From assembly GCA_949291125.1 (NCBI GenBank), contig CASEUJ010000015.1, positions 1 to 64,000 of the forward strand: a DNA stretch of 64,000 nt, written 5' to 3'. The stretch is from an uncultured Ruminococcus sp. GTDB lineage: Bacteria; Bacillota; Clostridia; Oscillospirales; Ruminococcaceae. Below, in pieces: positions 1-64,000 of this stretch; the stretch's first letter is position 1; every line of letters begins with the position of its first letter. The position numbers and the translations under genes were made by a program. The notes under the pieces are model-generated. The model was not told the origin of the DNA, made no database searches, and was given only the letters and a program-made list of their open reading frames with translations.

Positions 1-118
1 CGTGAAGCCGCCCTCAAGATAAGATCTCCCTGAAGACCCCTTGTAGACTACGAGGTTGATAGGTCTGATGTGTAAGCATGGTGACATGTTTAGCTTGCAG
101 ATACTAATCGGTCGTGCG
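1..118 (+). rRNA. 23S ribosomal RNA, 3' end (partial)
   Basis: The window opens inside the last ~120 nt of 23S rRNA: the conserved tail with GTGAAGCCGCCCTCAAGATA and the closing GATACTAATCGGTCG helix strand is visible. The gene runs in from beyond the left edge. The exact 3' end near 118 is by comparison with the usual terminal helix. Confidence 0.92.
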
Positions 119-132
119 CTTTTCCTTTTGTT

Positions 133-158
133 CGAAGCGTCTTGCGCTTTGTTTTTGA
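133..158 (+). terminator. weak terminator-like hairpin after 23S
   Basis: A short AAGCG/CGCTT stem with a five-base loop (135-149) is followed by a T-rich tract. It could end the 23S transcript before the separate promoter at 208-236. The stem is only 5 bp, so it could equally be part of the processing region. Confidence 0.35.
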
Positions 159-207
159 TATTTTGTATTTTAAGTGAGAAATAAAAGAAAAATGAGAAGA
201 AAAGTAC

Positions 208-236
208 TTGACAAATTGGCTCAAGTGTGCTATAAT
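208..236 (+). promoter_or_regulatory. consensus sigma-A promoter for the tRNA/5S cluster
   Basis: TTGACA (208-213), a 17-base spacer and TATAAT (231-236) form a full consensus promoter 14 bases before tRNA-Lys. It lies between 23S and 5S, so the tRNA-5S-tRNA block can be transcribed independently of the large rRNAs. Confidence 0.85.
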
Positions 237-250
237 CAAATATAGCATAT

Positions 251-326
251 GCACCATTAGCTCAGTTGGTAGAGCAACTGACTCTTAATCAGTGGGTCCT
301 GGGTTCGAGTCCCCGATGGTGCACCA
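251..326 (+). tRNA. tRNA-Lys (anticodon CTT)
   Basis: A complete cloverleaf with encoded CCA. The 7-bp acceptor stem GCACCAT/ATGGTGC, D arm, T arm and a 5-bp anticodon stem with loop CTCTTAA are visible; positions 34-36 read CTT, which decodes AAG lysine. Confidence 0.95.
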
Positions 327-331
327 GGAAG

Positions 332-406
332 GGCCCGTTGGTCAAGTGGTTAAGACTCCGCCCTCTCACGGCGGCAACACCAGTTCGAATCTGGTACGGG
401 TCACCA
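332..406 (+). tRNA. tRNA-Glu (anticodon CTC)
   Basis: A cloverleaf with acceptor GGCCCGT/ACGGGTC (one G-T pair) and encoded CCA. The anticodon stem CCGCC/GGCGG frames the loop CTCTCAC, giving anticodon CTC for GAG glutamate. Only five bases separate it from tRNA-Lys, so the two are co-transcribed. Confidence 0.93.
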
Positions 407-418
407 TTTTTCTTTTAG

Positions 419-533
<115 letters not shown>

Positions 534-540
534 ATTAGAT

Positions 541-616
541 TCCTCCATAGCTCAGTCGGTAGAGCACTCGGCTGTTAACCGAGTTGTCGTTGGTTCGAGT
601 CCAACTGGGGGAGCCA
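541..616 (+). tRNA. tRNA-Asn (anticodon GTT)
   Basis: The acceptor TCCTCCA pairs with TGGGGGA (one T-G pair) and CCA is encoded. The anticodon stem CTCGG/CCGAG encloses loop CTGTTAA, giving GTT for asparagine. It is the last gene of the tRNA/5S unit, eight bases after 5S. Confidence 0.95.
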
Positions 617-619
617 AAT

Positions 620-655
620 GAAACCGCTTTTGCAAATTGCAAAGGCGGTTTTTGT
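620..655 (+). terminator. terminator of the tRNA/5S unit
   Basis: The stem AACCGCTTTTGCAA/TTGCAAAGGCGGTT (one mismatch) is followed directly by a T run. It ends the stable-RNA unit. Confidence 0.85.
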
Positions 656-676
656 CATATCCTGGAAAAGTCTAAA

Positions 677-729
677 ATAAAAACACGCACGATTTTCGTA
701 CAGCTGAGGATCATCGTGCGTGTTTTTAT
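677..729 (-). terminator. terminator of tatD (bidirectional)
   Basis: A 14-bp perfect stem AAAACACGCACGAT/ATCGTGCGTGTTTT has A and T tracts on both sides, so it can work in both directions. It lies exactly at the 3' end of tatD. Confidence 0.8.
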
Positions 730-1499
730 TATATGTCAAGCCCGTACAGCCGATGTCCATTGCGACAGGTTTGTTCCAGAAGTATCTGCGTTTCTACGCC
801 CCGTACCTCCGCCGCAGCCTGTGCGGTGTATGGGATCATGGCACTGTCACAGCGCTTTCCACGTAAGGGAACGGGCGCCATATAGGGACAATCTGTTTCC
901 AGCACAAGCCTGTCATCTGGCACAGCTGCGAGTGCCTTTCGTGCCTTCTTTGCATTGGGGAAAGACACCACGCCTGTAAAGCCAATATACATGCCAAGTT
1001 TTAATACTTCCTGTGCTGTTTCTGCACTTCCTGAGAAACAATGCACGACGCCGCGCGGCCGGAATTCGCGTAGTTCACGCAGATAATCTTCAGTGCAGTC
1101 GCGTGCATGAATGATCACCGGTAAGTCGAGATAATTTGCAAGGTCAAGCTGCTCTCGCAGCAATGTCAGTTGGGTATCGCGGTCATAGCCGGGGTAGTGA
1201 TAGTCTAGCCCGATTTCACCGATTGCCACCACATGTGGTGATTGCGTCAGTTTTTCGAGTTGTGCGAGATAGTCATCCGGCTGTGTGCCGGCAAATTCTG
1301 GGTGAATGCCGACGGCAGCACAAAGATAGGAATAGTGCTCTGCAAGCTCAATGCCCCATGCGCTGTCTTCAAGGGTTGTGCCGGCAAGCGTCGCACGGAC
1401 AACACCCTGTTCTGGGAGCGCAGAAAGAAGTGTATCGCGATCCGTATCAAAAGCGGCATCGGTATAATGGCTGTGGGTGTCGAAGATGGATGTATACAT
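729..1499 (-). CDS. tatD: TatD family metal-dependent hydrolase/DNase
   Basis: A 256-residue TatD-type TIM-barrel hydrolase; the family includes 3'-5' DNases and deacylases. Metal-ligand motifs are in order: DTHSHYTD at the N-terminus, GEIGLDYHY, HARDC, HCFSGS and ETDCPY. The length is normal. The ATG at 1499 was chosen over longer upstream readings because AGAAGGAG lies in front of it and because the family begins with the DTHxH strand. The gene is transcribed away from alr, with its own promoter at 1652-1680. The substrate cannot be told from sequence. Confidence 0.9.
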   Translation of the reverse strand: MYTSIFDTHSHYTDAAFDTDRDTLLSALPEQGVVRATLAGTTLEDSAWGIELAEHYSYLCAAVGIHPEFAGTQPDDYLAQLEKLTQSPHVVAIGEIGLDYHYPGYDRDTQLTLLREQLDLANYLDLPVIIHARDCTEDYLRELREFRPRGVVHCFSGSAETAQEVLKLGMYIGFTGVVSFPNAKKARKALAAVPDDRLVLETDCPYMAPVPLRGKRCDSAMIPYTAQAAAEVRGVETQILLEQTCRNGHRLYGLDI

Positions 1500-1562
1500 A
1501 AAGATGCTCCTTCTTGTGACACCGCGCGGAGCTGCGGATTTTTGCCATTTCGGAAAATCGTC

Positions 1563-1591
1563 TTGCAATTTTGCGCGCAGTGTGCTATACT
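1563..1591 (+). promoter_or_regulatory. promoter of alr
   Basis: TTGCAA (1563-1568), a 17-base spacer and TATACT (1586-1591), about 120 bases before the alr start. Confidence 0.65.
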
Positions 1592-1651
1592 AAAAGGTAC
1601 TGTGGAAAACATTCACAGCGCCGTGGAAAGCGGAATGCTTTTCCGGGTTTT

Positions 1652-1680
1652 ATCATAGCATATTTTGAGGAGAATTGCAA
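1652..1680 (-). promoter_or_regulatory. promoter of tatD
   Basis: On the minus strand, TTGCAA (1680-1675), a 17-base spacer and TATGAT (1657-1652). It uses the same -35 hexamer as the alr promoter. The two promoters are oriented so that their transcripts overlap for about 60 bases. Confidence 0.6.
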
Positions 1681-1713
1681 GCGCGATTTGAAACTCAATA
1701 CGCAGAAAGTGTG

Positions 1714-2868
1714 ATGTTTATGGAACACAATCAGCAGGTGCATTATCGGGCATGGGCGGAGATTGATCTTAGTGCCCTTGCTCATAACGTTGCAGCTGTC
1801 CGCGAGATTTTGCCCTCCCAGACCACATTGATGGCAGTGGTGAAGGCGAACGCCTATGGTCATGGCGACGCCGCCATCTGTCGAAAACTCTGGGACCTGG
1901 GTGTGCGGTGGTTTGCGGTGTCGAATCTGGAAGAGGCACTCGCGGTGCGGCAGTATTGTCCCTATGGCGAGATCTTTATCCTCGGCTATACGCCGCCCGA
2001 ATTTGCACCGGAACTGGCGCGCAATAACATCATTCAGGGCGTACTCTCCATTGAACATGCGAATCAGCTGCAAGCGTACGCACATCAGCCTGTGCGCTGT
2101 CACATTAAGCTCGATACTGGTATGGGGCGCATCGGATTTCGAGGAAATTCTCCGGAGGAATGTGCGGAAAAGCTCTTGCCGCTGTTTTCACTGGATCGGC
2201 TGTCCATTGAGGGAATCTATACCCACTTTGCTGCCGCAGATTCGCCAAATCAGGATGACATCGCCTATACCGATGCACAGGAATCGTTTATCATTGATGT
2301 CTATGACACGTTGGCACAGCGCGGACGTAAGCTCAAACATCTCCACTTTATGAACAGTGCCGCCGCCGTGACGCGTCCAAATCCGCGTGCAACGCTTGCA
2401 CGGATCGGAATCGTTATGTATGGCTTAGAGCCAAATTATCCGGTTCATGTGCCGATTGCACTCAAACCCGTGATGTCGCTGCACAGCGTGGTGTCCCATG
2501 TCAAAACGGTCGAGCCGGGCGCATGTATTAGCTATGGCAGAACCTATACCGCACAGGAGCCGCGAAAGATCGCAACGGTTACGATCGGCTATGCGGATGG
2601 CTATGCACGGCTATTGTCCAATCGTGCCAGTGCGCTGGTGCATGGGGTGGCGTGTCCGATTGTGGGCAGAGTTTGTATGGATCAGCTGATGCTCGATGTG
2701 ACGGATGTCCCAGCAGAGATCCAACCGGGTGATACCGTCACCATGTTCGGCACAGACGGCGATGCATCGATCACTGCAGACGAGCTTGCGGCGATGTACG
2801 GAACGATCGGGTATGAGATCGTATGCGGCATCTCAAAGAGAGTCCCAAGAGTCACCGTAAACGGCTGA
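1714..2868 (+). CDS. alr: alanine racemase
   Basis: A PLP enzyme that interconverts L- and D-alanine for peptidoglycan. The N-terminal barrel carries VVKANAYGHG, whose lysine (residue 44 from this start) holds PLP. The second catalytic residue is the tyrosine of ISYGRTY, and the C-terminal beta domain ends normally (384 residues). The start is uncertain. ATG 1714 and ATG 1720 both fit the family, which begins at RAWAEIDL. TTG at 1675 follows GAGGAG by only two bases and would add a leader unlike the family. Confidence 0.93.
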   Translation: MFMEHNQQVHYRAWAEIDLSALAHNVAAVREILPSQTTLMAVVKANAYGHGDAAICRKLWDLGVRWFAVSNLEEALAVRQYCPYGEIFILGYTPPEFAPELARNNIIQGVLSIEHANQLQAYAHQPVRCHIKLDTGMGRIGFRGNSPEECAEKLLPLFSLDRLSIEGIYTHFAAADSPNQDDIAYTDAQESFIIDVYDTLAQRGRKLKHLHFMNSAAAVTRPNPRATLARIGIVMYGLEPNYPVHVPIALKPVMSLHSVVSHVKTVEPGACISYGRTYTAQEPRKIATVTIGYADGYARLLSNRASALVHGVACPIVGRVCMDQLMLDVTDVPAEIQPGDTVTMFGTDGDASITADELAAMYGTIGYEIVCGISKRVPRVTVNG

Positions 2869-2979
2869 GAAGGCAAGCGTACATGCCATTGTGTACACAC
2901 GATTAAGAATAACATTTTGCGTCAAGCCGCCGCAGATCCCTTCACAACATTTCCCACTCCCGGACATCGTAAAAGGGTA

Positions 2980-3008
2980 TTGAAATTTGTCGAAAAATCC
3001 GCTATAAT
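2980..3008 (+). promoter_or_regulatory. promoter of the dehydratase-activase operon
   Basis: TTGAAA (2980-2985), a 17-base spacer and TATAAT (3003-3008), 145 bases before the first gene. The 2869-2979 stretch shows no gene. Confidence 0.7.
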
Positions 3009-3152
3009 ATAAGACAGGCGCATGACGCAAATGATGATATTTCCGGGTTTTTTCATAAGCCCGTCCCATATAGTTCCGTTCCGGATTCAGACGTCCGGAA
3101 CATACGCCACCTGCGGCAGCCGCACTGCCGCACAGAGAGGAGAAGTCACTGT

Positions 3153-6100
3153 ATGAATCAGAACACCACACAACCACAACAGCAGGAACTTGGCACACCG
3201 TATGCTGTCGGCATTGACGTCGGCTCCACAACGGTCAAAACGGTCTTGCTGGATGAACAGGGCAATGTGCTGTCCCAGAGCTATACGCGCCACTTCTCTA
3301 AAGTCCGGGAGACGGTTTGCGAGACGCTTTGTCATCTCTCTCAGTTCTACCCGGACGCATGCTTGCGGGTGAGCATCACCGGTTCTGCCGGGCTCGGCCT
3401 TGCACAGGCGGCAAAACTGCCGTTTGTACAGGAGGTTCACGCCGCGTTTCTTGCTGTGAAACAGCGCTTTCCACAGGCAGATGTCGTCATCGAGCTCGGC
3501 GGCGAGGATGCGAAGATTATTTTCCTCACCGGCGGCATGGAACAGCGTATGAACGGCAGCTGTGCCGGCGGTACGGGCGCATTCATCGACCAGATGGCAA
3601 CGCTTTTGGATATCAGCGTCGATGAACTCGACAAAATGGCACTGTCGGCGGAAAAGGTTTATCCCATCGCAAGCCGCTGCGGCGTGTTTGCTAAGTCCGA
3701 TATCCAGCCGCTTTTGAATCAGGGCGCACGGCGCGAAGATATCGCCGCTAGCATTTTTCAGGCGGTGGTTGATCAGACGGTATCCGGTCTGGCGCAAGGG
3801 CGGCGGATCCAGGGTAATGTTCTCTTCCTCGGCGGACCGCTGTCGTTTTTAGAGGGACTGCGGCGTGCCTTTGTCCAGACCCTGAAGCTCGATGAGGAAC
3901 ACGCCCTCTTCCCGGACGATGCACGCACCTTTGTCGCATACGGCAGTGCTCTGTCGGCGTCTTCGCTCAATGAAACCTATACGCTGTCCCAGCTTGCGGA
4001 CTTACTCGAACACGCTAAGGCAGAGACGGCACTGAGTGCCGACAAACCGCTGTTTACATATCCGGAGGAGTATGAACGCTTTCGCCGGCGCCATGGCGCA
4101 CATGATGTGGCGCGCGGCGACTATCGCACCTATCGCGGTAAGGCCTTCCTCGGGATCGATGCCGGATCCACGACCACAAAGATCGTTTTGATCTCGGAAA
4201 ATCGGGAGCTGCTCTATGACTATTATGCCTCGAATAAAGGCCAGCCGCTCGATTGCGTCAAGCAGGAACTGACTGCACTCTATGAAAATTTAAGTCCCGA
4301 CTGTACGATCTGTGGCAGTGCCGTCACCGGCTATGGCGAGGATCTCATCCGCGCAGGGCTCGGTATCGACTTTGGCATCGTAGAAACAGTGGCACACTTT
4401 AAGGCGGCGTCGTTCTTCTGCCCGGAGGTCGATTTCATCATTGACATCGGCGGACAGGATATCAAGTGTTTCCAGATTAAAAATCACACCATTGATAGTA
4501 TTATGCTCAACGAAGCATGTTCCTCCGGCTGTGGCTCGTTTATCCAGGCGTTTGCCGTGGCGCTGGGTTATGATATCGCAGAGTTTTCAAAGCTGGGGCT
4601 TTTCGCCGAACATCCGGTGGACTTAGGTTCGCGTTGTACCGTCTTTATGAACAGCAGCGTCAAGCAGGCACAGAAGGACGGCGCAACAGTCGAAGACATC
4701 TCCGCCGGACTGTCTGGCTCGATCGTCAAGAATGCGATTTATAAGGTCATTCGTGCACGCGATCCTGAAGAACTCGGCACACACATCGTCGTACAGGGCG
4801 GCACATTCTTAAACGACGCCGTACTCCGGTGTTTCGAACGCGAGATCGGACACGATGTCATCCGTCCGGCGATCTCCGGGCTGATGGGTGCATTCGGTGC
4901 GGCGCTCTATGCGCTGGAACACGCGACGGGCAGCAGTACACTTCTCACCAAACAACAGCTTGCGGATTTTTCCTATACGGCAAAGGCGACGACCTGTCGG
5001 GGCTGTACGGCACACTGTGCGCTCAGTATTATTCGCTTTTCCGACGGCAGCCGCTTTATCTCCGGCAACCGCTGTGAAAAGGGAGCGGGGAAGAAGGAAT
5101 CGGAGCAGCTCCCGAACCTCTTTGAGTGGAAATACCGCCGCATTCTCTCCTTCGCCGATACTGTGCCGGATGAGCCGAAGGCCACTGTGGGACTGCCTTT
5201 GGCGTTGCACTATTACGACCAGATGCCGCTATGGCATACCTTCTTTACCAAGATTGGACTGCGTGTGGTCTTTTCGGAGGAGAGCACGCGGGAAACATAT
5301 TACAAGGGACAGAGCACGATCCCGTCCGATACGGTATGCTATCCGGCAAAGCTCACCCATGGTCATATCATCAGCCTGTTAGAACGCGGTGCAGACTTTA
5401 TCTTCTATCCCTGCATGAGCTATAACCTCGATGAAGGCGATTCGGATAATCACTATAACTGTCCGGTTGTGGCGTATTATCCGGAGCTTCTGATGGCGAA
5501 CTGTGAGATGTTAAATGACCAGAATTTCCTCTATCCATTCTTAGACCTCAATCGCCGCGGCCATGTGGTGCGTGCGCTCAGCGATCTGTTTGCCCGGTAT
5601 GCGACGAAAAAGGAGATTGAGGCGGCGCTCGATGCCGGATTCGAAGCGCTTGATGCCTATCGCTGTGAAATTATCGCACAGGGCGAAGAAATCGTTCGTG
5701 CGGCAAGAGCACAGCACAAGCCCATCATTGTCCTTGCTGGCAGACCCTATCACATTGACCCGGAGATCAACCACGGTATTCACAAGCTGATCTCCAGCTT
5801 AGGGCTTGCGGTCATCACCGAAGACAGCGTGGCACATCTGGCGCAGACGCCAAAGTTACAGGCGCTCAATCAGTGGACCTATCATTCGAGAATGTACCGC
5901 GCCGCGCAGTATGTCACCACTCAGCCGGATATGCAGCTGGTACAACTGGTGTCATTCGGCTGCGGCATTGATGCGATCACGACCGATGAGGTACGCCGCA
6001 TTTTAGAGGACGGCGGTAAGCTTTATACCCAGCTCAAGATCGACGAGATCAGCAACTTAGGTGCGATCAAGATCCGTTTGCGCAGTCTCATTGCGGCAAT

Positions 6101-6161
6101 GCAGGTGCAGCACGGCGCAGAGGAAACGCAGGAATCAGAAAAGGAGAAGACACAGGCATGA
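3153..6161 (+). CDS. double 2-hydroxyacyl-CoA dehydratase activase-type protein (BadF/BcrA ATPases plus DUF2229)
   Basis: 1002 residues with two ASKHA ATPase modules in tandem. The first (about 18-280) has GIDVGSTTVK and CAGGTGAF. The second (about 330-590) has GIDAGSTTTK, DIGGQDIK and CSSGCGSF, where cysteines would ligate the activator's Fe-S cluster. A DUF2229-type region follows (about 610-980) with CRGCTAHC and CYPAKLTHGH. Relatives of this family are often a single chain of about 1400 residues; here the last third is encoded separately at 6931-8166. The natural substrate of this widespread clostridial system is unknown. It is the first gene of a three-gene operon and its stop overlaps the next start. 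Confidence 0.85.
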   Translation: MNQNTTQPQQQELGTPYAVGIDVGSTTVKTVLLDEQGNVLSQSYTRHFSKVRETVCETLCHLSQFYPDACLRVSITGSAGLGLAQAAKLPFVQEVHAAFLAVKQRFPQADVVIELGGEDAKIIFLTGGMEQRMNGSCAGGTGAFIDQMATLLDISVDELDKMALSAEKVYPIASRCGVFAKSDIQPLLNQGARREDIAASIFQAVVDQTVSGLAQGRRIQGNVLFLGGPLSFLEGLRRAFVQTLKLDEEHALFPDDARTFVAYGSALSASSLNETYTLSQLADLLEHAKAETALSADKPLFTYPEEYERFRRRHGAHDVARGDYRTYRGKAFLGIDAGSTTTKIVLISENRELLYDYYASNKGQPLDCVKQELTALYENLSPDCTICGSAVTGYGEDLIRAGLGIDFGIVETVAHFKAASFFCPEVDFIIDIGGQDIKCFQIKNHTIDSIMLNEACSSGCGSFIQAFAVALGYDIAEFSKLGLFAEHPVDLGSRCTVFMNSSVKQAQKDGATVEDISAGLSGSIVKNAIYKVIRARDPEELGTHIVVQGGTFLNDAVLRCFEREIGHDVIRPAISGLMGAFGAALYALEHATGSSTLLTKQQLADFSYTAKATTCRGCTAHCALSIIRFSDGSRFISGNRCEKGAGKKESEQLPNLFEWKYRRILSFADTVPDEPKATVGLPLALHYYDQMPLWHTFFTKIGLRVVFSEESTRETYYKGQSTIPSDTVCYPAKLTHGHIISLLERGADFIFYPCMSYNLDEGDSDNHYNCPVVAYYPELLMANCEMLNDQNFLYPFLDLNRRGHVVRALSDLFARYATKKEIEAALDAGFEALDAYRCEIIAQGEEIVRAARAQHKPIIVLAGRPYHIDPEINHGIHKLISSLGLAVITEDSVAHLAQTPKLQALNQWTYHSRMYRAAQYVTTQPDMQLVQLVSFGCGIDAITTDEVRRILEDGGKLYTQLKIDEISNLGAIKIRLRSLIAAMQVQHGAEETQESEKEKTQA

Positions 6162-6811
6162 AAAAGCGGCTTTTTGCGGCGTTGTGCAGTTTGGGACTGC
6201 TTCCGATGGGCGGCTGTGGCAGTACACTGTTGTCGATGCAGGATGCCGAGACGATGCTCGAATCGGTTTACCCATTCGATTTCACCTATGTGGATGAAGC
6301 AGAAACCACCGCAGAGGATGGCAGCACGGCGATGCTCTATACGTTCCGGGATCCTGCCGGAAACGAAACACAATTTCTCACCCAGACGATACAGACGGAT
6401 GACGGCAAAACGGTCGTCGGTCAGAGCGATCGTACCCGAAAGGCACTGATTGCATCTGCGCCGCAGTGGAATGCGCTTTGTGATGCATCCGAGATCACCT
6501 ATGTCCAAGAGGATGCCGTCTGGCGACTGATGCTCGATGACGCCGATACGCCGCAGGCACTCGCCACGGAAAGCTATCAGGCGGCGGAATTGATCCGCGC
6601 AATGCTTGACAGCGCGCCGCTCATGGAAGTCCAGACCGAAGGGTATGTTCATGAGGATGTGATTGAAGTCTATTTCCAGACAACCGAGAATGGTGCCGCA
6701 CAGGCGGTGTATCTCTGCGGCTTTGACCTTGCGCGGCAGGGTACATATACGATCGACTATATCGCCGGCGATATCCAGCTATGGATGCGGCAGAATGGGA
6801 TTATGGAGTGA
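6158..6811 (+). CDS. putative lipoprotein in the dehydratase-activase operon
   Basis: 217 residues. The start ATG overlaps the upstream stop as ATGA, so translation is coupled. The N-terminus MKKRLFAALCSLGLLPMGGC is a lipoprotein signal with cysteine 20 as the likely lipidation site. The rest is acidic, without recognised motifs, and ends in a segment predicted from its pattern to be mixed alpha/beta. I do not recognise the family. It separates the two halves of a protein that is usually continuous. Confidence 0.7.
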   Translation: MKKRLFAALCSLGLLPMGGCGSTLLSMQDAETMLESVYPFDFTYVDEAETTAEDGSTAMLYTFRDPAGNETQFLTQTIQTDDGKTVVGQSDRTRKALIASAPQWNALCDASEITYVQEDAVWRLMLDDADTPQALATESYQAAELIRAMLDSAPLMEVQTEGYVHEDVIEVYFQTTENGAAQAVYLCGFDLARQGTYTIDYIAGDIQLWMRQNGIME

Positions 6812-6930
6812 GAAACACCTGAGGCAACACTGCAAAGAGCGCCTGACGGTGCATCTGACGCACGATCTCTGTACGGTATTCCCCTGACTTTAAGCCCCTG
6901 ATCTCAAATTATGAATAGCGGAGGACGCAG

Positions 6931-8166
6931 ATGGAACAGAATTATGCAAAATTCACACCCGAAATGAAAAAGACGCACACCATCCTTGTGCCGAATATGC
7001 TGCCGATCCATTTTCACCTGATCATCCGGATTCTGGCACAGTTCGGCTATCGGATGGAGCTTTTGGAATCGACCTCGCGCACGGTGGTGGAAGAGGGACT
7101 CAAAAACGTGCACAACGACACCTGTTATCCAGCGCTTCTGGTGGTCGGACAGTTTATGGAGGCACTCAAAAGCGGGAAGTATGATCTCGATCATACGGCA
7201 CTTCTGATTACCCAAACCGGCGGTGGCTGCCGGGCATCGAACTATATCCACCTGCTGCGCAAATGTATGGCACAGCAGTTTCCGCAGGTGCCGGTGATCT
7301 CACTCAATTTTGCCGGACTCGAAAAGGACAGCAGTTTGGAACTAACCGTACCGCTTTGTTTGAAGATGATGTATGGTGTATTGTACGCCGACCTGCTCAT
7401 GACGCTTTATAATCAGTGCCGCCCTTATGAGATCAATGAGGGCGAATCGAAACAAGTTTTGGATGCATGGCAGGAGAAGCTTCCGAAGCTCTTTGAATCG
7501 TCGAAATATCTCTCCACTGAGAAGATCTATCGCCAAATTTTAGACGATTTTGCGGCGATCCCGCGCAGCAAAAAGCCGAAGATCCGCGTCGGCATCATCG
7601 GCGAAATCTATGTCAAATATTCGCCGCTTGCCAATAACCACCTCGAAGAATTCCTGATCTCTGAGGGATGTGAGCCGATCGTGCCGACGCTCATGGAATT
7701 TGTGCTCTACTGTGCGGTGAATACTGAAACCAACAGCACGCTCTATCACTATAAAAACCTCAAGACCATGGCGTTTGGGTTGGGCTATAAATTCCTGCAC
7801 AGCAAGCAGATGCAAATGATTCGTGCTATTGAAAAGCACGGTGTGTTTACGGCGCCGCACGACTTTGAACTGTTGCGTCGTGCCGCAGACCGGTATATCA
7901 GCCAGGGCGTACAGATGGGTGAGGGATGGATGATTACGGCGGAGATGGCGGTATTGGCAGAAACAGGTGTGGAAAACATCATCTGTACTCAGCCGTTTGG
8001 ATGTCTGCCGAACCATATCGTGGCAAAGGGTATGGCGCGCACCATCAAAAACGCCTATCCGAACGCCAATATTGTGGCGATCGATTATGACCCCGGTGCA
8101 ACGCGCGTGAACCAGGAAAATCGCATCAAGCTCATGCTTGCAAACGCAAGAGTGCCGGAACAGTAA
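6931..8166 (+). CDS. 2-hydroxyacyl-CoA dehydratase/activase C-terminal-type protein
   Basis: 411 residues matching the C-terminal part of the long activase-dehydratase proteins: NDTCYPALL, TGGGCRASNY and the final GCLPNHIVAKG carry the conserved cysteines expected to bind a [4Fe-4S] cluster. The start follows AGCGGAGGACGCAG. It presumably works with the 3153-6161 ATPase as a split version of one enzyme. A strong terminator follows at once. Confidence 0.82.
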   Translation: MEQNYAKFTPEMKKTHTILVPNMLPIHFHLIIRILAQFGYRMELLESTSRTVVEEGLKNVHNDTCYPALLVVGQFMEALKSGKYDLDHTALLITQTGGGCRASNYIHLLRKCMAQQFPQVPVISLNFAGLEKDSSLELTVPLCLKMMYGVLYADLLMTLYNQCRPYEINEGESKQVLDAWQEKLPKLFESSKYLSTEKIYRQILDDFAAIPRSKKPKIRVGIIGEIYVKYSPLANNHLEEFLISEGCEPIVPTLMEFVLYCAVNTETNSTLYHYKNLKTMAFGLGYKFLHSKQMQMIRAIEKHGVFTAPHDFELLRRAADRYISQGVQMGEGWMITAEMAVLAETGVENIICTQPFGCLPNHIVAKGMARTIKNAYPNANIVAIDYDPGATRVNQENRIKLMLANARVPEQ

Positions 8167-8186
8167 GCTTCGATGATCTGAATCCA

Positions 8187-8225
8187 AAAAAATGACGCAG
8201 CTTTTATGGCTGCGTCATTTTTTTG
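8187..8225 (+). terminator. bidirectional terminator
   Basis: Perfect AAAAAATGACGCAGC/GCTGCGTCATTTTTT stem with a short loop. It ends the operon on the plus strand and can also serve the minus-strand gene ending at 8308. Confidence 0.88.
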
Positions 8226-8307
8226 GCGCCTCGTAACCCGAGACGCGATTTATTGATTTAGAAGACTACGTCGAAATTGTTGTGAGAAAAGATGTGCGCC
8301 GGATTGC

Positions 8308-10686
8308 TTAGGTTGATGTGCCATCTGTAGCGCTGTCGCTTGGCATTTGCCCCATTTCCGGTTTATTACCGTTTGGCATATCATTCATATCCGGCGGCGT
8401 TTCGCCATCGGGCATTATCCGCGATTCCGGCGCATTGCCGCTAGGCATTTCGCCGCCCTGCATTGTGCCGCCGCCTATGCCGCCTTGCATCATGCCACCG
8501 GACGTCGCGATCGAAACTTTTGTGCCGCCGCTGATTGTGCCGCCTGTGCCAAAGCCGTTTTCATCGAGCGTACCATGATAGGTGCCGCCGGTGAGGATGG
8601 TAAAGTCTTCGGCGTCGCTATCGCCGATGCCGAAGATGATATCGCTGACGGCTTTTGTCGTTTTGAGCGTCGCCAGCACAGTGCCGTTTTCGTTCACGAC
8701 GCTGATGAGATCGCCGGAGGCCGCCGATGCCGCAGTTGTTACAAGCAGACCTGTTTCGCCATACTCCATCATGCCGCGGCTGGACAGCGCAAGCAGTGTG
8801 CCGCCGGTAAAGGTCATGGTGGTTTCAAAGTCGATCGAGCCATCCGCGCCGCTGGTCGGTCCGCAGACCAGAACCACGCCGCCAGAGATCTCGAGTGAAG
8901 CGTTTGAGTCGATGCCATCGCCGTCAGCACAGACATAGGTATAGCCGCCGGTGAAGGTGAGTGCATGATTTTCGCCGGTACCACCGGTGTTGATGCCGTC
9001 GTCCGACGCCGCAAGAATGCGGATCGTGCCGCCGCTGATGGTCATGTTCGCCTTGGACTCAATGCCTTCGGTGGCGGTTTCGACCGTGATTTCTCCGTCG
9101 GAGATCTCCAAATCGCCGTGGACGCTGATTCCCTTGTTGTCAGAGCGGATTGTCAGGATCGTCCCGCATAGTGTTGCGTCGGATGCACCATGTACCGCGT
9201 GGTCGGTGGATATGATATTACAGCTGCCGCCAGACATGGTGAGTACGCCGCCGGCTTTCATGCCTTTGCTCGACGCACTGTCCGTTGTCTCTGCGGCGGT
9301 GGTATTGTTGGTTGCCGTGTCGGGTTTCGTGAGTGTCTGTATGACAAGCGCAGCAGTATCTGCCTGTGTATCTGCCGATTCGAAGTCCGGTGGAGCTCCG
9401 TCAAAGCCGCCGTGGAATCCATTTTGTCCGCCGAATCCGTCACGTCCGCCGCCGAAGTCATCCTGTTCGCCGAATCCGGTAGCTTCGTCCGAAGAAGATG
9501 TCACTTCGCCGGTGGTGACAATGGTGATTGCGCCGCCGGACTGGATCAGATCGCCGTCCGCTTGGATGCCGTCCTCACCGCTTGTGACATCGAGTGTGCC
9601 GTCCGCAACGGTACAGCTTCCACCGCAGTGAATGCCGTCTTCCGGCACATCGATCGCGACCGTGCCGCCTAAGATCTCGATATATGCAGTACAGTGGATG
9701 CCTTTGGCACTGTTTGCCTCACCGGTAGCATCATCGATGGCGGTACCACTGCTTTTGATCGTCAGTGCGCCGCCGGAAATGCGTACGAGTGTTTCTGCTT
9801 GTAGACAGTCGCCGCCGGCTGTGACGGCAATTGTGCCGCCATCGATCTGTAGAAAGCCCTGTTCCGGGTTATCGGTTTCTGTAGATTTGATACCATCGTT
9901 TCCGGCAGTCACCGTGACGGATGCGTCGTCATAGATCGCGGCGCTGTCCTTGCCTTTGATCCCGTTAGGGATGGCATCTACTGTAATCGTGCCGCCGACC
10001 AGCTTGAGATCGTCCTTGCAGACAATGCCGTCGGCGCAGTTGCCGGATACGCTGAGCGCTCCTGTGCCATTGATGGTGAGTTTATCCTGTGCATAAATAG
10101 CGCTGGGGTCGAGTTCCTGATCGCCGATGATAGAGGCGTTTTAATCGGTGCCGTCCGAAAGGCTGTTTTGCGATCCAGGTGCCAGCGAGAGAATCGTACG
10201 CTTTTCATTGACGCAGATCACTGCCGGTGCATCGGCGCAGGTGATCGACACATTATCGAAATAAAGCTTCACTTTTTCTGTACCGGTGATGATCAGCTGT
10301 CCGTTTGAAAGCGTCCCGGAAAGGGCGTATGTGCCGCCGGCAGAGATGGTGATGACGCCGCCATCGATCGAAACTGCAGCGGCATCGCCAGAAACGGCTG
10401 AACCGCTATCTGAAAGCGTGATTGTCGCGTCAAAGTCAGAATAGTCGGCGGTGAGGTCGTCCTCATCGGGGGATATCCCCATGGTATTTGTCGCAATGGA
10501 AGAGAGCGCAACTGTCTGTGTGTCTGCATCCGATGCATTGGAAGAGCCAGCGCTGTTTAGAGATGTCGTGTCGGTTGCCGTCAGTGCGGCATTCTGTGAT
10601 GTCTGTGATCCTGCTGCACAGCCGGTGCAGCTCAAATGTGCCGCAGCCAGAAGCCAGCAGAGCGGATACCATACATGTCGTTTCAT
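8308..10686 (-). pseudogene. carbohydrate-binding domain (DUF4353-type) lipoprotein, broken by an in-frame TAA
   Basis: One reading frame runs from ATG 10686 to the stop at 8308, interrupted by a single TAA at 10143-10141. The first 181 codons give a signal peptide with a lipobox-like LSCTGC and the start of a beta-helix; the following 610 codons continue the same fold without any shift. The residue before the stop is SDGTD. In the related gene at 11702-14935 and in the family this turn is commonly followed by tyrosine, so TAT/TAC to TAA is the simplest origin. The C-terminal part has repeated SGGTI/DDGI motifs, a Gly-rich loop and a Met/Gly/Pro-rich tail. No dockerin is visible. Two truncated products, a sequencing error or readthrough are alternatives. 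Confidence 0.8.
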
Positions 10687-10891
10687 TCAGAATCCCTCCA
10701 AAAAAATATGATCTATGGAAAGTTTCTGCACTGTTACAACATGGGATGGATCGGGTAAGATGGATGTTCCTATGATCGATCTCTTCGATATTATGGCATA
10801 GAATTATGGAAATTACGTGAAAATCATGTGCGCAGCGCCTAAAAGTACAGCGACCTGTCTGCGACTTTCCATTTTTTGTGCTGTGTTCGGG

Positions 10892-11134
10892 TTATTCCAG
10901 CTCCTGCGGCAGATGATCAAACGTCTGTGTGCTGAAAAATTCACCGAGCGTGACGTCTAGCCCGTCGCACAACATTTTCAGCGTCACGATGGAAACATTT
11001 TTTCGGCGCGGATCTAACAGCGAGTATACCGTTGACGGCGTAACGCCAGATCGCGTTGCCAGCTCATTCGGCCTGATGCCGCGCTCTTCACATAATTCAC
11101 AGATCCGCGCAACAACTGCTTGCTTGACACCCAT
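10892..11134 (-). CDS. XRE-family helix-turn-helix regulator
   Basis: 80 residues, essentially one HTH_3 domain: AVVARICELCEERG, RPNELATRSGVTPSTVYSL and TLKMLCDGLDVTLGEFF follow the Cro/C1 pattern. The start at 11134 was chosen because GGAGG lies seven bases ahead; the ATG at 11140 directly abuts that site. It is divergent from the small gene at 11254, with a symmetric palindrome between them that is the likely operator. Confidence 0.88.
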   Translation of the reverse strand: MGVKQAVVARICELCEERGIRPNELATRSGVTPSTVYSLLDPRRKNVSIVTLKMLCDGLDVTLGEFFSTQTFDHLPQELE

Positions 11135-11170
11135 GGGCATTCCTCCTGTTCCTGCATCTATTTTACCCGG

Positions 11171-11204
11171 ATTTACGTTTCTGCGTATACGCGCTTGCGT
11201 AAAT
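11171..11204. promoter_or_regulatory. 34-bp palindromic operator
   Basis: ATTTACG, five bases, GCGTATACGC, five bases, CGTAAAT: outer arms (11171-11177, 11198-11204) and inner palindrome (11183-11192) share one exact centre. It covers the -35 box of the divergent small gene and lies upstream of the XRE gene, so autoregulation by that protein is a reasonable inference. Confidence 0.7.
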
Positions 11205-11223
11205 CTGAAAAATATGTTATGAT
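11195..11223 (+). promoter_or_regulatory. promoter of the small gene at 11254
   Basis: TTGCGT (11195-11200), a 17-base spacer and TATGAT (11218-11223). The -35 box lies inside the right half of the palindrome. Confidence 0.65.
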
Positions 11224-11253
11224 AAAGCAAGAGCAGAAAGGGGGGGAACGCAA

Positions 11254-11442
11254 ATGGATGCATACTTAAAATCATATGCGCTGTTGGTCTGCGAGATTTC
11301 TAAGGCGCTCGATGCGCTTGAGCCGTTGGCAGAACGTGCAGAAATGCCGGACGAAGTGCGCCGGACATTACAACAGGAAGTGGATCGGCTGGGAAAGGCG
11401 CTGGCTGATGCAGAAACCGCCTATGTCACGCAGTGCGGATGA
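11254..11442 (+). CDS. small helical protein of unknown function
   Basis: 62 residues, predicted largely alpha-helical with heptad-like spacing (SKALDALEPLAERA, LQQEVDRLGKALADAE). AAAGGGGGGGAAC precedes the ATG. It is divergent from the XRE regulator and has a promoter overlapped by the palindrome, so it is probably the regulated partner. I do not recognise the family. An antitoxin or regulator-associated peptide is possible but unsupported. Confidence 0.6.
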   Translation: MDAYLKSYALLVCEISKALDALEPLAERAEMPDEVRRTLQQEVDRLGKALADAETAYVTQCG

Positions 11443-11477
11443 TCCAGTTTTCAAAAAAATCAGACGCAGGATACCAT

Positions 11478-11525
11478 AAAAAACGCACCCCCTCTGCCGG
11501 AGAACTGACAGAGGGGGTGTGCGCA
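11478..11525 (-). terminator. second terminator of the minus-strand dockerin gene
   Basis: Stem GCACCCCCTCTG/CAGAGGGGGTGTGC with a T run on the minus strand only (AAAAAAC at the plus-strand left side). Its loop begins CCGGAGAA, as does that of the neighbouring hairpin at 11593. Confidence 0.7.
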
Positions 11526-11592
11526 CATAAGGCGTAAAAGGTCTGTCCTTTTTGCGGAGCAGAGACAATGGGCGCCTGTCTTTCATGAAAAA

Positions 11593-11636
11593 TGCACAGG
11601 GTTCTCTGCCGGAGAAGAGGCAGAGAACCCTGTGCA
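11593..11636 (-). terminator. first terminator of the minus-strand dockerin gene
   Basis: A perfect 18-bp stem (11593-11610 with 11619-11636) around an eight-base loop, followed on the minus strand by a T run. It lies 66 bases after the stop of the gene at 11702. Confidence 0.8.
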
Positions 11637-11701
11637 CATTAAGGGTATGAAAAATAAAAGGGTAAAATTAAGAAGGTGTCATATTGATTGCGGCGGGAGC
11701 A

Positions 11702-14700
11702 TCAGAATCCCCATACGCCGGGGCCGATATTGCCGCCGGGACCGGTGGTGGTGCCGCCTGCAGAAATCGTCGTACCGCCGCTGAGCGTGCCGCCATAGCC
11801 GCAGCGGCTGATGTCATCCTGGCTTGCAAAATAAGTGGCATCGGATATGGTGCCGCCGGTATAACATGTCACGCTCGATTCGGGACAACACATCACCATC
11901 TGGGACGATGCATTCGGGAGCGTGAAGGTCATGATCACATTGCCGCCGGCGTCGGTAAAGGTGATCGTCTGATCGGCAGAAACCGAGGTGTTCGACAGGA
12001 ACGAATAGCTCGACGGTGTTTCAAACATGTCGCCGCTTCCGGCTGCAATTACGACGCCGCCGGTGTAGGTAATCGAGTTATTGTTGTCGCCGCAGTCAAG
12101 CGGACTATTCCCGCCGCCGGTCTGGGAAACATAGAGATAGCCGCCGTTGAAACAGATGTCACCGTTGGAGCCCAGACCGTCGCCGGAGGCGTTGACATAG
12201 GTATAGCCGCCGTTAAAGGTGAGGGTCTGGCTGCCGTTGCCGGTGGTAGACCCCCAACTGCCTTGACCCCAGCTGCCGCCGCTGGATGTCCCGCTGCTAT
12301 CTGCACCTCCAGCGGCATTATAGCCGTCGTCGCTGGAGGTGACCATGACAGTGCCGCTGTTTTGGACGATATCTGTCCCCTCGATACCCTCATAGGACTT
12401 GGTGATATTGATATAGGGTGCGTCATAGCCGCCGTCCTCGGCACCAATGGTAAGGGTGTGGTCGCTGTGGGCGCCGTCGTCGCCGGTTGCAAGGTTCATG
12501 GTGCCGCCGAGTAAGGTCATGCTGCCGCCGCAGTGAAGACAGTCGTCTGAAGTGTCCATGGTGATGGTGCCGCCGTTGATAATCAGATCGCCGCCGCTTT
12601 GCCAGGTTGTGCCGGCATCGTCATAGAGGCCGACCACCTTGATGCCCTTGGCGCTGATGTCGATGCTGTTGGCGTTGTTCTCATTGCCCATGCCGCCGCC
12701 CCAGCTGCCACCGGGCATGTTGCCGGAGCTGCTGTCGGTGTAATCAGAACCCTGATAGGTGGTGATTTCCAGATCGCCGCCGTTCATGGTAAAGGTCTGT
12801 TCTGCCTGGATGCCGTCAGAGTAGGAATTGATGTTCACAGTACCGCCGTTGATGGTGATATAGCCCTTGTCGCTGTCGGTGGAGTTTGCCTTTATGCCGT
12901 CACCGCCATAGGTGCTGTTGTTGGTGTTGACCGTTACGCTTAGCGTGCGATAGTCGGTGTCATCCGGATCGCCGATGCGCACGGAATCATTCCCCCGGAT
13001 GCCGTCGTCTGCCGCATTGACGGTGATAGTTCCATTCCATAACTTCAAGTCGTTTTTGCATACAATGCCGTCCTCAGTATTACCGTTAACGATCAGAGTG
13101 CCCTTGCCCTTGAGCTTCAGGTCATCGCGGGAGAAGATGGCGCCGTTGACAGTTTCCACATTGCCTTCGCTGTCGGTATAGGTGTCGGTGTGAGAAGTGC
13201 CGTCAGAGATGGTATTGACAGAGCCGCTTTTGGATACGAGCTCTACTTCGTCGCCGATTGCCTCTATATAAATAGGCGCCATGGTGCTGTTGGATAGCGT
13301 CAGACCCTCTAAGTTTAACACCACAAGACCGTCGGCATAGGTGGTTTTATTCACATTGACGGCGAGCTGTCCTTCGCTGCATGTGCCGGAAACGCTCAGT
13401 TCGCCGGGCAGTGTCACTGTCGCGGTCGTGCCGCTGATGGTGACATTGGAGGGGGCTTCGAGAACTGTGCCGGCTGCGCTATAGGCGGTTATGCCGCTTT
13501 CGGTGTAGACCAGTGAGGCCGCCGCGCTGGTGTCGATGGATATACCGCCGTCGAGTTCGGTGACGCCGGTGAACTGCGTGCGCGTTCCGGTTGTGGTAAA
13601 TTCTCCGGTGGTTGAGGCATCATGGGTCATCTGGGTGCCGCCGGTGTAGAGTGTGTATGTGGTGCTGTCGTTCAGATTACTGCCGCTTGCCAGCACATAG
13701 GTGAATTTCTTGATGGGCGTCATTTCATAGACGGTGCTGCTGCCTTGCTGGAGCGTGATGGCGTGATCCTTCTTCCATTCTGCGGCATAATCGAGCTGGA
13801 TAATGGTCTGGGTGGAAAGGGAGGTATCTACGGTTACTGACGAGCCGAATGCATAGTCGGTGGCTGTCGCTAGGACGCTGCCGCCGGTGATGGCTAAGCT
13901 GCCGTCGGAATCTAAGGTCAGTCCCCGGTCGCCACAGGCGACCACATCGCCGCCGGAGATGGTGATGGCGGAGACTGCCTGGATCGCATCGTTGCCGGCT
14001 TTAATCGAAACTGTTCCGGTAGAGATCATGACATCTTCTTGATTGGATTTCAGACCATCGGCCGAGGACTCGATATTCACCGCAGCACCGTCGATTTCCA
14101 GAGTGTTGTTGGCGCGGATCGCGTCGGCGTCAGAGGTGTCATCCACATCGGTCAGCACGTTGATCGTACCGCCATTGAGTTTCAGGTCATCCTTGGTGAA
14201 GATGCCGCGGTTCATGCTGCTGGTGATATCCAGCGTGCCGGTGCTGTTTTTGGTGACGGTGAGATCGCATTCCGCAGCAATAACACCGCTGATTTCCGTA
14301 TTGGCGGAAGCCGCTGTGTCGGTAAAGGTGTTTGTGCTCGTACAGATGAGCTTGACCTTATCGGCGCTTGTGGCGTAAATACACGGCGCACCAGTCGAAG
14401 AGCTCATGGTCACGCCCTGTAAGTACAGATCCACGGAATCGGCATCTGCTGTGATATCCGGGACGTTGATCAGGATCTGACCATCCTTGATCGACCCATC
14501 GACGGCATAGCTGCCGGATGCGGAGATGGTTATGGTCTTGCCGTCTGCGAAAACGGAGGTTACGCCGGTTTCGTCGCCTTCTACGGTGATGCCGCTGTCG
14601 TTTAAGTGAATGAGAACCGCGTCACTCTGCGCAATCGCCCCCATTGCCATCTGCCGCAGCCGCACCAGATCGAGTCCGTTGACATCGCTGTCGGCGCAGA

Positions 14701-14935
14701 CATCGGCATTTTGTGCCTGTGTGGGCGTGAGAGTGGTTTTGCCGAGAAGTGCGTTTTGCAGGATCAGGACATCTGCATGAGTGACGCTGCCGTCGCCGTT
14801 TAAGTCGCCGGTTGCACTTGCCGCACCGCCCGTCAGCCCGAATCCACCGGGGAGCGCCAGCGTTCCGATGAGCGCCGCCGTCGTCAGGTATGCCGCCGCC
14901 TTTTTCGGGGCGTGGCGCTTGTTTGCTTTCTTCAT
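11702..14935 (-). CDS. dockerin-bearing carbohydrate-binding (DUF4353-type) beta-helix protein
   Basis: 1077 residues from the ATG at 14935, which has AAAAAGGAG ahead of it; the open frame upstream of it is leader. A signal peptide (about 1-40) is followed directly by a type I dockerin (about 42-100). Its two calcium-binding repeats read GDLNGDGSVTHADVLILQ and CADSDVNGLDLVRLRQM. After it come two large blocks of repeated DGITV/SGGTI beta-helix sequence, typical of carbohydrate-binding DUF4353 proteins, plus a Gly-rich loop. An N-terminal dockerin is less usual than a C-terminal one. It should dock extracellularly to a scaffoldin. Its paralogue at 8308-10686 lacks the dockerin. Confidence 0.85.
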   Translation of the reverse strand: MKKANKRHAPKKAAAYLTTAALIGTLALPGGFGLTGGAASATGDLNGDGSVTHADVLILQNALLGKTTLTPTQAQNADVCADSDVNGLDLVRLRQMAMGAIAQSDAVLIHLNDSGITVEGDETGVTSVFADGKTITISASGSYAVDGSIKDGQILINVPDITADADSVDLYLQGVTMSSSTGAPCIYATSADKVKLICTSTNTFTDTAASANTEISGVIAAECDLTVTKNSTGTLDITSSMNRGIFTKDDLKLNGGTINVLTDVDDTSDADAIRANNTLEIDGAAVNIESSADGLKSNQEDVMISTGTVSIKAGNDAIQAVSAITISGGDVVACGDRGLTLDSDGSLAITGGSVLATATDYAFGSSVTVDTSLSTQTIIQLDYAAEWKKDHAITLQQGSSTVYEMTPIKKFTYVLASGSNLNDSTTYTLYTGGTQMTHDASTTGEFTTTGTRTQFTGVTELDGGISIDTSAAASLVYTESGITAYSAAGTVLEAPSNVTISGTTATVTLPGELSVSGTCSEGQLAVNVNKTTYADGLVVLNLEGLTLSNSTMAPIYIEAIGDEVELVSKSGSVNTISDGTSHTDTYTDSEGNVETVNGAIFSRDDLKLKGKGTLIVNGNTEDGIVCKNDLKLWNGTITVNAADDGIRGNDSVRIGDPDDTDYRTLSVTVNTNNSTYGGDGIKANSTDSDKGYITINGGTVNINSYSDGIQAEQTFTMNGGDLEITTYQGSDYTDSSSGNMPGGSWGGGMGNENNANSIDISAKGIKVVGLYDDAGTTWQSGGDLIINGGTITMDTSDDCLHCGGSMTLLGGTMNLATGDDGAHSDHTLTIGAEDGGYDAPYINITKSYEGIEGTDIVQNSGTVMVTSSDDGYNAAGGADSSGTSSGGSWGQGSWGSTTGNGSQTLTFNGGYTYVNASGDGLGSNGDICFNGGYLYVSQTGGGNSPLDCGDNNNSITYTGGVVIAAGSGDMFETPSSYSFLSNTSVSADQTITFTDAGGNVIMTFTLPNASSQMVMCCPESSVTCYTGGTISDATYFASQDDISRCGYGGTLSGGTTISAGGTTTGPGGNIGPGVWGF

Positions 14936-15138
14936 GTTTTTTCTCCTTTTTCGGGAAGGGCGCAAACGCTTTACATACAGTGTGGGATACGCCGCTTCAC
15001 AGGGTTGGACATGCGCCGGATGACGGCGACCTGTCCGGGATGATGAGATCCGGATGCGTTTGCATGTATCATAATCAGCATGAGAACAAAAATGCATCAG
15101 GCGATGTGCCGAACGAATCTCACGTGCTATCAATTGGT

Positions 15139-15189
15139 ATGCGCGCCGCAGCTGTCGGTTGGAACAGTCCGACAGCGGAAAGCCGCGCA
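15139..15189 (-). ncRNA. structured 5' leader hairpin of the dockerin gene
   Basis: In the ~300-base leader before 14935, GCTGTCGG (15151-15158) pairs with CCGACAGC (15169-15176) around a 10-base loop, and outer TGCGCG/CGCGCA (15140-15145, 15184-15189) close it. No known riboswitch core was recognised. The rest of 14936-15410 shows no gene. Confidence 0.4.
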
Positions 15190-15413
15190 GGATTTGAGAT
15201 CGGATCAGAGGTTTCCTCAAACCGGATCCGGTAAATTGGAACAGCGCAGAAAGGGGGAGAAGCCCTTTTGCATATCTTTAGTATAATCCCCCATGCTTAA
15301 ATTTATCTGAAAAAACTTGGAGGAAAGCCGGAATTCTGGGGGGTTCCACAGAGAAGGATAGGGCGTTTTTTGATAAATCGGGCTGGATTTACAAAAAAAG
15401 TAGCGAAATTGTA

Positions 15414-15441
15414 TTGACATTTCATAAAAAAGATGTATAAT
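15414..15441 (+). promoter_or_regulatory. promoter of the lipoprotein gene
   Basis: TTGACA (15414-15419), a 16-base spacer and TATAAT (15436-15441). Confidence 0.8.
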
Positions 15442-15496
15442 TAAAATACCAAATTAAATAGGAGATTTTACTTGTCAATGAAAAGAGGTGCTTTTT

Positions 15497-17751
<2,255 letters not shown>

Positions 17752-17823
17752 GACGCAAAAGCAAGGGACAAGATGCCTCCTTTTTGTCCCGGAAAACATG
17801 CTCGGATATGAGGGTAATGGTAT

Positions 17824-18969
17824 ATGAAAAGAAGACGCTTGGGAAAAACGGGGTTGATGGTCAGTGAAATAGGCTTTGGTGGAGAATGGCTGGAACGTCA
17901 TCCGGAAGAGGAGTCCATAGAAGTCCTGAAATATGCGGGCGAAAAAGGCATCAATATAATAGACTGTTGGATGCCGGATCCGAAATCAAGAGATATCATT
18001 GGAAAGGCGATTTCTGGAAGCAGAGAGCAGTGGTATATTCAGGGACATATCGGTTCTACTTGGCAGAATGGACAGTATGTACGCACCAGAGAAATGAAAT
18101 ATGTGAAGCCAGCTTTTGAAGATTTGTTAACACGATTACAGACGGATTATGTGGATCTTGGAATGATTCATTTTGTGGATTCCATTAAAGACTGGGATCA
18201 TATCATGCAGTCTGCATTTATAGATTATGTGTATGAATTAAAAAAAGCGGGCAAAGTTCGTCATATTGGAATGAGCTCTCATAATCCGCAGATTGCAAAG
18301 CTTGCAGCTGAGTCTGGTTTTATTGAAATGATCCTTTTTAGTATTAATCCGGCCTTTGATATGCTTCCAGCCAGTGAAGATTTTGATGCTATGCTTGCGG
18401 AGAAATTTGATGAAAAATTGAAAGGAATCAATCCAGACAGGGCGGAGTTGTATAGTCTTTGTGAACAGCGTGATGTGGGGATTACTGTTATGAAAGGTTT
18501 TGCTGGAGGCAGACTATTTGATGCAAAACGTTCTCCATTTGGCGTAAGTCTGACTTCTGTGCAGTGTATCCATTATGCACTTACTCGTCCGGCTGTGGCT
18601 TCTATTCTATGTGGTTTTGATACGAAAGAGCAGGTGGACGCTGCTGTTGCATACGAGGAGGCTTCGCAAGAAGAAAAAGATTATGCATCTGTGATTGCAA
18701 ATGCACCGTTTCATTCCTATAGCGGCGAATGTACATACTGTGGACATTGCAAGCCATGCGTGGCAAAACTGGACATCGCAATGATCAATAAATATTATGA
18801 CCTTGCAACGATGCAGCCAGAAATGCCTGCGACGATAAAATCTCATTATATGTTGCTGGAACACAAGGCTTCAGAATGTGTTTCCTGTCATGCATGTGAA
18901 AAAAGATGCCCATTTGGAGTTCCTATTGCAGAAAGAATGAAGAAGACAGCAAAATTATTTGGATGTTAA
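17824..18969 (+). CDS. aldo/keto reductase with C-terminal 4Fe-4S ferredoxin domain
   Basis: 381 residues. The aldo/keto reductase barrel (1-290) starts RRLGKTGLMVSEIGFGG. The C-terminal part has two cysteine sets, CTYCGHCKPC and CVSCHACEKRCPFG, for [4Fe-4S] clusters. Such proteins are common in anaerobes and probably take electrons from ferredoxin; the substrate is unknown. The gene is visibly AT-richer, using codons such as AAA, ATA, TTT and AGA much more than guaB next door, which suggests recent acquisition. Two terminators follow it. Confidence 0.85.
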   Translation: MKRRRLGKTGLMVSEIGFGGEWLERHPEEESIEVLKYAGEKGINIIDCWMPDPKSRDIIGKAISGSREQWYIQGHIGSTWQNGQYVRTREMKYVKPAFEDLLTRLQTDYVDLGMIHFVDSIKDWDHIMQSAFIDYVYELKKAGKVRHIGMSSHNPQIAKLAAESGFIEMILFSINPAFDMLPASEDFDAMLAEKFDEKLKGINPDRAELYSLCEQRDVGITVMKGFAGGRLFDAKRSPFGVSLTSVQCIHYALTRPAVASILCGFDTKEQVDAAVAYEEASQEEKDYASVIANAPFHSYSGECTYCGHCKPCVAKLDIAMINKYYDLATMQPEMPATIKSHYMLLEHKASECVSCHACEKRCPFGVPIAERMKKTAKLFGC

Positions 18970-19049
18970 ATTCAATGGATATTGTGAAATCGTTTTTTGC
19001 TCTGCAGATATCATTTCAAACAAATCCATTAAACTGGTGAATTTCCTTT

Positions 19050-19088
19050 AGGGATAGTGATTTTTTTACTCGTTTGTTCACTATCCCT
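19050..19088 (+). terminator. hairpin after the aldo/keto reductase
   Basis: Perfect 11-bp stem AGGGATAGTGA/TCACTATCCCT. The loop is T-rich; the 3' tail is only weakly T-rich. Confidence 0.55.
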
Positions 19089-19104
19089 TATTTGTCGATA
19101 TACT

Positions 19105-19140
19105 AACAGCTCCCTCTATTCAGGGGAGCTGTTTTGTTGT
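19105..19140 (+). terminator. terminator
   Basis: Stem AACAGCTCCC/GGGGAGCTGTT followed by TTGTTGTTT. The sequence from here to 19400 shows no gene. Confidence 0.7.
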
Positions 19141-19407
19141 TTCAACTGCCTTTGAAGGGGAAAAGGATCACTGCACAGCGATGCCAGAGGGGTGTCTGCG
19201 ACAATTCAATCTAAGCGGTAATAGTGGGATGCTGTACTTCTGTCTGCACTTTCCCTTTTCCTAAAACGTTAATTTTTTGTGCTTTTCTCAAAAACAGTCT
19301 GCATTTGCTTTCCGACTCGTCTGGAAAGCCGCGAAAATACGCATGCTTTCGGCATTTCACGCGATTTTCACAGACACGCGCCAGACGATCATTTTTCAAA
19401 CAATTGC

Positions 19408-19436
19408 TTGACATCTCCATCGGGAATTGTTATAAT
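19408..19436 (+). promoter_or_regulatory. promoter of the glycan-uptake operon
   Basis: Full consensus TTGACA (19408-19413), 17-base spacer, TATAAT (19431-19436), about 135 bases before the first gene. Confidence 0.85.
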
Positions 19437-19570
19437 GAAAAGGAACTGTTTCGTGCAATTTCTGTGGAAAATGCAAAAAGTCACATGGCGGCTTACGGCT
19501 TGCTGCGCCGATGGCTGACTTTCTTGTTTTTTCACATCTAAAATCAACCAGAAGAAAGGTGGAAACGGCT

Positions 19571-22500
19571 TTGGCAAATCGAAACTGGCATAAGCGCATG
19601 GGTGCAGCCTGCCTTGCGAGCCTCTTGTTTGCGTCATCGGTTCCGTCCTCAGTTCAGGCGCTGGAAACGGCGTCAGAATCCGCACAGCTGCGTACAACTG
19701 CAAACGCGGCAGTTGCGACCGGGACATCACAGACGGAAAATTCGCTGATCTATGAAGAACAAACAACATACAGCGACTATTATGATACATATTCGCAACA
19801 GGTGCGTCCGGATGCAGAAGTCTATCTCTATGGTGCGGACTTTACATCGGCCGATTGTGAAAACTATCAGGTGAATACGGCGCGCGGTGAGGTTTCGCCG
19901 CTGATCAGTGCATCCGAAACTGTGCCGCAGGACGGCGTTCTGGTCTGGGACAGCGAGGGTGGCACATTTACCTATACGCTCGATGTGCCTGAAACTGGAC
20001 TCTATTCCATTGAGGCATCGTATTGTCCGCTGATCTCAAATACCTCGGAAATTACATTTTCGCTGGCGATTGATGGCGAAGTGCCGTATGATACGGCGTC
20101 GCGTCTGACCTTAAACAAGGTATATCAAAATGACGGCGCGATCACGACTGACTCTGTCGGCAACCAAGTGCGTCCGTCTCAGGAACAAGCGGAGATCTGG
20201 CTTACTTCGTGGATTGGCGATAACGACGGCTTGTTTAACGAGCCGCTGCTCTTTTATTTGGAGGCGGGTTCGCACGAGATTACGCTCGAGGCGACGAAGG
20301 GCTATTTTGCATTTGAATATCTCCGCTTTGCCCAGCCTGAATCGGTGCCAACCTATGACGAATATGCGGCTAGTATAGATGCATCGGTTTCGGTGGAGGA
20401 TACGCCCACCGGCGTAGTGCGCATTGAGGGCGAGGATGCGATGTATAAATCCGACTCTGTCCTCTACCCGACCTATGACAACTCCAACTGTGCTGTGTCC
20501 CCCTCTGATCCAAAGCACATGGTCTATAATACTATTGGCAGCGGCAACTGGGATAAAGCGCTGCAAACTATTACATGGCAGGTCGAGGCAGGTTCTCTTC
20601 CCGGTGATGGTTGGTATCAGCTGGGCATCAAGGGTCGACAAGAGGATATGCGTGGCTTTTACTCCAACCGCCGGATTTATATCGACGGTGAGGTACTGTG
20701 CGAAGAACTCGATCAGGTGAAGTTCTACTATGACACTGACTTCCGCCTGACGACCGTTGAGAATGCGGATGGCGAGGCCATCTATATCTATCTTACCGCC
20801 GACGAGGATCACAGCATCACCATGGAGGCGATCCCCGGTGAGATCGGTGAATCGATGCGCCAGCTGGATGGCATTGTGCTGGATCTGAATAATTATTACC
20901 GGGAAATCGTCATGATCACCGGCCCGGAACCGGATCAGTATACCGATTATTATGTTCATGAAAAAATCCCGGATCTGGTCGATGGATTCCGTTTTCTTTC
21001 GGATTCGCTCAAACAGATCCAGTCAGATATCGAGTCGCTGTCTGGTTCCAGTGGTTCTGAGGCGGCGTCGCTGGAATCCATGACCGTCATTCTGGATAAG
21101 TGTGTCGCGGATCCGCTCAAGATCCCAAACTACCTCTCCCAGATCAAGGACTATATCACATCGCTCTCTTCATGGATGCGCGACTATCGTGATCAACCCT
21201 TAGAAGTGGACTATCTGGAACTGGCATCACCGGACGCAGATTTCTCATCGGTCGATGCCGGATTCTGGGATTCGATTTCCTATAGTTTCCAGCGATTCAT
21301 TGCATCGTGGGATGAGGACTATAGCTCGCTCTCTGGCACGACTGGCGACGACGCGATTGAGGTTTGGGTACAGCTCGGACGCGATCAGGCACAGGTCGTC
21401 AAAGATTTGGTGGAATCAGAGTTTCAGACAGAGTATGAAATTCCGATCTCCGTCAACCTTGTGGTCGGCGGCGTTGTGGAAGCCACTCTTGCAGATAAAG
21501 GTCCGGATATCGCGCTCTTCCTCGGCGGCGAATTCCCGGTGAACTTGGCGGCGCGTGGACTGCTGGTCGATCTCTCGGAGCTCGACGGCTATGACGAAAT
21601 GACCGGGCTCTTTCAGGAGACGGCGATGGTACCCTATCAGTATGAGGGCGGAACATATGGTATGCCGCTTACCCGAAGCTGGGCGATGATGTTTTATCGT
21701 AAGGATGTTCTGAGCGAGCTTGGTTTTGCTGCCGCGCCCAATACATGGGATGAACTGATCGATATGCTTCCGGCGCTCCAGCGCAGTTATATGTCTGTGG
21801 GTCTGATACTGCCGGTCGTGGCGGCGGATTCGAATATGGCGACCATCTCGGCGGCGACCGAATCGGGTCTGACCTTCGCGACGCTCCTGCTGCAACAGGG
21901 TCAGAACTATTATAATGATGCCCAGACCGAAACGACCTTTAATACCAACGAAGCGATCGACGCATTTGAAATGTGGACGGACTTCTACACCAAATACGAC
22001 TTTGACCAGACTTATGATGCTTTCAGCCGATTCCGGACGGGCGAATATCCGATCGTGATGTCGGACTATTGCACCTTCTTTAACCAATTGGCAGTTGCCG
22101 CACCGGAAATCAGCGGGCTCTGGGATTTTGCACCGATCCCGGGGACGGTACAGGAAGACGGATCCGTTTCGCATGCGGTCAACTCCAACAACACCGGTGC
22201 AGTGATTTTCAACAAGGTGGAAAATGTAGACGACGCATGGACATTCCTCAAGTGGTTCTGTTCGACCGAGGTGCAGGTAGAATACGGCACCCAGATCGAA
22301 GGACTCATGGGACAGATGGGGCGCTATGCGACGGCGAATACCGAGGCGCTGACCCAGCTTGCATGGTCGACGGATGAGGCGAATACGATTCTCGGGGCGA
22401 TGGCGGAACTTGAAGAAGTCCCGATCATCCCCGCGTCTTACTCCGTGACCCGTAACGTCATGAACGCCTTCCGCGAAGTGGTCAACGAGCTCGAAAATCC

Positions 22501-22579
22501 GCGTGACACCCTGATGACCTATAACCGCGACATCAACGAAGAGATCACCAGAAAACGGGAAAATCTCGGACTTGACTGA
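19571..22579 (+). CDS. ABC transporter solute-binding protein with N-terminal carbohydrate-binding modules
   Basis: 1002 residues from a TTG start at 19571, chosen because AAAGGTGG lies eight bases ahead; the reading frame extends upstream without a ribosome site. A signal peptide (1-30) lacks a lipobox. Two beta-sandwich modules follow: about 80-250 (GLYSIEASY, EITLEATKG) and about 270-430, which opens with GVVRIEGEDA as in CBM6/35-like folds. After a helical linker, residues about 600-1000 are a family-1 solute-binding domain (DIALFLGGEFPVNLAARG, MPLTRSWAMMFYRKD). The size and modules suggest binding of a large glycan at the cell surface. It is the first gene of an eight-gene operon. Confidence 0.82.
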   Translation: MANRNWHKRMGAACLASLLFASSVPSSVQALETASESAQLRTTANAAVATGTSQTENSLIYEEQTTYSDYYDTYSQQVRPDAEVYLYGADFTSADCENYQVNTARGEVSPLISASETVPQDGVLVWDSEGGTFTYTLDVPETGLYSIEASYCPLISNTSEITFSLAIDGEVPYDTASRLTLNKVYQNDGAITTDSVGNQVRPSQEQAEIWLTSWIGDNDGLFNEPLLFYLEAGSHEITLEATKGYFAFEYLRFAQPESVPTYDEYAASIDASVSVEDTPTGVVRIEGEDAMYKSDSVLYPTYDNSNCAVSPSDPKHMVYNTIGSGNWDKALQTITWQVEAGSLPGDGWYQLGIKGRQEDMRGFYSNRRIYIDGEVLCEELDQVKFYYDTDFRLTTVENADGEAIYIYLTADEDHSITMEAIPGEIGESMRQLDGIVLDLNNYYREIVMITGPEPDQYTDYYVHEKIPDLVDGFRFLSDSLKQIQSDIESLSGSSGSEAASLESMTVILDKCVADPLKIPNYLSQIKDYITSLSSWMRDYRDQPLEVDYLELASPDADFSSVDAGFWDSISYSFQRFIASWDEDYSSLSGTTGDDAIEVWVQLGRDQAQVVKDLVESEFQTEYEIPISVNLVVGGVVEATLADKGPDIALFLGGEFPVNLAARGLLVDLSELDGYDEMTGLFQETAMVPYQYEGGTYGMPLTRSWAMMFYRKDVLSELGFAAAPNTWDELIDMLPALQRSYMSVGLILPVVAADSNMATISAATESGLTFATLLLQQGQNYYNDAQTETTFNTNEAIDAFEMWTDFYTKYDFDQTYDAFSRFRTGEYPIVMSDYCTFFNQLAVAAPEISGLWDFAPIPGTVQEDGSVSHAVNSNNTGAVIFNKVENVDDAWTFLKWFCSTEVQVEYGTQIEGLMGQMGRYATANTEALTQLAWSTDEANTILGAMAELEEVPIIPASYSVTRNVMNAFREVVNELENPRDTLMTYNRDINEEITRKRENLGLD

Positions 22580-22619
22580 CCGGACTCCAGATGCAATGAT
22601 TTGAAAGGAGTGATCCCAC

Positions 22620-23552
22620 TTGGATACTGCCGAAATCGGGAAAAGAACCCGAAAGGAAAACCGGCGGCTGATGTGGCTTTCCGCAAAGCAGAATAAGGCC
22701 AGTTACCTGATGATCGCGCCGTTTATGCTGTTTTTCCTCGTTTTTACGATCGTACCTGTTGTAATGTCGCTGCCGATGGGGTTTACCGACTTTAACATGG
22801 TGCAGATGCCGAAATTTGTCGGTCTGTCAAATTATACGACCCTGTTTTTGGCGGACAAGGTCTTTATCCAGTCGATCCGCGTCACATTAGTGTTCGCGCT
22901 CTTCACTGGTCCGATTAGCTATATTCTCTGCTTCTTGCTGGCATGGCTCATCAATGAGCTGCATCCGAAGCTGCGTACGATCTTCACCCTGATCTTCTAC
23001 GCGCCGTCCATGGCGAATGTCTATACGGTGTGGAAGCTGATCTTCAGCGGCGACTCATATGGCTATATCAACTCGTTTCTGCTGGATCTGGGCATCATCA
23101 CCTCGCCGATCCAGTGGCTGACGGATGCCAACTATGTCCTTGGCGTTACCATCGTTGTACAGATGTGGATCAGCCTTGGCGCAGGCTTTTTGGCACTGCG
23201 TGCCGGATTCCAAAATATCGACCGTTCACAATATGAGGCTGGTGCGATCGAGGGCATCAAGAGCCGCTGGCAGGAACTGATCTACATCACGATCCCGTCG
23301 ATGGGCCCTCAGCTGATGTTTGCGGCGGTCATGCAGATTGTCAGCTCATTCACTGCCGGAACGGTATCCCAGAACCTTGTGGGATTCCCGAGTACGGACT
23401 ATGCGGCGCATACTATTATGAATCACGCCTATGACTACGGCTGGGTGCGCTATGAGATGGGCTATGCTTCTGCGATTTGTATGATCCTGTTTATTGCAAT
23501 GTATATTCTCAATAAGCTCATTGGCAGGGTGCTCAGTAAATATATGGATTAA
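22620..23552 (+). CDS. sugar ABC transporter permease (MalF-type)
   Basis: 310 residues with six predicted membrane segments and the cytoplasmic EAA loop (EAGAIEGIKSRWQELIYITI) that contacts the ATPase. It starts with TTG at 22620 behind GAAAGGAG. It pairs with the next gene. No ATPase is encoded in the operon, so a shared MsmX-type ATPase elsewhere is likely. Confidence 0.9.
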   Translation: MDTAEIGKRTRKENRRLMWLSAKQNKASYLMIAPFMLFFLVFTIVPVVMSLPMGFTDFNMVQMPKFVGLSNYTTLFLADKVFIQSIRVTLVFALFTGPISYILCFLLAWLINELHPKLRTIFTLIFYAPSMANVYTVWKLIFSGDSYGYINSFLLDLGIITSPIQWLTDANYVLGVTIVVQMWISLGAGFLALRAGFQNIDRSQYEAGAIEGIKSRWQELIYITIPSMGPQLMFAAVMQIVSSFTAGTVSQNLVGFPSTDYAAHTIMNHAYDYGWVRYEMGYASAICMILFIAMYILNKLIGRVLSKYMD

Positions 23553-23569
23553 AAGGAGGGTGCAAAAAA

Positions 23570-24466
23570 ATGGCAATTCTTGCAAAAAAAGAAAAAGTTT
23601 ACGGCACCCACCTGAAGGTGTCCACCAAGCGTGCCGGTCACAAGGTCGGCGGAACAATCGGGATCTTTGTGTTCCTGTTGGTGTTGGCGCTGTTCATGGC
23701 GTTGCCGATCTATCTGGCAGTGGTCATGTCCTTAAAGCCGGTGCAGGAGCTGTTCGTTTTCCCGCCGAAGCTCTATGTCATCGACCCGACCCTTTCAAAC
23801 TACAGCGCCATGTTCCGCCTTTGTTCGGATCTATGGGTGCCGTTCTCGCGCTATGTCTTTAACAGCGTATTTGTGACAGTGGTTGTCACCGTGTGTCAGG
23901 TTATTTTTTCTGCCATGGCGGCGTTCTGTCTGGCAAAGATCCGTTTTCCGGGCGCAAAGACACTTAATGCAATCATCGTCGTTGCCCTCTTGTATCAGAG
24001 TAACGTCATCTACATCATGCAGTATATGGTACTCGCGAAGTTGGGCATGATCAATACCTATATGGCGCTGATCTTTCCGTCGATCGCCGCGCCGATGAAC
24101 CTCTTCCTCATGCGCCAGTCAATCAGCCAGATCCCCGACGCCATGATTGAGGCGGCAAAGGTCGACGGCGCTGGAATGTTTCGGATCTGCTGGCAGATCG
24201 TCATGCCGAACCAGAAACCGGCGCTGATGACTGTCATCATCTTCTCGTTCCAGGCGGCATGGAATATCCAGGGCGGCACACTCGTCTTTGACGAAGCACT
24301 CAAGACTTTGCCGACGGTCGTCCAACAGGCGGCTTCTGCCGGACTTGCACGTGCCGGCGTGGCGATGGCGGCTGCGGTCTTTATGCTCGTACCGCCGATC
24401 GTGATCTTTATGCTTGCCCAGCGGCAGGTAATCGAAACAATGGCACACTCCGGTATCAAGGATTAA
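23570..24466 (+). CDS. carbohydrate ABC transporter permease (MalG-type)
   Basis: 298 residues, six membrane segments, EAA loop EAAKVDGAGMFRICWQIVMP. AAAAGGAGG precedes the start by seven bases. It is the second half of the first permease pair. Confidence 0.9.
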   Translation: MAILAKKEKVYGTHLKVSTKRAGHKVGGTIGIFVFLLVLALFMALPIYLAVVMSLKPVQELFVFPPKLYVIDPTLSNYSAMFRLCSDLWVPFSRYVFNSVFVTVVVTVCQVIFSAMAAFCLAKIRFPGAKTLNAIIVVALLYQSNVIYIMQYMVLAKLGMINTYMALIFPSIAAPMNLFLMRQSISQIPDAMIEAAKVDGAGMFRICWQIVMPNQKPALMTVIIFSFQAAWNIQGGTLVFDEALKTLPTVVQQAASAGLARAGVAMAAAVFMLVPPIVIFMLAQRQVIETMAHSGIKD

Positions 24467-24483
24467 GGAAAGGGTGAGAATAG

Positions 24484-25998
24484 GTGCAGAACATGAGAAA
24501 ATGGCTGACGGCGGCCATGGCGCTTTTGCTTGCGGCATCCGCACTCGGCGGACTTACCGCATCGGCGGCGGAACACTATAATGTCTATAACTATGACCGC
24601 TGGAACGAAGCGACGCCGTCTCAGGCCGGATATACCGCCACGCGTTCTGTAAGCGGCAATGATCTGGGCTGCGGTGCGCTGAATTCCCCCACCGACCTGT
24701 TCCGGGATGCCGATGATAACTTTTATATTGTGGACAGCGGTAATAATCGCATCGTTATGACGGACAGCGCCTTTACGGAGGCAATCGGCGTTTTCGATAC
24801 CTTTTATTATGAAGACGGCACCGAAACGATACTAAGCGATCCCGAGGGAATCTATGTGTCGGATGAAACGGGTCTGATGTATATTGCCGATACGGGAAAT
24901 TCTCGGTGTCTGGTGTGTGATGCGGATGGTACTGTGCAGATGGAGCTGACGCGGCCGGATTCCACACTCTATGAAAATGAAACCTTCCGTCCGCAAAAGA
25001 TCGTGGTGGATAAGGCAGGCAACATCTATATGGTGCTCAACAACATCACAAATGGTGCCGCGATGTTCAACAGCAGCGGCGAATTTCAGGGCTATTTCGG
25101 CGCAAACTCTGTGGATGCGACCGCAGAAGTCGTGGCGAACTATTTCTGGAATCTGATCGCGACTGATGAAATGCGAGCCAATTCTTCTCGTAACGTCGCG
25201 GCAGGTATCACCAACTTTGACATCGACGATGAGGGCTTTATCTATACGGTTACGCAGTCATCTTCTTCTGAGGCAGACCGCGTAAAAAAGGTCAATCCCG
25301 CCGGCTATAACCTCTATTCGTCGTGGGAAGTGACCTTCGGCGATTTGGATTCGCTCACCGATTCCGGTGCAAGTGAGGACTTTACCACCCAGATGGTGGA
25401 TATTGACGTAGACGACATTGGGCGGCTCAACTGTCTGGACTTAGAGTCAGGACGTGTGTTCCAGTATGACGAGGACGGCAACCTCTTGTTCATCCTCGGT
25501 ACAATTGCCGACCAGCTCGGCGGCTTTTCAATCCAGGTCAGCGCCATTGAAACCATGGGATCGGATATTTATGTGGCGGACGCGATGAAGCATACCATTA
25601 CGATCTTTACCGAAACCGACTTCGGCAATATCGTCCACGAGGCCGTGGGATTGTATAACGAGGGCTATTATGCCGAAGCATTAGAGCCGTGGCGAGAAGT
25701 CTTAAAGCGTGACGGCAACTATCGCATGGCGTATATCGGCATTGCCTCTGCGCTCTATAATGAAGGCGACTATGAGGGCGCGATGCACTATGCGGAGCTT
25801 GCGGAATCGCCAAAGCAGTATAACAAGGCGTTTGAGGGCTATCGTTCGGAATGGCTCGAAGCGAACTTCGGCATTGTCATTGGCGTGGTTGTGGTGTTGA
25901 TTGCTCTATGGATCTTCCTGCATATCCGCCGGAAGAAAAAGCTGAAAAACCAGCCGAAAAATCTGATTGAAATGCTGCACGAGGGAGAGGAGGAATGA
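24484..25998 (+). CDS. secreted NHL-repeat/TPR protein with C-terminal membrane anchor
   Basis: 504 residues. A signal peptide (about 1-28, ending TASAA) is followed by NHL-type beta-propeller repeats (PTDLFRDADDNFYIVDSGNN, then DPEGIYVSDETGLMYIADTG), a TPR-like helical stretch (about 375-460) and a membrane segment with a basic tail (IRRKKKLKNQPK). GTG at 24484 is used here; ATG at 24493 is an alternative. The protein would display the propeller outside the membrane. Its constant company with the uptake genes suggests a role in glycan handling or complex assembly, but this is inference. Confidence 0.72.
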   Translation: MQNMRKWLTAAMALLLAASALGGLTASAAEHYNVYNYDRWNEATPSQAGYTATRSVSGNDLGCGALNSPTDLFRDADDNFYIVDSGNNRIVMTDSAFTEAIGVFDTFYYEDGTETILSDPEGIYVSDETGLMYIADTGNSRCLVCDADGTVQMELTRPDSTLYENETFRPQKIVVDKAGNIYMVLNNITNGAAMFNSSGEFQGYFGANSVDATAEVVANYFWNLIATDEMRANSSRNVAAGITNFDIDDEGFIYTVTQSSSSEADRVKKVNPAGYNLYSSWEVTFGDLDSLTDSGASEDFTTQMVDIDVDDIGRLNCLDLESGRVFQYDEDGNLLFILGTIADQLGGFSIQVSAIETMGSDIYVADAMKHTITIFTETDFGNIVHEAVGLYNEGYYAEALEPWREVLKRDGNYRMAYIGIASALYNEGDYEGAMHYAELAESPKQYNKAFEGYRSEWLEANFGIVIGVVVVLIALWIFLHIRRKKKLKNQPKNLIEMLHEGEEE

Positions 25999-26005
25999 TG
26001 CGGTC

Positions 26006-26635
26006 ATGATGGATCTGACACAAAAACAATGGGTCAAGCACAGCGTCTTCCACCCCTTTGAGGGCTTTGAGGATCTGCGCTGGAAAAAGGGCGGATCGGT
26101 ATTATATGCGTCGATTGTGGTACTGCTCTGGTTCGTGGCATCGATTTTATATAATAACGCCTATGGCTTTCAGTTTTTTGTCTCTTCGGAGAAGCTGTTC
26201 AGCATTGTCCCCTATATTGTCCAGACGATTGCGCTCTTTTTGGTGTGGGTGGTCGGAAACTGGTCGATCTGTACGCTTTTAGAGGGCGAGGGCACGATGA
26301 AGCGGATCTATATTTATAGTGCCTATGCGTTGATCCCCTATGTCGTAAGCCTGTATGTTAAGACACTGCTTTCGCATGTGTTGATTCAGGATGAAGCGAT
26401 TTTTATTACCTGCGTGTCTGTGATCGGTACGGCATGGTCGGTGCTGCTCATGTTTAACGCGATCAAGGCGGTACATCAGTATTCGATCTCAAAGACGATC
26501 CTGGCGATTATCCTGACGATCGTGGCAATGATCATTATCCTGATCCTGCTGGTGCTCTTGGTGGCATTGTTCCAACAGGTGTACGTGTTCGTTTCTTCCG
26601 TCTATACGGAGATCACCTATCGCGTGCGTGTATAG
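26006..26635 (+). CDS. Yip1-like membrane protein
   Basis: 209 residues with about five hydrophobic segments. The N-terminus (VFHPFEGFEDLRWKKGGS) and a short polar gap are typical of YIP1-family proteins in Gram-positive sugar-transport clusters. The start is ATG 26006 or 26009 downstream of GGAGAGGAGG. Function unknown. Confidence 0.7.
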   Translation: MMDLTQKQWVKHSVFHPFEGFEDLRWKKGGSVLYASIVVLLWFVASILYNNAYGFQFFVSSEKLFSIVPYIVQTIALFLVWVVGNWSICTLLEGEGTMKRIYIYSAYALIPYVVSLYVKTLLSHVLIQDEAIFITCVSVIGTAWSVLLMFNAIKAVHQYSISKTILAIILTIVAMIIILILLVLLVALFQQVYVFVSSVYTEITYRVRV

Positions 26636-26654
26636 AAAGGACGGTGGAACGAAG

Positions 26655-29435
26655 ATGAAACGATGGAAAAAATGGGCGGCGCTTGCGATTGCGCTGTGCT
26701 GTCTGCCGATCAGTTCTCTTCCGGCATATGCCGATGAGGAAACGTCTGGCGACGATCCGGCACAGGTACAGGATGCTGATGCAGATACCAATGCAGAAGA
26801 TGCCGAAGAAGAGGGAACCCGGGAAGAGCCGGTCGAAGAGATCGAAATTACGGCCGATCAGGTAAGGCAGTATATGGAGGAGAAAAACTCATTTGAGGGC
26901 ATCACCTTCTATTATCGCCCCGAGGACTATGAGGACACCATTGCCGATGAGGATGTAGTGGACTTATTAGATGATATCGAGCTTGCGGGCATCGATGATG
27001 AAACCGGCGAAGTGGTCTGTACCTTAGAAGAAGAAGACGACACCGATGCGTTTGTGATCTTTTTAAGCGAAGAGGGCAGATGGCTGGTCTATATGGATCC
27101 GGAATACCGCGAAGTCATTATGGTGCGTCAGATTGTTTCGCTGCTCGACAATGAGCTGCTCTATATCTCGCGCGATCACAAGACGCTGGAACTCTATAAC
27201 GATGACTATGACGAAGTCGAGCGAAGCTATACCACCGACGGCGCCGTCAATGATGAGGGCTATTTAGAGTTTACCAACGAGGACGGCTGGACGGTGACGC
27301 TCTCTGCGGCTTGTAATGCGGTGATTTCGTCTGCACGCTTTGTGACGGAAAACGATCGGCTGGCGCTCTATGTCGACGATGACACCGCGGTCATTGGACT
27401 CTATGACAAGGAAAATGACAAGATGTGGTGGTCGACCCCGGAAAATGTGGGACATGACAAGATTGCGACAAACACGATCGTCGACGATCTGTTTTCGTCG
27501 CTCAAGATGGTTTATGGCGAACCGGAGGCACGCAGCACCACAACCATGCGTTCAAAGTCGGACGCCGGCATTGATGTCGATGAGATTACCGATGGCGTGG
27601 AGATCACCTATACCTTCCGCAGTGCTGGTATCACGATCCCCGTGACCTATACGCTCGGTGCGGATTACTTAGAGGCACGCATCGAAACATCGGAGATTGA
27701 AGAAGAGGATGCATCTCAGAGTGGTAAGCTCACCACTTCTCTCACGATTATGGGCAATTTCGGTGCAGCTTCTTCAACAGACACGGGCTATTTTGTCATT
27801 CCAGACGGTAGCGGCGCACTCATCCGCTTTAACAATGGCAAGACCAGCGTGCGCAGCTATACCGGCTATGTCTATGGTTCGGATGTGACGGCGGTGCCGC
27901 TGACCGAACCGGCAGTCACCGAACAGATTTACCTGCCGATGTACGGCATTGTCAACGGCGAAAATGCCATGATGGTAGTCTGCACGGAGGGCGACTCGAA
28001 CGCAAGACTCTTATCCAGCGTCAGCCGCCAGTCGAACAGCAGCTATAACACCTGCGGCTTTGAATTCGTCGTGCGCGATTCCGACACCTATTATATGTCA
28101 GGAGACAATTCCACGGCGCTGACGATGTTCGAAGACGGCGATATCAAGACCGATACAATTGCACTGCGCTATTATCCACTCACCACCGACGATACACCGA
28201 ACTATGTAGATGTGGCACAGGCATATCAGAATTATCTGTTAGAAGAAGGCGGCGTGACCGATCAGACGGTGGATCCTGACCCCTATTTGGTGCTCGACCT
28301 CTATGGCGGCGTGGAAAAGCAGAAGTCGATCCTCGGCATTCCGATCGAGCTGAAAACGGCGCTGACGACTTTTGATCAGGCGCAGGAGATCCTGACACAG
28401 CTTTCTGACGATGGGATCGAAGATCTGCGAGTGCAGTATCACAACTGGACCAACGCCGGCATCTCTGGCAAAGTTGACGCTAAGGCAAAGGCAGCAGGGT
28501 GTCTCGGCGGAAACGGCGACTGGGAAGACCTTCTCGCATTTGCACAGGATCGCGGCATTACCGTCTATCCGGCGGTGAACAATGAGACGTTCATTTCCGG
28601 CAAGGGTTATTACACCTTTATGGATACAACGGTGCGCATTTCCGGTTCATATGCAAGGCTTTATGACTATAACCTTGCCTACGGCACACAGAGTACTTCA
28701 AGCGATGCAAAGTCGCTGCTCTCTCCGGCGACATTTGAAGAAATTTATGCCGACCTTGCGGAAAATTACACCGACAAGAACTTGACAAATGTTTCACTGG
28801 GAAGTCTCAGCAGCGCACTCTACGGCGACTATGGCAAACAGGCGATCTCGCGTGACCGTGCGCAGGAGATTATCACTTCGGCATATCAAACTGTGACCGA
28901 CGCCGGCCTTACGGTGCTCGGCGATACGGCAAATGCCTATGTGCTTCCCTATCTCCAAGAGCTGACGAATCTGCCGCTGCAATCGAGCGGATTTGATATC
29001 TTCGATGAGGATATCCCGTTCTTACAGCTGGTGCTGCACGGGATCGTCCCCTATGCGGCGACAGCAGTGAATGCATCTGCGACACCGAACGAAACGGTAT
29101 TGCTTTCGATCGCAACCGGTAGCAGTCTGCATTATGACATGATCGCCGAAGAGACAAGCGTACTCAAGGACACTGATCTCGATACACTTTACTACGCCAA
29201 TGCTGATCTGTGGATCGATGCGGCAACTGAGGCATATGCCTTCTCGAAGGATGTCCTCTCCGGACTCGGTGACCAGACGATCACGGACTATGTACGCGAC
29301 GGCAACACGATCACGACGACCTATGCGGACGGAACAGAGATTATCGTCGATCTTGCTGCGCAGACAGTAGAAAAAGACGGCACAGTCTATGCGCTGTCGG
29401 ATTATACAGAAGAAGGGAGCTGGAATGAAGCATGA
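26655..29435 (+). CDS. DUF5696-type secreted protein
   Basis: 926 residues: signal peptide (1-27, ending AYA), an acidic spacer, a beta-rich region, then a TIM-barrel-like part (about 540-870) with strand-helix motifs such as VQYHNWTNAGI and GITVYPAVNNETF. This arrangement matches the DUF5696 family found beside sugar ABC genes; glycosidase activity is plausible from the barrel but unproven. The start ATG at 26655 has AAAGGACGGTGG ahead. The stop overlaps the next start. Confidence 0.68.
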   Translation: MKRWKKWAALAIALCCLPISSLPAYADEETSGDDPAQVQDADADTNAEDAEEEGTREEPVEEIEITADQVRQYMEEKNSFEGITFYYRPEDYEDTIADEDVVDLLDDIELAGIDDETGEVVCTLEEEDDTDAFVIFLSEEGRWLVYMDPEYREVIMVRQIVSLLDNELLYISRDHKTLELYNDDYDEVERSYTTDGAVNDEGYLEFTNEDGWTVTLSAACNAVISSARFVTENDRLALYVDDDTAVIGLYDKENDKMWWSTPENVGHDKIATNTIVDDLFSSLKMVYGEPEARSTTTMRSKSDAGIDVDEITDGVEITYTFRSAGITIPVTYTLGADYLEARIETSEIEEEDASQSGKLTTSLTIMGNFGAASSTDTGYFVIPDGSGALIRFNNGKTSVRSYTGYVYGSDVTAVPLTEPAVTEQIYLPMYGIVNGENAMMVVCTEGDSNARLLSSVSRQSNSSYNTCGFEFVVRDSDTYYMSGDNSTALTMFEDGDIKTDTIALRYYPLTTDDTPNYVDVAQAYQNYLLEEGGVTDQTVDPDPYLVLDLYGGVEKQKSILGIPIELKTALTTFDQAQEILTQLSDDGIEDLRVQYHNWTNAGISGKVDAKAKAAGCLGGNGDWEDLLAFAQDRGITVYPAVNNETFISGKGYYTFMDTTVRISGSYARLYDYNLAYGTQSTSSDAKSLLSPATFEEIYADLAENYTDKNLTNVSLGSLSSALYGDYGKQAISRDRAQEIITSAYQTVTDAGLTVLGDTANAYVLPYLQELTNLPLQSSGFDIFDEDIPFLQLVLHGIVPYAATAVNASATPNETVLLSIATGSSLHYDMIAEETSVLKDTDLDTLYYANADLWIDAATEAYAFSKDVLSGLGDQTITDYVRDGNTITTTYADGTEIIVDLAAQTVEKDGTVYALSDYTEEGSWNEA

Positions 29436-30325
29436 AGATGGCATATGAAAAACGAAAGAGCATGTATGGCTATGGCTTCATTGCCCTGTGGTTCGTCGGA
29501 GCCCTCATCTTCTTTCTGATCCCGGTGGTTCAGTCGCTGATCTATTCCTTCCAGGAGATCAGCCCGGACACCGGCGGCATGGTCGGCAGCTGGGTCGGCT
29601 TCGACAATTATAACTATGCGTTTAACGTCGACCCGAACTATCGCCAGTATCTGGTACAGGTGCTGGAGGAAACCGCGTGGAAGACGCCGCTGATTTTAGT
29701 CTTCTCCTTATTCGTGGCGGTGATTCTGAACCAGAAGTTCCACGGCAGAACTTTTGCGCGTGCCGTATTCTTCCTGCCTGTTATCATTGCGACAGGTCCG
29801 GTGTATAACATCATCAACGGAAACCTGCAAAGCACCGGCAACAGTGACGCAAGCCAGTTTTCCACCATGTTCTCGACCGACCTGCTCGGCGAACTCATGG
29901 AGTTCCTCGGCATCTACGGCATTTCTGACAGCATGCAGGCATCGATCGAAACGGTTTCGGACAACATCTTCGGTATCGTCTGGAACTCCGGCATCCAGAT
30001 TCTGATTTTCCTCGCTGCGCTGCAAAACATCCCGGTCTCTGCAAAAGAGGCGGCACAGATGGAGGGCGCGACTGCGTGGGAATATTTCTGGAAGATTACC
30101 CTGCCGTATGTCAGCCCGATGATTCTTGCGTGCTTTATCTTCACGATCATTGACTCGTTCACCGATCCGAACAACGTGGTCATGGGACGCATTCTCGATC
30201 TTCAGTCTGACTGGCAGTATGGTCCGGCGTCGGCAATGGCGTGGGTCTACTTTGCGATCGTCTTAGCGGCGGTCGGAATCATTACGGCGATCATTAACAA
30301 ATTTGTCTACTACGAGGTCGATTAA
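29432..30325 (+). CDS. sugar ABC transporter permease, second pair (MalF-type)
   Basis: 297 residues, six membrane segments, EAA loop EAAQMEGATAWEYFWKITLP. The start overlaps the previous stop as ATGA. A large loop (about 125-180) lies between membrane segments, unlike the first permease. Confidence 0.88.
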   Translation: MKMAYEKRKSMYGYGFIALWFVGALIFFLIPVVQSLIYSFQEISPDTGGMVGSWVGFDNYNYAFNVDPNYRQYLVQVLEETAWKTPLILVFSLFVAVILNQKFHGRTFARAVFFLPVIIATGPVYNIINGNLQSTGNSDASQFSTMFSTDLLGELMEFLGIYGISDSMQASIETVSDNIFGIVWNSGIQILIFLAALQNIPVSAKEAAQMEGATAWEYFWKITLPYVSPMILACFIFTIIDSFTDPNNVVMGRILDLQSDWQYGPASAMAWVYFAIVLAAVGIITAIINKFVYYEVD

Positions 30326-30340
30326 AAGGAGGTGGCAGCA

Positions 30341-31369
30341 ATGGAAACTACGACAAATACACCGCTGGCAAGTCCAAAGGACGACGCACTTGTCGGAAAC
30401 GGGATGTCGAAACGGGAGGCACGCAAGATCCGCATGCGGAGCATGAATAAGTCTGAGATCGCCTATATGCGCCGCAAGCGCGTATTCGACCTGGTCTGGC
30501 CATTTTTCCGGTTTTTTATCCTGTTCGGCCTTTGCTTTGTCATTCTCTATCCGCTGATCTATATGATCAGCTGTGCGTTCCGCGATCCGGTGGATATGAG
30601 CGACCCGACAGTCATGTGGATTCCCCGGACATGGACGCTCGATGTCATAAAAGAGACTTCGGAGGTGATGGACATCTGGAATACCCTCGGCACAACGTTG
30701 CTTCTGAACGTGGGTTGTTCGCTGGTACAGGTGGCGTCTTGTGCGCTCGCCGGCTATGGCTTTGCACGCTTTAAGTTCAAGGGCAAGGGATTGTTGTTTG
30801 CGATCGTCATCATGATGATCCTCGTTCCGTCCCAGATCATTGCAATTCCCCAGTACATGTTGTTCCGCCACTTCGGTCTGTTCGGATTTGAGGTCAACCT
30901 CATTAACTCGAAACTCTGTATGTACCTGCCGGCGGCCATGGGCAACGGTATTCGTGCAGGACTGATGATCTTTATTTTCCGCCAGTTCTTCAAGGGGCTT
31001 CCGAAGGAACTTGAAGACGCGGCGTATCTGGATGGCTGTGGTCCATTCAAGACGTTTGTACGCGTCATGATCCCAAATGCAGGCTCGTCATTTTTGACTG
31101 TATTTCTGTTCTCAGTAGTGTGGTATTGGAACGACTATTACGTCAGCTCGACCTTCTTCAACCGCAACCAGACAATCGCGCTGATGCTGAAAAACCTCAG
31201 TACTCTTCTGACGCAGCAGCTGTTCAACAACGCCGACGTCAGTCCGCGCGAACAGATCGTCTGGATGGAAGCAGGCTGTCTAATCTCGATCCTGCCGATC
31301 CTGATCATGTATGTGTTCCTGCAAAAATACTTTACCGAGGGCATTGAACGCTCTGGGCTTGTGGGATAA
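30341..31369 (+). CDS. carbohydrate ABC transporter permease, second pair (MalG-type)
   Basis: 342 residues. A charged N-terminal tail of about 55 residues precedes six membrane segments; the EAA-like loop reads LEDAAYLDGCGPFKTFVRVM. The ATG at 30341 follows AAAGGAGG by eight bases. Last gene of the operon; two permease pairs share one visible solute-binding protein. Confidence 0.88.
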   Translation: METTTNTPLASPKDDALVGNGMSKREARKIRMRSMNKSEIAYMRRKRVFDLVWPFFRFFILFGLCFVILYPLIYMISCAFRDPVDMSDPTVMWIPRTWTLDVIKETSEVMDIWNTLGTTLLLNVGCSLVQVASCALAGYGFARFKFKGKGLLFAIVIMMILVPSQIIAIPQYMLFRHFGLFGFEVNLINSKLCMYLPAAMGNGIRAGLMIFIFRQFFKGLPKELEDAAYLDGCGPFKTFVRVMIPNAGSSFLTVFLFSVVWYWNDYYVSSTFFNRNQTIALMLKNLSTLLTQQLFNNADVSPREQIVWMEAGCLISILPILIMYVFLQKYFTEGIERSGLVG

Positions 31370-31483
31370 ATCTGCTAGAAGTCGTGAAACTAGACATTTT
31401 TCGAAATACATTAACCAATATGTTTGGCAGATTGCACAAATTTCAAGTCAAATCTTTTATCGAGAAAACCTGGTAGAAACCTA

Positions 31484-31512
31484 TTGACAGTTGCAAAAAA
31501 ATATGTTATAAT
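31484..31512 (+). promoter_or_regulatory. consensus promoter of a candidate small RNA
   Basis: TTGACA (31484-31489), 17-base spacer, TATAAT (31507-31512). No open frame with a ribosome site follows. Confidence 0.8.
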
Positions 31513-31518
31513 CATTTA

Positions 31519-31703
31519 CAGAAGCAGACGTAACCTCGAATGGAATTGCGATAATGAGGTTCGTCTTGCTGGGTACAATTCTCATTTTGATTGAGATGTA
31601 TTCGAATCAATATTGCAATTTGTTTTTGCAGTTATCTCTCTTTTTCTCATTGCTTTGCTGGAGTCGGTTCTGTTCAGAAAACAGGATCGGCTCCGGTTTT
31701 TTA
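31519..31703 (+). ncRNA. candidate small RNA
   Basis: About 185 nt between the promoter at 31484 and a terminator-like stem. The 5' part can form GACG.AACCTC/GAGGTT.GTC (about 31527-31565). The 3' part has GGAGTCGGTTCTGTT/AACAGGATCGGCTCC with few mismatches, followed by GGTTTTTT (31660-31702). No match to tmRNA, RNase P or SRP RNA was recognised. Confidence 0.45.
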
Positions 31704-31742
31704 CGTCAGGTGATCTGTGACAATTTTGCCTTTTATTCACGC

Positions 31743-31771
31743 TTGACAGATTGCATGAAACCCAGTATAAT
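31743..31771 (+). promoter_or_regulatory. promoter of the SGNH-dockerin gene
   Basis: TTGACA (31743-31748), 17-base spacer, TATAAT (31766-31771). Confidence 0.82.
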
Positions 31772-31852
31772 AGAGAAGAGCATTTTTCATGCGGTATGAA
31801 AATCTCCTCTGCTGCGGAACTGCCGCAGCCCGTAAAAAGAAAGGATTGTCTT

Positions 31853-33118
31853 ATGTTACCACGTATGTTTCAGAAATGTATCGCTGCTGTATGTGCGACG
31901 GCATGTGCTGTAGGTGCGCTGTCGCTTTCGACACTGCATGCGGCTGCGGATGCAGCACGTCCGGTCGAAGTGCTTGCGCTCGGGGATGACTGTTTGGCGG
32001 AGATCGCCGGCGGCAGTTCTGCGGCTGAGATTATGGCGGCGTATTTTGGCGGCACATCGACCAACTATGCCGCAGTCGGTACCACTTCGGCAGATCTGCT
32101 CTCTGATCTACAGTCTGATGCTGCACTCCGACAGGATGTGGCAGAGGCGGATGTCATTCTGGTTTCTGTTGGCGTCAATGATCTTCTTGATGCGGTTTTC
32201 TATGAAAATCCCAATCTGCCGGATGCTGCTTCCCAGACAACGCTGATCAATCTGATCCGCTCAATGCCGACGGAAAAGGCACTGGATGTCGTCAACTATG
32301 TGCTCGATACACTCCCGGGCACAGTTTCTACCATCAACAGTAACCTGCAACAGGTCGTTTCACAGATCCGACGCCAGAATCCGCAGGCGAATGTTGTGGT
32401 GCAGACAGTAAATAATCCGCTTGCCATTGACTTCAACGATGCCGACTGGCTGGCGAACATTTCCACGAACCGCCAGCTTGCAACGGCAGAACTCTATTTT
32501 TATCTCAATGCCTGTCTTGAGGGCGGATCGTATGAAAGTTCGATGCTTTTGGATTCAACGCTTACGATCCCGACCGGTGTGAATGAGTCGATCGAATCGC
32601 TCAGCGGTGTTTCAAAAGCGGATTTCTATGATGCATTTGTCGGAGCCGACGGGGAGACCGGCATGGCGTTTGAGATCACCAATTTTGCAAACCTCGATAT
32701 GACGTTTTCTCCGGTTGGACAGGTTGTGCTTGCGGCTGCGGCAATTTGTGCGGATGACCGATTCACTGGTGGAAATGGCGGTGCGCTGACGGAAGCATAT
32801 GATGCCGCAGATCCGGATCATAATCTCTCTGCTATGCGTGTGTCGCTTCATGATGCGATCACGGATGCGGCGGCAAATACCGCGGTAACCTATATCCGCG
32901 GTGATATCGACGGCGATACCAGAATCACCATTCAAGATTCTTTCCAAGTGCTTGTGGCATATACAAATAGCAATGCTGGAAACGCGATTGATTTCACCCC
33001 GGCGCAGCGCTGTGCCGCAGATGTGGATGACGACCATGATTTCACCATTCAGGATGCATTTTCCATTTTGCTTTATTATACATCGGAGTCTGCCGGAAAC
33101 GCACCAAGCTGGAACTGA
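31853..33118 (+). CDS. dockerin-bearing SGNH/GDSL-like hydrolase
   Basis: 421 residues. After a signal peptide (about 1-32) comes an SGNH-like fold: EVLALGDDCLAE stands where GDS is usual, with GDD replacing it, followed by LVSVGVNDLLD (block III GxND). The usual serine is therefore not obvious. The C-terminus is a dockerin with GDIDGDTRITIQDSFQVL and VDDDHDFTIQDAFSILL repeats and a GNAPSW end. The start at 31853 follows AGAAAGGA. If active it would be a cellulosomal esterase; loss of the serine could mean a binding role. Confidence 0.75.
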   Translation: MLPRMFQKCIAAVCATACAVGALSLSTLHAAADAARPVEVLALGDDCLAEIAGGSSAAEIMAAYFGGTSTNYAAVGTTSADLLSDLQSDAALRQDVAEADVILVSVGVNDLLDAVFYENPNLPDAASQTTLINLIRSMPTEKALDVVNYVLDTLPGTVSTINSNLQQVVSQIRRQNPQANVVVQTVNNPLAIDFNDADWLANISTNRQLATAELYFYLNACLEGGSYESSMLLDSTLTIPTGVNESIESLSGVSKADFYDAFVGADGETGMAFEITNFANLDMTFSPVGQVVLAAAAICADDRFTGGNGGALTEAYDAADPDHNLSAMRVSLHDAITDAAANTAVTYIRGDIDGDTRITIQDSFQVLVAYTNSNAGNAIDFTPAQRCAADVDDDHDFTIQDAFSILLYYTSESAGNAPSWN

Positions 33119-33331
33119 TCGAGGAAAGATCCATGCGAACCACTGTGTGAAATTGCGGTGAATCCGATTTTTGCAAAGCACTCGTTTGTATTTTACCCTC
33201 TTTTCCATCAGCTATCATAAAATTATCACATAAAACCGTATAATAAATATTACAGCAACAGGATAAGAGCTGTAAGCCAATCGGATACGGTAAAAGGCTA
33301 TTTTATGAAACGTGGAAAGGAAGCATGCGAT

Positions 33332-34891
33332 ATGGCTGATTATGAAAAAAACAACAACACCAACACCAATCAGGAACACGGGACAGATCCGGCAAATCCA
33401 TATACCACACCGGACGGCAATGACCCGTATGCATACCAGAAAGGATATTATCGCAATACAACGCCGCATCAGGATGAATCTGTTTACAGTGGCGCACAGC
33501 AGACTTCTCAGACCGGGAACACCGGACAGCCGAAACAAGACGGCGGCTATACCTATGTGAATTATTATTCCAACCCGAATGGCACTGACCCGGGAAATCT
33601 GCATAAAAAGCCGAAGAAAAAACATACAGGGCTGAAAGTAATGGCGGCAGTTCTGGCGATGGCAGTTGTTTCTGGCGCCTCGATTGGCATTTATGAAGGT
33701 ATCCGCACCAGTCTTGATGTACAGGATCCGGTGCTCTTTGATTCGGCATCTGTGACACAGTCTCCATCCGATGATGCACAGGGTGGCGGTGAGGATTCCA
33801 CAATACAGTCGGATGCAAACGCTTCATCTGGAAATGATGAGACTTGGATTCAGCTTGCTTCGAAAGATGGCTCACTCTCTGTGGCAGATATTGTGGAAAA
33901 GGTAACGCCTTCGGTTGTCGGTGTACAAGCAACTTTCACATCTGCTTCCAACAATGACAACACATTTAATTACTTCTTTGGCTATGGCAACCAGAATTCC
34001 GGAAGCGGTCAGGCAACCGGCGTTGGCACAGGCATTATCATGTCGGAAGATGGCTATATCATTACCAATGCACATGTCATTTATGACGATGAATACGGCT
34101 ATGGCGAGGCGACCGCAGTACAGGTCACGATGTCCGATCAGGAAACGGTTTATGATGCAGAGATCACCGCATATGATCAGGAGGCAGACATTGCCGTTCT
34201 GAAAATTGATGCAGATGGACTGACGGCGGCCGAATTCGGCGACAGCTCGACATTACAGGTCGGCGAAATGGTTGTTGCGATCGGGAATCCGCTGGGACTT
34301 GAGTTCCAGAATACGGTAACATGCGGTATTATTTCTGCCCTGAACCGTCAGGTCACCATCAATGACAACACCATGACGCTGATCCAGACCGACACCGCGA
34401 TCAACAGCGGGAACTCTGGCGGTCCGCTTATCAATAGTTCCGGTCAGGTTATTGGCATTAACTCCGCGAAAATGTCCTCGACTTATTCGACAAGCGGTGC
34501 TTCGATCGAAGGCATTGGTTTTGCAATCCCGATGACAGAGGCAAGAGAGATCATTGACGATCTGATCAACTATGGCTATGTGACGGGGCGGCCGCAGCTT
34601 GGCATTACCTGCCAGAATGTGCCGGAGAATATCTCACAGACCTATAATATCCCGGTCGGTGCATATATTATTAGTGTCACCGACGGCGGTGCCGCAGATC
34701 AGGCGGGTTTACAGCCGGCTGATGTTATCACCGGCATCCAAGGCGAAACGATCACGACAATCGAAGAGCTCAATGCCATTAAAAATGAGTACAATGCCGG
34801 CGATACAATCACATTGACTGTGATGCGCAATGGTCAGGAACTCACCGTTGATGTCACGCTCGAGGAAGTGCAGGCAACTGCCAATAACTGA
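33332..34891 (+). CDS. HtrA/DegP-type membrane-anchored serine protease
   Basis: 519 residues. A long Asn/Gln/Thr-rich cytoplasmic tail (1-90) leads to one membrane segment (about 95-113), then a trypsin-like domain with His248 (TNAHV), Asp286 (ADIAVLKID) and Ser362 (NSGNSGGPL), and one C-terminal PDZ domain (about 415-505). It degrades misfolded exported proteins outside the membrane. The ATG at 33332 was preferred to 33305 because AAAGGAAG is correctly spaced. Confidence 0.93.
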   Translation: MADYEKNNNTNTNQEHGTDPANPYTTPDGNDPYAYQKGYYRNTTPHQDESVYSGAQQTSQTGNTGQPKQDGGYTYVNYYSNPNGTDPGNLHKKPKKKHTGLKVMAAVLAMAVVSGASIGIYEGIRTSLDVQDPVLFDSASVTQSPSDDAQGGGEDSTIQSDANASSGNDETWIQLASKDGSLSVADIVEKVTPSVVGVQATFTSASNNDNTFNYFFGYGNQNSGSGQATGVGTGIIMSEDGYIITNAHVIYDDEYGYGEATAVQVTMSDQETVYDAEITAYDQEADIAVLKIDADGLTAAEFGDSSTLQVGEMVVAIGNPLGLEFQNTVTCGIISALNRQVTINDNTMTLIQTDTAINSGNSGGPLINSSGQVIGINSAKMSSTYSTSGASIEGIGFAIPMTEAREIIDDLINYGYVTGRPQLGITCQNVPENISQTYNIPVGAYIISVTDGGAADQAGLQPADVITGIQGETITTIEELNAIKNEYNAGDTITLTVMRNGQELTVDVTLEEVQATANN

Positions 34892-34962
34892 TCTGTTTTT
34901 AAATTCATTTTATTTGACATCTCGTTATTTTTCATACATTCTCCTTATTATTTTTCCGTAGG

Positions 34963-34992
34963 GCCGCTCGGCAGTTAATTCTGCCGGGCGGC
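34963..34992 (+). terminator. possible terminator of the HtrA gene
   Basis: Stem GCCGCTCGGCAG/CTGCCGGGCGGC (one G-T pair) followed by only TTT, so weak as an intrinsic terminator. Confidence 0.5.
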
Positions 34993-35031
34993 TTTGCGGT
35001 GATTGCGCATGGATATCCATATATCGTCCGC

Positions 35032-35059
35032 ACCTCTGCCGGCAAAACCGCATACAATA
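35032..35059 (+). promoter_or_regulatory. sigma-K-type promoter of dpaA
   Basis: AC (35032-35033), 17 bases, then CATACAATA (35051-35059), which fits the sigma-K -10 pattern CATAnnnTA exactly. In Bacillus the dipicolinate synthase operon is sigma-K dependent. No sigma-A promoter is obvious here. Confidence 0.6.
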
Positions 35060-35182
35060 AACCATACGGCGGTTCCGGGCTGATCGGGCTGCTGCGAAAT
35101 GATCGCAATATGGAATGAAACACGGATTCCGGCGCTGTCTGCCGGATTCAGTGATTGCACAAAAGCGGAGGGAGCGAATCAG

Positions 35183-36007
35183 ATGAAAACCGATCGGGTG
35201 ATGTTGTTTGCCGGCGGCGATACACGTATGTGTTTTGCCGCCGAAACCCTGAGCGCGCTGCCGGGATGGCGGATCGAATCCATCCTGCCGGCAAGGCCAT
35301 TCGATATACCGGAAATTCATACCTGTGCGGATCCGGTACAGATACAGACACTTTTGCCATGGGATGTGTTGGTGCTGCCTGTGCCGGCGTCAAAGGATGG
35401 CGCGTCTGTTTTTGTTGCACCGCCGCATCCACCGCTTTCCCTCGATACACTGTTGTCTGCCGGAAAACCCGGAGCATGGGTGCTTGGCGGTGCATGCTGT
35501 CCGGCGGTGTCCGAAAAAATCCGTGCCGCAGGGCTGTCCTTTGTAGACTATTGTCAGGATGAGAGCCTCGCCCTCGCAAACGCCGTGCCCACCGCAGAAG
35601 GTGCGATCCAGATCGCCATGGAAGAGATGGACACCACACTACAAGGCGGCCGTGCTGTGATCATTGGCTTCGGCAGGATTGGCATGGCACTCGCACCGCG
35701 GCTCCGGGCACTGGGAATGGATGTCACGATCTGTGCCAGACGCCGTGATATGTGTGCACAGGCACAGATGCTCGGTTTCAGGGCGGCACTGCTGCCGCAG
35801 CTGGCAGATCTCTGTGCAGCGGCGGATCTTGTAGTGAATACCGCTCCGGCACTCGTGATGGGTGCGGCGGCGCTTTCCCGTCTGCCGCAGCATGCGTTGG
35901 TGATTGACCTTGCCTCAAAGCCGGGTGGGGTGGATTTTTCCGCAGCAAAACGCCTTGGCAGACAAACGGTGTGGGCTTTGGCGCTTCCACCGGCGGGGTG
36001 GGCGTGA
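35183..36007 (+). CDS. dpaA: dipicolinate synthase subunit A, N-terminal part, interrupted by an inserted element
   Basis: The frame gives 274 residues. DpaA, with DpaB, makes dipicolinic acid in the mother cell for the spore core. Seen here: the Rossmann core VIIGFGRIGMALA, PTAEGAIQIAMEE and the family's IDLASKPGGVDF. Homologues continue with LPGxVAPxTAGxII; this frame instead ends ALALPPAGWA. The true sequence to residue 269 ends at the CCA of 35987-35989; the last five codons and the stop come from the inserted element. The missing 29 residues are at 41154-41243. The start follows GGAGGGAGC. As it stands the product lacks its C-terminal helix. Confidence 0.9.
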   Translation: MKTDRVMLFAGGDTRMCFAAETLSALPGWRIESILPARPFDIPEIHTCADPVQIQTLLPWDVLVLPVPASKDGASVFVAPPHPPLSLDTLLSAGKPGAWVLGGACCPAVSEKIRAAGLSFVDYCQDESLALANAVPTAEGAIQIAMEEMDTTLQGGRAVIIGFGRIGMALAPRLRALGMDVTICARRRDMCAQAQMLGFRAALLPQLADLCAAADLVVNTAPALVMGAAALSRLPQHALVIDLASKPGGVDFSAAKRLGRQTVWALALPPAGWA

Positions 36008-36011
36008 CACT
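35964..36011 (+). mobile_element. attL, left junction of the dpaA element
   Basis: The predicted crossover dinucleotide is CC at 35987-35988, inside the CCA codon for Pro269. Left of it lies dpaA (half of attB); right of it the element half of attP, ending in TGACAC (36005-36010). Confidence 0.65.
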
Positions 36012-36133
36012 AAGGCCGGTAATTTCACCGAAAAAAGGGAAAATTGAAAGCATGCTGTGCAAAAATTGTGTAAAAGCGACAAAAATGGGAATAATATTAT
36101 CGCGAGAATTTCAAAAAAATTGAGCAAATAGAC

Positions 36134-36162
36134 TTGACAGGAGCAAAATAATATGTTAAAAT
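36134..36162 (+). promoter_or_regulatory. promoter of the element's dockerin gene
   Basis: TTGACA (36134-36139), 17-base spacer, TAAAAT (36157-36162). It gives a leader of about 185 bases. The stretch 36012-36130 shows no gene. Confidence 0.75.
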
Positions 36163-36350
36163 ACTTGTGTAATTTATTTACGAGGTCTGTACAAGGTACT
36201 TGTAAATAATGCAATACTTGCCGTTGACGGCGCATGTCAGAGAGAAAGCGGATCTCTCCCGGCATGAAACCGTTGAAATGTTTGGGGATTGGATAAATCG
36301 GTATCCATTCAGGGCGGCAAAATACTTATCGAAAAGAGAGGTAAAAAAGA

Positions 36351-38495
36351 ATGAAGAAGAATCGTAGCAGAATTCTTGCTGCAGCCGTCGCAATTCCGGT
36401 TGCACTGAGCCAGATCTTCGCGATTTCTGCTTTGGCAATTGATGTTCCGACTGGAACGACCACGATTGGCACGACACAGGTGCTGCGTGTTCCGGGCAAC
36501 ACCAATTTCCCGGCAGATGCTGCTGATACACTGGCACAGGATGGCTTGCAGACAATCACATTCGAACAGGAATCTGTATGGAATGAGACACTGGCAGGTA
36601 TTCTGGGGAATGTAGCAGACGGCACATCGGTTGAAGTAGCAGTTACTGATCTGGCAGACGTGTTTGGAAACACCTATTTTGGCGGTATCCTGCGCGATGT
36701 ACTGCTTCAGTCCGGTAATGCAACTGCAACATATGACGCAGCTGCAAAGGAAGTTACCATCGAGGGCAGTCTGGATCTTTCCGCTTATTTACAGGCTGAA
36801 CTGGACAAGGTAGTTGATGAAAATCCGGTATATGCAGAATATGACATTGACACAACACTCGATACCACTTATACTTCTGGCATTGACTATGTAGTAACAG
36901 TTGGCTGTGATTTTGAAGCAGGCAAGACTGTTACCGGCAGCGCAGTATTCAACACGCCGAATGGTGAGTACACTGTAACCACAATTGCAGATTACATGGA
37001 TGTTGTTTACAACGATCTGGCTGCACAGCTTGATGCAATTGCCGAAGAAGTTGCCGGCGCAAAGGGCGATGCAACTGCGGAACAGGCAGAACTGAAGGAA
37101 GTAATCGATCTGCTCAAGCAGAAGATTGATCAGGTTTCGAATATTATTACGTTGGCACAGAACGCAACACTGCGTGGTGACAAGTCTTATGCAACTTTCA
37201 CTGATGCATATGCTGCACTGAAGGATTGGGCTGCGAAGAAGTGGCCGAACGCATCGAATAGACTGCCGGATACTGCGGATGAGGCATTCACAAAGTATGC
37301 TTCGAAGTTTGAAAAGGCTGTTGAGATCGTTAACGATGCACTGTCGCAGAGCGGCGCAAATGTTGTTCTCGATGTAACAACAGACGATGTAAAGGCTGTA
37401 TTTGATGGTGCAACAGATATCTATGCAACCACACCGGATGCTGGCGTTCTGGTTGCTGAGGCTATAATCGAAGTAGACGAGGCAGACGCACAGTATGATG
37501 ACGTTGTTGCTTACATCAGCGATCAGGATGTCGCTTCTCAGCTCGATATGAACACACTGACAACCGCTAAGAAGATGACTGTTACAGTTGATGTGAAGGC
37601 TGGCACTGTAGACTTTGACGTTGTTCGTGAAGTTTCTGTAACTGAGGTTGACCCGGCTACTACCACCACAACCAGTGATGTGGTAACCACGACAACTGAA
37701 TCTGGCGAAACAACGACTGGTTCGGCTGATACTACAACTGCAACTGGTGATGATACCACAACAACTGAATCTGGCGAAACAACGACTGGTTCGGCTGATA
37801 CTACAACTGCAACTGGTGATGATACCACGACAACTGAATCTGGCGAAACAACGACTGGTTCGGCTGATACTACAACCGCAACTGGTGATGATACCACCAC
37901 CACAACACAGGTGATCCCGCCGATTAATGAGATCGAATCGGTTTCTGCTGAGGTTGGCGAGAGCGTATACTTCAGCACCGATGAGGAATTCGATGTTTCT
38001 GAGCTCGTATTCTCTGTTGTTGTAACACTGACAGACGGTTCACAGGTAACGATTGATGATCCGGCAAGCGTAATTGAATTCGCAAGCACTCCAGTCGAGA
38101 TTTATAACGCAATTGAGGGTGACGAAAAGTACTATATCGGTGGCGTAGAGATCTCCTATGTAGATGCAGAAGGCAATAGCATGGATATCGCAGAACAGCC
38201 GACAGTCGGCGTTGCGCTTAAGGGTGACGTTGTAATGGATGGATATCTGGATATTAGCGATGCTTACACTGTTTTGATGTATTTTACTCAGGTTAACATT
38301 GGTCAAAATCCGACATTTACTGGTGATGCGGATACACTGCTTGAAAGACTCGCATTCTTTGTTGCTGACGTTGATGAAGAATCGAAGAATATGGAAGGCG
38401 ATATTCTGATTAGTGACGCACATGCAATTCTGATGAAGTATTCAAGCGAACAGTCTGGTTCCAATACGCCGTGGGAAGATATTCTAGCTGATTGA
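36351..38495 (+). CDS. secreted protein with Thr-rich linker and C-terminal dockerin
   Basis: 714 residues. A signal peptide (1-29, ending ALA) is followed by a region of about 410 residues without a recognised family, containing a helical stretch (AEQAELKEVIDLLKQKIDQV). Then come a Thr/Ser/Gly linker with three 23-residue repeats (448-516), a beta-sandwich-like module (about 525-620) and a dockerin (about 625-714). The first dockerin repeat is GDVVMDGYLDISDAYTVLM; the second carries an insert before GDILISDAHAILM. RBS AGAGAGG. It lies inside the dpaA element next to a cohesin gene, so the two may interact, but specificity cannot be read from sequence. Confidence 0.78.
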   Translation: MKKNRSRILAAAVAIPVALSQIFAISALAIDVPTGTTTIGTTQVLRVPGNTNFPADAADTLAQDGLQTITFEQESVWNETLAGILGNVADGTSVEVAVTDLADVFGNTYFGGILRDVLLQSGNATATYDAAAKEVTIEGSLDLSAYLQAELDKVVDENPVYAEYDIDTTLDTTYTSGIDYVVTVGCDFEAGKTVTGSAVFNTPNGEYTVTTIADYMDVVYNDLAAQLDAIAEEVAGAKGDATAEQAELKEVIDLLKQKIDQVSNIITLAQNATLRGDKSYATFTDAYAALKDWAAKKWPNASNRLPDTADEAFTKYASKFEKAVEIVNDALSQSGANVVLDVTTDDVKAVFDGATDIYATTPDAGVLVAEAIIEVDEADAQYDDVVAYISDQDVASQLDMNTLTTAKKMTVTVDVKAGTVDFDVVREVSVTEVDPATTTTTSDVVTTTTESGETTTGSADTTTATGDDTTTTESGETTTGSADTTTATGDDTTTTESGETTTGSADTTTATGDDTTTTTQVIPPINEIESVSAEVGESVYFSTDEEFDVSELVFSVVVTLTDGSQVTIDDPASVIEFASTPVEIYNAIEGDEKYYIGGVEISYVDAEGNSMDIAEQPTVGVALKGDVVMDGYLDISDAYTVLMYFTQVNIGQNPTFTGDADTLLERLAFFVADVDEESKNMEGDILISDAHAILMKYSSEQSGSNTPWEDILAD
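37692..37898 (+). repeat. three tandem 69-bp repeats (Thr-rich linker)
   Basis: Copies begin at 37692, 37761 and 37830 and are nearly identical at the DNA level, encoding TTESGETTTGSADTTTATGD-type units. The length is a multiple of three, so copy-number change would keep the frame. Confidence 0.92.
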
Positions 38496-38508
38496 TCAAA
38501 ATTTACTA

Positions 38509-38537
38509 TTGACAAAATCGTAAATTTGTGATAAGCT
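38509..38537 (+). promoter_or_regulatory. promoter of the cohesin gene
   Basis: TTGACA (38509-38514), 17-base spacer, TAAGCT (38532-38537). The -10 box is imperfect. Confidence 0.55.
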
Positions 38538-38617
38538 TGTATATGGATGTGGTGCGGGGTGCATATCGCGTCGCAGACATATCATAATAAATTATTATTT
38601 GAAAGGAATAACTAAAA

Positions 38618-39340
38618 ATGAAGACTACATTTAAGAAGACTATGGCAGCTCTTTCTGCTGCTGCAGTTGTAGCTGCATCTGCTGCTGTTATGGCTATGCC
38701 GGCAAGCGCAGAAGGTTCTATCACAATTGATACAGTTGAAATTACTGAGAGCCAACTGGCTGCTGCAAATTATGAAGTATCCGTTCCGATCATTGCAAGC
38801 AATGACTTTACAACACTGGCTGTTGGTATGACTCTTGATGAGGGTCTGACATTTGTAGCAGGCACAGCTAGTGGCGGTCTGGTTGCAGCTGATGCAAACG
38901 GTCAGTTTGTATGGTATGCACTGATGAACGCTACTGAGCTGGCTGGTGCATCTACTGCTGCTGTTACTGTTACAGTTGAATCTACAGCAAAGGCTGGGGA
39001 TGTTTACAATCTGGTAGGTACACCGCTGAACACTGAGGGTGTTGACAGATCTGATCTGAATGGTACTTCGGCTGCTGTATCTGGTGGTTCGATTGTAATC
39101 GTTGAAGATCCGACAGAAGCTCCGACAGATGCTCCGACAGATGCTCCGACTGAAGCTCCGACAGATGCTCCGGTTGCAACCCCGACTCCGACCACAGCTC
39201 CGGCTCCGACCGCTACTTCTACTACAAAGCCGTCTTCTTCCAGCTCTCCGAAGACTGGCGATGCTCTGCCGATCGCTGGCGTAGCTGTTGCAGTTGCTGT
39301 AATCGGTGGCGTTGCTCTGGTTTCCAAGAAGAGAAAGTAA
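38618..39340 (+). CDS. cell-wall-anchored single-cohesin protein (scaffoldin-like)
   Basis: 240 residues. Signal peptide (1-31, ending ASA), then one cohesin-like jelly-roll domain (about 33-160: VEITESQLAAANYEVSVPI, LAVGMTLDEGLTFVAGTA, GDVYNLVGTPL). A Pro/Thr/Ala linker (PTEAPTDAP units) and a sortase signal follow: PKTGD, a hydrophobic stretch and the basic tail SKKRK. Ruminococcal ScaE-type proteins anchor cellulosomes to the wall in this way. It is the anchor partner expected for dockerins such as those in this window. GAAAGGA precedes the start. It lies inside the dpaA element. Confidence 0.8.
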   Translation: MKTTFKKTMAALSAAAVVAASAAVMAMPASAEGSITIDTVEITESQLAAANYEVSVPIIASNDFTTLAVGMTLDEGLTFVAGTASGGLVAADANGQFVWYALMNATELAGASTAAVTVTVESTAKAGDVYNLVGTPLNTEGVDRSDLNGTSAAVSGGSIVIVEDPTEAPTDAPTDAPTEAPTDAPVATPTPTTAPAPTATSTTKPSSSSSPKTGDALPIAGVAVAVAVIGGVALVSKKRK

Positions 39341-39398
39341 GAGAATGTGCGTAACGGCGCACATCGCAACTGAATAAATCTATGCGTTGCATAGTAGA

Positions 39399-39435
39399 AG
39401 GCATCCATGGCTTTGGCCGTGGGTGTCTTTTTTTT
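39399..39435 (+). terminator. terminator of the cohesin gene
   Basis: Stem GGCATCCATGGC/GCCGTGGGTGTC (G-T pairs) with a TTTG loop and nine T. It ends only about 37 bases before the recombinase start. Confidence 0.82.
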
Positions 39436-39471
39436 TGCTCGTGCGCGTAAACTGGAGAAGAGGTGAGAAAT

Positions 39472-40959
39472 ATGACAGCAATTTATGCGCGCCAGTCCGT
39501 CGAACGCCGAGAGTCGATCTCCATTGACATGCAGGTCGAAGCATGCAAACGCTTGATCCCAGAAAACACCGAAATCCGTATCTATACTGATCGCGGCTTT
39601 ACCGGTACGAATACAGCGCGTCCTGCATTTCAGGAGATGCTCTGTGAGATCCGCGCCGGAAAGATTCGCGCCGTCTATGTCTATAAGCTCGATCGTATTT
39701 CCCGTTCGCTCTGCGACTTTGCCGCGATGATGCGTCTGTTCCGGGAACACGGAACAAAGTTGTATTCCTGCCGCGAAAACTTTGATACTGCAAGCGAAAT
39801 CGGCAATATGCTGCTTCATCTATTAATGATGTTCGCTGAACTGGAACAAAAGACGATCGCCGGACGCGTCCGCGATAATTATTATGCCCGTGCCGCTGGA
39901 CATCTGCCGCTTGGCGGAACGGCTCCCTATGGCTATCGCACCATTGCCACCACAGTTAATGGAAAAAATACCACATCTCTTTCCCCGATTTCCGACGAAG
40001 CAGCGCAAGTGAAGTGGTTTTATACACATTATGCGCTCTATGGCGAAAATGTGGAACAGCTTGTACATGCGGCGAATCATTCCGGTAAGCTGACGCGCCA
40101 TGGAGCACGTTGGTCAAACAGCGCAGTATTGCGCATTCTACGTAATCCGGTCTATATCCGCGGGGATCTGCGAAGCTGTGTCTATTTACAGGAGAAAGGC
40201 GTAATCTTAACGCATCCGATCGCATCCTATTGTGACGGCAACGGCTGGTTGTTATACGGCGATAAGCACAGCCGACATGGCGAAAAATGGTCAAACCTCA
40301 AAGGGGAACATCTCGCAGCGGGGCTACATTCGGGGATTGTGGATGCAAATCTGTGGCTTGCGGTACAACAGCGCCTTTCTCATCGCGGCGGCAATACGAC
40401 ACGCGGCACTGGCCATACATCATGGCTCCAAGGCTGTGTCACCTGCGGACTTTGCGGGCTAGCGTGTTATACGCGGTGGAATGGCAAGGGAAAACAGTAT
40501 ACGTATCTGGTTTGCCGTGGAAAACGTCAGGGCATCTGTGGCGGTATCCCTGCACTCAGGGTGGGCGATGTCGAGGCTGCAGTTGAGCCAGTCCTAATGC
40601 AGTGTGTGGCACAGGTGTTGCCCCATGCGGAAGAAGGAGCGCCGCCAAAAGCTGACCCGACAGAGATTGCGCTCGAAGAACTGGAAGCCAGAATGCAGCG
40701 GATCGCGGCGGCAATGGGTGAGCCATCGGCAGCAGTGCCGTATCTGCGGCGTGAGCTAGAAACGCTGGCGCAGAAACGGCATGCGCTTGAACAGGAGCAG
40801 AAACTGCGTCAAACGTCGCCGCGTTCCAACAAAGAACTGATCCGACGGTGGGAGCACTGGTGGGGATCGGCAGACATCGCGCAACGCAGATGTGTGATAG
40901 AATTATTGGTACAGGAGATTCGCGTGTTTCCGGAAAAAGTGGAGGTCTATCTGGCGTGA
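39472..40959 (+). CDS. large serine recombinase
   Basis: 495 residues. The N-terminal resolvase domain has catalytic Ser9 in YARQS and the partner motifs YKLDRISRSLCDF and AELEQKTIAGRVRDNYYAR. A recombinase domain follows (about 155-270), then a zinc-ribbon (CVTCGLCG ... CRGKRQGICGG, about 325-365) and a coiled coil (about 400-460). This is the architecture of serine integrases and of the skin-excising SpoIVCA/SpoIVCA-like enzymes. The ATG at 39472 follows AGAGGTG. As the gene nearest the right end of the dpaA element, it is the obvious candidate to excise or integrate it. Confidence 0.92.
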   Translation: MTAIYARQSVERRESISIDMQVEACKRLIPENTEIRIYTDRGFTGTNTARPAFQEMLCEIRAGKIRAVYVYKLDRISRSLCDFAAMMRLFREHGTKLYSCRENFDTASEIGNMLLHLLMMFAELEQKTIAGRVRDNYYARAAGHLPLGGTAPYGYRTIATTVNGKNTTSLSPISDEAAQVKWFYTHYALYGENVEQLVHAANHSGKLTRHGARWSNSAVLRILRNPVYIRGDLRSCVYLQEKGVILTHPIASYCDGNGWLLYGDKHSRHGEKWSNLKGEHLAAGLHSGIVDANLWLAVQQRLSHRGGNTTRGTGHTSWLQGCVTCGLCGLACYTRWNGKGKQYTYLVCRGKRQGICGGIPALRVGDVEAAVEPVLMQCVAQVLPHAEEGAPPKADPTEIALEELEARMQRIAAAMGEPSAAVPYLRRELETLAQKRHALEQEQKLRQTSPRSNKELIRRWEHWWGSADIAQRRCVIELLVQEIRVFPEKVEVYLA

Positions 40960-41007
40960 GTATAGGTGCGACATGGCACAAAGATTGTGCGCCAGATGTA
41001 CCAGTAG

Positions 41008-41061
41008 ATTTTTCGTCGGATGAAGCAAAATATGCATGCGAGTATTAGTCTGACGAAAAAT
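41008..41061. repeat. inverted repeat near the right end of the element
   Basis: ATTTTTCGTC (41008-41017) and GACGAAAAAT (41052-41061) with a 34-base loop. It could be a terminator-like structure for the recombinase gene or a protein site. The rest of 40960-41130 shows no gene. Confidence 0.5.
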
Positions 41062-41130
41062 ATACAAGCAGATGGCGAGCAAAGCCGTCAGGCGGTCTAT
41101 GTACGGTGTTGCCTTTTTATGATGCCGCAG

Positions 41131-41177
41131 GGTGTCATTGCCACCGCTCCGCACCAGGCCGCGTTGCCCCCAGAACT
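41131..41177 (+). mobile_element. attR, right junction of the dpaA element
   Basis: The crossover CC is at 41154-41155. GTGTCA (41132-41137) is the element-side arm, matching TGACAC of attL in mirror position. GCCCCCA (41166-41172) mirrors TGTGGGC (35970-35976) on the dpaA side. Confidence 0.65.
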
Positions 41178-41243
41178 GCCGGCAGGATCATTTCTGATAC
41201 GATCCGTCAAATTCTTGAAGAAAGGGGACTCGCCTATGCTTGA
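41154..41243 (+). CDS. dpaA: dipicolinate synthase subunit A, C-terminal part (detached)
   Basis: Thirty codons without a start: PGRVAPRTAGRII, then SDTIRQILEERGLAYA and TGA. It supplies exactly the LPGxVAPxTAGxI end that is missing from the frame at 35183. Its first codon CCA equals the last genuine codon of the left part. The final TGA overlaps the dpaB start by eight bases. It makes no protein unless the 5,167-bp element is removed. Confidence 0.85.
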   Translation, partial: PGRVAPRTAGRIISDTIRQILEERGLAYA

Positions 41244-41820
41244 TTTCACAGGGCAACGAATCGGCTTTGTCGTCACCGGTTCGTTCTGCACCTTTTCCGC
41301 CGCCTTTGAACAGGCAAAAAAACTCAGAGCCGCCGGCGCATTACTGACGCCGGTTTTCTCAGAACATGCCGCCGAGATCAATACCCGGTTCGGCAAAGCT
41401 GATGTGCGCTTGCGCGAACTCGAAGAGATCTGCGGGGCGCCTGCCATCTGCACCATTTCCGGCGCAGAGCCTTTCGGGCCAAAGGATCTGTTGGATCTGT
41501 TGGTCGTCGCGCCTTGTACAGCGAATACGGCGGCAAAGCTTGCGCATGGGATCACGGATACGACTGCTACCATGGCGGTCAAATCCATGCTGCGCCGGCA
41601 AAAACCCATTGTCCTTGCCATCGCCACGAACGATGCGCTGCGTGCGTCCGCCAAAAACATCGGGCTTTTGATGAATACAAAGCACTTTTATTTCGTGCCC
41701 CTGCGGCAGGATGCACCAAAGGAAAAACCGGCATCGCTCGTGGCAGATTTTGACCAGCTGTGTGAAACCGTCGATCTGGCAAGAAAAGGAACGCAAATTC
41801 AACCAATATTCATACAATAG
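41236..41820 (+). CDS. dpaB: dipicolinate synthase subunit B
   Basis: 194 residues of the flavoprotein-fold DpaB/SpoVFB family: GQRIGFVVTGSFCTF at the start, SEHAAEINTRFGKA, EPFGPKDLLDLLVVAPCTANT, GITDTTATMAVK and the ending ADFDQLCETVDLA. Works with DpaA to form dipicolinate. AAAGGGG precedes the ATG, inside the dpaA tail. With the element present dpaB is cut off from the sigma-K-type promoter at 35032, so it too would need excision for normal expression. Confidence 0.93.
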   Translation: MLDFTGQRIGFVVTGSFCTFSAAFEQAKKLRAAGALLTPVFSEHAAEINTRFGKADVRLRELEEICGAPAICTISGAEPFGPKDLLDLLVVAPCTANTAAKLAHGITDTTATMAVKSMLRRQKPIVLAIATNDALRASAKNIGLLMNTKHFYFVPLRQDAPKEKPASLVADFDQLCETVDLARKGTQIQPIFIQ

Positions 41821-41889
41821 ATGTGAAATCATCGAGAATATATGCTATACTAAGACGTGCTTTTGTGAGTTCGGAACGTTTTTGGAAGA

Positions 41890-41926
41890 GGCGGAATGTG
41901 GCAAATGCCGGATTCCGTCCCTTTTT
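41890..41926 (+). terminator. terminator of dpaB
   Basis: Stem GGAATGTGGC/GCCGGATTCC around AAAT, followed by GTCCCTTTTT. An extended -10-like TGCTATACT at 41845-41853 just upstream could start transcription of the next gene through this hairpin. Confidence 0.6.
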
Positions 41927-41980
41927 GGGCGTGAGAACAAGAAATGCAGGAAAAAAGAATGAGAGAAGAGGTATGGGTTC

Positions 41981-42916
41981 ATGGCACTAACAATCCTGAA
42001 TCAGGCGGTAATTATGCTGCTGCTCATAATGGTGGGTATACTGGCATATCGCACCAAAATTGTAGATAAGACCGGTGGCAAGCAGTTTTCAAACTTTGTC
42101 CTCGAAATCGTTACGCCGGTGTTGGTTGTGACGGCATATGCCGAAGTGGATTACAAACCGGAGCTTGTGGAAAATCTGCTCTGGACGTTTTTGCTGGCGG
42201 TGATATCATATATTGTGGTGATCGCTGCGGCGTATCTGCTGTTGCGGAACAAAGATGCGCGGGAAACCGAGATCGAGCGGTTTTCCACGATCTACAGCAA
42301 TTGTGGTTTTATGGGCATTCCGCTTGCCAGCGCGCTATTCGGCACCGAAGGCGTATTCTATGCGACGGCGTTTCTGACGGTATTTTTCTGTTTTGCGTGG
42401 ACACACGGTATCATGCTTCTGACGGGGCAGAATGATATGCGTGCGCTGGTGAAAAAGATGACTTCTCCGACGATGATCGGGATTGTAATCGGTTTGTTAT
42501 TGTTCTTTTTGCAGATCAAGCTGCCGGGGCTGTTACAGACAACGCTTGATTATATTTCGGGCCTGAACACACCACTTGCGATGATCGCATCGGGCATCAG
42601 CGTAGCGCAGGTGAACATTTCGCAGGCGCTGAAGAGTCCACGTGTATATTATGTGAGCTTTCTCAAGCTGATTGGCGTGCCGCTCATATTGGCAGTGTTG
42701 TTTTTGCCGATGGGATTTGCGCCGGTGGAGATACGGACGGTGGTGTTGGTACTCAGTGCTGCACCGTCGGCGGCCATGTGTACGCTGCAATGTCAGAAAC
42801 ATGGGATGAATGATGGATATGCGGCGAATATATTTGCGATGACGACGATTTTTTCTATGGCGACGATGCCGCTGGTGGTGAAGCTATTTACCATGGCAGT
42901 GGTATGGGTGCAATGA
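41981..42916 (+). CDS. AEC-family (auxin efflux carrier-type) transporter
   Basis: 311 residues, about ten membrane segments in two five-helix halves, with the family's FVLEIVTPVLVV, NCGFMGIPL and LSAAPSAAM near the unwound helices. AEC carriers move small organic anions; the substrate cannot be deduced. AGAAGAGGTATG precedes the start. Confidence 0.88.
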   Translation: MALTILNQAVIMLLLIMVGILAYRTKIVDKTGGKQFSNFVLEIVTPVLVVTAYAEVDYKPELVENLLWTFLLAVISYIVVIAAAYLLLRNKDARETEIERFSTIYSNCGFMGIPLASALFGTEGVFYATAFLTVFFCFAWTHGIMLLTGQNDMRALVKKMTSPTMIGIVIGLLLFFLQIKLPGLLQTTLDYISGLNTPLAMIASGISVAQVNISQALKSPRVYYVSFLKLIGVPLILAVLFLPMGFAPVEIRTVVLVLSAAPSAAMCTLQCQKHGMNDGYAANIFAMTTIFSMATMPLVVKLFTMAVVWVQ

Positions 42917-42983
42917 CGATTGACGTCGCCTTTCCTCAAAAGAATTTTGTTTCTCAGATCATCTCATGAAAGGAAAGATGCAT

Positions 42984-43730
42984 ATGTCAACGGAATCTGC
43001 TGTTTCGACACTCCAGCGCTGGATCGACGCCGCAAGCCGCATTGTCTTTTTTGGCGGCGCAGGCGTTTCCACCGAAAGTGGCATCCCGGACTTTCGCAGT
43101 CAGGATGGCCTATACCACCAACAATTCGATGTGCCGCCGGAAGAAATCCTCAGCCATCATTATTACATGCGTCACACCGCCGATTTCTATCGCTTTTATC
43201 GCAATAAGATGATTTGCCTTACCGCCAAGCCGAATGCAGCGCATCAGAAGCTTGCAGAGCTGGAACGTGCTGGAAAGCTCTCTGCCGTCATCACCCAGAA
43301 TATCGACGGTTTACATCAGCTTGCCGGCAGCCGGCGTGTACTGGAACTCCACGGCAGTGTCCATCGTAACTACTGTACCGCCTGTCATGCCCTATATGGT
43401 GCAGAATGGATCATGCAGCAGTCATCCGGCGTGCCCCATTGTCCCAAATGCGGTGCACAGATCAAACCAGATGTAGTGCTCTATGAAGAGTCATTGCCTC
43501 AGGATGTCCTCTCAGCTGCAGTGGATGAGATTGGACAAGCGGATCTGATGATCGTCGGTGGTACATCCCTGACGGTCTATCCTGCCGCAGGATTGTTGCG
43601 GTTTTTTGACGGTGATCATCTGGTATTGATGAATCGGGATGCCACCAACATGGACAACCAGGCAGATCTCTGTATCCGCCAGCCGATCGGACAGGTGCTT
43701 GGCGCCATTCAGGTGTCCGGCGAAATATAA
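42984..43730 (+). CDS. NAD-dependent protein deacylase, sirtuin family
   Basis: 248 residues: [16 protein letters not shown] and TQNIDGLH bind NAD, the catalytic His follows in LELHGSVH, and two Cys pairs (CTACH, CPKCG) hold zinc. It removes acyl groups from lysines in the cytosol. The ATG at 42984 follows AAAGGAAAG; an earlier in-frame ATG at 42966 has no such site. Followed by dtd after 16 bases, probably one transcript. Confidence 0.93.
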
Positions 43731-43746
43731 CAGGAGGTGTAGGCAG

Positions 43747-44211
43747 ATGCGTATGGTGATTCAGCGTGTGACACAGGCAAGTGTTCGTGTCGATGGGGAG
43801 ATCGTCGGCGAGATCGGTCGGGGCTTTTTGGTACTGCTGGGCATTGCCCCGGAGGACACGGAAGAAACGGTGCGGAAGATGGCGGATAAGATGATGCGTC
43901 TGCGCATTTTTTCGGACGAAAACGACAAGATCAATCTGTCGCTGAAAGATGTGGGCGGCGCACTTTTGATCGTATCTCAGTTCACGCTCTATGCCGACTG
44001 CCGCAAGGGGAATCGCCCGAACTTTATTCAGGCGGCACCGCCGGCGCAGGCAGAACAGTTGTATGAATATTGTAAAGCGTATTGTAAACAGACTGTGGAA
44101 AATGTGCAGTCCGGCGTGTTTGGCGCGGAGATGCAGGTTTCGCTGTGCAATGATGGTCCATTTACAGTGACGCTTGATTCGGAACTGTTGGGGATCAGAA
44201 GTCAGAAGTAA
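43747..44211 (+). CDS. dtd: D-aminoacyl-tRNA deacylase
   Basis: 154 residues. It frees tRNA mischarged with D-amino acids. Family motifs: [28 protein letters not shown] with the catalytic threonine region, and NDGPFTVTL (commonly NxGPVT). AGGAGGTG lies seven bases ahead of the start. Encoded with alr in the same window but far from it. Confidence 0.95.
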
Positions 44212-44256
44212 GAACACAGCCGTAACGCAAACCGATCTCTCATCTATCGAACAAAA

Positions 44257-44289
44257 GAACCGCTTCGGCAATCACCGAAGCGGTTTTTA
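44257..44289 (+). terminator. bidirectional terminator between dtd and the aminotransferase gene
   Basis: AACCGCTTCGG/CCGAAGCGGTT with AAAAG before and TTTTTAT after, so it can serve both converging genes. Confidence 0.85.
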
Positions 44290-44313
44290 TCACAAATTTA
44301 TAAGAACCTGTGC

Positions 44314-45585
44314 TCAGCCCAATTCCTGTTCCAGCGCCGCAAGCTTTGCGCTGCAGGCAAAGACCTCCATTGCCTTTTGTAGTTCCTCTTCTGTCGGGAA
44401 TGTCGGCGAGATGCGGATGTTCTGATCGTCCGGATCGATGCCATACGGGAATGATGCACCAGCGCCGGTCAGTACCACGCCAGCTTCTTTGCACAGCTGT
44501 ACGATGCGCTTTGCGCAGCCCTTTTGGTCGAAGGAGATGAAGTAGCCGCCTACTGGCTCCGACCAGCTGGCAATGCCCAGATCGCCTAATTCGCGCTTTA
44601 AGGTGTCGATGACGATGGCAAACTTCGGCGCGATCAGTTCCTTGTGGCGCTTCATATGTTCGATTAAGCTTTCGAACTTGCCGCCAAAGAACCGCAGGTG
44701 ACGCAGCTGGTTCATTTTGTCATAGCCGATGGTAGAAAAGCTCAGGGCGTTCTTGAGGGACGCGATGTTCGTCGCGCTTGCCGCCATCATGGCTACGCCT
44801 GCACCCGGGAAGGTGATCTTTGAGGTCGAAGCGAACATATAGCAGATGTCCTCGTTTCCCACTTTCTTCGCCTCTTCCAAGAGGTTGAGGGGCTTCGGCG
44901 GATTGTCGGTGAGGTGGTGTACACAGTATGCATTGTCCCAGAAGATGCGGAAGTCCTTTGCTGCCGGCTTCAGAGCCGCAAAGCGCTTTACGACGTCATC
45001 GCTGTATACCACGCCGCCTGGGTTGGAATACACCGGTACGCACCAAATTGCCTTGATGGTGTCGTCTTTTGCCACAAGTTTTTCCACAACATCCATATCC
45101 GGACCATCTTCCTTCATGGGGACAGAAATCAGCTCCATGCCTAAGTATTCGCTGACGGCGAAGTGGCGGTCATAGCCCGGCACCGGGCACAGAACCTTCA
45201 CTTTGTCATACTTACCCCAGGGCTTGCTGCCCAATACGCCATTGGTCATAGCCAGAGACATCGTCCAGAACATCATATTCAGGCTGGAGTTCCCACAGAC
45301 GATCAGTTCGTCCGGTGAAACGCCCAGCATTGGTGCAAAAAACGTTTTTGCCTCCGGCAGACCGTCCAGACAGCCATAGTTGCGGCAGTCTAGACCGTTC
45401 TGTGCCAGATAGTCGTCCTCTTTCAGACAGGTGATCATCTCATTTGTCAGATCCAATTGCTTCGGCGACGGCTTGCCGCGCGACATGTCCAGCTTCAGGT
45501 TTTCTGCCTGAAATGCTGCATACTGTGCTTTGCAGCTTGTAAATAGTGCTTTCTTCTCTTCCAGTTGCATTTGTGAAATTCTCAT
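44314..45585 (-). CDS. class I/II PLP-dependent aminotransferase
   Basis: 423 residues. The N-terminus LKLDMSRGKPSPKQLDLT marks a clostridial subgroup of fold-type I aminotransferases. The PLP lysine is in ASTSKITFPGAG and the carboxylate-binding Arg in NIRISPTFP. The substrate is probably an amino acid but not clear. Start 45585 was chosen from family similarity; its ribosome site is weak, and GGAG further upstream is out of range. Confidence 0.88.
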   Translation of the reverse strand: MRISQMQLEEKKALFTSCKAQYAAFQAENLKLDMSRGKPSPKQLDLTNEMITCLKEDDYLAQNGLDCRNYGCLDGLPEAKTFFAPMLGVSPDELIVCGNSSLNMMFWTMSLAMTNGVLGSKPWGKYDKVKVLCPVPGYDRHFAVSEYLGMELISVPMKEDGPDMDVVEKLVAKDDTIKAIWCVPVYSNPGGVVYSDDVVKRFAALKPAAKDFRIFWDNAYCVHHLTDNPPKPLNLLEEAKKVGNEDICYMFASTSKITFPGAGVAMMAASATNIASLKNALSFSTIGYDKMNQLRHLRFFGGKFESLIEHMKRHKELIAPKFAIVIDTLKRELGDLGIASWSEPVGGYFISFDQKGCAKRIVQLCKEAGVVLTGAGASFPYGIDPDDQNIRISPTFPTEEELQKAMEVFACSAKLAALEQELG

Positions 45586-45752
45586 TGCGCTCACATTTGA
45601 TTCGGTCTGATCCGAATCTGCTCCTTTTTCTGAAATTTGCAACAACCGCATCCATCGACGGTTTTGCGCCTTACCTATTATAGCACATCTTTCCACGGAG
45701 TGCAAGTGTCCGCGGAAAAAATACAAAATCAAATTATTTCGGGATTTTCAGC

Positions 45753-46964
45753 TCAGGATGCAAAGCCGCCGGTTTCGAAAAATTCATGGTGGATCACGCC
45801 GACACAGCCGCAGAGAAAATAGTGCTGCGGTAAAAGCGTGCTGACTGCAAGCGCATCGGCAAGCGCAACGCCCACATGTTCTATGGCAGCTTCTTTGATC
45901 TGTGCAAGGTTTTCCGGAGTGAACTGCATCCGGAACAGACAGATCGTTTCCGGACAACAGAGCGTATAAAGATTGTGGAGCAGCACAGTGAGTTTTTCCA
46001 TCAATTCGCGCGCAAGCGGCATCAGTACTGTATCCGTTTGGGATGCGGTCAAGAGAGAAGCCAGCGTTGCACGTTCCAGCGTTCCTCCGAGCGCTTCCCA
46101 GAGTGCTGGCGTCTGCTGCTGAGAAAACAGGGGCGCGACCCGTTCTCGCACCGCAATGTCTGAAAGCTCTGCCTGTATGCTGCCGTCCGGATAGCCGGCG
46201 AGTTCTCTGCCGTTCGGGGCAATGCAAAGCGCATCGATCGGACGGATGATACAATCGGATTTGTAGGTCTGCACTGCGATATAGTGCGCCTGTTCATCCT
46301 GACAGAGAAAAAGCTGGCGTATCGGGTGAATGCTGTGACATTTGTCGTAGAGCCCTGCCTGTGCAAATCGCCATACGGCATGTTCCACATAGACCGGTAC
46401 GCCAAGACATGCGGAAAGTTTTTGCGTAAGCTCTGGGAAGGTGTGGGTGCCGTCGTCTGTCATTTGACATCCCATCTGTGCAAAGACTGTCGGCATGATT
46501 CCGACGCCCACCCCTAAGAGCTGATCCTGCGTCAGACAGCTATTTTGCAGCATTGCGTGAAATGCATGCTCGACAATCGATACGACCTCATCGATCGTGG
46601 GCGGTGTGTCATAGGGAATCCATTGTTTTTCCATGACGTTCAGATAGAGTGTGGTCAGCCCAATGCTGATGCCTGTTTCATCGAGATAGACGCCAGCAGC
46701 GAACTTAAAGGTTTCGTTGATCCTCAACAGGATCTTGCGTCTGCCTTTTTGCGTTTTAGCATCTTCAGGGACGACAGCCTCGCCGACTTCGCGCAGGATG
46801 CCGTGGTCGATCATTTCATTGACCAAGATCGTCACGGCGGCGCGGGTTAGCCCGAGCATTTCGGAAATATCCACACGCGAGATAGGCGCATAGTCGCGGA
46901 CGACGCGCAGAATCTGGATGCGGTTTCGTTTTTTGAGTAGATGTTTGCTGATGCCACTGTTCAT
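45753..46964 (-). CDS. ROK-family transcriptional regulator
   Basis: 403 residues: an N-terminal winged helix (RIQILRVVRDYAPISRVDI, LGLTRAAVTILVNEMI) followed by a ROK sugar-kinase-like domain (about 80-390). The phosphate-binding and zinc motifs of true kinases are not evident, so it is a regulator, perhaps sensing a sugar. AAGGAGG precedes the ATG. It has its own consensus promoter at 47105-47077 and a terminator-like hairpin in its leader. No sugar genes adjoin it. Confidence 0.85.
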   Translation of the reverse strand: MNSGISKHLLKKRNRIQILRVVRDYAPISRVDISEMLGLTRAAVTILVNEMIDHGILREVGEAVVPEDAKTQKGRRKILLRINETFKFAAGVYLDETGISIGLTTLYLNVMEKQWIPYDTPPTIDEVVSIVEHAFHAMLQNSCLTQDQLLGVGVGIMPTVFAQMGCQMTDDGTHTFPELTQKLSACLGVPVYVEHAVWRFAQAGLYDKCHSIHPIRQLFLCQDEQAHYIAVQTYKSDCIIRPIDALCIAPNGRELAGYPDGSIQAELSDIAVRERVAPLFSQQQTPALWEALGGTLERATLASLLTASQTDTVLMPLARELMEKLTVLLHNLYTLCCPETICLFRMQFTPENLAQIKEAAIEHVGVALADALAVSTLLPQHYFLCGCVGVIHHEFFETGGFAS

Positions 46965-47011
46965 GAAGGAACCTCCTTATTGCTTGCAGGTTGATGTTTA
47001 TCGATTCACAG

Positions 47012-47045
47012 GAAAAAGGCACGCCGGCGGCGTGTCTTTTTCAAG
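47012..47045 (-). terminator. terminator-like hairpin in the ROK leader
   Basis: Stem GGCACGCC/GGCGTGTC with A run left and T run right, so U tracts on either strand. On the minus strand it lies after the ROK promoter and before the ROK start. It may end transcripts from the 47164 gene or attenuate the ROK gene. Confidence 0.65.
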
Positions 47046-47076
47046 AGAGAGTAGATTGTTTTGTTTTATTATTTTA

Positions 47077-47105
47077 ATTATACCGTAGTTTTCCGTTTCT
47101 GTCAA
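47077..47105 (-). promoter_or_regulatory. promoter of the ROK regulator gene
   Basis: Minus strand TTGACA (47105-47100), 17-base spacer, TATAAT (47082-47077). Confidence 0.85.
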
Positions 47106-47163
47106 CCTGTGACTCAGAAAAAAATGCAAATTTATGTTGAAAAAAGGAGATTCAATATGACGG

Positions 47164-47955
47164 TTATGCAAAGAAAAATCCGGTTGTCATATCCAGATAA
47201 TTGCTTCCTCCATAATTTGGGTAAGCCTGATTGACTTTATTTTTGAAATCGTCTGCGTTTGCGCAGGTAGCTGCCAGCTGTTTGAGTGATTCGAGATAGT
47301 CAATTTTGGTCTGTGCATCTTTCAGATCTTCCGGTGTGTAATGGGAGGTCAGGATCAGATCATATCCGGTTGTGATATAATCTTTCAGCTGTGCAATTAT
47401 AGCGTCTGCGTGACCTGCGCCAGCAACGATGGAGTGGCAGTCATGACCAAGCATGTGCGTGTAAACGGCGTTAATCTCTGGAATCGCAATATCGAATGCC
47501 TCGCTGGTCTGCGTGATCACAAAGGTCATATCGGCAATTTTCACTGTGCCAGCTTCGAGGATGTTGGTAATCTTGTGGATCGATGCATCAAACGCATCTC
47601 CGAATGTTGCCGCAAAACCATCGATCAGGGTTTTTCCGCCGCCGCTTGTGGAATAGTCCACAGCATTTTGTGTCGCATACTTTGGAGCATCCGGCAGGAA
47701 TATTGCACCTGCGCCATGGTATGCAATGAAAACGCCTTTGACCGTGAGTTCGTGCAGATATTCGTTGAGTTCCTTGCAGTTATCATAAAAGCACGGCGAT
47801 TCAATGACAACGGCGTTGCCGTTTTTCTCGATGATAAATACTTCATCTGCGATCGGATCGTTGGTCTGATATGCGTGAAGCTTTATGCTGCCATAGTCGT
47901 ATACGTGCATTTCGCCTTTGCTGAGTGTAATAGTTGTAAATGTATTCTTTTGCAT
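47164..47955 (-). CDS. degenerate metallo-beta-lactamase-fold-like protein
   Basis: 263 residues. The opening (HVYDYGSIKLHAYQTND, VFIIEKNGNAVVIESP) and the late LILTSHYTPEDLKDAQTKIDYLE follow the MBL hydrolase strand pattern. The metal-binding HxHxDH motif is replaced by AYHGAGAI, so metal catalysis is doubtful. AGGAGGAAATT precedes the ATG. It is divergent from the HxlR regulator, which often controls such a neighbour. Function unknown. Confidence 0.6.
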   Translation of the reverse strand: MQKNTFTTITLSKGEMHVYDYGSIKLHAYQTNDPIADEVFIIEKNGNAVVIESPCFYDNCKELNEYLHELTVKGVFIAYHGAGAIFLPDAPKYATQNAVDYSTSGGGKTLIDGFAATFGDAFDASIHKITNILEAGTVKIADMTFVITQTSEAFDIAIPEINAVYTHMLGHDCHSIVAGAGHADAIIAQLKDYITTGYDLILTSHYTPEDLKDAQTKIDYLESLKQLAATCANADDFKNKVNQAYPNYGGSNYLDMTTGFFFA

Positions 47956-48172
47956 AATAATTTCCTCCTGAAGTAATGATGATCATTGGGTTTCGGTTTC
48001 CGGGAAGATTTCAGCGCTGTATCTCTTTCCTTGCCTTCATGATATCACGCCGGGAAAGTGTTGTAAAGCAGGCACTTTTTTGTGGCATAGTTTCTGTCGG
48101 GTAACCATTACGCAGTTTTGGCACTTTTCCGGTTCAAATTTAATTGTAAATATTTTGAGTAATGCATCTGGC

Positions 48173-48201
48173 TTGACTTTGGATAGGATTTATGATATCA
48201 T
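48173..48201 (+). promoter_or_regulatory. promoter of the HxlR regulator gene
   Basis: TTGACT (48173-48178), 17-base spacer, TATCAT (48196-48201). The upstream stretch 47956-48170 shows no gene. Confidence 0.7.
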
Positions 48202-48211
48202 ATATTAAAAT

Positions 48212-48237
48212 GATACTAACAACTCTTTGGATACTAA
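48212..48237 (+). repeat. direct repeats, possible HxlR operator
   Basis: GATACTAA occurs at 48212-48219 and 48230-48237, 18 bases apart, just downstream of the -10 box. Tandem half-sites here would block transcription if bound. Confidence 0.45.
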
Positions 48238-48327
48238 TGGGAGATTCTCATCAAAAAAAGCGTATACAGATGTCCGCAAAGCCACATCTGATACGCATTC
48301 CCATATCCCGACAGGAGGAATTACAGC

Positions 48328-48666
48328 ATGTTGTCTAAAAACCAGATACCGGATTGTCCGGTGGAAACGACACTGATATTGATCGGCAATAAGTGGAAGG
48401 TACTGATCCTGCGTGAGCTGCGCGGAGGAACGCGGCGCTTTGGCGAGCTCAAAAAATCTGTGACCGGGATTTCTCAGAAAGTTCTCACCGCAAACCTGCG
48501 TGATATGGAGGAAAACGGTCTGTTGACGCGTAAGGCATTTCCGGAGGTGCCGCCCAGAGTGGAATACACGCTTACTCCGCTTGGCAAGAGCATGAGTCCG
48601 ATTCTTGATGCGCTTGCCGCATGGGGGCAGAATTTCCAGCAGCAGGCACAGCATCTCTCTGCTTGA
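48328..48666 (+). CDS. HxlR-family winged-helix regulator
   Basis: 112 residues of the HxlR type: CPVETTLILIGNKWKVLILRE, RRFGELKKSVTGISQKVL and RVEYTLTPLGKSM. The conserved N-terminal cysteine of the family (CPVE) is present; in some members it senses electrophiles. AGGAGGAATTACAGC precedes the ATG. First of three closely spaced regulator genes and divergent from the MBL-like gene. Confidence 0.92.
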   Translation: MLSKNQIPDCPVETTLILIGNKWKVLILRELRGGTRRFGELKKSVTGISQKVLTANLRDMEENGLLTRKAFPEVPPRVEYTLTPLGKSMSPILDALAAWGQNFQQQAQHLSA

Positions 48667-48711
48667 TGCGCTCTGACACCGTATTATGAATCATGAAAGG
48701 AATGTTGAACC

Positions 48712-49077
48712 ATGTCGTATATCCCCTTGCCCCACGATCATGGAACGCTGATCGCAGACGATCCCGGGCACATGCCGAAAGAAACGCAGTTTCAGGTCGT
48801 TTCGGATATTTTCAAACAGCTTTGCGATCCGAGCCGCATCTGCATTTTCTGGGTGTTGTGCCACTATGAAACTTGTGTGACCAACCTTGCATGTCTGGTT
48901 GGGATGACAAGTCCGGCGGTATCGCATCATCTGCGACTGTTGAAATCGAGTGGCCTGATTGTTAGCCGCCGCGATGGAAAAGAGGTCTATTATCAGGCGG
49001 CCGATACCGAACAGGCACAGATGCTTCATCATATGATCGAAAAAATGGTGGAGATTTCTTGCCCGATGGAAGACTGA
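48712..49077 (+). CDS. ArsR/SmtB-family regulator
   Basis: 121 residues. Winged helix with ETCVTNLACLVGMTSPAVSHH, the place where CadC/ArsR-like members carry metal cysteines. An N-terminal LPHDHG and a C-terminal LHHMIEKMVEISC offer further His/Cys. Zinc or another metal is a reasonable guess, but no transporter adjoins. GAAAGGAATG precedes the ATG. Confidence 0.88.
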   Translation: MSYIPLPHDHGTLIADDPGHMPKETQFQVVSDIFKQLCDPSRICIFWVLCHYETCVTNLACLVGMTSPAVSHHLRLLKSSGLIVSRRDGKEVYYQAADTEQAQMLHHMIEKMVEISCPMED

Positions 49078-49098
49078 TCTGGATCGGGAGATGATGAT

Positions 49099-50097
49099 AT
49101 GCATACAGCTATGGAGGAAATCGAACAGATCCTGCGCGGTGTACCGGACGGGACAGTGATACAACAGCCGACAAACGGCGCGGGAGAAATGCCGCCGTAT
49201 CTGATCCGGGCGGAGAGCGATGGAAAGGGCAGGATCGAACAGATGATGCTTTTTCCGGGGATTACGTTGTCGCGCCATACATTTCTGGCACAGTCGGTGC
49301 AGTTTCACCATGCGCTCGAGGCACGTGTATTGGAGATCAGCTTTTGCCATATCGGCAGGGTCGGCTGGAATATGCGCGGCGGAACTGTGGTGTATTTAGG
49401 CGGCGGAGATCTTTGCCTGCATGCAATGGCGTGCTGCGCCGATTCTGAAATGACGCTCCCGCTCGGGTATTATACCGGCATTACGGTGACAGTCGATCTG
49501 AGGATTTTGGAAAAGAACTGTCCGGCGATCCCGCGCGATGCCGGATTCCGGGCGGCGGAGATCGATAAAAAATTCTGTGTCGGGAAAAAACCGGTCGGAA
49601 TTGCGGGATGTACGGAAAGCGATCGGATCTTCTTACCGCTTTTTGAGGTGCCGGCGCATTTACAGCTGGCGTATGCAAAGCTGAAGGCACAGGAACTGTT
49701 ATTATATCTCATGCAGTTCGAACCTGATACAGAAACGGCGCTTGTGCCATATAACGCGGATCAGATCACGCAGATCAAGGAAATCGGCGATTTTCTGTCT
49801 GCGCATCTGGAAGAGCGCTTTACAATCGAGATGCTTTCGAAGCGTTATCTGATGAATACCTCTACACTCAAGGCGGTGTTCCGGGCGGTGTATGGCATGC
49901 CCATCGGTGCATATGTCCGGACTTGTCGCATGACGCGTGCGAAGGAGCTGCTTCGGAAAACAGACGATACGATTGCTGCCATCGCCGCACAGGTCGGATA
50001 TGAAACGCAGGGCAAGTTCACACAGGCGTTTAAGGAACAGGAAGGCGTTGTGCCATCGGCATACCGGCGGCAGTGTCGGAGAACGCGGATGGGGTGA
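49099..50097 (+). CDS. AraC-family regulator (first)
   Basis: 332 residues. A sensor domain (1-225) without a recognised family is followed by a double helix-turn-helix (about 235-325): FTIEMLSKRYLMNTSTLKAVF and DTIAAIAAQVGYETQGKFTQAF. It starts 21 bases after the ArsR gene, so the two are probably co-transcribed. Confidence 0.88.
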   Translation: MHTAMEEIEQILRGVPDGTVIQQPTNGAGEMPPYLIRAESDGKGRIEQMMLFPGITLSRHTFLAQSVQFHHALEARVLEISFCHIGRVGWNMRGGTVVYLGGGDLCLHAMACCADSEMTLPLGYYTGITVTVDLRILEKNCPAIPRDAGFRAAEIDKKFCVGKKPVGIAGCTESDRIFLPLFEVPAHLQLAYAKLKAQELLLYLMQFEPDTETALVPYNADQITQIKEIGDFLSAHLEERFTIEMLSKRYLMNTSTLKAVFRAVYGMPIGAYVRTCRMTRAKELLRKTDDTIAAIAAQVGYETQGKFTQAFKEQEGVVPSAYRRQCRRTRMG

Positions 50098-50254
50098 TGC
50101 GGCAGATAAGAGGCAGTAAAACATGAGATTAGTTTCCAAAGATTTCTGACTTGCGCTTGTCCGGCTGTCTTGTCTGTTTTTCCGTTGTCGGCGCGCTTTG
50201 TCCTTTCGCCCTCTCTTGTCCCATGCCCTCTCAGAAAAAGGAGATGATGCTGAT

Positions 50255-51040
50255 ATGATCATCCATAACGTTGGTTATCACCACAGCCACGATGCCGACT
50301 TCTTCATTGATCGTCCGTCCGGAAGCGGTGACTATCTGCTGCTCCTTCTGCGTACGGCAACGATCTTTACCTTCCGCGGTGGCGAACAGATCGCACCGGA
50401 AAATTCCGTCTTTCTCTATCGGAAAGGAACGCCGCAACAATACCGCACTCTCCCGAAATCGATGTTTTCCAACGACTGGATCCATTTCGACTTTGAACTC
50501 GGAGAAGAACCACGCTTCGCCACCTATGGCGTGCCCTATGATACGATCATTCCGATCGACAATCTCCACTTCCTGAGCTTCTGCGTCAAGGCGATCGCCT
50601 ATGAACATTATTCCCAAAATCTCTACCGCCGGAACAGCATCACAAACTTTATGGAACTGATGTTCGCCAAGATTGGCGAGAGTCTTCATCAGCCAGAGTC
50701 GGAAGCACGTGATACGCGCTATGAGATGCTTTGTACCATTCGCCATAAGATCTATAGCCGTCCTTATGAATGGCGTAATGTCGAAAGCACCGCACATGAG
50801 GTGCGCATGAGCGTATCTTCGTTTCAGCATCTGTATAAAAAATACTTCGGAACGACGTTTTTGCAGGACTATATCGATAGTCGAGTGGCATATGCTGAGA
50901 TGCTTCTTACCACAACGAACCTTTCCTCTGCGGAAATTGCTGGTCTTTGTGGCTATCATAGTTATGCACACTTTGAACGACAATTTCATAAAAAAACCGG
51001 CATTTCCCCGAAAGCATACAGATTGCAGAAAAAGTCATAA
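50255..51040 (+). CDS. AraC-family regulator (second)
   Basis: 261 residues with a cupin-like sensor (HDADFFIDRP, YLLLLLRTATIFTFRGG) and the C-terminal double helix-turn-helix (SSAEIAGLCGYHSYAHFERQ). The ATG at 50255 was chosen from the domain start; AAAAGGAG lies upstream at a slightly long distance. It lies just before the GH9 cellulase and may control it. Confidence 0.88.
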   Translation: MIIHNVGYHHSHDADFFIDRPSGSGDYLLLLLRTATIFTFRGGEQIAPENSVFLYRKGTPQQYRTLPKSMFSNDWIHFDFELGEEPRFATYGVPYDTIIPIDNLHFLSFCVKAIAYEHYSQNLYRRNSITNFMELMFAKIGESLHQPESEARDTRYEMLCTIRHKIYSRPYEWRNVESTAHEVRMSVSSFQHLYKKYFGTTFLQDYIDSRVAYAEMLLTTTNLSSAEIAGLCGYHSYAHFERQFHKKTGISPKAYRLQKKS

Positions 51041-51058
51041 AATTTGCACGAATTGTCA

Positions 51059-51087
51059 TTGCATAATTGCTATAAATTTGTTATAAT
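51059..51087 (+). promoter_or_regulatory. promoter of the GH9 cellulase gene
   Basis: TTGCAT (51059-51064), 17-base spacer, TATAAT (51082-51087), 39 bases before the start codon. Confidence 0.75.
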
Positions 51088-51126
51088 AAATGTATACAAA
51101 TTCTGATGACAGGAGGATAAAAATTT

Positions 51127-53475
51127 ATGGAACATCATCGAATTCGACGATGTACGGCGCTTTTGGCAGCGTGTACGATCCTGTTTGCCGCAGTGCCTAT
51201 GACCGGAATTACGGCGGATGCGGCAAATCTCATCAGCAATTCCACTTTTGACAGCGGCACATCTGGTTGGTCGTCTTATCGGCAGAGCGGCGGCAACTGT
51301 ACGCTTTCCACTGACAGCGGCAGACTTGCCCTCACCATCACAGATGTCGGTACGCTGAACTATTCCGTCCAGTTTGGCTATGACGTTGTGCCGCTTTACC
51401 AGAATGGCGTTTATCACCTGCAATATGACATTTCCAGCACAGTCGACCGCACAGTAGAGGGCATGATCCAGCAAAACGGCGGGACATATCAGGCATATAC
51501 CTGGAAGAGCCTTAGCCTAACGGCAGAGCCGCAGACCGTGGATTACACCTTTACTATGACAGCGGAGACTGACATCATGGCAAAGCTTGTGTTTAACTGT
51601 GGTACGCAGGGGACAGAGCTGCCGGAACATACGATCTATCTCGACAATGTATCGCTGGAACTTGTGGATGATTCCGAAGTGAATTATACCGAGTTGCGTG
51701 CCTATGAACCGCCGATCGTGATTGACCAGGTCGGCTATCTGCCGGAAAGCGAGAAGATTGCCGTGTTCCGCACCGTAACGGATGAAACGGAGTTTTCTGT
51801 ACATAATGCTGCAACGGATGAGGTCGTCTATACCGGTGCGCTCTATGGCGAGCGGAATAATTCGAGTGCCGATGAGATAGACTTTTACGGCGACTTTTCC
51901 GATGTGACTGAGCCGGGCGACTATTATATCACATGCGGTGATCTGGATGATTCCTACACCTTCACCATCGGCGATGATGTCTACGATACGCTCATGGATG
52001 AAACAGTGAAGATGCTCTACCTCCAGCGTTGCGGCTGTGAAGTTGTGGATGACACTTTCGGCCATGTCGCATGCCACAACACGCCGGCAGTTATTTATGG
52101 CACAACCCAGACCATTGACGTCAGTGGTGGCTGGCACGATGCCGGCGACTATGGCAGATATGTCGTGCCGGGTGCCAAGGCAGTGGCAGACCTGCTTTAT
52201 GCGTATGACACCAATCCGGAATTGTTCGGCGACGATACCGGCATTCCGGAAAGTGGTAACGGCGTCCCCGATATTCTCGATGAAGTACGCTATGAGCTGG
52301 AGTGGATGCGCAAGATGCAGTCGGAAAACGGCGGCGTATATCACAAGGTAACGTGCGCGAACTTCCCGGGTTATGTGATGCCGGAGTATGAGACCGACCA
52401 GTTGATTGTGACGCCGGTTTCGTCTACGGCAACGGCGGACTTCTGTGCGTCGATGGCAATGGCGTATGAGTTCTATCTTGACGTAGATGCGGCGTTTGCA
52501 CAGGAGTGTCTTGCGGCGGCAGAGCGTGCGTGGGGCTATCTGGAAGAGAACCCAAACCTGGTTTACACCAATCCCACGGATATCACCACCGGTGACTACG
52601 GCGACTATTCTGACTGGGATGAGCGCTATTGGGCGGCAGCACAGATGTATCGAGCAACAGGAGAAGAGACCTATCTGACGGCGCTTGAAGGCATGCGGAT
52701 CTCGTCTGGTCTTGACTGGACAACCGTCGGCGATTATGGAAATATTGCCCTTCTCACCATGGATGATATCGATACCACATTGTCGGTCTATGAGGCGGCA
52801 GAGAACGCACTGCTGCGTCAGGCAGACGGCTTTGTTACCTCTACATCGACGAGCGCATACGGCGTTGCGATCTCCAAATTTAATTGGGGCAGTAACATGA
52901 CCGTGGCAAATGCAGGCGTGATTCTGGGGCTTGCATATCAGCTCACAGGAGAGGCGCAATATCTCAACGCGACACAGTCGAATCTCCACTATCTGCTGGG
53001 ACATAACCCGAATGGTGTATGTTTTGTGACGGGGTTCGGTACAGTATCGCCCCAGAACCCTCACCATCGTCCTTCTATGGCAAAGGGCACTGCAATGCCG
53101 GGCATGCTGGTCGGTGGTGTGAATTCGAACTTAGAGGACAGCGCGGCAAAGGCATATCTTGCTGGCATGCCGGAGGCAAAGTGTTATGTCGATCATTCGG
53201 AGAGCTATTCGACCAACGAGATCACGATCTATTGGAACTCTCCGCTGACATATCTGCTTTCGCTTTCTGAAACGACGCCGGAAGAAAGTCCGGCGACTCT
53301 GGACGGCGACATCAACGGCGACGGCAACATCGATCTGGCAGACCTCGTCATGTTACAGCAATATCTGTTGGGGAACGTGTCCCTAACACAGGTACAGGGT
53401 GCAGATCTTTGTGCAAACGGTACGATCGATGGACTCGATCTGGCAATGCTCCGACAAATGCTCGCAGCACAGTGA
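51127..53475 (+). CDS. cellulosomal GH9 glycoside hydrolase with CBM4/9-like module and dockerin
   Basis: 782 residues: signal peptide (1-33), a CBM4/9-like sandwich (about 34-178), the Ig-like CelD_N domain (about 196-280), a GH9 (alpha/alpha)6 barrel (about 290-712) and a type I dockerin (about 726-782). Catalytic features: GWHDAGDYG near 333-341 with the nucleophile/base Asp pair, HHRPS, and Glu698 in YSTNE as general acid. Dockerin repeats are GDINGDGNIDLADLVMLQ and CANGTIDGLDLAMLRQ; the second lacks some calcium ligands. It cleaves beta-1,4-glucan outside the cell. AGGAGGAT precedes the ATG. An AraC regulator is just upstream. Confidence 0.93.
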   Translation: MEHHRIRRCTALLAACTILFAAVPMTGITADAANLISNSTFDSGTSGWSSYRQSGGNCTLSTDSGRLALTITDVGTLNYSVQFGYDVVPLYQNGVYHLQYDISSTVDRTVEGMIQQNGGTYQAYTWKSLSLTAEPQTVDYTFTMTAETDIMAKLVFNCGTQGTELPEHTIYLDNVSLELVDDSEVNYTELRAYEPPIVIDQVGYLPESEKIAVFRTVTDETEFSVHNAATDEVVYTGALYGERNNSSADEIDFYGDFSDVTEPGDYYITCGDLDDSYTFTIGDDVYDTLMDETVKMLYLQRCGCEVVDDTFGHVACHNTPAVIYGTTQTIDVSGGWHDAGDYGRYVVPGAKAVADLLYAYDTNPELFGDDTGIPESGNGVPDILDEVRYELEWMRKMQSENGGVYHKVTCANFPGYVMPEYETDQLIVTPVSSTATADFCASMAMAYEFYLDVDAAFAQECLAAAERAWGYLEENPNLVYTNPTDITTGDYGDYSDWDERYWAAAQMYRATGEETYLTALEGMRISSGLDWTTVGDYGNIALLTMDDIDTTLSVYEAAENALLRQADGFVTSTSTSAYGVAISKFNWGSNMTVANAGVILGLAYQLTGEAQYLNATQSNLHYLLGHNPNGVCFVTGFGTVSPQNPHHRPSMAKGTAMPGMLVGGVNSNLEDSAAKAYLAGMPEAKCYVDHSESYSTNEITIYWNSPLTYLLSLSETTPEESPATLDGDINGDGNIDLADLVMLQQYLLGNVSLTQVQGADLCANGTIDGLDLAMLRQMLAAQ

Positions 53476-53540
53476 ACACGTTTATGTATGGATCAGAAAT
53501 TTTACGGATTTTTTGAAATGGATTAGGTATTGAAAGAGAG

Positions 53541-53587
53541 CCCTCATACAGGCGGAAGTAGTGTAACGCTTGTATGAGGGTCTTTTG
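53541..53587 (+). terminator. terminator of the GH9 gene
   Basis: CCCTCATACA(G)GCG/CGC(T)TGTATGAGGG, then TCTTTT. Confidence 0.82.
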
Positions 53588-53599
53588 CGGCAGAGAAGA

Positions 53600-53646
53600 A
53601 AAAAACGCACGCAGATCCCTAGAATGCTCCGGTTCTGCGTGCGTTT
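53600..53646 (-). terminator. terminator of the phosphofructokinase gene
   Basis: Stem ACGCACGCAGA/TCTGCGTGCGT with a T run on the minus strand (A run at 53600-53606). Confidence 0.8.
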
Positions 53647-53670
53647 GTCTGTCATATTGTAGAAAATGCG

Positions 53671-54885
53671 TTATTTGAGCACAGATTCCTGGATCGTGAA
53701 ATGCGCCGGAACGCCATGGCGCATCACAAGATCCACTTCTCCTTGGATCAGCGGTAGGAAGTATGCTATTGCCTTGTCGCTGATGTTGTTGCCCGACGGC
53801 GTGAGGAATTCACTCGGCAGGAATTTTTCGCGGTTTGCGATCAGCGAGGCATCAGCCGGTTCGGTCACAACGGCATACGGTGCATCGTGAATTCGGCGAA
53901 AGACCATGACGCGTCCGGTTTCACCGTGCATCGCACAGCGCACCCCAGCCGCACCGATCTCTTCGGCTTCATCAATATCGGTTTTGGAACAGATGTGTGA
54001 GGAACAGCGTTGCATGACGTTGAGCTCAATCGAACGGACTTTACAGCCAAATTTTTCGCGCACCAATAGTTCCAGATAGCGGCCGATGCCGGATAAATAC
54101 TTGTGTCCAAAGTTATCTACGACGCCTGACTGTACGCCTTCCGGTACTTCGATCCCCTCAGAAACAGCAATAATGACCGCCTTGTGTTTTGCCATCTGCT
54201 GTTCCACATCGCGCAGAAAGCGCTCTTCCGAAAAGTGTGCCTCCGGAACATAGATGAGATGCGGCGCCGGTTCGCTGAGTGCGTGTAATACGGCGCTCGA
54301 TGCGGTGAGCCATCCGGCATGTCTGCCCATGATCTCGACAATGGTTACAGATGGGATGCTGTAAACCGAGCTATCGCGGATGATCTCCTGCATAGTGACT
54401 GCTACATATTTTGCTGCCGAGCCGAATCCCGGCGTGTGGTCTGTGATGCGAAGGTCGTTGTCAATCGTCTTGGGAATGCCAATGACACGGATATCCGTCT
54501 TGGTTTCACGGAAATAGGCGGAGAGCTTTTGGACCGTATCCATGGAATCGTTACCGCCGATATAGAAGAAGGCACCGATCTTGCGCCGTTTGAGGGTTTC
54601 GGCGATTTGGCGGTAGATGCGGTCGTCCTCGCGACGATCGGGTAGCTTAAAGCGGCATGAGCCAAGCACTGTCGAAGGTGTCTGACGCAGAAGATTCAGG
54701 TCTTCGCTGGTGCGCAAGAGATTTTTCAGGTCGATTAGGTGGTCTCGAATGATGCCTTCAATGCCGTTGATTGAGCCGAAAACAGCATCAATGTCTGGAT
54801 TTTTGAGTGCTTCACGGAAAACGCCGGCGAGCGATGCATTGATCGCGCAGGTTGGGCCGCCGGATTGTGCAACTGCAATGTTCAT
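53671..54885 (-). CDS. 6-phosphofructokinase, probably pyrophosphate-dependent
   Basis: 404 residues. It phosphorylates fructose-6-phosphate in glycolysis. Opening NIAVAQSGGPTCAINAS is typical. The donor-site signature is GGNDSMDT, with Asp where ATP enzymes have Gly, and the next loop is PKTIDND, with Lys where ATP enzymes have Gly. Both point to PPi as donor. MGRHAGWLT binds the sugar phosphate. The ATG at 54885 follows AAAAGGAG. The PPi enzyme would make glycolysis reversible and save ATP. Confidence 0.92.
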   Translation of the reverse strand: MNIAVAQSGGPTCAINASLAGVFREALKNPDIDAVFGSINGIEGIIRDHLIDLKNLLRTSEDLNLLRQTPSTVLGSCRFKLPDRREDDRIYRQIAETLKRRKIGAFFYIGGNDSMDTVQKLSAYFRETKTDIRVIGIPKTIDNDLRITDHTPGFGSAAKYVAVTMQEIIRDSSVYSIPSVTIVEIMGRHAGWLTASSAVLHALSEPAPHLIYVPEAHFSEERFLRDVEQQMAKHKAVIIAVSEGIEVPEGVQSGVVDNFGHKYLSGIGRYLELLVREKFGCKVRSIELNVMQRCSSHICSKTDIDEAEEIGAAGVRCAMHGETGRVMVFRRIHDAPYAVVTEPADASLIANREKFLPSEFLTPSGNNISDKAIAYFLPLIQGEVDLVMRHGVPAHFTIQESVLK

Positions 54886-55153
54886 GATCACAATTCTCCT
54901 TTTGGGATTAGCAGGTGGGGGTGTTCTTCTGTCTTCTATTGTACCTCTTTTTGCAGGAATTGTCAATCCGTTTGTTCGGATGAGGTAAACGTGGAGGCGT
55001 TTAGATAAATACGAAAAACGAATTTTTGGATTACTGGGATCCAGTACACGACAAATGCTTCTAATTTTCAGAAAATGAGCCATGGGCTTCTTTGTTTTTT
55101 CTGTCTGCTTTCAGGTAAAATCTAAACAAAATGTAAACATTTTAAATTTCCCC

Positions 55154-55181
55154 TTGACGATCTTAGCAGACGTGATATAAT
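55154..55181 (+). promoter_or_regulatory. promoter of htpG
   Basis: TTGACG (55154-55159), 16-base spacer, TATAAT (55176-55181). Confidence 0.8.
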
Positions 55182-55185
55182 GGTG

Positions 55186-55212
55186 TTAGCACTTAAAACA
55201 GTGGAGTGCTAA
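55186..55212 (+). promoter_or_regulatory. CIRCE element (HrcA operator)
   Basis: TTAGCACTT, nine bases, GAGTGCTAA: the CIRCE inverted repeat with one departure (T for C at the ninth base). It begins four bases after the -10 box, so HrcA would repress htpG except under heat stress. Two GATAACATTC-type 10-base direct repeats follow at 55214-55233. Confidence 0.9.
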
Positions 55213-55306
55213 TTCGATAACATTCGATAACATAGGTACACACTGTTGTACTATTATGACAAGAAAGGAGTTTTGCCGCGCTTTGGTTTTGCGGCACTTA
55301 AGTAGT

Positions 55307-57214
55307 ATGGCTATGGAACAGAAACAATTTCAGGCAGAATCCAAACGTTTGATGGATATGATGATCCATTCGATCTATACGCATAAAGAGATTTTTCTTC
55401 GTGAGCTGATCTCGAACGCCAGCGATGCGATTGATAAGCTCTATTTCCGGTCGCTGACCGACGACAGCGTGGGAATGAACAAGTCCGACTTTCAGATCAC
55501 TCTTGCGGTGGATAAGGATGCGCGCACGCTTACGATCACCGATAACGGCATCGGCATGACGAAAGAAGAACTCGAACAGCACCTCGGTACGATTGCCGAC
55601 AGCGGTTCGCTGCAGTTCAAGAATGAAAACAACCTCTCCGATGACAGTCAGATCATCGGGCAGTTCGGCGTCGGTTTTTATTCGGCATTTATGGTGGCAA
55701 AGCGCGTGACGGTAAAGTCCCTTGCCTTTGGCGAGGCTCAGGCATATGTATGGCAGTCTGAGGGCGTAGAGGGATATACGATCGACACCTGCGACAAGGA
55801 TACCGTCGGCACTGAAATCACTCTCGAACTATTAGATGACGTTGAGCCGGATGAAAACGGCAACGGCGGCGAAAACTACAGTGAATTCCTCGACCAATAC
55901 CGTCTACAAAGTTTGGTTAAGCGCTATAGTGACTATATCCGCTTCCCGATCAAAATGGACATGACTCGGAGCCGTAAGAAAGAGGATTCGGACGAGTATG
56001 AGGATTATACCGAAACCGTCACCCTCAACAGCATGGTTCCACTGTGGCATAAGAATAAGAACGAGATCAGCGAAGAGGAGTATAACAGCTTCTATAAGGA
56101 CAAGTGTGCAGATTATACCGATCCGCTCTGCCATATGCATGTGCACAATGAAGGAACGATCACTTATGATGCCCTGCTCTATGTGCCGTCGCATGCACCG
56201 TTCAACTATTACAGCAAGGACTATGAAAAGGGCTTGCAGCTGTATGCAAACGGCGTGCTGATCATGGATCGCTGTGAAGACTTGCTGCCGGATTATTTCA
56301 GTTTTGTGAAGGGTCTGGTGGATTCTGAGGATCTGTCGCTGAATATTTCGCGTGAAATGCTTCAGCATGATGCACAGCTGCGCCAGATCGCACGGAGCAT
56401 CGAGCGTACCATTAAAAATGAACTGAAACGCATGATGAAGAACGACCGCGAGAAGTACGAGAAATTCTATCAGGCGTTCGGACTTCAGCTGAAATATGGC
56501 ATCTATCAGGACTATGGCATGCACAAGGATTTGCTGCAAGATCTATTGCTGTTCCCATCATCAAAGGACGGAAAGCTGACCTCCTTGCAAGAATACATCG
56601 ACCGGATGCCAGAGGGACAGGACAAAATTTATTATGCTGCAGGAGAGAGTATCCAGCGTATTGAATTATTGCCGCAGACCGAACAAGTCAAGGACAAGGG
56701 CTACGAGATTCTCTACTTCACCGAGAATGTGGATGAATTCGCTGCGCGCATGATGCAGAGCTATCAGGATAAGCCGTTCCAGTCGGTATTGGATAGCAAA
56801 CTGGATCTTGAGAGCGAGGAGGAAAAGAAGGCGCTCGAAGAAAAGCAGGAATCCAGCAAGGAGATGCTTGAGGCAATTCAGAAGGCACTTGACGGCAAGG
56901 TTGGCAGCGTCAAGCTGTCTGGACGTCTCAAATCTCACCCGGTCTGCCTGTCCAGCGAAGGAGAACTCTCGATGGAGATGGCAAAGACCTTAAACGCAAT
57001 GCCGGGTGGCGAAGGTGAAAAGATCAAAGCAAACACAGTACTCGAACTCAATCCGGATCATCCGATTTATCAGAAGCTTATGACCCTTTCTACCGAAGAT
57101 ACCGACAAGTTGGATGATTATGCAAAGCTGCTCTATGATCAGGCACTGCTGATTGCTGGCATGCCGATTGAAGATCCGGTGGCGTTCTCAAACCGAATCT
57201 GTTCGCTGATGTAA
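55307..57214 (+). CDS. htpG: Hsp90-family chaperone HtpG
   Basis: 635 residues. ATPase domain with REL ISNASDAIDK, DNGIGMTKEEL, GQFGVGFYSAFMV (GHKL fold), the middle domain with the catalytic arginine region LSLNISREMLQ, and a C-terminal dimerisation domain. The N-terminus fits ATG 55307 or 55313; ribosome sites are poor there. In-frame TTG codons at 55283 and 55289 lie after a good GAAAGGAG, so the true start may be earlier. Controlled by the CIRCE upstream. Confidence 0.95.
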   Translation: MAMEQKQFQAESKRLMDMMIHSIYTHKEIFLRELISNASDAIDKLYFRSLTDDSVGMNKSDFQITLAVDKDARTLTITDNGIGMTKEELEQHLGTIADSGSLQFKNENNLSDDSQIIGQFGVGFYSAFMVAKRVTVKSLAFGEAQAYVWQSEGVEGYTIDTCDKDTVGTEITLELLDDVEPDENGNGGENYSEFLDQYRLQSLVKRYSDYIRFPIKMDMTRSRKKEDSDEYEDYTETVTLNSMVPLWHKNKNEISEEEYNSFYKDKCADYTDPLCHMHVHNEGTITYDALLYVPSHAPFNYYSKDYEKGLQLYANGVLIMDRCEDLLPDYFSFVKGLVDSEDLSLNISREMLQHDAQLRQIARSIERTIKNELKRMMKNDREKYEKFYQAFGLQLKYGIYQDYGMHKDLLQDLLLFPSSKDGKLTSLQEYIDRMPEGQDKIYYAAGESIQRIELLPQTEQVKDKGYEILYFTENVDEFAARMMQSYQDKPFQSVLDSKLDLESEEEKKALEEKQESSKEMLEAIQKALDGKVGSVKLSGRLKSHPVCLSSEGELSMEMAKTLNAMPGGEGEKIKANTVLELNPDHPIYQKLMTLSTEDTDKLDDYAKLLYDQALLIAGMPIEDPVAFSNRICSLM

Positions 57215-57236
57215 AGCATGGTTTAGTATCAAAGAA

Positions 57237-57283
57237 ATGGATAGCCGCTTTCTGTCCGAACCGACAGGGCGGCTATTTTTTTG
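57237..57283 (+). terminator. terminator of htpG
   Basis: ATAGCCGC/GCGGCTAT with an inner GTC.G/C.GAC stem, followed by seven T. Confidence 0.88.
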
Positions 57284-57320
57284 AGAGTTTTTGGTAAATA
57301 TGGAATTCCAGAATCTGCAC

Positions 57321-57349
57321 TTGACAAATGGTAGAAAAGAAGCTATAAT
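57321..57349 (+). promoter_or_regulatory. upstream promoter before the sugar transferase
   Basis: TTGACA (57321-57326), 17-base spacer, TATAAT (57344-57349). The 57350-57495 stretch behind it has no clear gene. Confidence 0.8.
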
Positions 57350-57495
57350 AAGAACGTAACAAAAACCGTCGCATGAAGGGGGATCAGGGCGGTTATTTTG
57401 AAATTTATCAAGGGGATTCCGAACGCACAGGAAGAACGGAAAGGTCTGTACCATGATCTGGAACGCTGAAAATGGTCAGAAATCCGTAAAAAAGA

Positions 57496-57524
57496 TTGAC
57501 AAAGTCGAACTTGTGCGATATAAT
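57496..57524 (+). promoter_or_regulatory. second promoter before the sugar transferase
   Basis: TTGACA (57496-57501), 17-base spacer, TATAAT (57519-57524). Both promoters in tandem match the consensus fully. Confidence 0.82.
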
Positions 57525-57617
57525 GATAGTGAATACTGTACAAAGCTATCAACAGATGGTGGTACGGAATTTTGATATCGGAAATACAGGTAGTTTAGGA
57601 GTTGTGTTGAAAACGCT

Positions 57618-58406
57618 ATGGCAAAATATAGGGGTAGCTTAACCGAAGAGCGTGTATCGGAACTTACGCTTGAGTCGCTGAAAAAAGACCCGGCGGGTAT
57701 TGTTGAATATCCGGTGCTGGAGTTTGATGATCGTGCACTGCGTCTGCTCTCCACCGGTGTGGCAGAAACACTGCGTCAGAGTAGCTGTAAGCCGCGCGGC
57801 GGACTGGGATATCGCGTTCTTAAGCGCACATTGGATATTATATTGTCGCTGATTGCAATGATTGTACTTGCGATTCCGATTTCGATTGTGGCGATTGTGA
57901 TTTATGCGGAAGATAAGGGGTCGCCGTTTTTTTCACAGTCGCGTCTGACGAAGAACGGAAAAGTGTTCCGGATGTATAAACTCCGGTCGATGTGTATGGA
58001 TGCGGAACAAAAGTTTGAACAGGTGCAGAAGGACAACGAATCGGACGGCATCGCCTTCAAAAGTGAGAACGATCCGCGCATCACCAGGATCGGACGTTTT
58101 ATCCGCAAGACCTCGATCGATGAGCTGCCGCAGCTCTGGAATGTGCTAAAGGGCGATATGTCGATCATTGGACCGCGTCCGCCACTCCCGCGTGAAGTGG
58201 TGCTGTACACGCCGCATCAGATGGAACGACTGCTTGTGAAGGGCGGTCTGTCCTGCACTTGTCAGGTCGAGGGCAGAAGCGATATGGAATTCGACAAATG
58301 GGTCGAATCGGATATCGAGTACATCAAAACACGCAGCACAAAGCTGGATCTGAAGCTGATGTGTAAGACAATCGGCGCAGTTGTCAAGAAAAAGGGTGCG
58401 AGATAG
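57618..58406 (+). CDS. undecaprenyl-phosphate sugar phosphotransferase (exopolysaccharide initiating)
   Basis: 262 residues. After a polar N-terminal part (1-65) come one hydrophobic re-entrant segment (RTLDIILSLIAMIVLAIPIS) and the bacterial sugar transferase domain with SRLTKNGKVFRMYKLRSM, TRIGRFIRKTSIDELPQL and GDMSIIGPRPPLP. It moves a sugar-1-phosphate to the lipid carrier at the inner membrane face. No other polysaccharide genes are adjacent. The ribosome site is distant (TTAGGAG, about 17 bases). Confidence 0.92.
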   Translation: MAKYRGSLTEERVSELTLESLKKDPAGIVEYPVLEFDDRALRLLSTGVAETLRQSSCKPRGGLGYRVLKRTLDIILSLIAMIVLAIPISIVAIVIYAEDKGSPFFSQSRLTKNGKVFRMYKLRSMCMDAEQKFEQVQKDNESDGIAFKSENDPRITRIGRFIRKTSIDELPQLWNVLKGDMSIIGPRPPLPREVVLYTPHQMERLLVKGGLSCTCQVEGRSDMEFDKWVESDIEYIKTRSTKLDLKLMCKTIGAVVKKKGAR

Positions 58407-58437
58407 AACGCGCATTCAGACAAACAGAAAAATGAAA

Positions 58438-58482
58438 GGGGCAGTCTTGGCGAGAATGGGTCGGGGCTGCCCGTTTTTTGAA
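58438..58482 (+). terminator. terminator of the sugar transferase gene
   Basis: GGGGCAGTC/GGGCTGCCC stem followed by GTTTTTTG. Confidence 0.75.
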
Positions 58483-58580
58483 AAAACACGAAATTTCGGG
58501 AACGCAACCAGAAGGTGACACGAAATATCGGCAAATGCAACACAAAATTGGTGGTATTTTCATAGGAAAGCTGGTATACG

Positions 58581-58878
58581 ATGACGATTGCAGCGTCGCT
58601 GTTTGTCTATGCCGTTATGCAAAAGGGGAACTACGACATCCAGAGCTATAACCGGGAAAATTGCCCCAAGCCGGAAAAGATGACAGACACCATCTGTGGC
58701 TGTATTATAATGGCAGCAACGATTCTGTTTCTAATCTGGAGCATGGTGTTTTACGGCTGGGAGATCTGCTGGATTGTTTTCCCGGCGGAGTATTTTGTGC
58801 GACATTGTCAGCGTGATCGGGGAATATTTCGAAAAGGAAAAAATGCCTGATCTGGAACACCAAAATAAAGCGAAGTAA
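58581..58878 (+). pseudogene. small membrane protein, probably frameshifted
   Basis: The frame from ATG 58581 encodes hydrophobic segments (CGCIIMAATILFLIWSMVFYG, then EICWIVFP) but after 58785 turns into unlikely sequence ending at 58850. In another frame the DNA reads ILCDIVSVIGEYFEKEKM and ends at TAA 58876-58878, a natural continuation of IVFP-type membrane proteins. A one-base indel near 58784-58790 would join the two. The ribosome site is weak. Family not recognised. Confidence 0.45.
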
Positions 58879-58978
58879 CATCGTATCGCTGCGCTGTGGA
58901 CTTGTTGAGTTGACTTGTTCAGAGCGCAGCTTTGTATTTCCGGGAGAGCCGGTTTCGTCTTTCGACATTGAAAATCAC

Positions 58979-59007
58979 TTGTCAACTTCGCCGCAATATG
59001 CTATAAT
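58979..59007 (+). promoter_or_regulatory. promoter of the GTPase-NYN gene
   Basis: TTGTCA (58979-58984), 17-base spacer, TATAAT (59002-59007). Confidence 0.75.
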
Positions 59008-59050
59008 AAAATCAAATCTATTCCACCAGAAAGGAGCCGTCTTATCCTCC

Positions 59051-61684
59051 ATGAAGCGTCTTGTCATTGGCATCACAGCCCACGTCGATGCCGGAAAAAC
59101 GACTCTGGCCGAAGCCATCCTCTATCGTACCGGCGAGATCCGCAAACTCGGCCGCGTGGATCACCGCGATGCATTCCTTGACACCCACCCAATGGAACGC
59201 GATCGCGGCATTACCATCTTCTCTAAACAGGCAGGCTTTTCCTATGGCGACGCCCACTATACTCTTTTGGATACCCCCGGCCATGTGGACTTCGCCGCCG
59301 AAACTGAACGCACCATGCAGGTATTGGACTATGCCATCTTGGTCATCAGCGGCACCGATGGCGTACAGAGTCATACAGAAACCATCTGGCGGCTGTTGCG
59401 GCGCTATGGCGTTCCGACCTTTTTGTTTGTCAATAAAATGGATCTTGCCGGCGCCAACAAAGATGCCCGGCTTTCTCAACTGCGTTCTCGATTCGGCGAT
59501 CGGGTCGTGGACTTTTCCGACGACGAGAGCGATACATTCTATGAACAATTGGCGCTGTTGGATGAAGACTGGATGAACCGCTATCTAGACACTGGTATGA
59601 TCCCACAAGAGGACATCCGCCAGAAGATCGCTACATGCGGTCTTGTGCCCTGTTATTTCGGCTCTGCGCTGCGGCTTAAGGGTGTGGATGCATTTCTCGA
59701 GGGCTTAGACCGCTATACAATCGAGCCGCAGGTGCATCCGACATTTGGCGCACGGGTCTATAAAATCCATACCGACGAGAAGGGCGCAAGGCTGACAAAT
59801 CTCAAAGTGACCGGTGGCGTACTCCGAGTGCGTGATATGGTATCTTACACTGCCGAGGACGGTACATTGATGCAGGAAAAGGTTAACCAGATCCGCATCT
59901 ATGACGGCGCACGATTTCAGGGGGTGGAACAGGCAGAACCGGGTATGATTTGTGCGGTTACGGGACTGACGCGCACCTATGCTGGCGCCGGACTTGGTGC
60001 AGAGCCGAATGCTGCGCCGCCGCTGTTAGAGCCAGTTTTGCACTATGGCGTGATTCTGCCTGACGGTATTGATCCACATACGGCGTGGGAAAAGCTGCGA
60101 ACGCTGGAACAGGAAGATCCGGCACTGCATATGCTCTGGGATGAGGTACACGGACAGATTCGTGTACAGCTGATGGGAGAAGTGCAGTTAGAGGTGCTTG
60201 AAAAGCTGATACAAGAGCGTTTTTCGCTTACGGTGTCCTTTGATGACGGACAGATTTCCTATCGAGAAACCATTGCTGCACCGGTTGAGGGTGTGGGACA
60301 CTATGAACCGCTGCGGCACTATGCCGAGGTGCATCTGATCCTGACGCCGCTTCCACCCGGCAGTGGCTTACAGTTCGACTCGATCTGCCGGGAGGATGAT
60401 CTTGATCGCAACTGGCAGCGGCTTGTGCTGACCCATTTGGCGGAGAAGATACATGTGGGGGTGTTGACTGGCTCGCCGATCACTGACATGCGCATCACTC
60501 TCTGCGCTGGACGTGCCCATAAAAAGCACACCGAGGGCGGCGATTTTCGACAGGCAACCTATCGTGCGGTGCGCAACGGTCTACGAAAAGCAGAAAGTAT
60601 CTTGTTAGAGCCGTGGTATGATTTTACGCTGGAAGTACCGACTCACTGTGTGGGACGAGCTATGACGGATTTACAGCAGATGCACGCCAAAACTGCATCG
60701 CCCATCACTGACGGCGACCAGACCATGCTCACTGGCAGCGTACCTGTTGCGGCGATCGCCGGTTACGCCAAGGATGTGGCAGGATATACCAAAGGTGTAG
60801 GAAGGCTCAGCTGTGTCCAGAAGGGTTATGCCCCCTGTGAGAATGCAGCGGCAGTGATCGAGTCTATCGGCTATGACTGTGACGGTGATCTCGAAAATAC
60901 GGCGGATTCCATCTTCTGCGGCCACGGTGCAGGCTTTCATGTCTCTTGGGACGAGGTCGAGCAGTATATGCACCTGCCTCTGACTCTTCAAAAACGTACA
61001 GCGCCGGATGACGATGCTTCGGCGAATCCATCCGCATCGCACAGAATTGATCGTGCATCCTATGGCGGTAGCATTGAAGAGGACAAAGAACTGATGGCGA
61101 TCTTTGAACGCACTTATGGTAAGATCGACCGCGATCCCAGACGCGCAATGAATACGCCCAGAGATGAGATTGAACCGACTGAGCCGGCAAGACCAATCGT
61201 GCCGGTAGATTTGAACCGCACGGAATATGTGTTGGTAGATGGTTATAATATGATCTTTGCATGGGACGAACTCAAGGCCATCGCCGCCGAAAATCTAGAT
61301 GCGGCACGGGGGCGGCTGATGCAGATCTTAAGCAACTACTGCGGATATCGCCAGTGCAGGCTGATTTTAGTATTCGATGCCTATCGGGTGAAGGGACAGC
61401 GTCGGGAGGTAGAGCAGTACCACAACATTAGTGTCGTCTATACCAAAGAGGCAGAAACGGCGGACAGTTATATTGAAAAGATTTCGCATGAGCTTTCCAA
61501 GGAAAACCGGGTGCGTGTGGCAACCTCTGATGGTATGGAGCAGATGATCATTTTGGGAAACGGCGCGCTCCGGGTGCCGGCGGAGGAGTTCCGACAGGAG
61601 GTCAAACAGACAGAAGCCGCGATTCGGGAATATGCATCCCGGCAAAAACTCGGAAAGAAGACAATCCGGGAGAAAAAGCGATAG
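59051..61684 (+). CDS. TetM/EF-G-like translation GTPase fused to a YacP/Rae1-like NYN ribonuclease domain
   Basis: 878 residues. The N-terminal translational GTPase has AHVDAGKTTL (G1), RGITIF (G2), DTPGHVDF (G3) and NKMDL (G4). EF-G-like domains II to V follow (about 235-650), in the arrangement of ribosomal protection proteins. After a polar linker (about 650-720), residues about 722-860 form an NYN domain (EYVLVDGYNMIFAWDEL, LVFDAYRVKG, KEAETADSYIE, RVATSDGMEQ) with the acidic residues of PIN-like nucleases, as in YacP/Rae1, an A-site mRNA endonuclease in Bacillus. The joined protein would bind the ribosome by its GTPase part and could cut mRNA there. Tetracycline resistance is not implied. 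Confidence 0.85.
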   Translation: MKRLVIGITAHVDAGKTTLAEAILYRTGEIRKLGRVDHRDAFLDTHPMERDRGITIFSKQAGFSYGDAHYTLLDTPGHVDFAAETERTMQVLDYAILVISGTDGVQSHTETIWRLLRRYGVPTFLFVNKMDLAGANKDARLSQLRSRFGDRVVDFSDDESDTFYEQLALLDEDWMNRYLDTGMIPQEDIRQKIATCGLVPCYFGSALRLKGVDAFLEGLDRYTIEPQVHPTFGARVYKIHTDEKGARLTNLKVTGGVLRVRDMVSYTAEDGTLMQEKVNQIRIYDGARFQGVEQAEPGMICAVTGLTRTYAGAGLGAEPNAAPPLLEPVLHYGVILPDGIDPHTAWEKLRTLEQEDPALHMLWDEVHGQIRVQLMGEVQLEVLEKLIQERFSLTVSFDDGQISYRETIAAPVEGVGHYEPLRHYAEVHLILTPLPPGSGLQFDSICREDDLDRNWQRLVLTHLAEKIHVGVLTGSPITDMRITLCAGRAHKKHTEGGDFRQATYRAVRNGLRKAESILLEPWYDFTLEVPTHCVGRAMTDLQQMHAKTASPITDGDQTMLTGSVPVAAIAGYAKDVAGYTKGVGRLSCVQKGYAPCENAAAVIESIGYDCDGDLENTADSIFCGHGAGFHVSWDEVEQYMHLPLTLQKRTAPDDDASANPSASHRIDRASYGGSIEEDKELMAIFERTYGKIDRDPRRAMNTPRDEIEPTEPARPIVPVDLNRTEYVLVDGYNMIFAWDELKAIAAENLDAARGRLMQILSNYCGYRQCRLILVFDAYRVKGQRREVEQYHNISVVYTKEAETADSYIEKISHELSKENRVRVATSDGMEQMIILGNGALRVPAEEFRQEVKQTEAAIREYASRQKLGKKTIREKKR

Positions 61685-61707
61685 ATGTTTCTTACAGATG
61701 TTGTTAG

Positions 61708-61754
61708 AAAAACCGCTCTGGGATACGCATTGCCGTATCCCAGAGCGGTTTCTG
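61708..61754 (+). terminator. bidirectional terminator
   Basis: 17-bp perfect stem AACCGCTCTGGGATACG/CGTATCCCAGAGCGGTT, A run before and TT after; it separates two converging genes. Confidence 0.8.
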
Positions 61755-61772
61755 ACTTTAGTTTTGCCTGTT

Positions 61773-62555
61773 TTAGATCAGCCCGAAGTGCTCCAGCGCA
61801 CGATAGACCCCATCGTCTTTTAAGTTCGCCGTGATGTAGTCCGCATAGGGGTAGAGCATCTTTCCCTCACCCATGGCAATGCCTGTTCCGGCAAGTTGTA
61901 ACATCGGTGCATCATTGAGGCTGTCACCGATGGCATAGACTTGTTCCGGCTTTGCATCTAAAAGCGTCATCATCTGCTGCATGGCTGTTGCTTTAGAATA
62001 ACCGCATGGCACCATCTCGGAAAAGCCGTTGCCTCGGTCGATAAAGTCGAATTTCCCGGCAATGCCGTCCTGAAGTCCCTGGAGATCGGTCTGCGCATCA
62101 TACCAGATGACAAATTTGTCGATGCACCAGTCCGCCGTTTCCGGTACAGGATAGAATGCGGTATCCTTTTTATCATAGTGCTCAAGCAGTGACACAAGCC
62201 CGGGCAGCATCCGCGCATGTTCGTCGTAGTAAATGGCGTCGCTGCATTCATAGAGTACACCGGCATTGGTCCGGCGCACCAGTTCAACCATCTCCCGGCT
62301 CCGCTCCGGGGACTGGACGACGTGGAATACGGTTTTCCCGCCATATTCCATTTCGGTGCCACAACCATAGATATAGCCGTCAAAGCCGATCTCCCGCACA
62401 AATGCATCTACATTCATAGCGGTGCGACCGGTGTTGATCAGGGCAAGATTGCCCTTTTCCCGGGCACGCCGGATGGCACGGACGGCAGACTCCGGCAAAA
62501 AGTCGCCTTCGCCCACCAGAGTGCCGTCAATATCAAAGAAAATCAAGTTTTGCAA
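61773..62555 (-). CDS. HAD-superfamily phosphatase, Cof type
   Basis: 260 residues: FFDIDGTLVG holds the nucleophile Asp, NTGR is motif II, and GDSLNDAPM is motif IV; the cap between them is of the C2 type. It likely removes phosphate from sugar phosphates or flavin precursors. It starts with TTG at 62555 behind AGAGGA, within the end of the upstream kinase gene (13-base overlap). Cof-type phosphatases can act in riboflavin synthesis, and ribH is two genes upstream, but that link is only suggestive. Confidence 0.88.
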   Translation of the reverse strand: MQNLIFFDIDGTLVGEGDFLPESAVRAIRRAREKGNLALINTGRTAMNVDAFVREIGFDGYIYGCGTEMEYGGKTVFHVVQSPERSREMVELVRRTNAGVLYECSDAIYYDEHARMLPGLVSLLEHYDKKDTAFYPVPETADWCIDKFVIWYDAQTDLQGLQDGIAGKFDFIDRGNGFSEMVPCGYSKATAMQQMMTLLDAKPEQVYAIGDSLNDAPMLQLAGTGIAMGEGKMLYPYADYITANLKDDGVYRALEHFGLI

Positions 62556-63076
62556 TGGGTATCGTTCCTCTTTTCATGGGGTGATATCGTGGGAAGTGAT
62601 GCCAGAAACGCGGCACTTTCTTCCCGTGTCTGGAAGACATGGATTTGTTTTCCCGCCGCCTGCTGAAGCAGTCTTATAATCTCGGGGCGTCCCCAGATGG
62701 AAAATTTGCGGATGGAGTTTAAAAATTTCTCATCTGGTGCAGTTTCTACCCAGGGCAAGTCTTCCCGGGGCTTGCCGATCCGGGATAGGGCACCTGACAG
62801 ACACACTTCCACTGGAAAGTCCAGCCAGAACACCGTGTCGCAAAATTCCAGTCGCCGGGGCATGGTGCGCCGATAGTTGCCGTCGATTATCCAGCGATCC
62901 TGCTGAAGAATCTGCTCTAGGGTCTGATCAAATTCCGCTCGGATAGCAGTAGTCCTGTCCGGCCGGTGCCAGAGCATGTCCAGATAATACAGCGGCAGTC
63001 CAGTTTTTTCTTGCAGTGCTCGTGCAAACGTACTCTTGCCGCTGCCGGGACAGCCGATGACCAATATGCGCTGCAT
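62543..63076 (-). CDS. small P-loop kinase (adenylate kinase/FlaR-like)
   Basis: 177 residues: P-loop GCPGSGKST, LYYLDMLWHRPD and RWIIDGNYRRTM, as in the FlaR/topology-modulation family of small nucleotide kinases of unknown substrate. The stop of ribH lies four bases upstream and the gene overlaps the HAD gene, so these are one operon. Confidence 0.85.
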   Translation of the reverse strand: MQRILVIGCPGSGKSTFARALQEKTGLPLYYLDMLWHRPDRTTAIRAEFDQTLEQILQQDRWIIDGNYRRTMPRRLEFCDTVFWLDFPVEVCLSGALSRIGKPREDLPWVETAPDEKFLNSIRKFSIWGRPEIIRLLQQAAGKQIHVFQTREESAAFLASLPTISPHEKRNDTHCKT

Positions 63077-63080
63077 CGGC

Positions 63081-63548
63081 TTATGCTTCTAGATTCGAGA
63101 ATAGGCTCACCAGCTCCAACGCAGACATTGCGCAGTCATATCCCTTGTTGCCCGCTTTTGTGCCGGCACGTTCGATCGCTTGTTCAATGGTATCAGTGGT
63201 GAGGACGCCGAAGAGTACCGGTACGCCGGATTCGAGTCCCACCTGGGCGATGCCCTTCGACACCTCAGCGCAGACATAGTCATAGTGGCTTGTCGAGCCG
63301 CGGATCACTGCACCCACGCAGATGATCGCGTCGTACTTGCCCGAATGTGCCAGCTTCTTTGCTGCCAGCGGAATCTCAAAGGCGCCAGGTACCCATGCTA
63401 AGGTAATATCCTCGCCGTCTACGCCATGGCGCAGCAGACAATCCTCTGCACCGCCAATTAGCTTGCTGGTGATAAATTCATTGAACCGGGATGCCACAAT
63501 GGCGATTTTACGTCCCTTGCCTTCATACATGCCTTCTAATGTTTTCAT
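63081..63548 (-). CDS. ribH: 6,7-dimethyl-8-ribityllumazine synthase
   Basis: 155 residues. It makes the lumazine precursor of riboflavin. Motifs: [41 protein letters not shown] (with the catalytic His) and [24 protein letters not shown] precedes the ATG. The other rib genes are not in this window. Confidence 0.96.
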
Positions 63549-63587
63549 GATAGTTCCTCCTGAAAAATATATTGGATGTTTATGGGA

Positions 63588-64000
63588 TTATTGCGGCATT
63601 TCACCGCAAAGCTCTCGATAAAATACATCGAGCTTTCCGAAATAGCCTGGATTCCACGGCTTGTTTTTGCCGCAATAGTGAATAATTGTGGTGTTTTCTC
63701 TGACCCATTCCACGTCACGGACTGTGTTTGGATGCCGCGCGTTGTATAGCGCCAGAATTCGGTCGCTCAGGTTATAGCGATAGCTGTCCACAAGCTGAAT
63801 CTGTTTGCCGTAGAGCGCTGTGATAATATCCTGATCCGGTAAAAGCAGCCGATTCTTTTTGTCCCGGACAAAGTCGATGACTTCCTGCGTCGTCTGCTGT
63901 CGGCGCAGCTGCTCGAGATGCATCAGCATGACGCCGGTGTTGATATAGGGTACGTCCGTTTCAATGCCCAGCCGCAGCTGATTCATCTTGTTGAAGAGTG
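63588..64000 (-). CDS. glycosyltransferase family 8-like protein (partial)
   Basis: The C-terminal part only; the frame continues past the right edge (LFNKMNQL at the border). Visible GT8 features: YINTGVMLMHLEQLR, LPDQDIITALYG and IIHYCGKNKPWNPGY near the end. The family transfers galactose or glucose to lipopolysaccharide or wall glycans. The start lies outside the window. Confidence 0.9.
   Translation of the reverse strand, partial: LFNKMNQLRLGIETDVPYINTGVMLMHLEQLRRQQTTQEVIDFVRDKKNRLLLPDQDIITALYGKQIQLVDSYRYNLSDRILALYNARHPNTVRDVEWVRENTTIIHYCGKNKPWNPGYFGKLDVFYRELCGEMPQ

Follow-up and report, generated by a model that had tools for sequence, protein, structure and literature searches.

Programmed excision of DNA during sporulation is known for a few genes, mostly by way of phage remnants. 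Described intervening elements include skin, vfbin, vrin, SPbeta/spsM and gin, as outlined in passages of three reports (PMC4191935; PMC5595907; PMC5025042). According to the passages on skin, which interrupts sigK in Bacillus subtilis and Clostridium difficile, a mother-cell gene is rebuilt via a large serine recombinase, the element is prophage-like, and excision in C. difficile requires the RDF CD1234 (PMC5025042). In Bacillus weihenstephanensis KBAB4, vfbin splits the dipicolinate synthase gene spoVFB (dpaB) and is described in parts of two reports as carrying phage-related genes and a serine recombinase expressed at sporulation (PMC4191935; PMC5595907). The gin element of gerE in B. cereus ATCC10987 also splits a sporulation gene and has serine recombinases but is non-phage; the relevant passages give it 28.6 kb, three recombinases and a 9-bp overlap (PMC5595907).

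The window analyzed here, a stretch of 64,000 nucleotides from an uncultured gut Ruminococcus, contains a similarly divided gene in the same operon as spoVFB:

35183..35989, + strand: 5' part of dpaA (spoVFA), codons 1-269 (ORF list, sequence, Pfam and NCBIfam); the frame continues to TGA 36005-36007
35989..41155, + strand: intervening element, 5,167 bp counted from CC to the next CC (joint analysis, sequence)
41154..41243, + strand: 3' part of dpaA, comprising Pro269, the last 28 codons and TGA (sequence, joined-protein comparison)
41236..41820, + strand: dpaB (spoVFB) (Pfam/NCBIfam)

Codon 269 of dpaA is CCA 35987-35989, after which five unrelated codons lead to the TGA, while the DpaA family ending (PGRVAPRTAGRII...) is found at 41154-41243. 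Joining the two pieces at their CC dinucleotides, 5,167 bp apart, gives 297 codons, and the dpaA TGA (41241-41243) lies just beyond the dpaB ATG (41236-41238), so that the two genes overlap. An earlier note on this DNA had read the cut at codon 269, the displaced last 28 codons, the 297-codon joint and the overlap with dpaB from the letters, and sequence and open reading frames bear it out. The dpaA 5' product scores over the cut-off of the Pfam model DpaA_N and matches two NCBIfam DpaA models below theirs (200 against 261 bits and 174 against 320 bits), which is what a truncated protein would give; DpaB passes one of its two models (250 against 156 bits; 223 against 229 bits). A second dpaA copy, named by the earlier note as an observation against its reading, was not found in this genome, which is 87% complete.

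We read the segment of 5,167 bp as a dpaA-intervening element; its large serine recombinase is predicted to remove it in the mother cell during sporulation, which would restore the 297 codons. To this reading we give a probability of about 0.84. It has in common with the sporulation intervening elements a split mother-cell gene, a core that restores the gene and its own large serine recombinase; phage-derived gene content was not found beyond the integrase-family match of the recombinase, a trait that is not required, as gin is also without it. The likeness to skin and vfbin drawn in the earlier note holds, with differences: as far as the passages describe them, skin lies in another gene (PMC5025042), vfbin has phage-related genes where the element in dpaA of a gut Ruminococcus has about 5 kb and cohesin/X-dockerin cargo (PMC4191935; PMC5595907), and gin contrasts with a single recombinase, a 2-bp core and a nearly genus-wide presence here (PMC5595907).

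Among 16 genomes of the genus to which Ruminococcus callidus belongs, 15 have a split dpaA. Both joints could be located in 13 of these 15, and all 13 lie at the same CC. Joining restores the DpaA family ending in all of them and also in G234, from another genus (14/14 in total). When the CC supplies the first two bases of the codon on either side, the joined frame runs from the N-terminal motif to a stop 26-34 codons past the joint in 13 of these 14 genomes; that of G006 continues for 159 codons beyond it. The earlier note had proposed looking for an uninterrupted dpaA in relatives, and the intact DpaA of G002 and of other genera is indeed continuous through codon 269. Across the joined proteins, identity is 0.60 in the 3' part (25 columns) versus 0.41 in the 5' part (264 columns), and third codon positions are less conserved than first and second ones in the dpaA 5' part, dpaB, the recombinase and cargo gene 2; these patterns point to selection.

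Eleven elements of the genus, 4.7-6.2 kb long, have lengths that leave 0, 1 or 2 when divided by 3, and read-through would therefore be unable to keep the dpaA frame. It is hardly credible that the two DpaA pieces are instead made separately and assemble without any DNA excision: the window's 3' part does lie within a short open reading frame and an in-frame ATG occurs 24 nt 5' of the joint, within the att arm, in 6 of 13 genomes, but none of the 13 has a ribosome-binding-like sequence at an in-frame start of the 3' part and five lack any in-frame start.

Comparison of the joints and a dyad scan delimit the two attachment sites as follows:

35961..36012, + strand: attL, with dpaA half-site GTGTGGGC..CTT, core CC 35987-35988 and element half-site ending TGACAC 36005-36010
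41132..41180, + strand: attR, with element half-site from GTGTCA 41132-41137, core CC 41154-41155 and dpaA half-site GTTGCCCCC

In several genomes, attL and attR have different bases beside the core, which leaves CC as the sole sequence common to all 13 pairs. Both sites are hybrid, and their element halves make up a single dyad: combined, the two element ends score 15.92 of 26 pairs around the CC, versus at most 7.77 for slid centers (13 genomes), and element arms pair better within their own genome than permuted arms do (0/20,000 permutations). This CC-centered dyad is as expected of a serine-recombinase attP. The dyad on the dpaA side is weak (11.08, versus up to 10.38 for slid centers).

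The large serine recombinase that the earlier note had placed between the dpaA pieces is there, with Resolvase, Recombinase and zinc-ribbon domains, preceded by two putative control features:

39397..39437, + strand: terminator-like hairpin and T-run between cargo and recombinase, seen by eye in the sequence
39446..39453, + strand: -10-like motif CGTAAACT (CATANNNT in most relatives), 26 nt 5' of the ATG (upstream alignment, sequence)
39472..40959, + strand: large serine recombinase, with an alternative start GTG at 39463 (Pfam, NCBIfam, alignment, fold and phage family matches)

A recombinase match is present in 14 of the 16 genomes of the genus, the exceptions being G002 and G003. Of the 13 genomes in which both joints were located, 12 have an open recombinase frame, with a YARQS start that is invariant in these aligned sequences (12/12); in G006, the frame is broken by two frame changes and one TAG. 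The best NCBIfam match of the protein (residues 8-488, 106 bits) is NF041201, XisF, the recombinase of the fdxN element in heterocyst-forming cyanobacteria, which likewise acts in a terminal cell; identity as XisF was rejected, since 106 bits is far under the 375-bit cut-off.

In each of 12 genomes, a mother-cell-like CATANNNT motif stands 24-26 nt 5' of the recombinase. As C[AG]TANNNT, it lies 24 nt from the ATG in ten, with one genome each at 25 and 26 nt; shuffled sequences placed at most two motifs at any one distance (0/5,000), the genomes being related to one another. Transcripts usually start 6-8 nt after the -10. With so little distance between motif and ATG, a transcript of this kind would have its first base at the ribosome-binding site; in addition, no clear -35 was seen upstream in the 12 genomes. 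The function of the motif as a promoter is therefore uncertain. Nor was a candidate directionality factor recognized, in contrast to C. difficile skin: apart from cargo and recombinase, no ORF is common to all 11 elements.

The element also carries two cargo genes:

36134..36162, + strand: sigma-A-like promoter of the cargo, TTGACA-N17-TAAAAT, an exact match in 12/12 genomes examined
36351..38495, + strand: cargo 1, 714 aa, with a signal-like start, a Thr-rich linker and a C-terminal CttA-like X-module and dockerin (profile/fold matches)
38618..39340, + strand: cargo 2, with a ScaE-like cohesin, a Thr/Pro linker and the sortase-type tail SPKTG..KKRK (profile/fold matches)

The X-dockerin of cargo 1 matches CttA (4iu2_B, E 1.6e-17); its N-terminal 430 residues gave no significant match, a fold search with the whole model reached E 0.11 at best, and domain and fold searches recognized none of the cellulose-binding modules of CttA. 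Cargo 2 matches 10uw (E 6e-15) and ScaE (2zf9, E 4e-9), and combines the cohesin domain and C-terminal sortase-type anchor by which ScaE-type proteins are defined, although its tail reads SPKTG rather than LPXTG and the Pfam anchor model matches 1 of 12 members. In Ruminococcus flavefaciens, ScaE likewise joins a cohesin to a sortase-type tail, CttA carries the X-dockerin, and the two bind each other; passages of the report place that pair in the sca locus, whereas the pair described here sits inside dpaA (PMC5301203). In two genomes of a related genus, the cargo pair lies 3' of htrA without a recombinase. The two cargo genes resemble surface-adhesion genes of the host, from the same chromosomal neighborhood, rather than phage genes.

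The element is also old and inherited, as recombinase divergence tracks that of dpaB: distances correlate at r = 0.90 with dpaB and r = 0.93 with dpaA (12 taxa, 0/5,000 permutations each). That an ordinary mobile element or phage remnant sits in dpaA by chance, with no developmental role, is very improbable. The recombinase does belong to a phage-type integrase family (PHROG 95, E 2.5e-94), but its divergence follows the host, neither cargo gene matches any PHROG, and the same pair adjoins htrA in the related genus. Among viral contigs, 80 matches were kept, all at 23-48% identity and none close to the element.

The one unsplit genome of the genus, G002, has a whole dpaA, no element and no recombinase; one of its contigs carries htrA followed by cargo 1, and another cargo 2 followed by the whole dpaA. 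A tree of two genes (dpaB, plus the permease where found, 17/23) places G002 inside the split clade with support of 1.0 and 0.9, deep support being weak (0.41). The state of G002 may be a loss of the split or may be ancestral.

Dipicolinic acid is produced in the mother cell, as stated in a passage of PMC5629000. Upstream of the split gene, the following candidate promoter was found:

35032..35059, + strand: sigma-K-like promoter of dpaA: AC, 17 nt, CATACAATA (promoter scan, sequence)

This call relies on the sigma-K consensus; a CATA-type -10 precedes dpaA in 8 of 10 reported genomes, with a suitably spaced AC in five. The genome has uninterrupted sigma-K/E-type genes, none above the model cut-off. 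The sigma-K model matches all 16 genomes of the genus, again below cut-off, but also 11 of 14 control genomes, and thus supports the presence of a sigma-K/E-type gene only. The gene spoIVA is present in 14 of the 16.

When the joined protein, the expected excision product, was searched against 5.8 billion proteins, the window's split form was recovered and no near-identical full-length protein was seen among the best 120 of 4,085 matches. These 120 include 21 split clusters, one with 1,125 members. The sole split/full pair above 75% identity among them is P0013/P0018 (76%), the comparison leaving out the fragment P0090 and P0080 (full-length, wrongly sorted by motif); the sequence of P0018 looks chimeric, made up of two lineages.

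R. callidus is usually described as non-spore-forming. The same is said of R. bovis in a passage of PMC8513621, and this, with the missing joined form among those 120 matches and the broken recombinase of G006, would fit a relic that no longer excises, leaving dpaA dead and the genus without dipicolinic acid made via DpaA. Such decay is nonetheless unlikely: conservation is higher in the 28 detached codons than in the remaining DpaA, the att arms of a genome vary together, 12 aligned genomes keep an open recombinase frame, and dpaB shows strong conservation. Serine recombinases can also drive reversible switches, and further recombinases of the same type are present in the genome; excision and reinsertion in growing cells, unconnected with sporulation, is decidedly unlikely all the same, as none of the 21 split clusters has a near-identical joined partner among the 120 listed proteins and the motif 5' of the recombinase is of mother-cell type.

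Under the preferred reading, excision in the mother cell, the recombinase would be silent in growing cells and full DpaA would not be made, while the cohesin and X-dockerin cargo would be expressed from its sigma-A-type promoter. Sigma-E or sigma-K would turn on the recombinase in the mother cell, where it would join attL to attR at the CC and release a circle; the restored dpaA-dpaB would then supply dipicolinic acid for the forespore, where the element would be retained, so that the next generation is split again. The locus is best read as a developmental switch of the skin/vfbin kind, for which both the gene and the bacterial family are new and whose cargo consists of host adhesion genes. 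Predicted excision would span nearly an entire gut genus, including a type strain in culture, R. callidus ATCC 27760, whose element measures 5,050 bp. Confirmation of excision would show that a late step of sporulation is retained under selection in bacteria usually regarded as non-spore-forming, and annotation reading just a truncated DpaA would be wrong. The bigger surprise is the cargo, made of host-type surface-adhesion genes and not phage genes.

In other genera, recombinase elements interrupt dpaA at the same codon or at a second site, and also lie in dpaB. On balance, we favor the wider view that nearly the whole genus has built a fibre-adhesion pair (anchored cohesin and X-dockerin) into dpaA as a developmental switch, in the form of a non-phage element of host genes passed on by vertical descent, that the adhesion genes occupy in growing cells the place that dpaA takes in sporulating mother cells, and that dpaAB is a recurrent target of separate recombinases, with two sites in dpaA and one in dpaB. 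Interruption at three places in related genera suggests that late mother-cell genes are favored docking sites. At the second dpaA site, where the dyad scan singled out no one core, the only long shared runs are GGGG (G116) and GGGGTGG (G313).

The dipicolinate synthase gene dpaA (spoVFA) of the window is cut in two by a predicted excisable element of 5,167 bp (35989..41155), and the partner gene dpaB (spoVFB) follows its 3' part.

Features of the split dpaA gene (from the sequence; for the 5' part, also from ORFs)
35183 to 35989, + strand: dpaA 5' part, open from its start at 35183 through codon 269 (CCA, 35987-35989)
36005-36007, + strand: TGA, stop after the dpaA 5' part, five codons past the CCA
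41154-41156, + strand: repeat of the Pro269 codon, followed by the last 28 dpaA codons
41241-41243, + strand: TGA of the dpaA 3' part, overlapping dpaB (start at 41236)

The earlier note had placed the split after Pro269 and the lost ending just before dpaB, and both prove exact to the base (35987-35989 vs 41154-41243); the 5,167-bp distance that it named was obtained again from the sequence. A large serine recombinase (39472..40959) with Resolvase, Recombinase and zinc-ribbon domains does lie between the dpaA parts, as it had proposed. In profile searches, DpaA model matches of the truncated protein reach residue 269 only, and dpaB comes next. As to a second intact copy, which would have countered the proposal, the source genome (2.2 Mb in 47 contigs, 87% complete) holds a single dpaA. 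Upstream of the window dpaA, a secreted protein that ends in a dockerin-like region (31751-33118) and an HtrA-type protease (33305-34891) were recognized by eye; similar ORFs also lie upstream of dpaA in several relatives.

Published reports already describe intervening elements in sigK, spoVFB, spoVR, spsM and gerE (PMC4191935, PMC5595907, PMC5025042), as well as in yabG (PMC10747680). The titles and abstract openings listed for the open literature, with subscription journals and preprints outside the scope, yielded no report of an intervening element in dpaA or in Ruminococcus. New here are the gene, dpaA, the family, the host-type cargo and the nearly genus-wide spread. Excision of the element, its timing and the excised circle are predictions from sequence.

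Most genomes used are MAGs. Among named relatives, the nearest that shares this arrangement is Ruminococcus callidus ATCC 27760 (contig NZ_KI260335.1, locus L081), a species labelled non-spore-forming. Among 80 named loci, nine that come from Ruminococcus records (L081-L085, L093, L097, L099 and L101; MAGs, R. callidus excepted) show dpaB adjoining the recombinase; the dpaA 5' part is also present in seven of the nine. A whole-DpaA query finds matches in all 16 genomes of the genus, 15 of which end near residue 252-262 of 284; an uninterrupted dpaA, as the earlier note suggested seeking among relatives, is present in genome G002, the only one of the 16 whose match runs full length. Both dpaA parts lie on one contig in 11 of the 15 split genomes and on two contigs in two (G009 and G013), and two others hold the 5' part only: in G003 the contig ends, and in G012 the recombinase and dpaB are on another contig, the short 3' part being left unaligned. 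The recombinase family is present in 14/16 genomes, with no match in G002 and G003. When the protein joined at the CC core of the two ends was used as query, 21 clusters among the best 120 of 4,085 matches lacked the family ending after Pro269; 11 of these stop a few residues past it, and the other 10, among them a cluster of 1,125 members, continue with sequence unrelated to the family.

The runs flanking the joint on its 5' and 3' sides are open by construction; the test is what the frame set by CC reaches. In 14/14 cases this frame extends back to the N-terminal motif and forward to the family ending, and past the joint it ends after 26-34 codons in 13 of them, that of G006 running on beyond the usual stop. 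Mean identity is 0.60 for the dpaA 3' part vs 0.41 for the 5' part (13 joined genus proteins, G006 trimmed). Conservation is lower at third codon positions than at the other two in the dpaA 5' part, dpaB and the recombinase (12 genomes each) and in cargo gene 2 of the element (11 genomes). Recombinase distances track those of dpaB (r 0.90) and dpaA (r 0.93) over 12 taxa, and cargo 2 distances track those of dpaB (r 0.81, 11 taxa), with 0/5,000 permutations in each case; the distance and codon-position sets leave out G002, G003, G006 and G012. Because recombinase and cargo 2 distances follow host genes, the element has been passed on together with its host.

CC is the sole sequence common to both ends across all 13 joint pairs. 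An attP-type dyad was built as right inner flank, CC and left inner flank, giving GTGTCA-N16-CC-N16-TGACAC in the window. Over 13 genomes, 15.92 of 26 positions pair symmetrically, vs a maximum of 7.77 with the centre slid by 1-12 bases; for CC pairs drawn at random in the window element the mean is 6.5, and 5/19,238 reach 16. Although the arms lie about 5 kb apart, pairing is higher between two arms of one genome (15.92) than after arms are exchanged among genomes (mean of 12.98, 0/20,000). The dyad of the dpaA-side flanks is weaker (11.08 vs up to 10.38 for slid centres), so that the attB side is not settled by symmetry. In G234, from another genus, the same target codon goes with different arms, TTTGCAA..TTGCAAA, and a dyad of 17/26.

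The best PHROG of the window recombinase is a phage integrase family, and the SPbeta recombinase YokA is among its solved relatives; the YARQS start is invariant in 12 aligned recombinases. The motif C[AG]TANNNT, which resembles the -10 of sigma-E/sigma-K promoters, precedes the recombinase ATG in 12 genomes, by 24 nt in ten of them and by 25 or 26 nt in the remaining two; base-shuffled upstream sequences gave at most 2/12 at one distance (0/5,000 as good). Since the genomes are related, its occurrence in 12/12 reflects conservation, not 12 independent events. It is kept in an otherwise collinear R. callidus element in which the recombinase gene is inverted (L064 4762-6240; G004). No clear -35 was seen upstream of this motif, and a transcript start 6-8 nt past it would hit the ribosome-binding site, which counts against a promoter. 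The cargo is preceded by TTGACA-N17-TAAAAT, of sigma-A type, in 12/12 genomes. Upstream of dpaA, the window carries AC-N17-CATACAATA, and among the ten genomes reported, eight have a CATA-type -10, five of these also showing AC at a suitable spacing. No directionality factor is visible in the sequence of the elements. In the recombinases of G005 (L065) and G010 (L071), the stretch past the zinc ribbon, where coiled-coil motifs controlling direction usually lie in such enzymes, is much shortened, and this may be relevant to excision without such a factor. The G006 recombinase (L066 7159-8630) is broken into three frames with a TAG, by assembly error or real decay.

Both sequence (best E 6e-15; R. 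flavefaciens ScaE, E 4e-9) and fold mark cargo 2 (38618..39340) as a cohesin: all 16 best matches of its predicted structure (mean pLDDT 67 overall, higher in the domain) are cohesins. It also has a sortase-type tail. The C-terminal X-dockerin of cargo 1 (36351..38495) matches R. flavefaciens CttA (E about 1e-17), and Pfam CttA_N is found in 8/11 cargo 1 members at E up to 0.01, the window protein falling below the cut-off. In R. flavefaciens, the CttA X-dockerin is bound by the wall-anchored ScaE cohesin (PMC5301203). Given these matches, this binding and the absence of any PHROG match for either gene, the cargo pair is likely a surface-adhesion unit. In the G001 element, a further ORF of 271 codons separates the recombinase from attR (L061 9084-9899); it was not seen in the other complete elements.

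In the related genus g52, four of the genomes searched carry cargo-2-like genes, on the same contig as dpaA in G066 and G298 and on different contigs in G176 and G245. In G298 (L262, C2:46000-64500) and G066 (L263, C47:47500-67000), htrA precedes a cargo 1 relative (X-dockerin-like) and a cargo 2 relative (cohesin-like), and a whole dpaA-dpaB lies about 9 kb from the cargo 1 relative on the opposite strand; neither stretch holds a recombinase match. The window order is htrA, dpaA 5' part, cargo 1, cargo 2, recombinase, dpaA 3' part, dpaB. In G002, cargo 1 comes 600 bp after htrA with no dpaA between, and the whole dpaA comes after cargo 2, its two contigs both ending within the cargo. Because cargo relatives stand after htrA or near dpaA in G066, G298 and G002, the cargo looks like host DNA from the htrA-dpaA neighbourhood, and a neighbourhood of the L262/L263 type is a possible source of it.

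A whole-DpaA query matches 226 of the 297 genomes of the family and, among the matches listed, those of at least seven genomes from other genera end no later than residue 267 of 292; those followed were G234, G157, G116, G313, G288, G031 and G231. In G234, a single contig carries the two dpaA parts, split at codon 269 around a serine recombinase whose frame is open but shows no ATG, GTG or TTG where the start usually lies. Among the cargo of this element are a LytR-type protein, a HAD hydrolase, a LacI regulator and an apparent sugar transporter. The G288 and G031 contigs break off after the dpaA 5' part and a recombinase, and the G231 contig ends at the dpaA site. The codon-269 site of G234, G288, G031 and the genus may reflect common descent, since the recombinases of these three share 33-40% identity with the genus ones. 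More distant (24-30%) are the recombinases of a second dpaA site, near a KPGG motif, where they lie between the parts in three other genera, in elements of about 3.9, 15.9 and 23.5 kb (G157, L168; G116, L169 and L171; G313, L170 and L174). The contigs that carry the G116 and G313 elements measure 1.7 and 3.0 Mb. The inner ends of the G313 element carry a 22-nt inverted repeat that has a single mismatch.

The split can also concern dpaB. An Oscillospiraceae MAG locus, L092 (11494-11553), shows a similar dpaB right end, the only end visible, to that of L096 (4373-12291), likewise from an Oscillospiraceae MAG, in which dpaA is whole and dpaB is split at its FCTH motif, with a serine recombinase between the parts, much as in vfbin but outside Bacillus.
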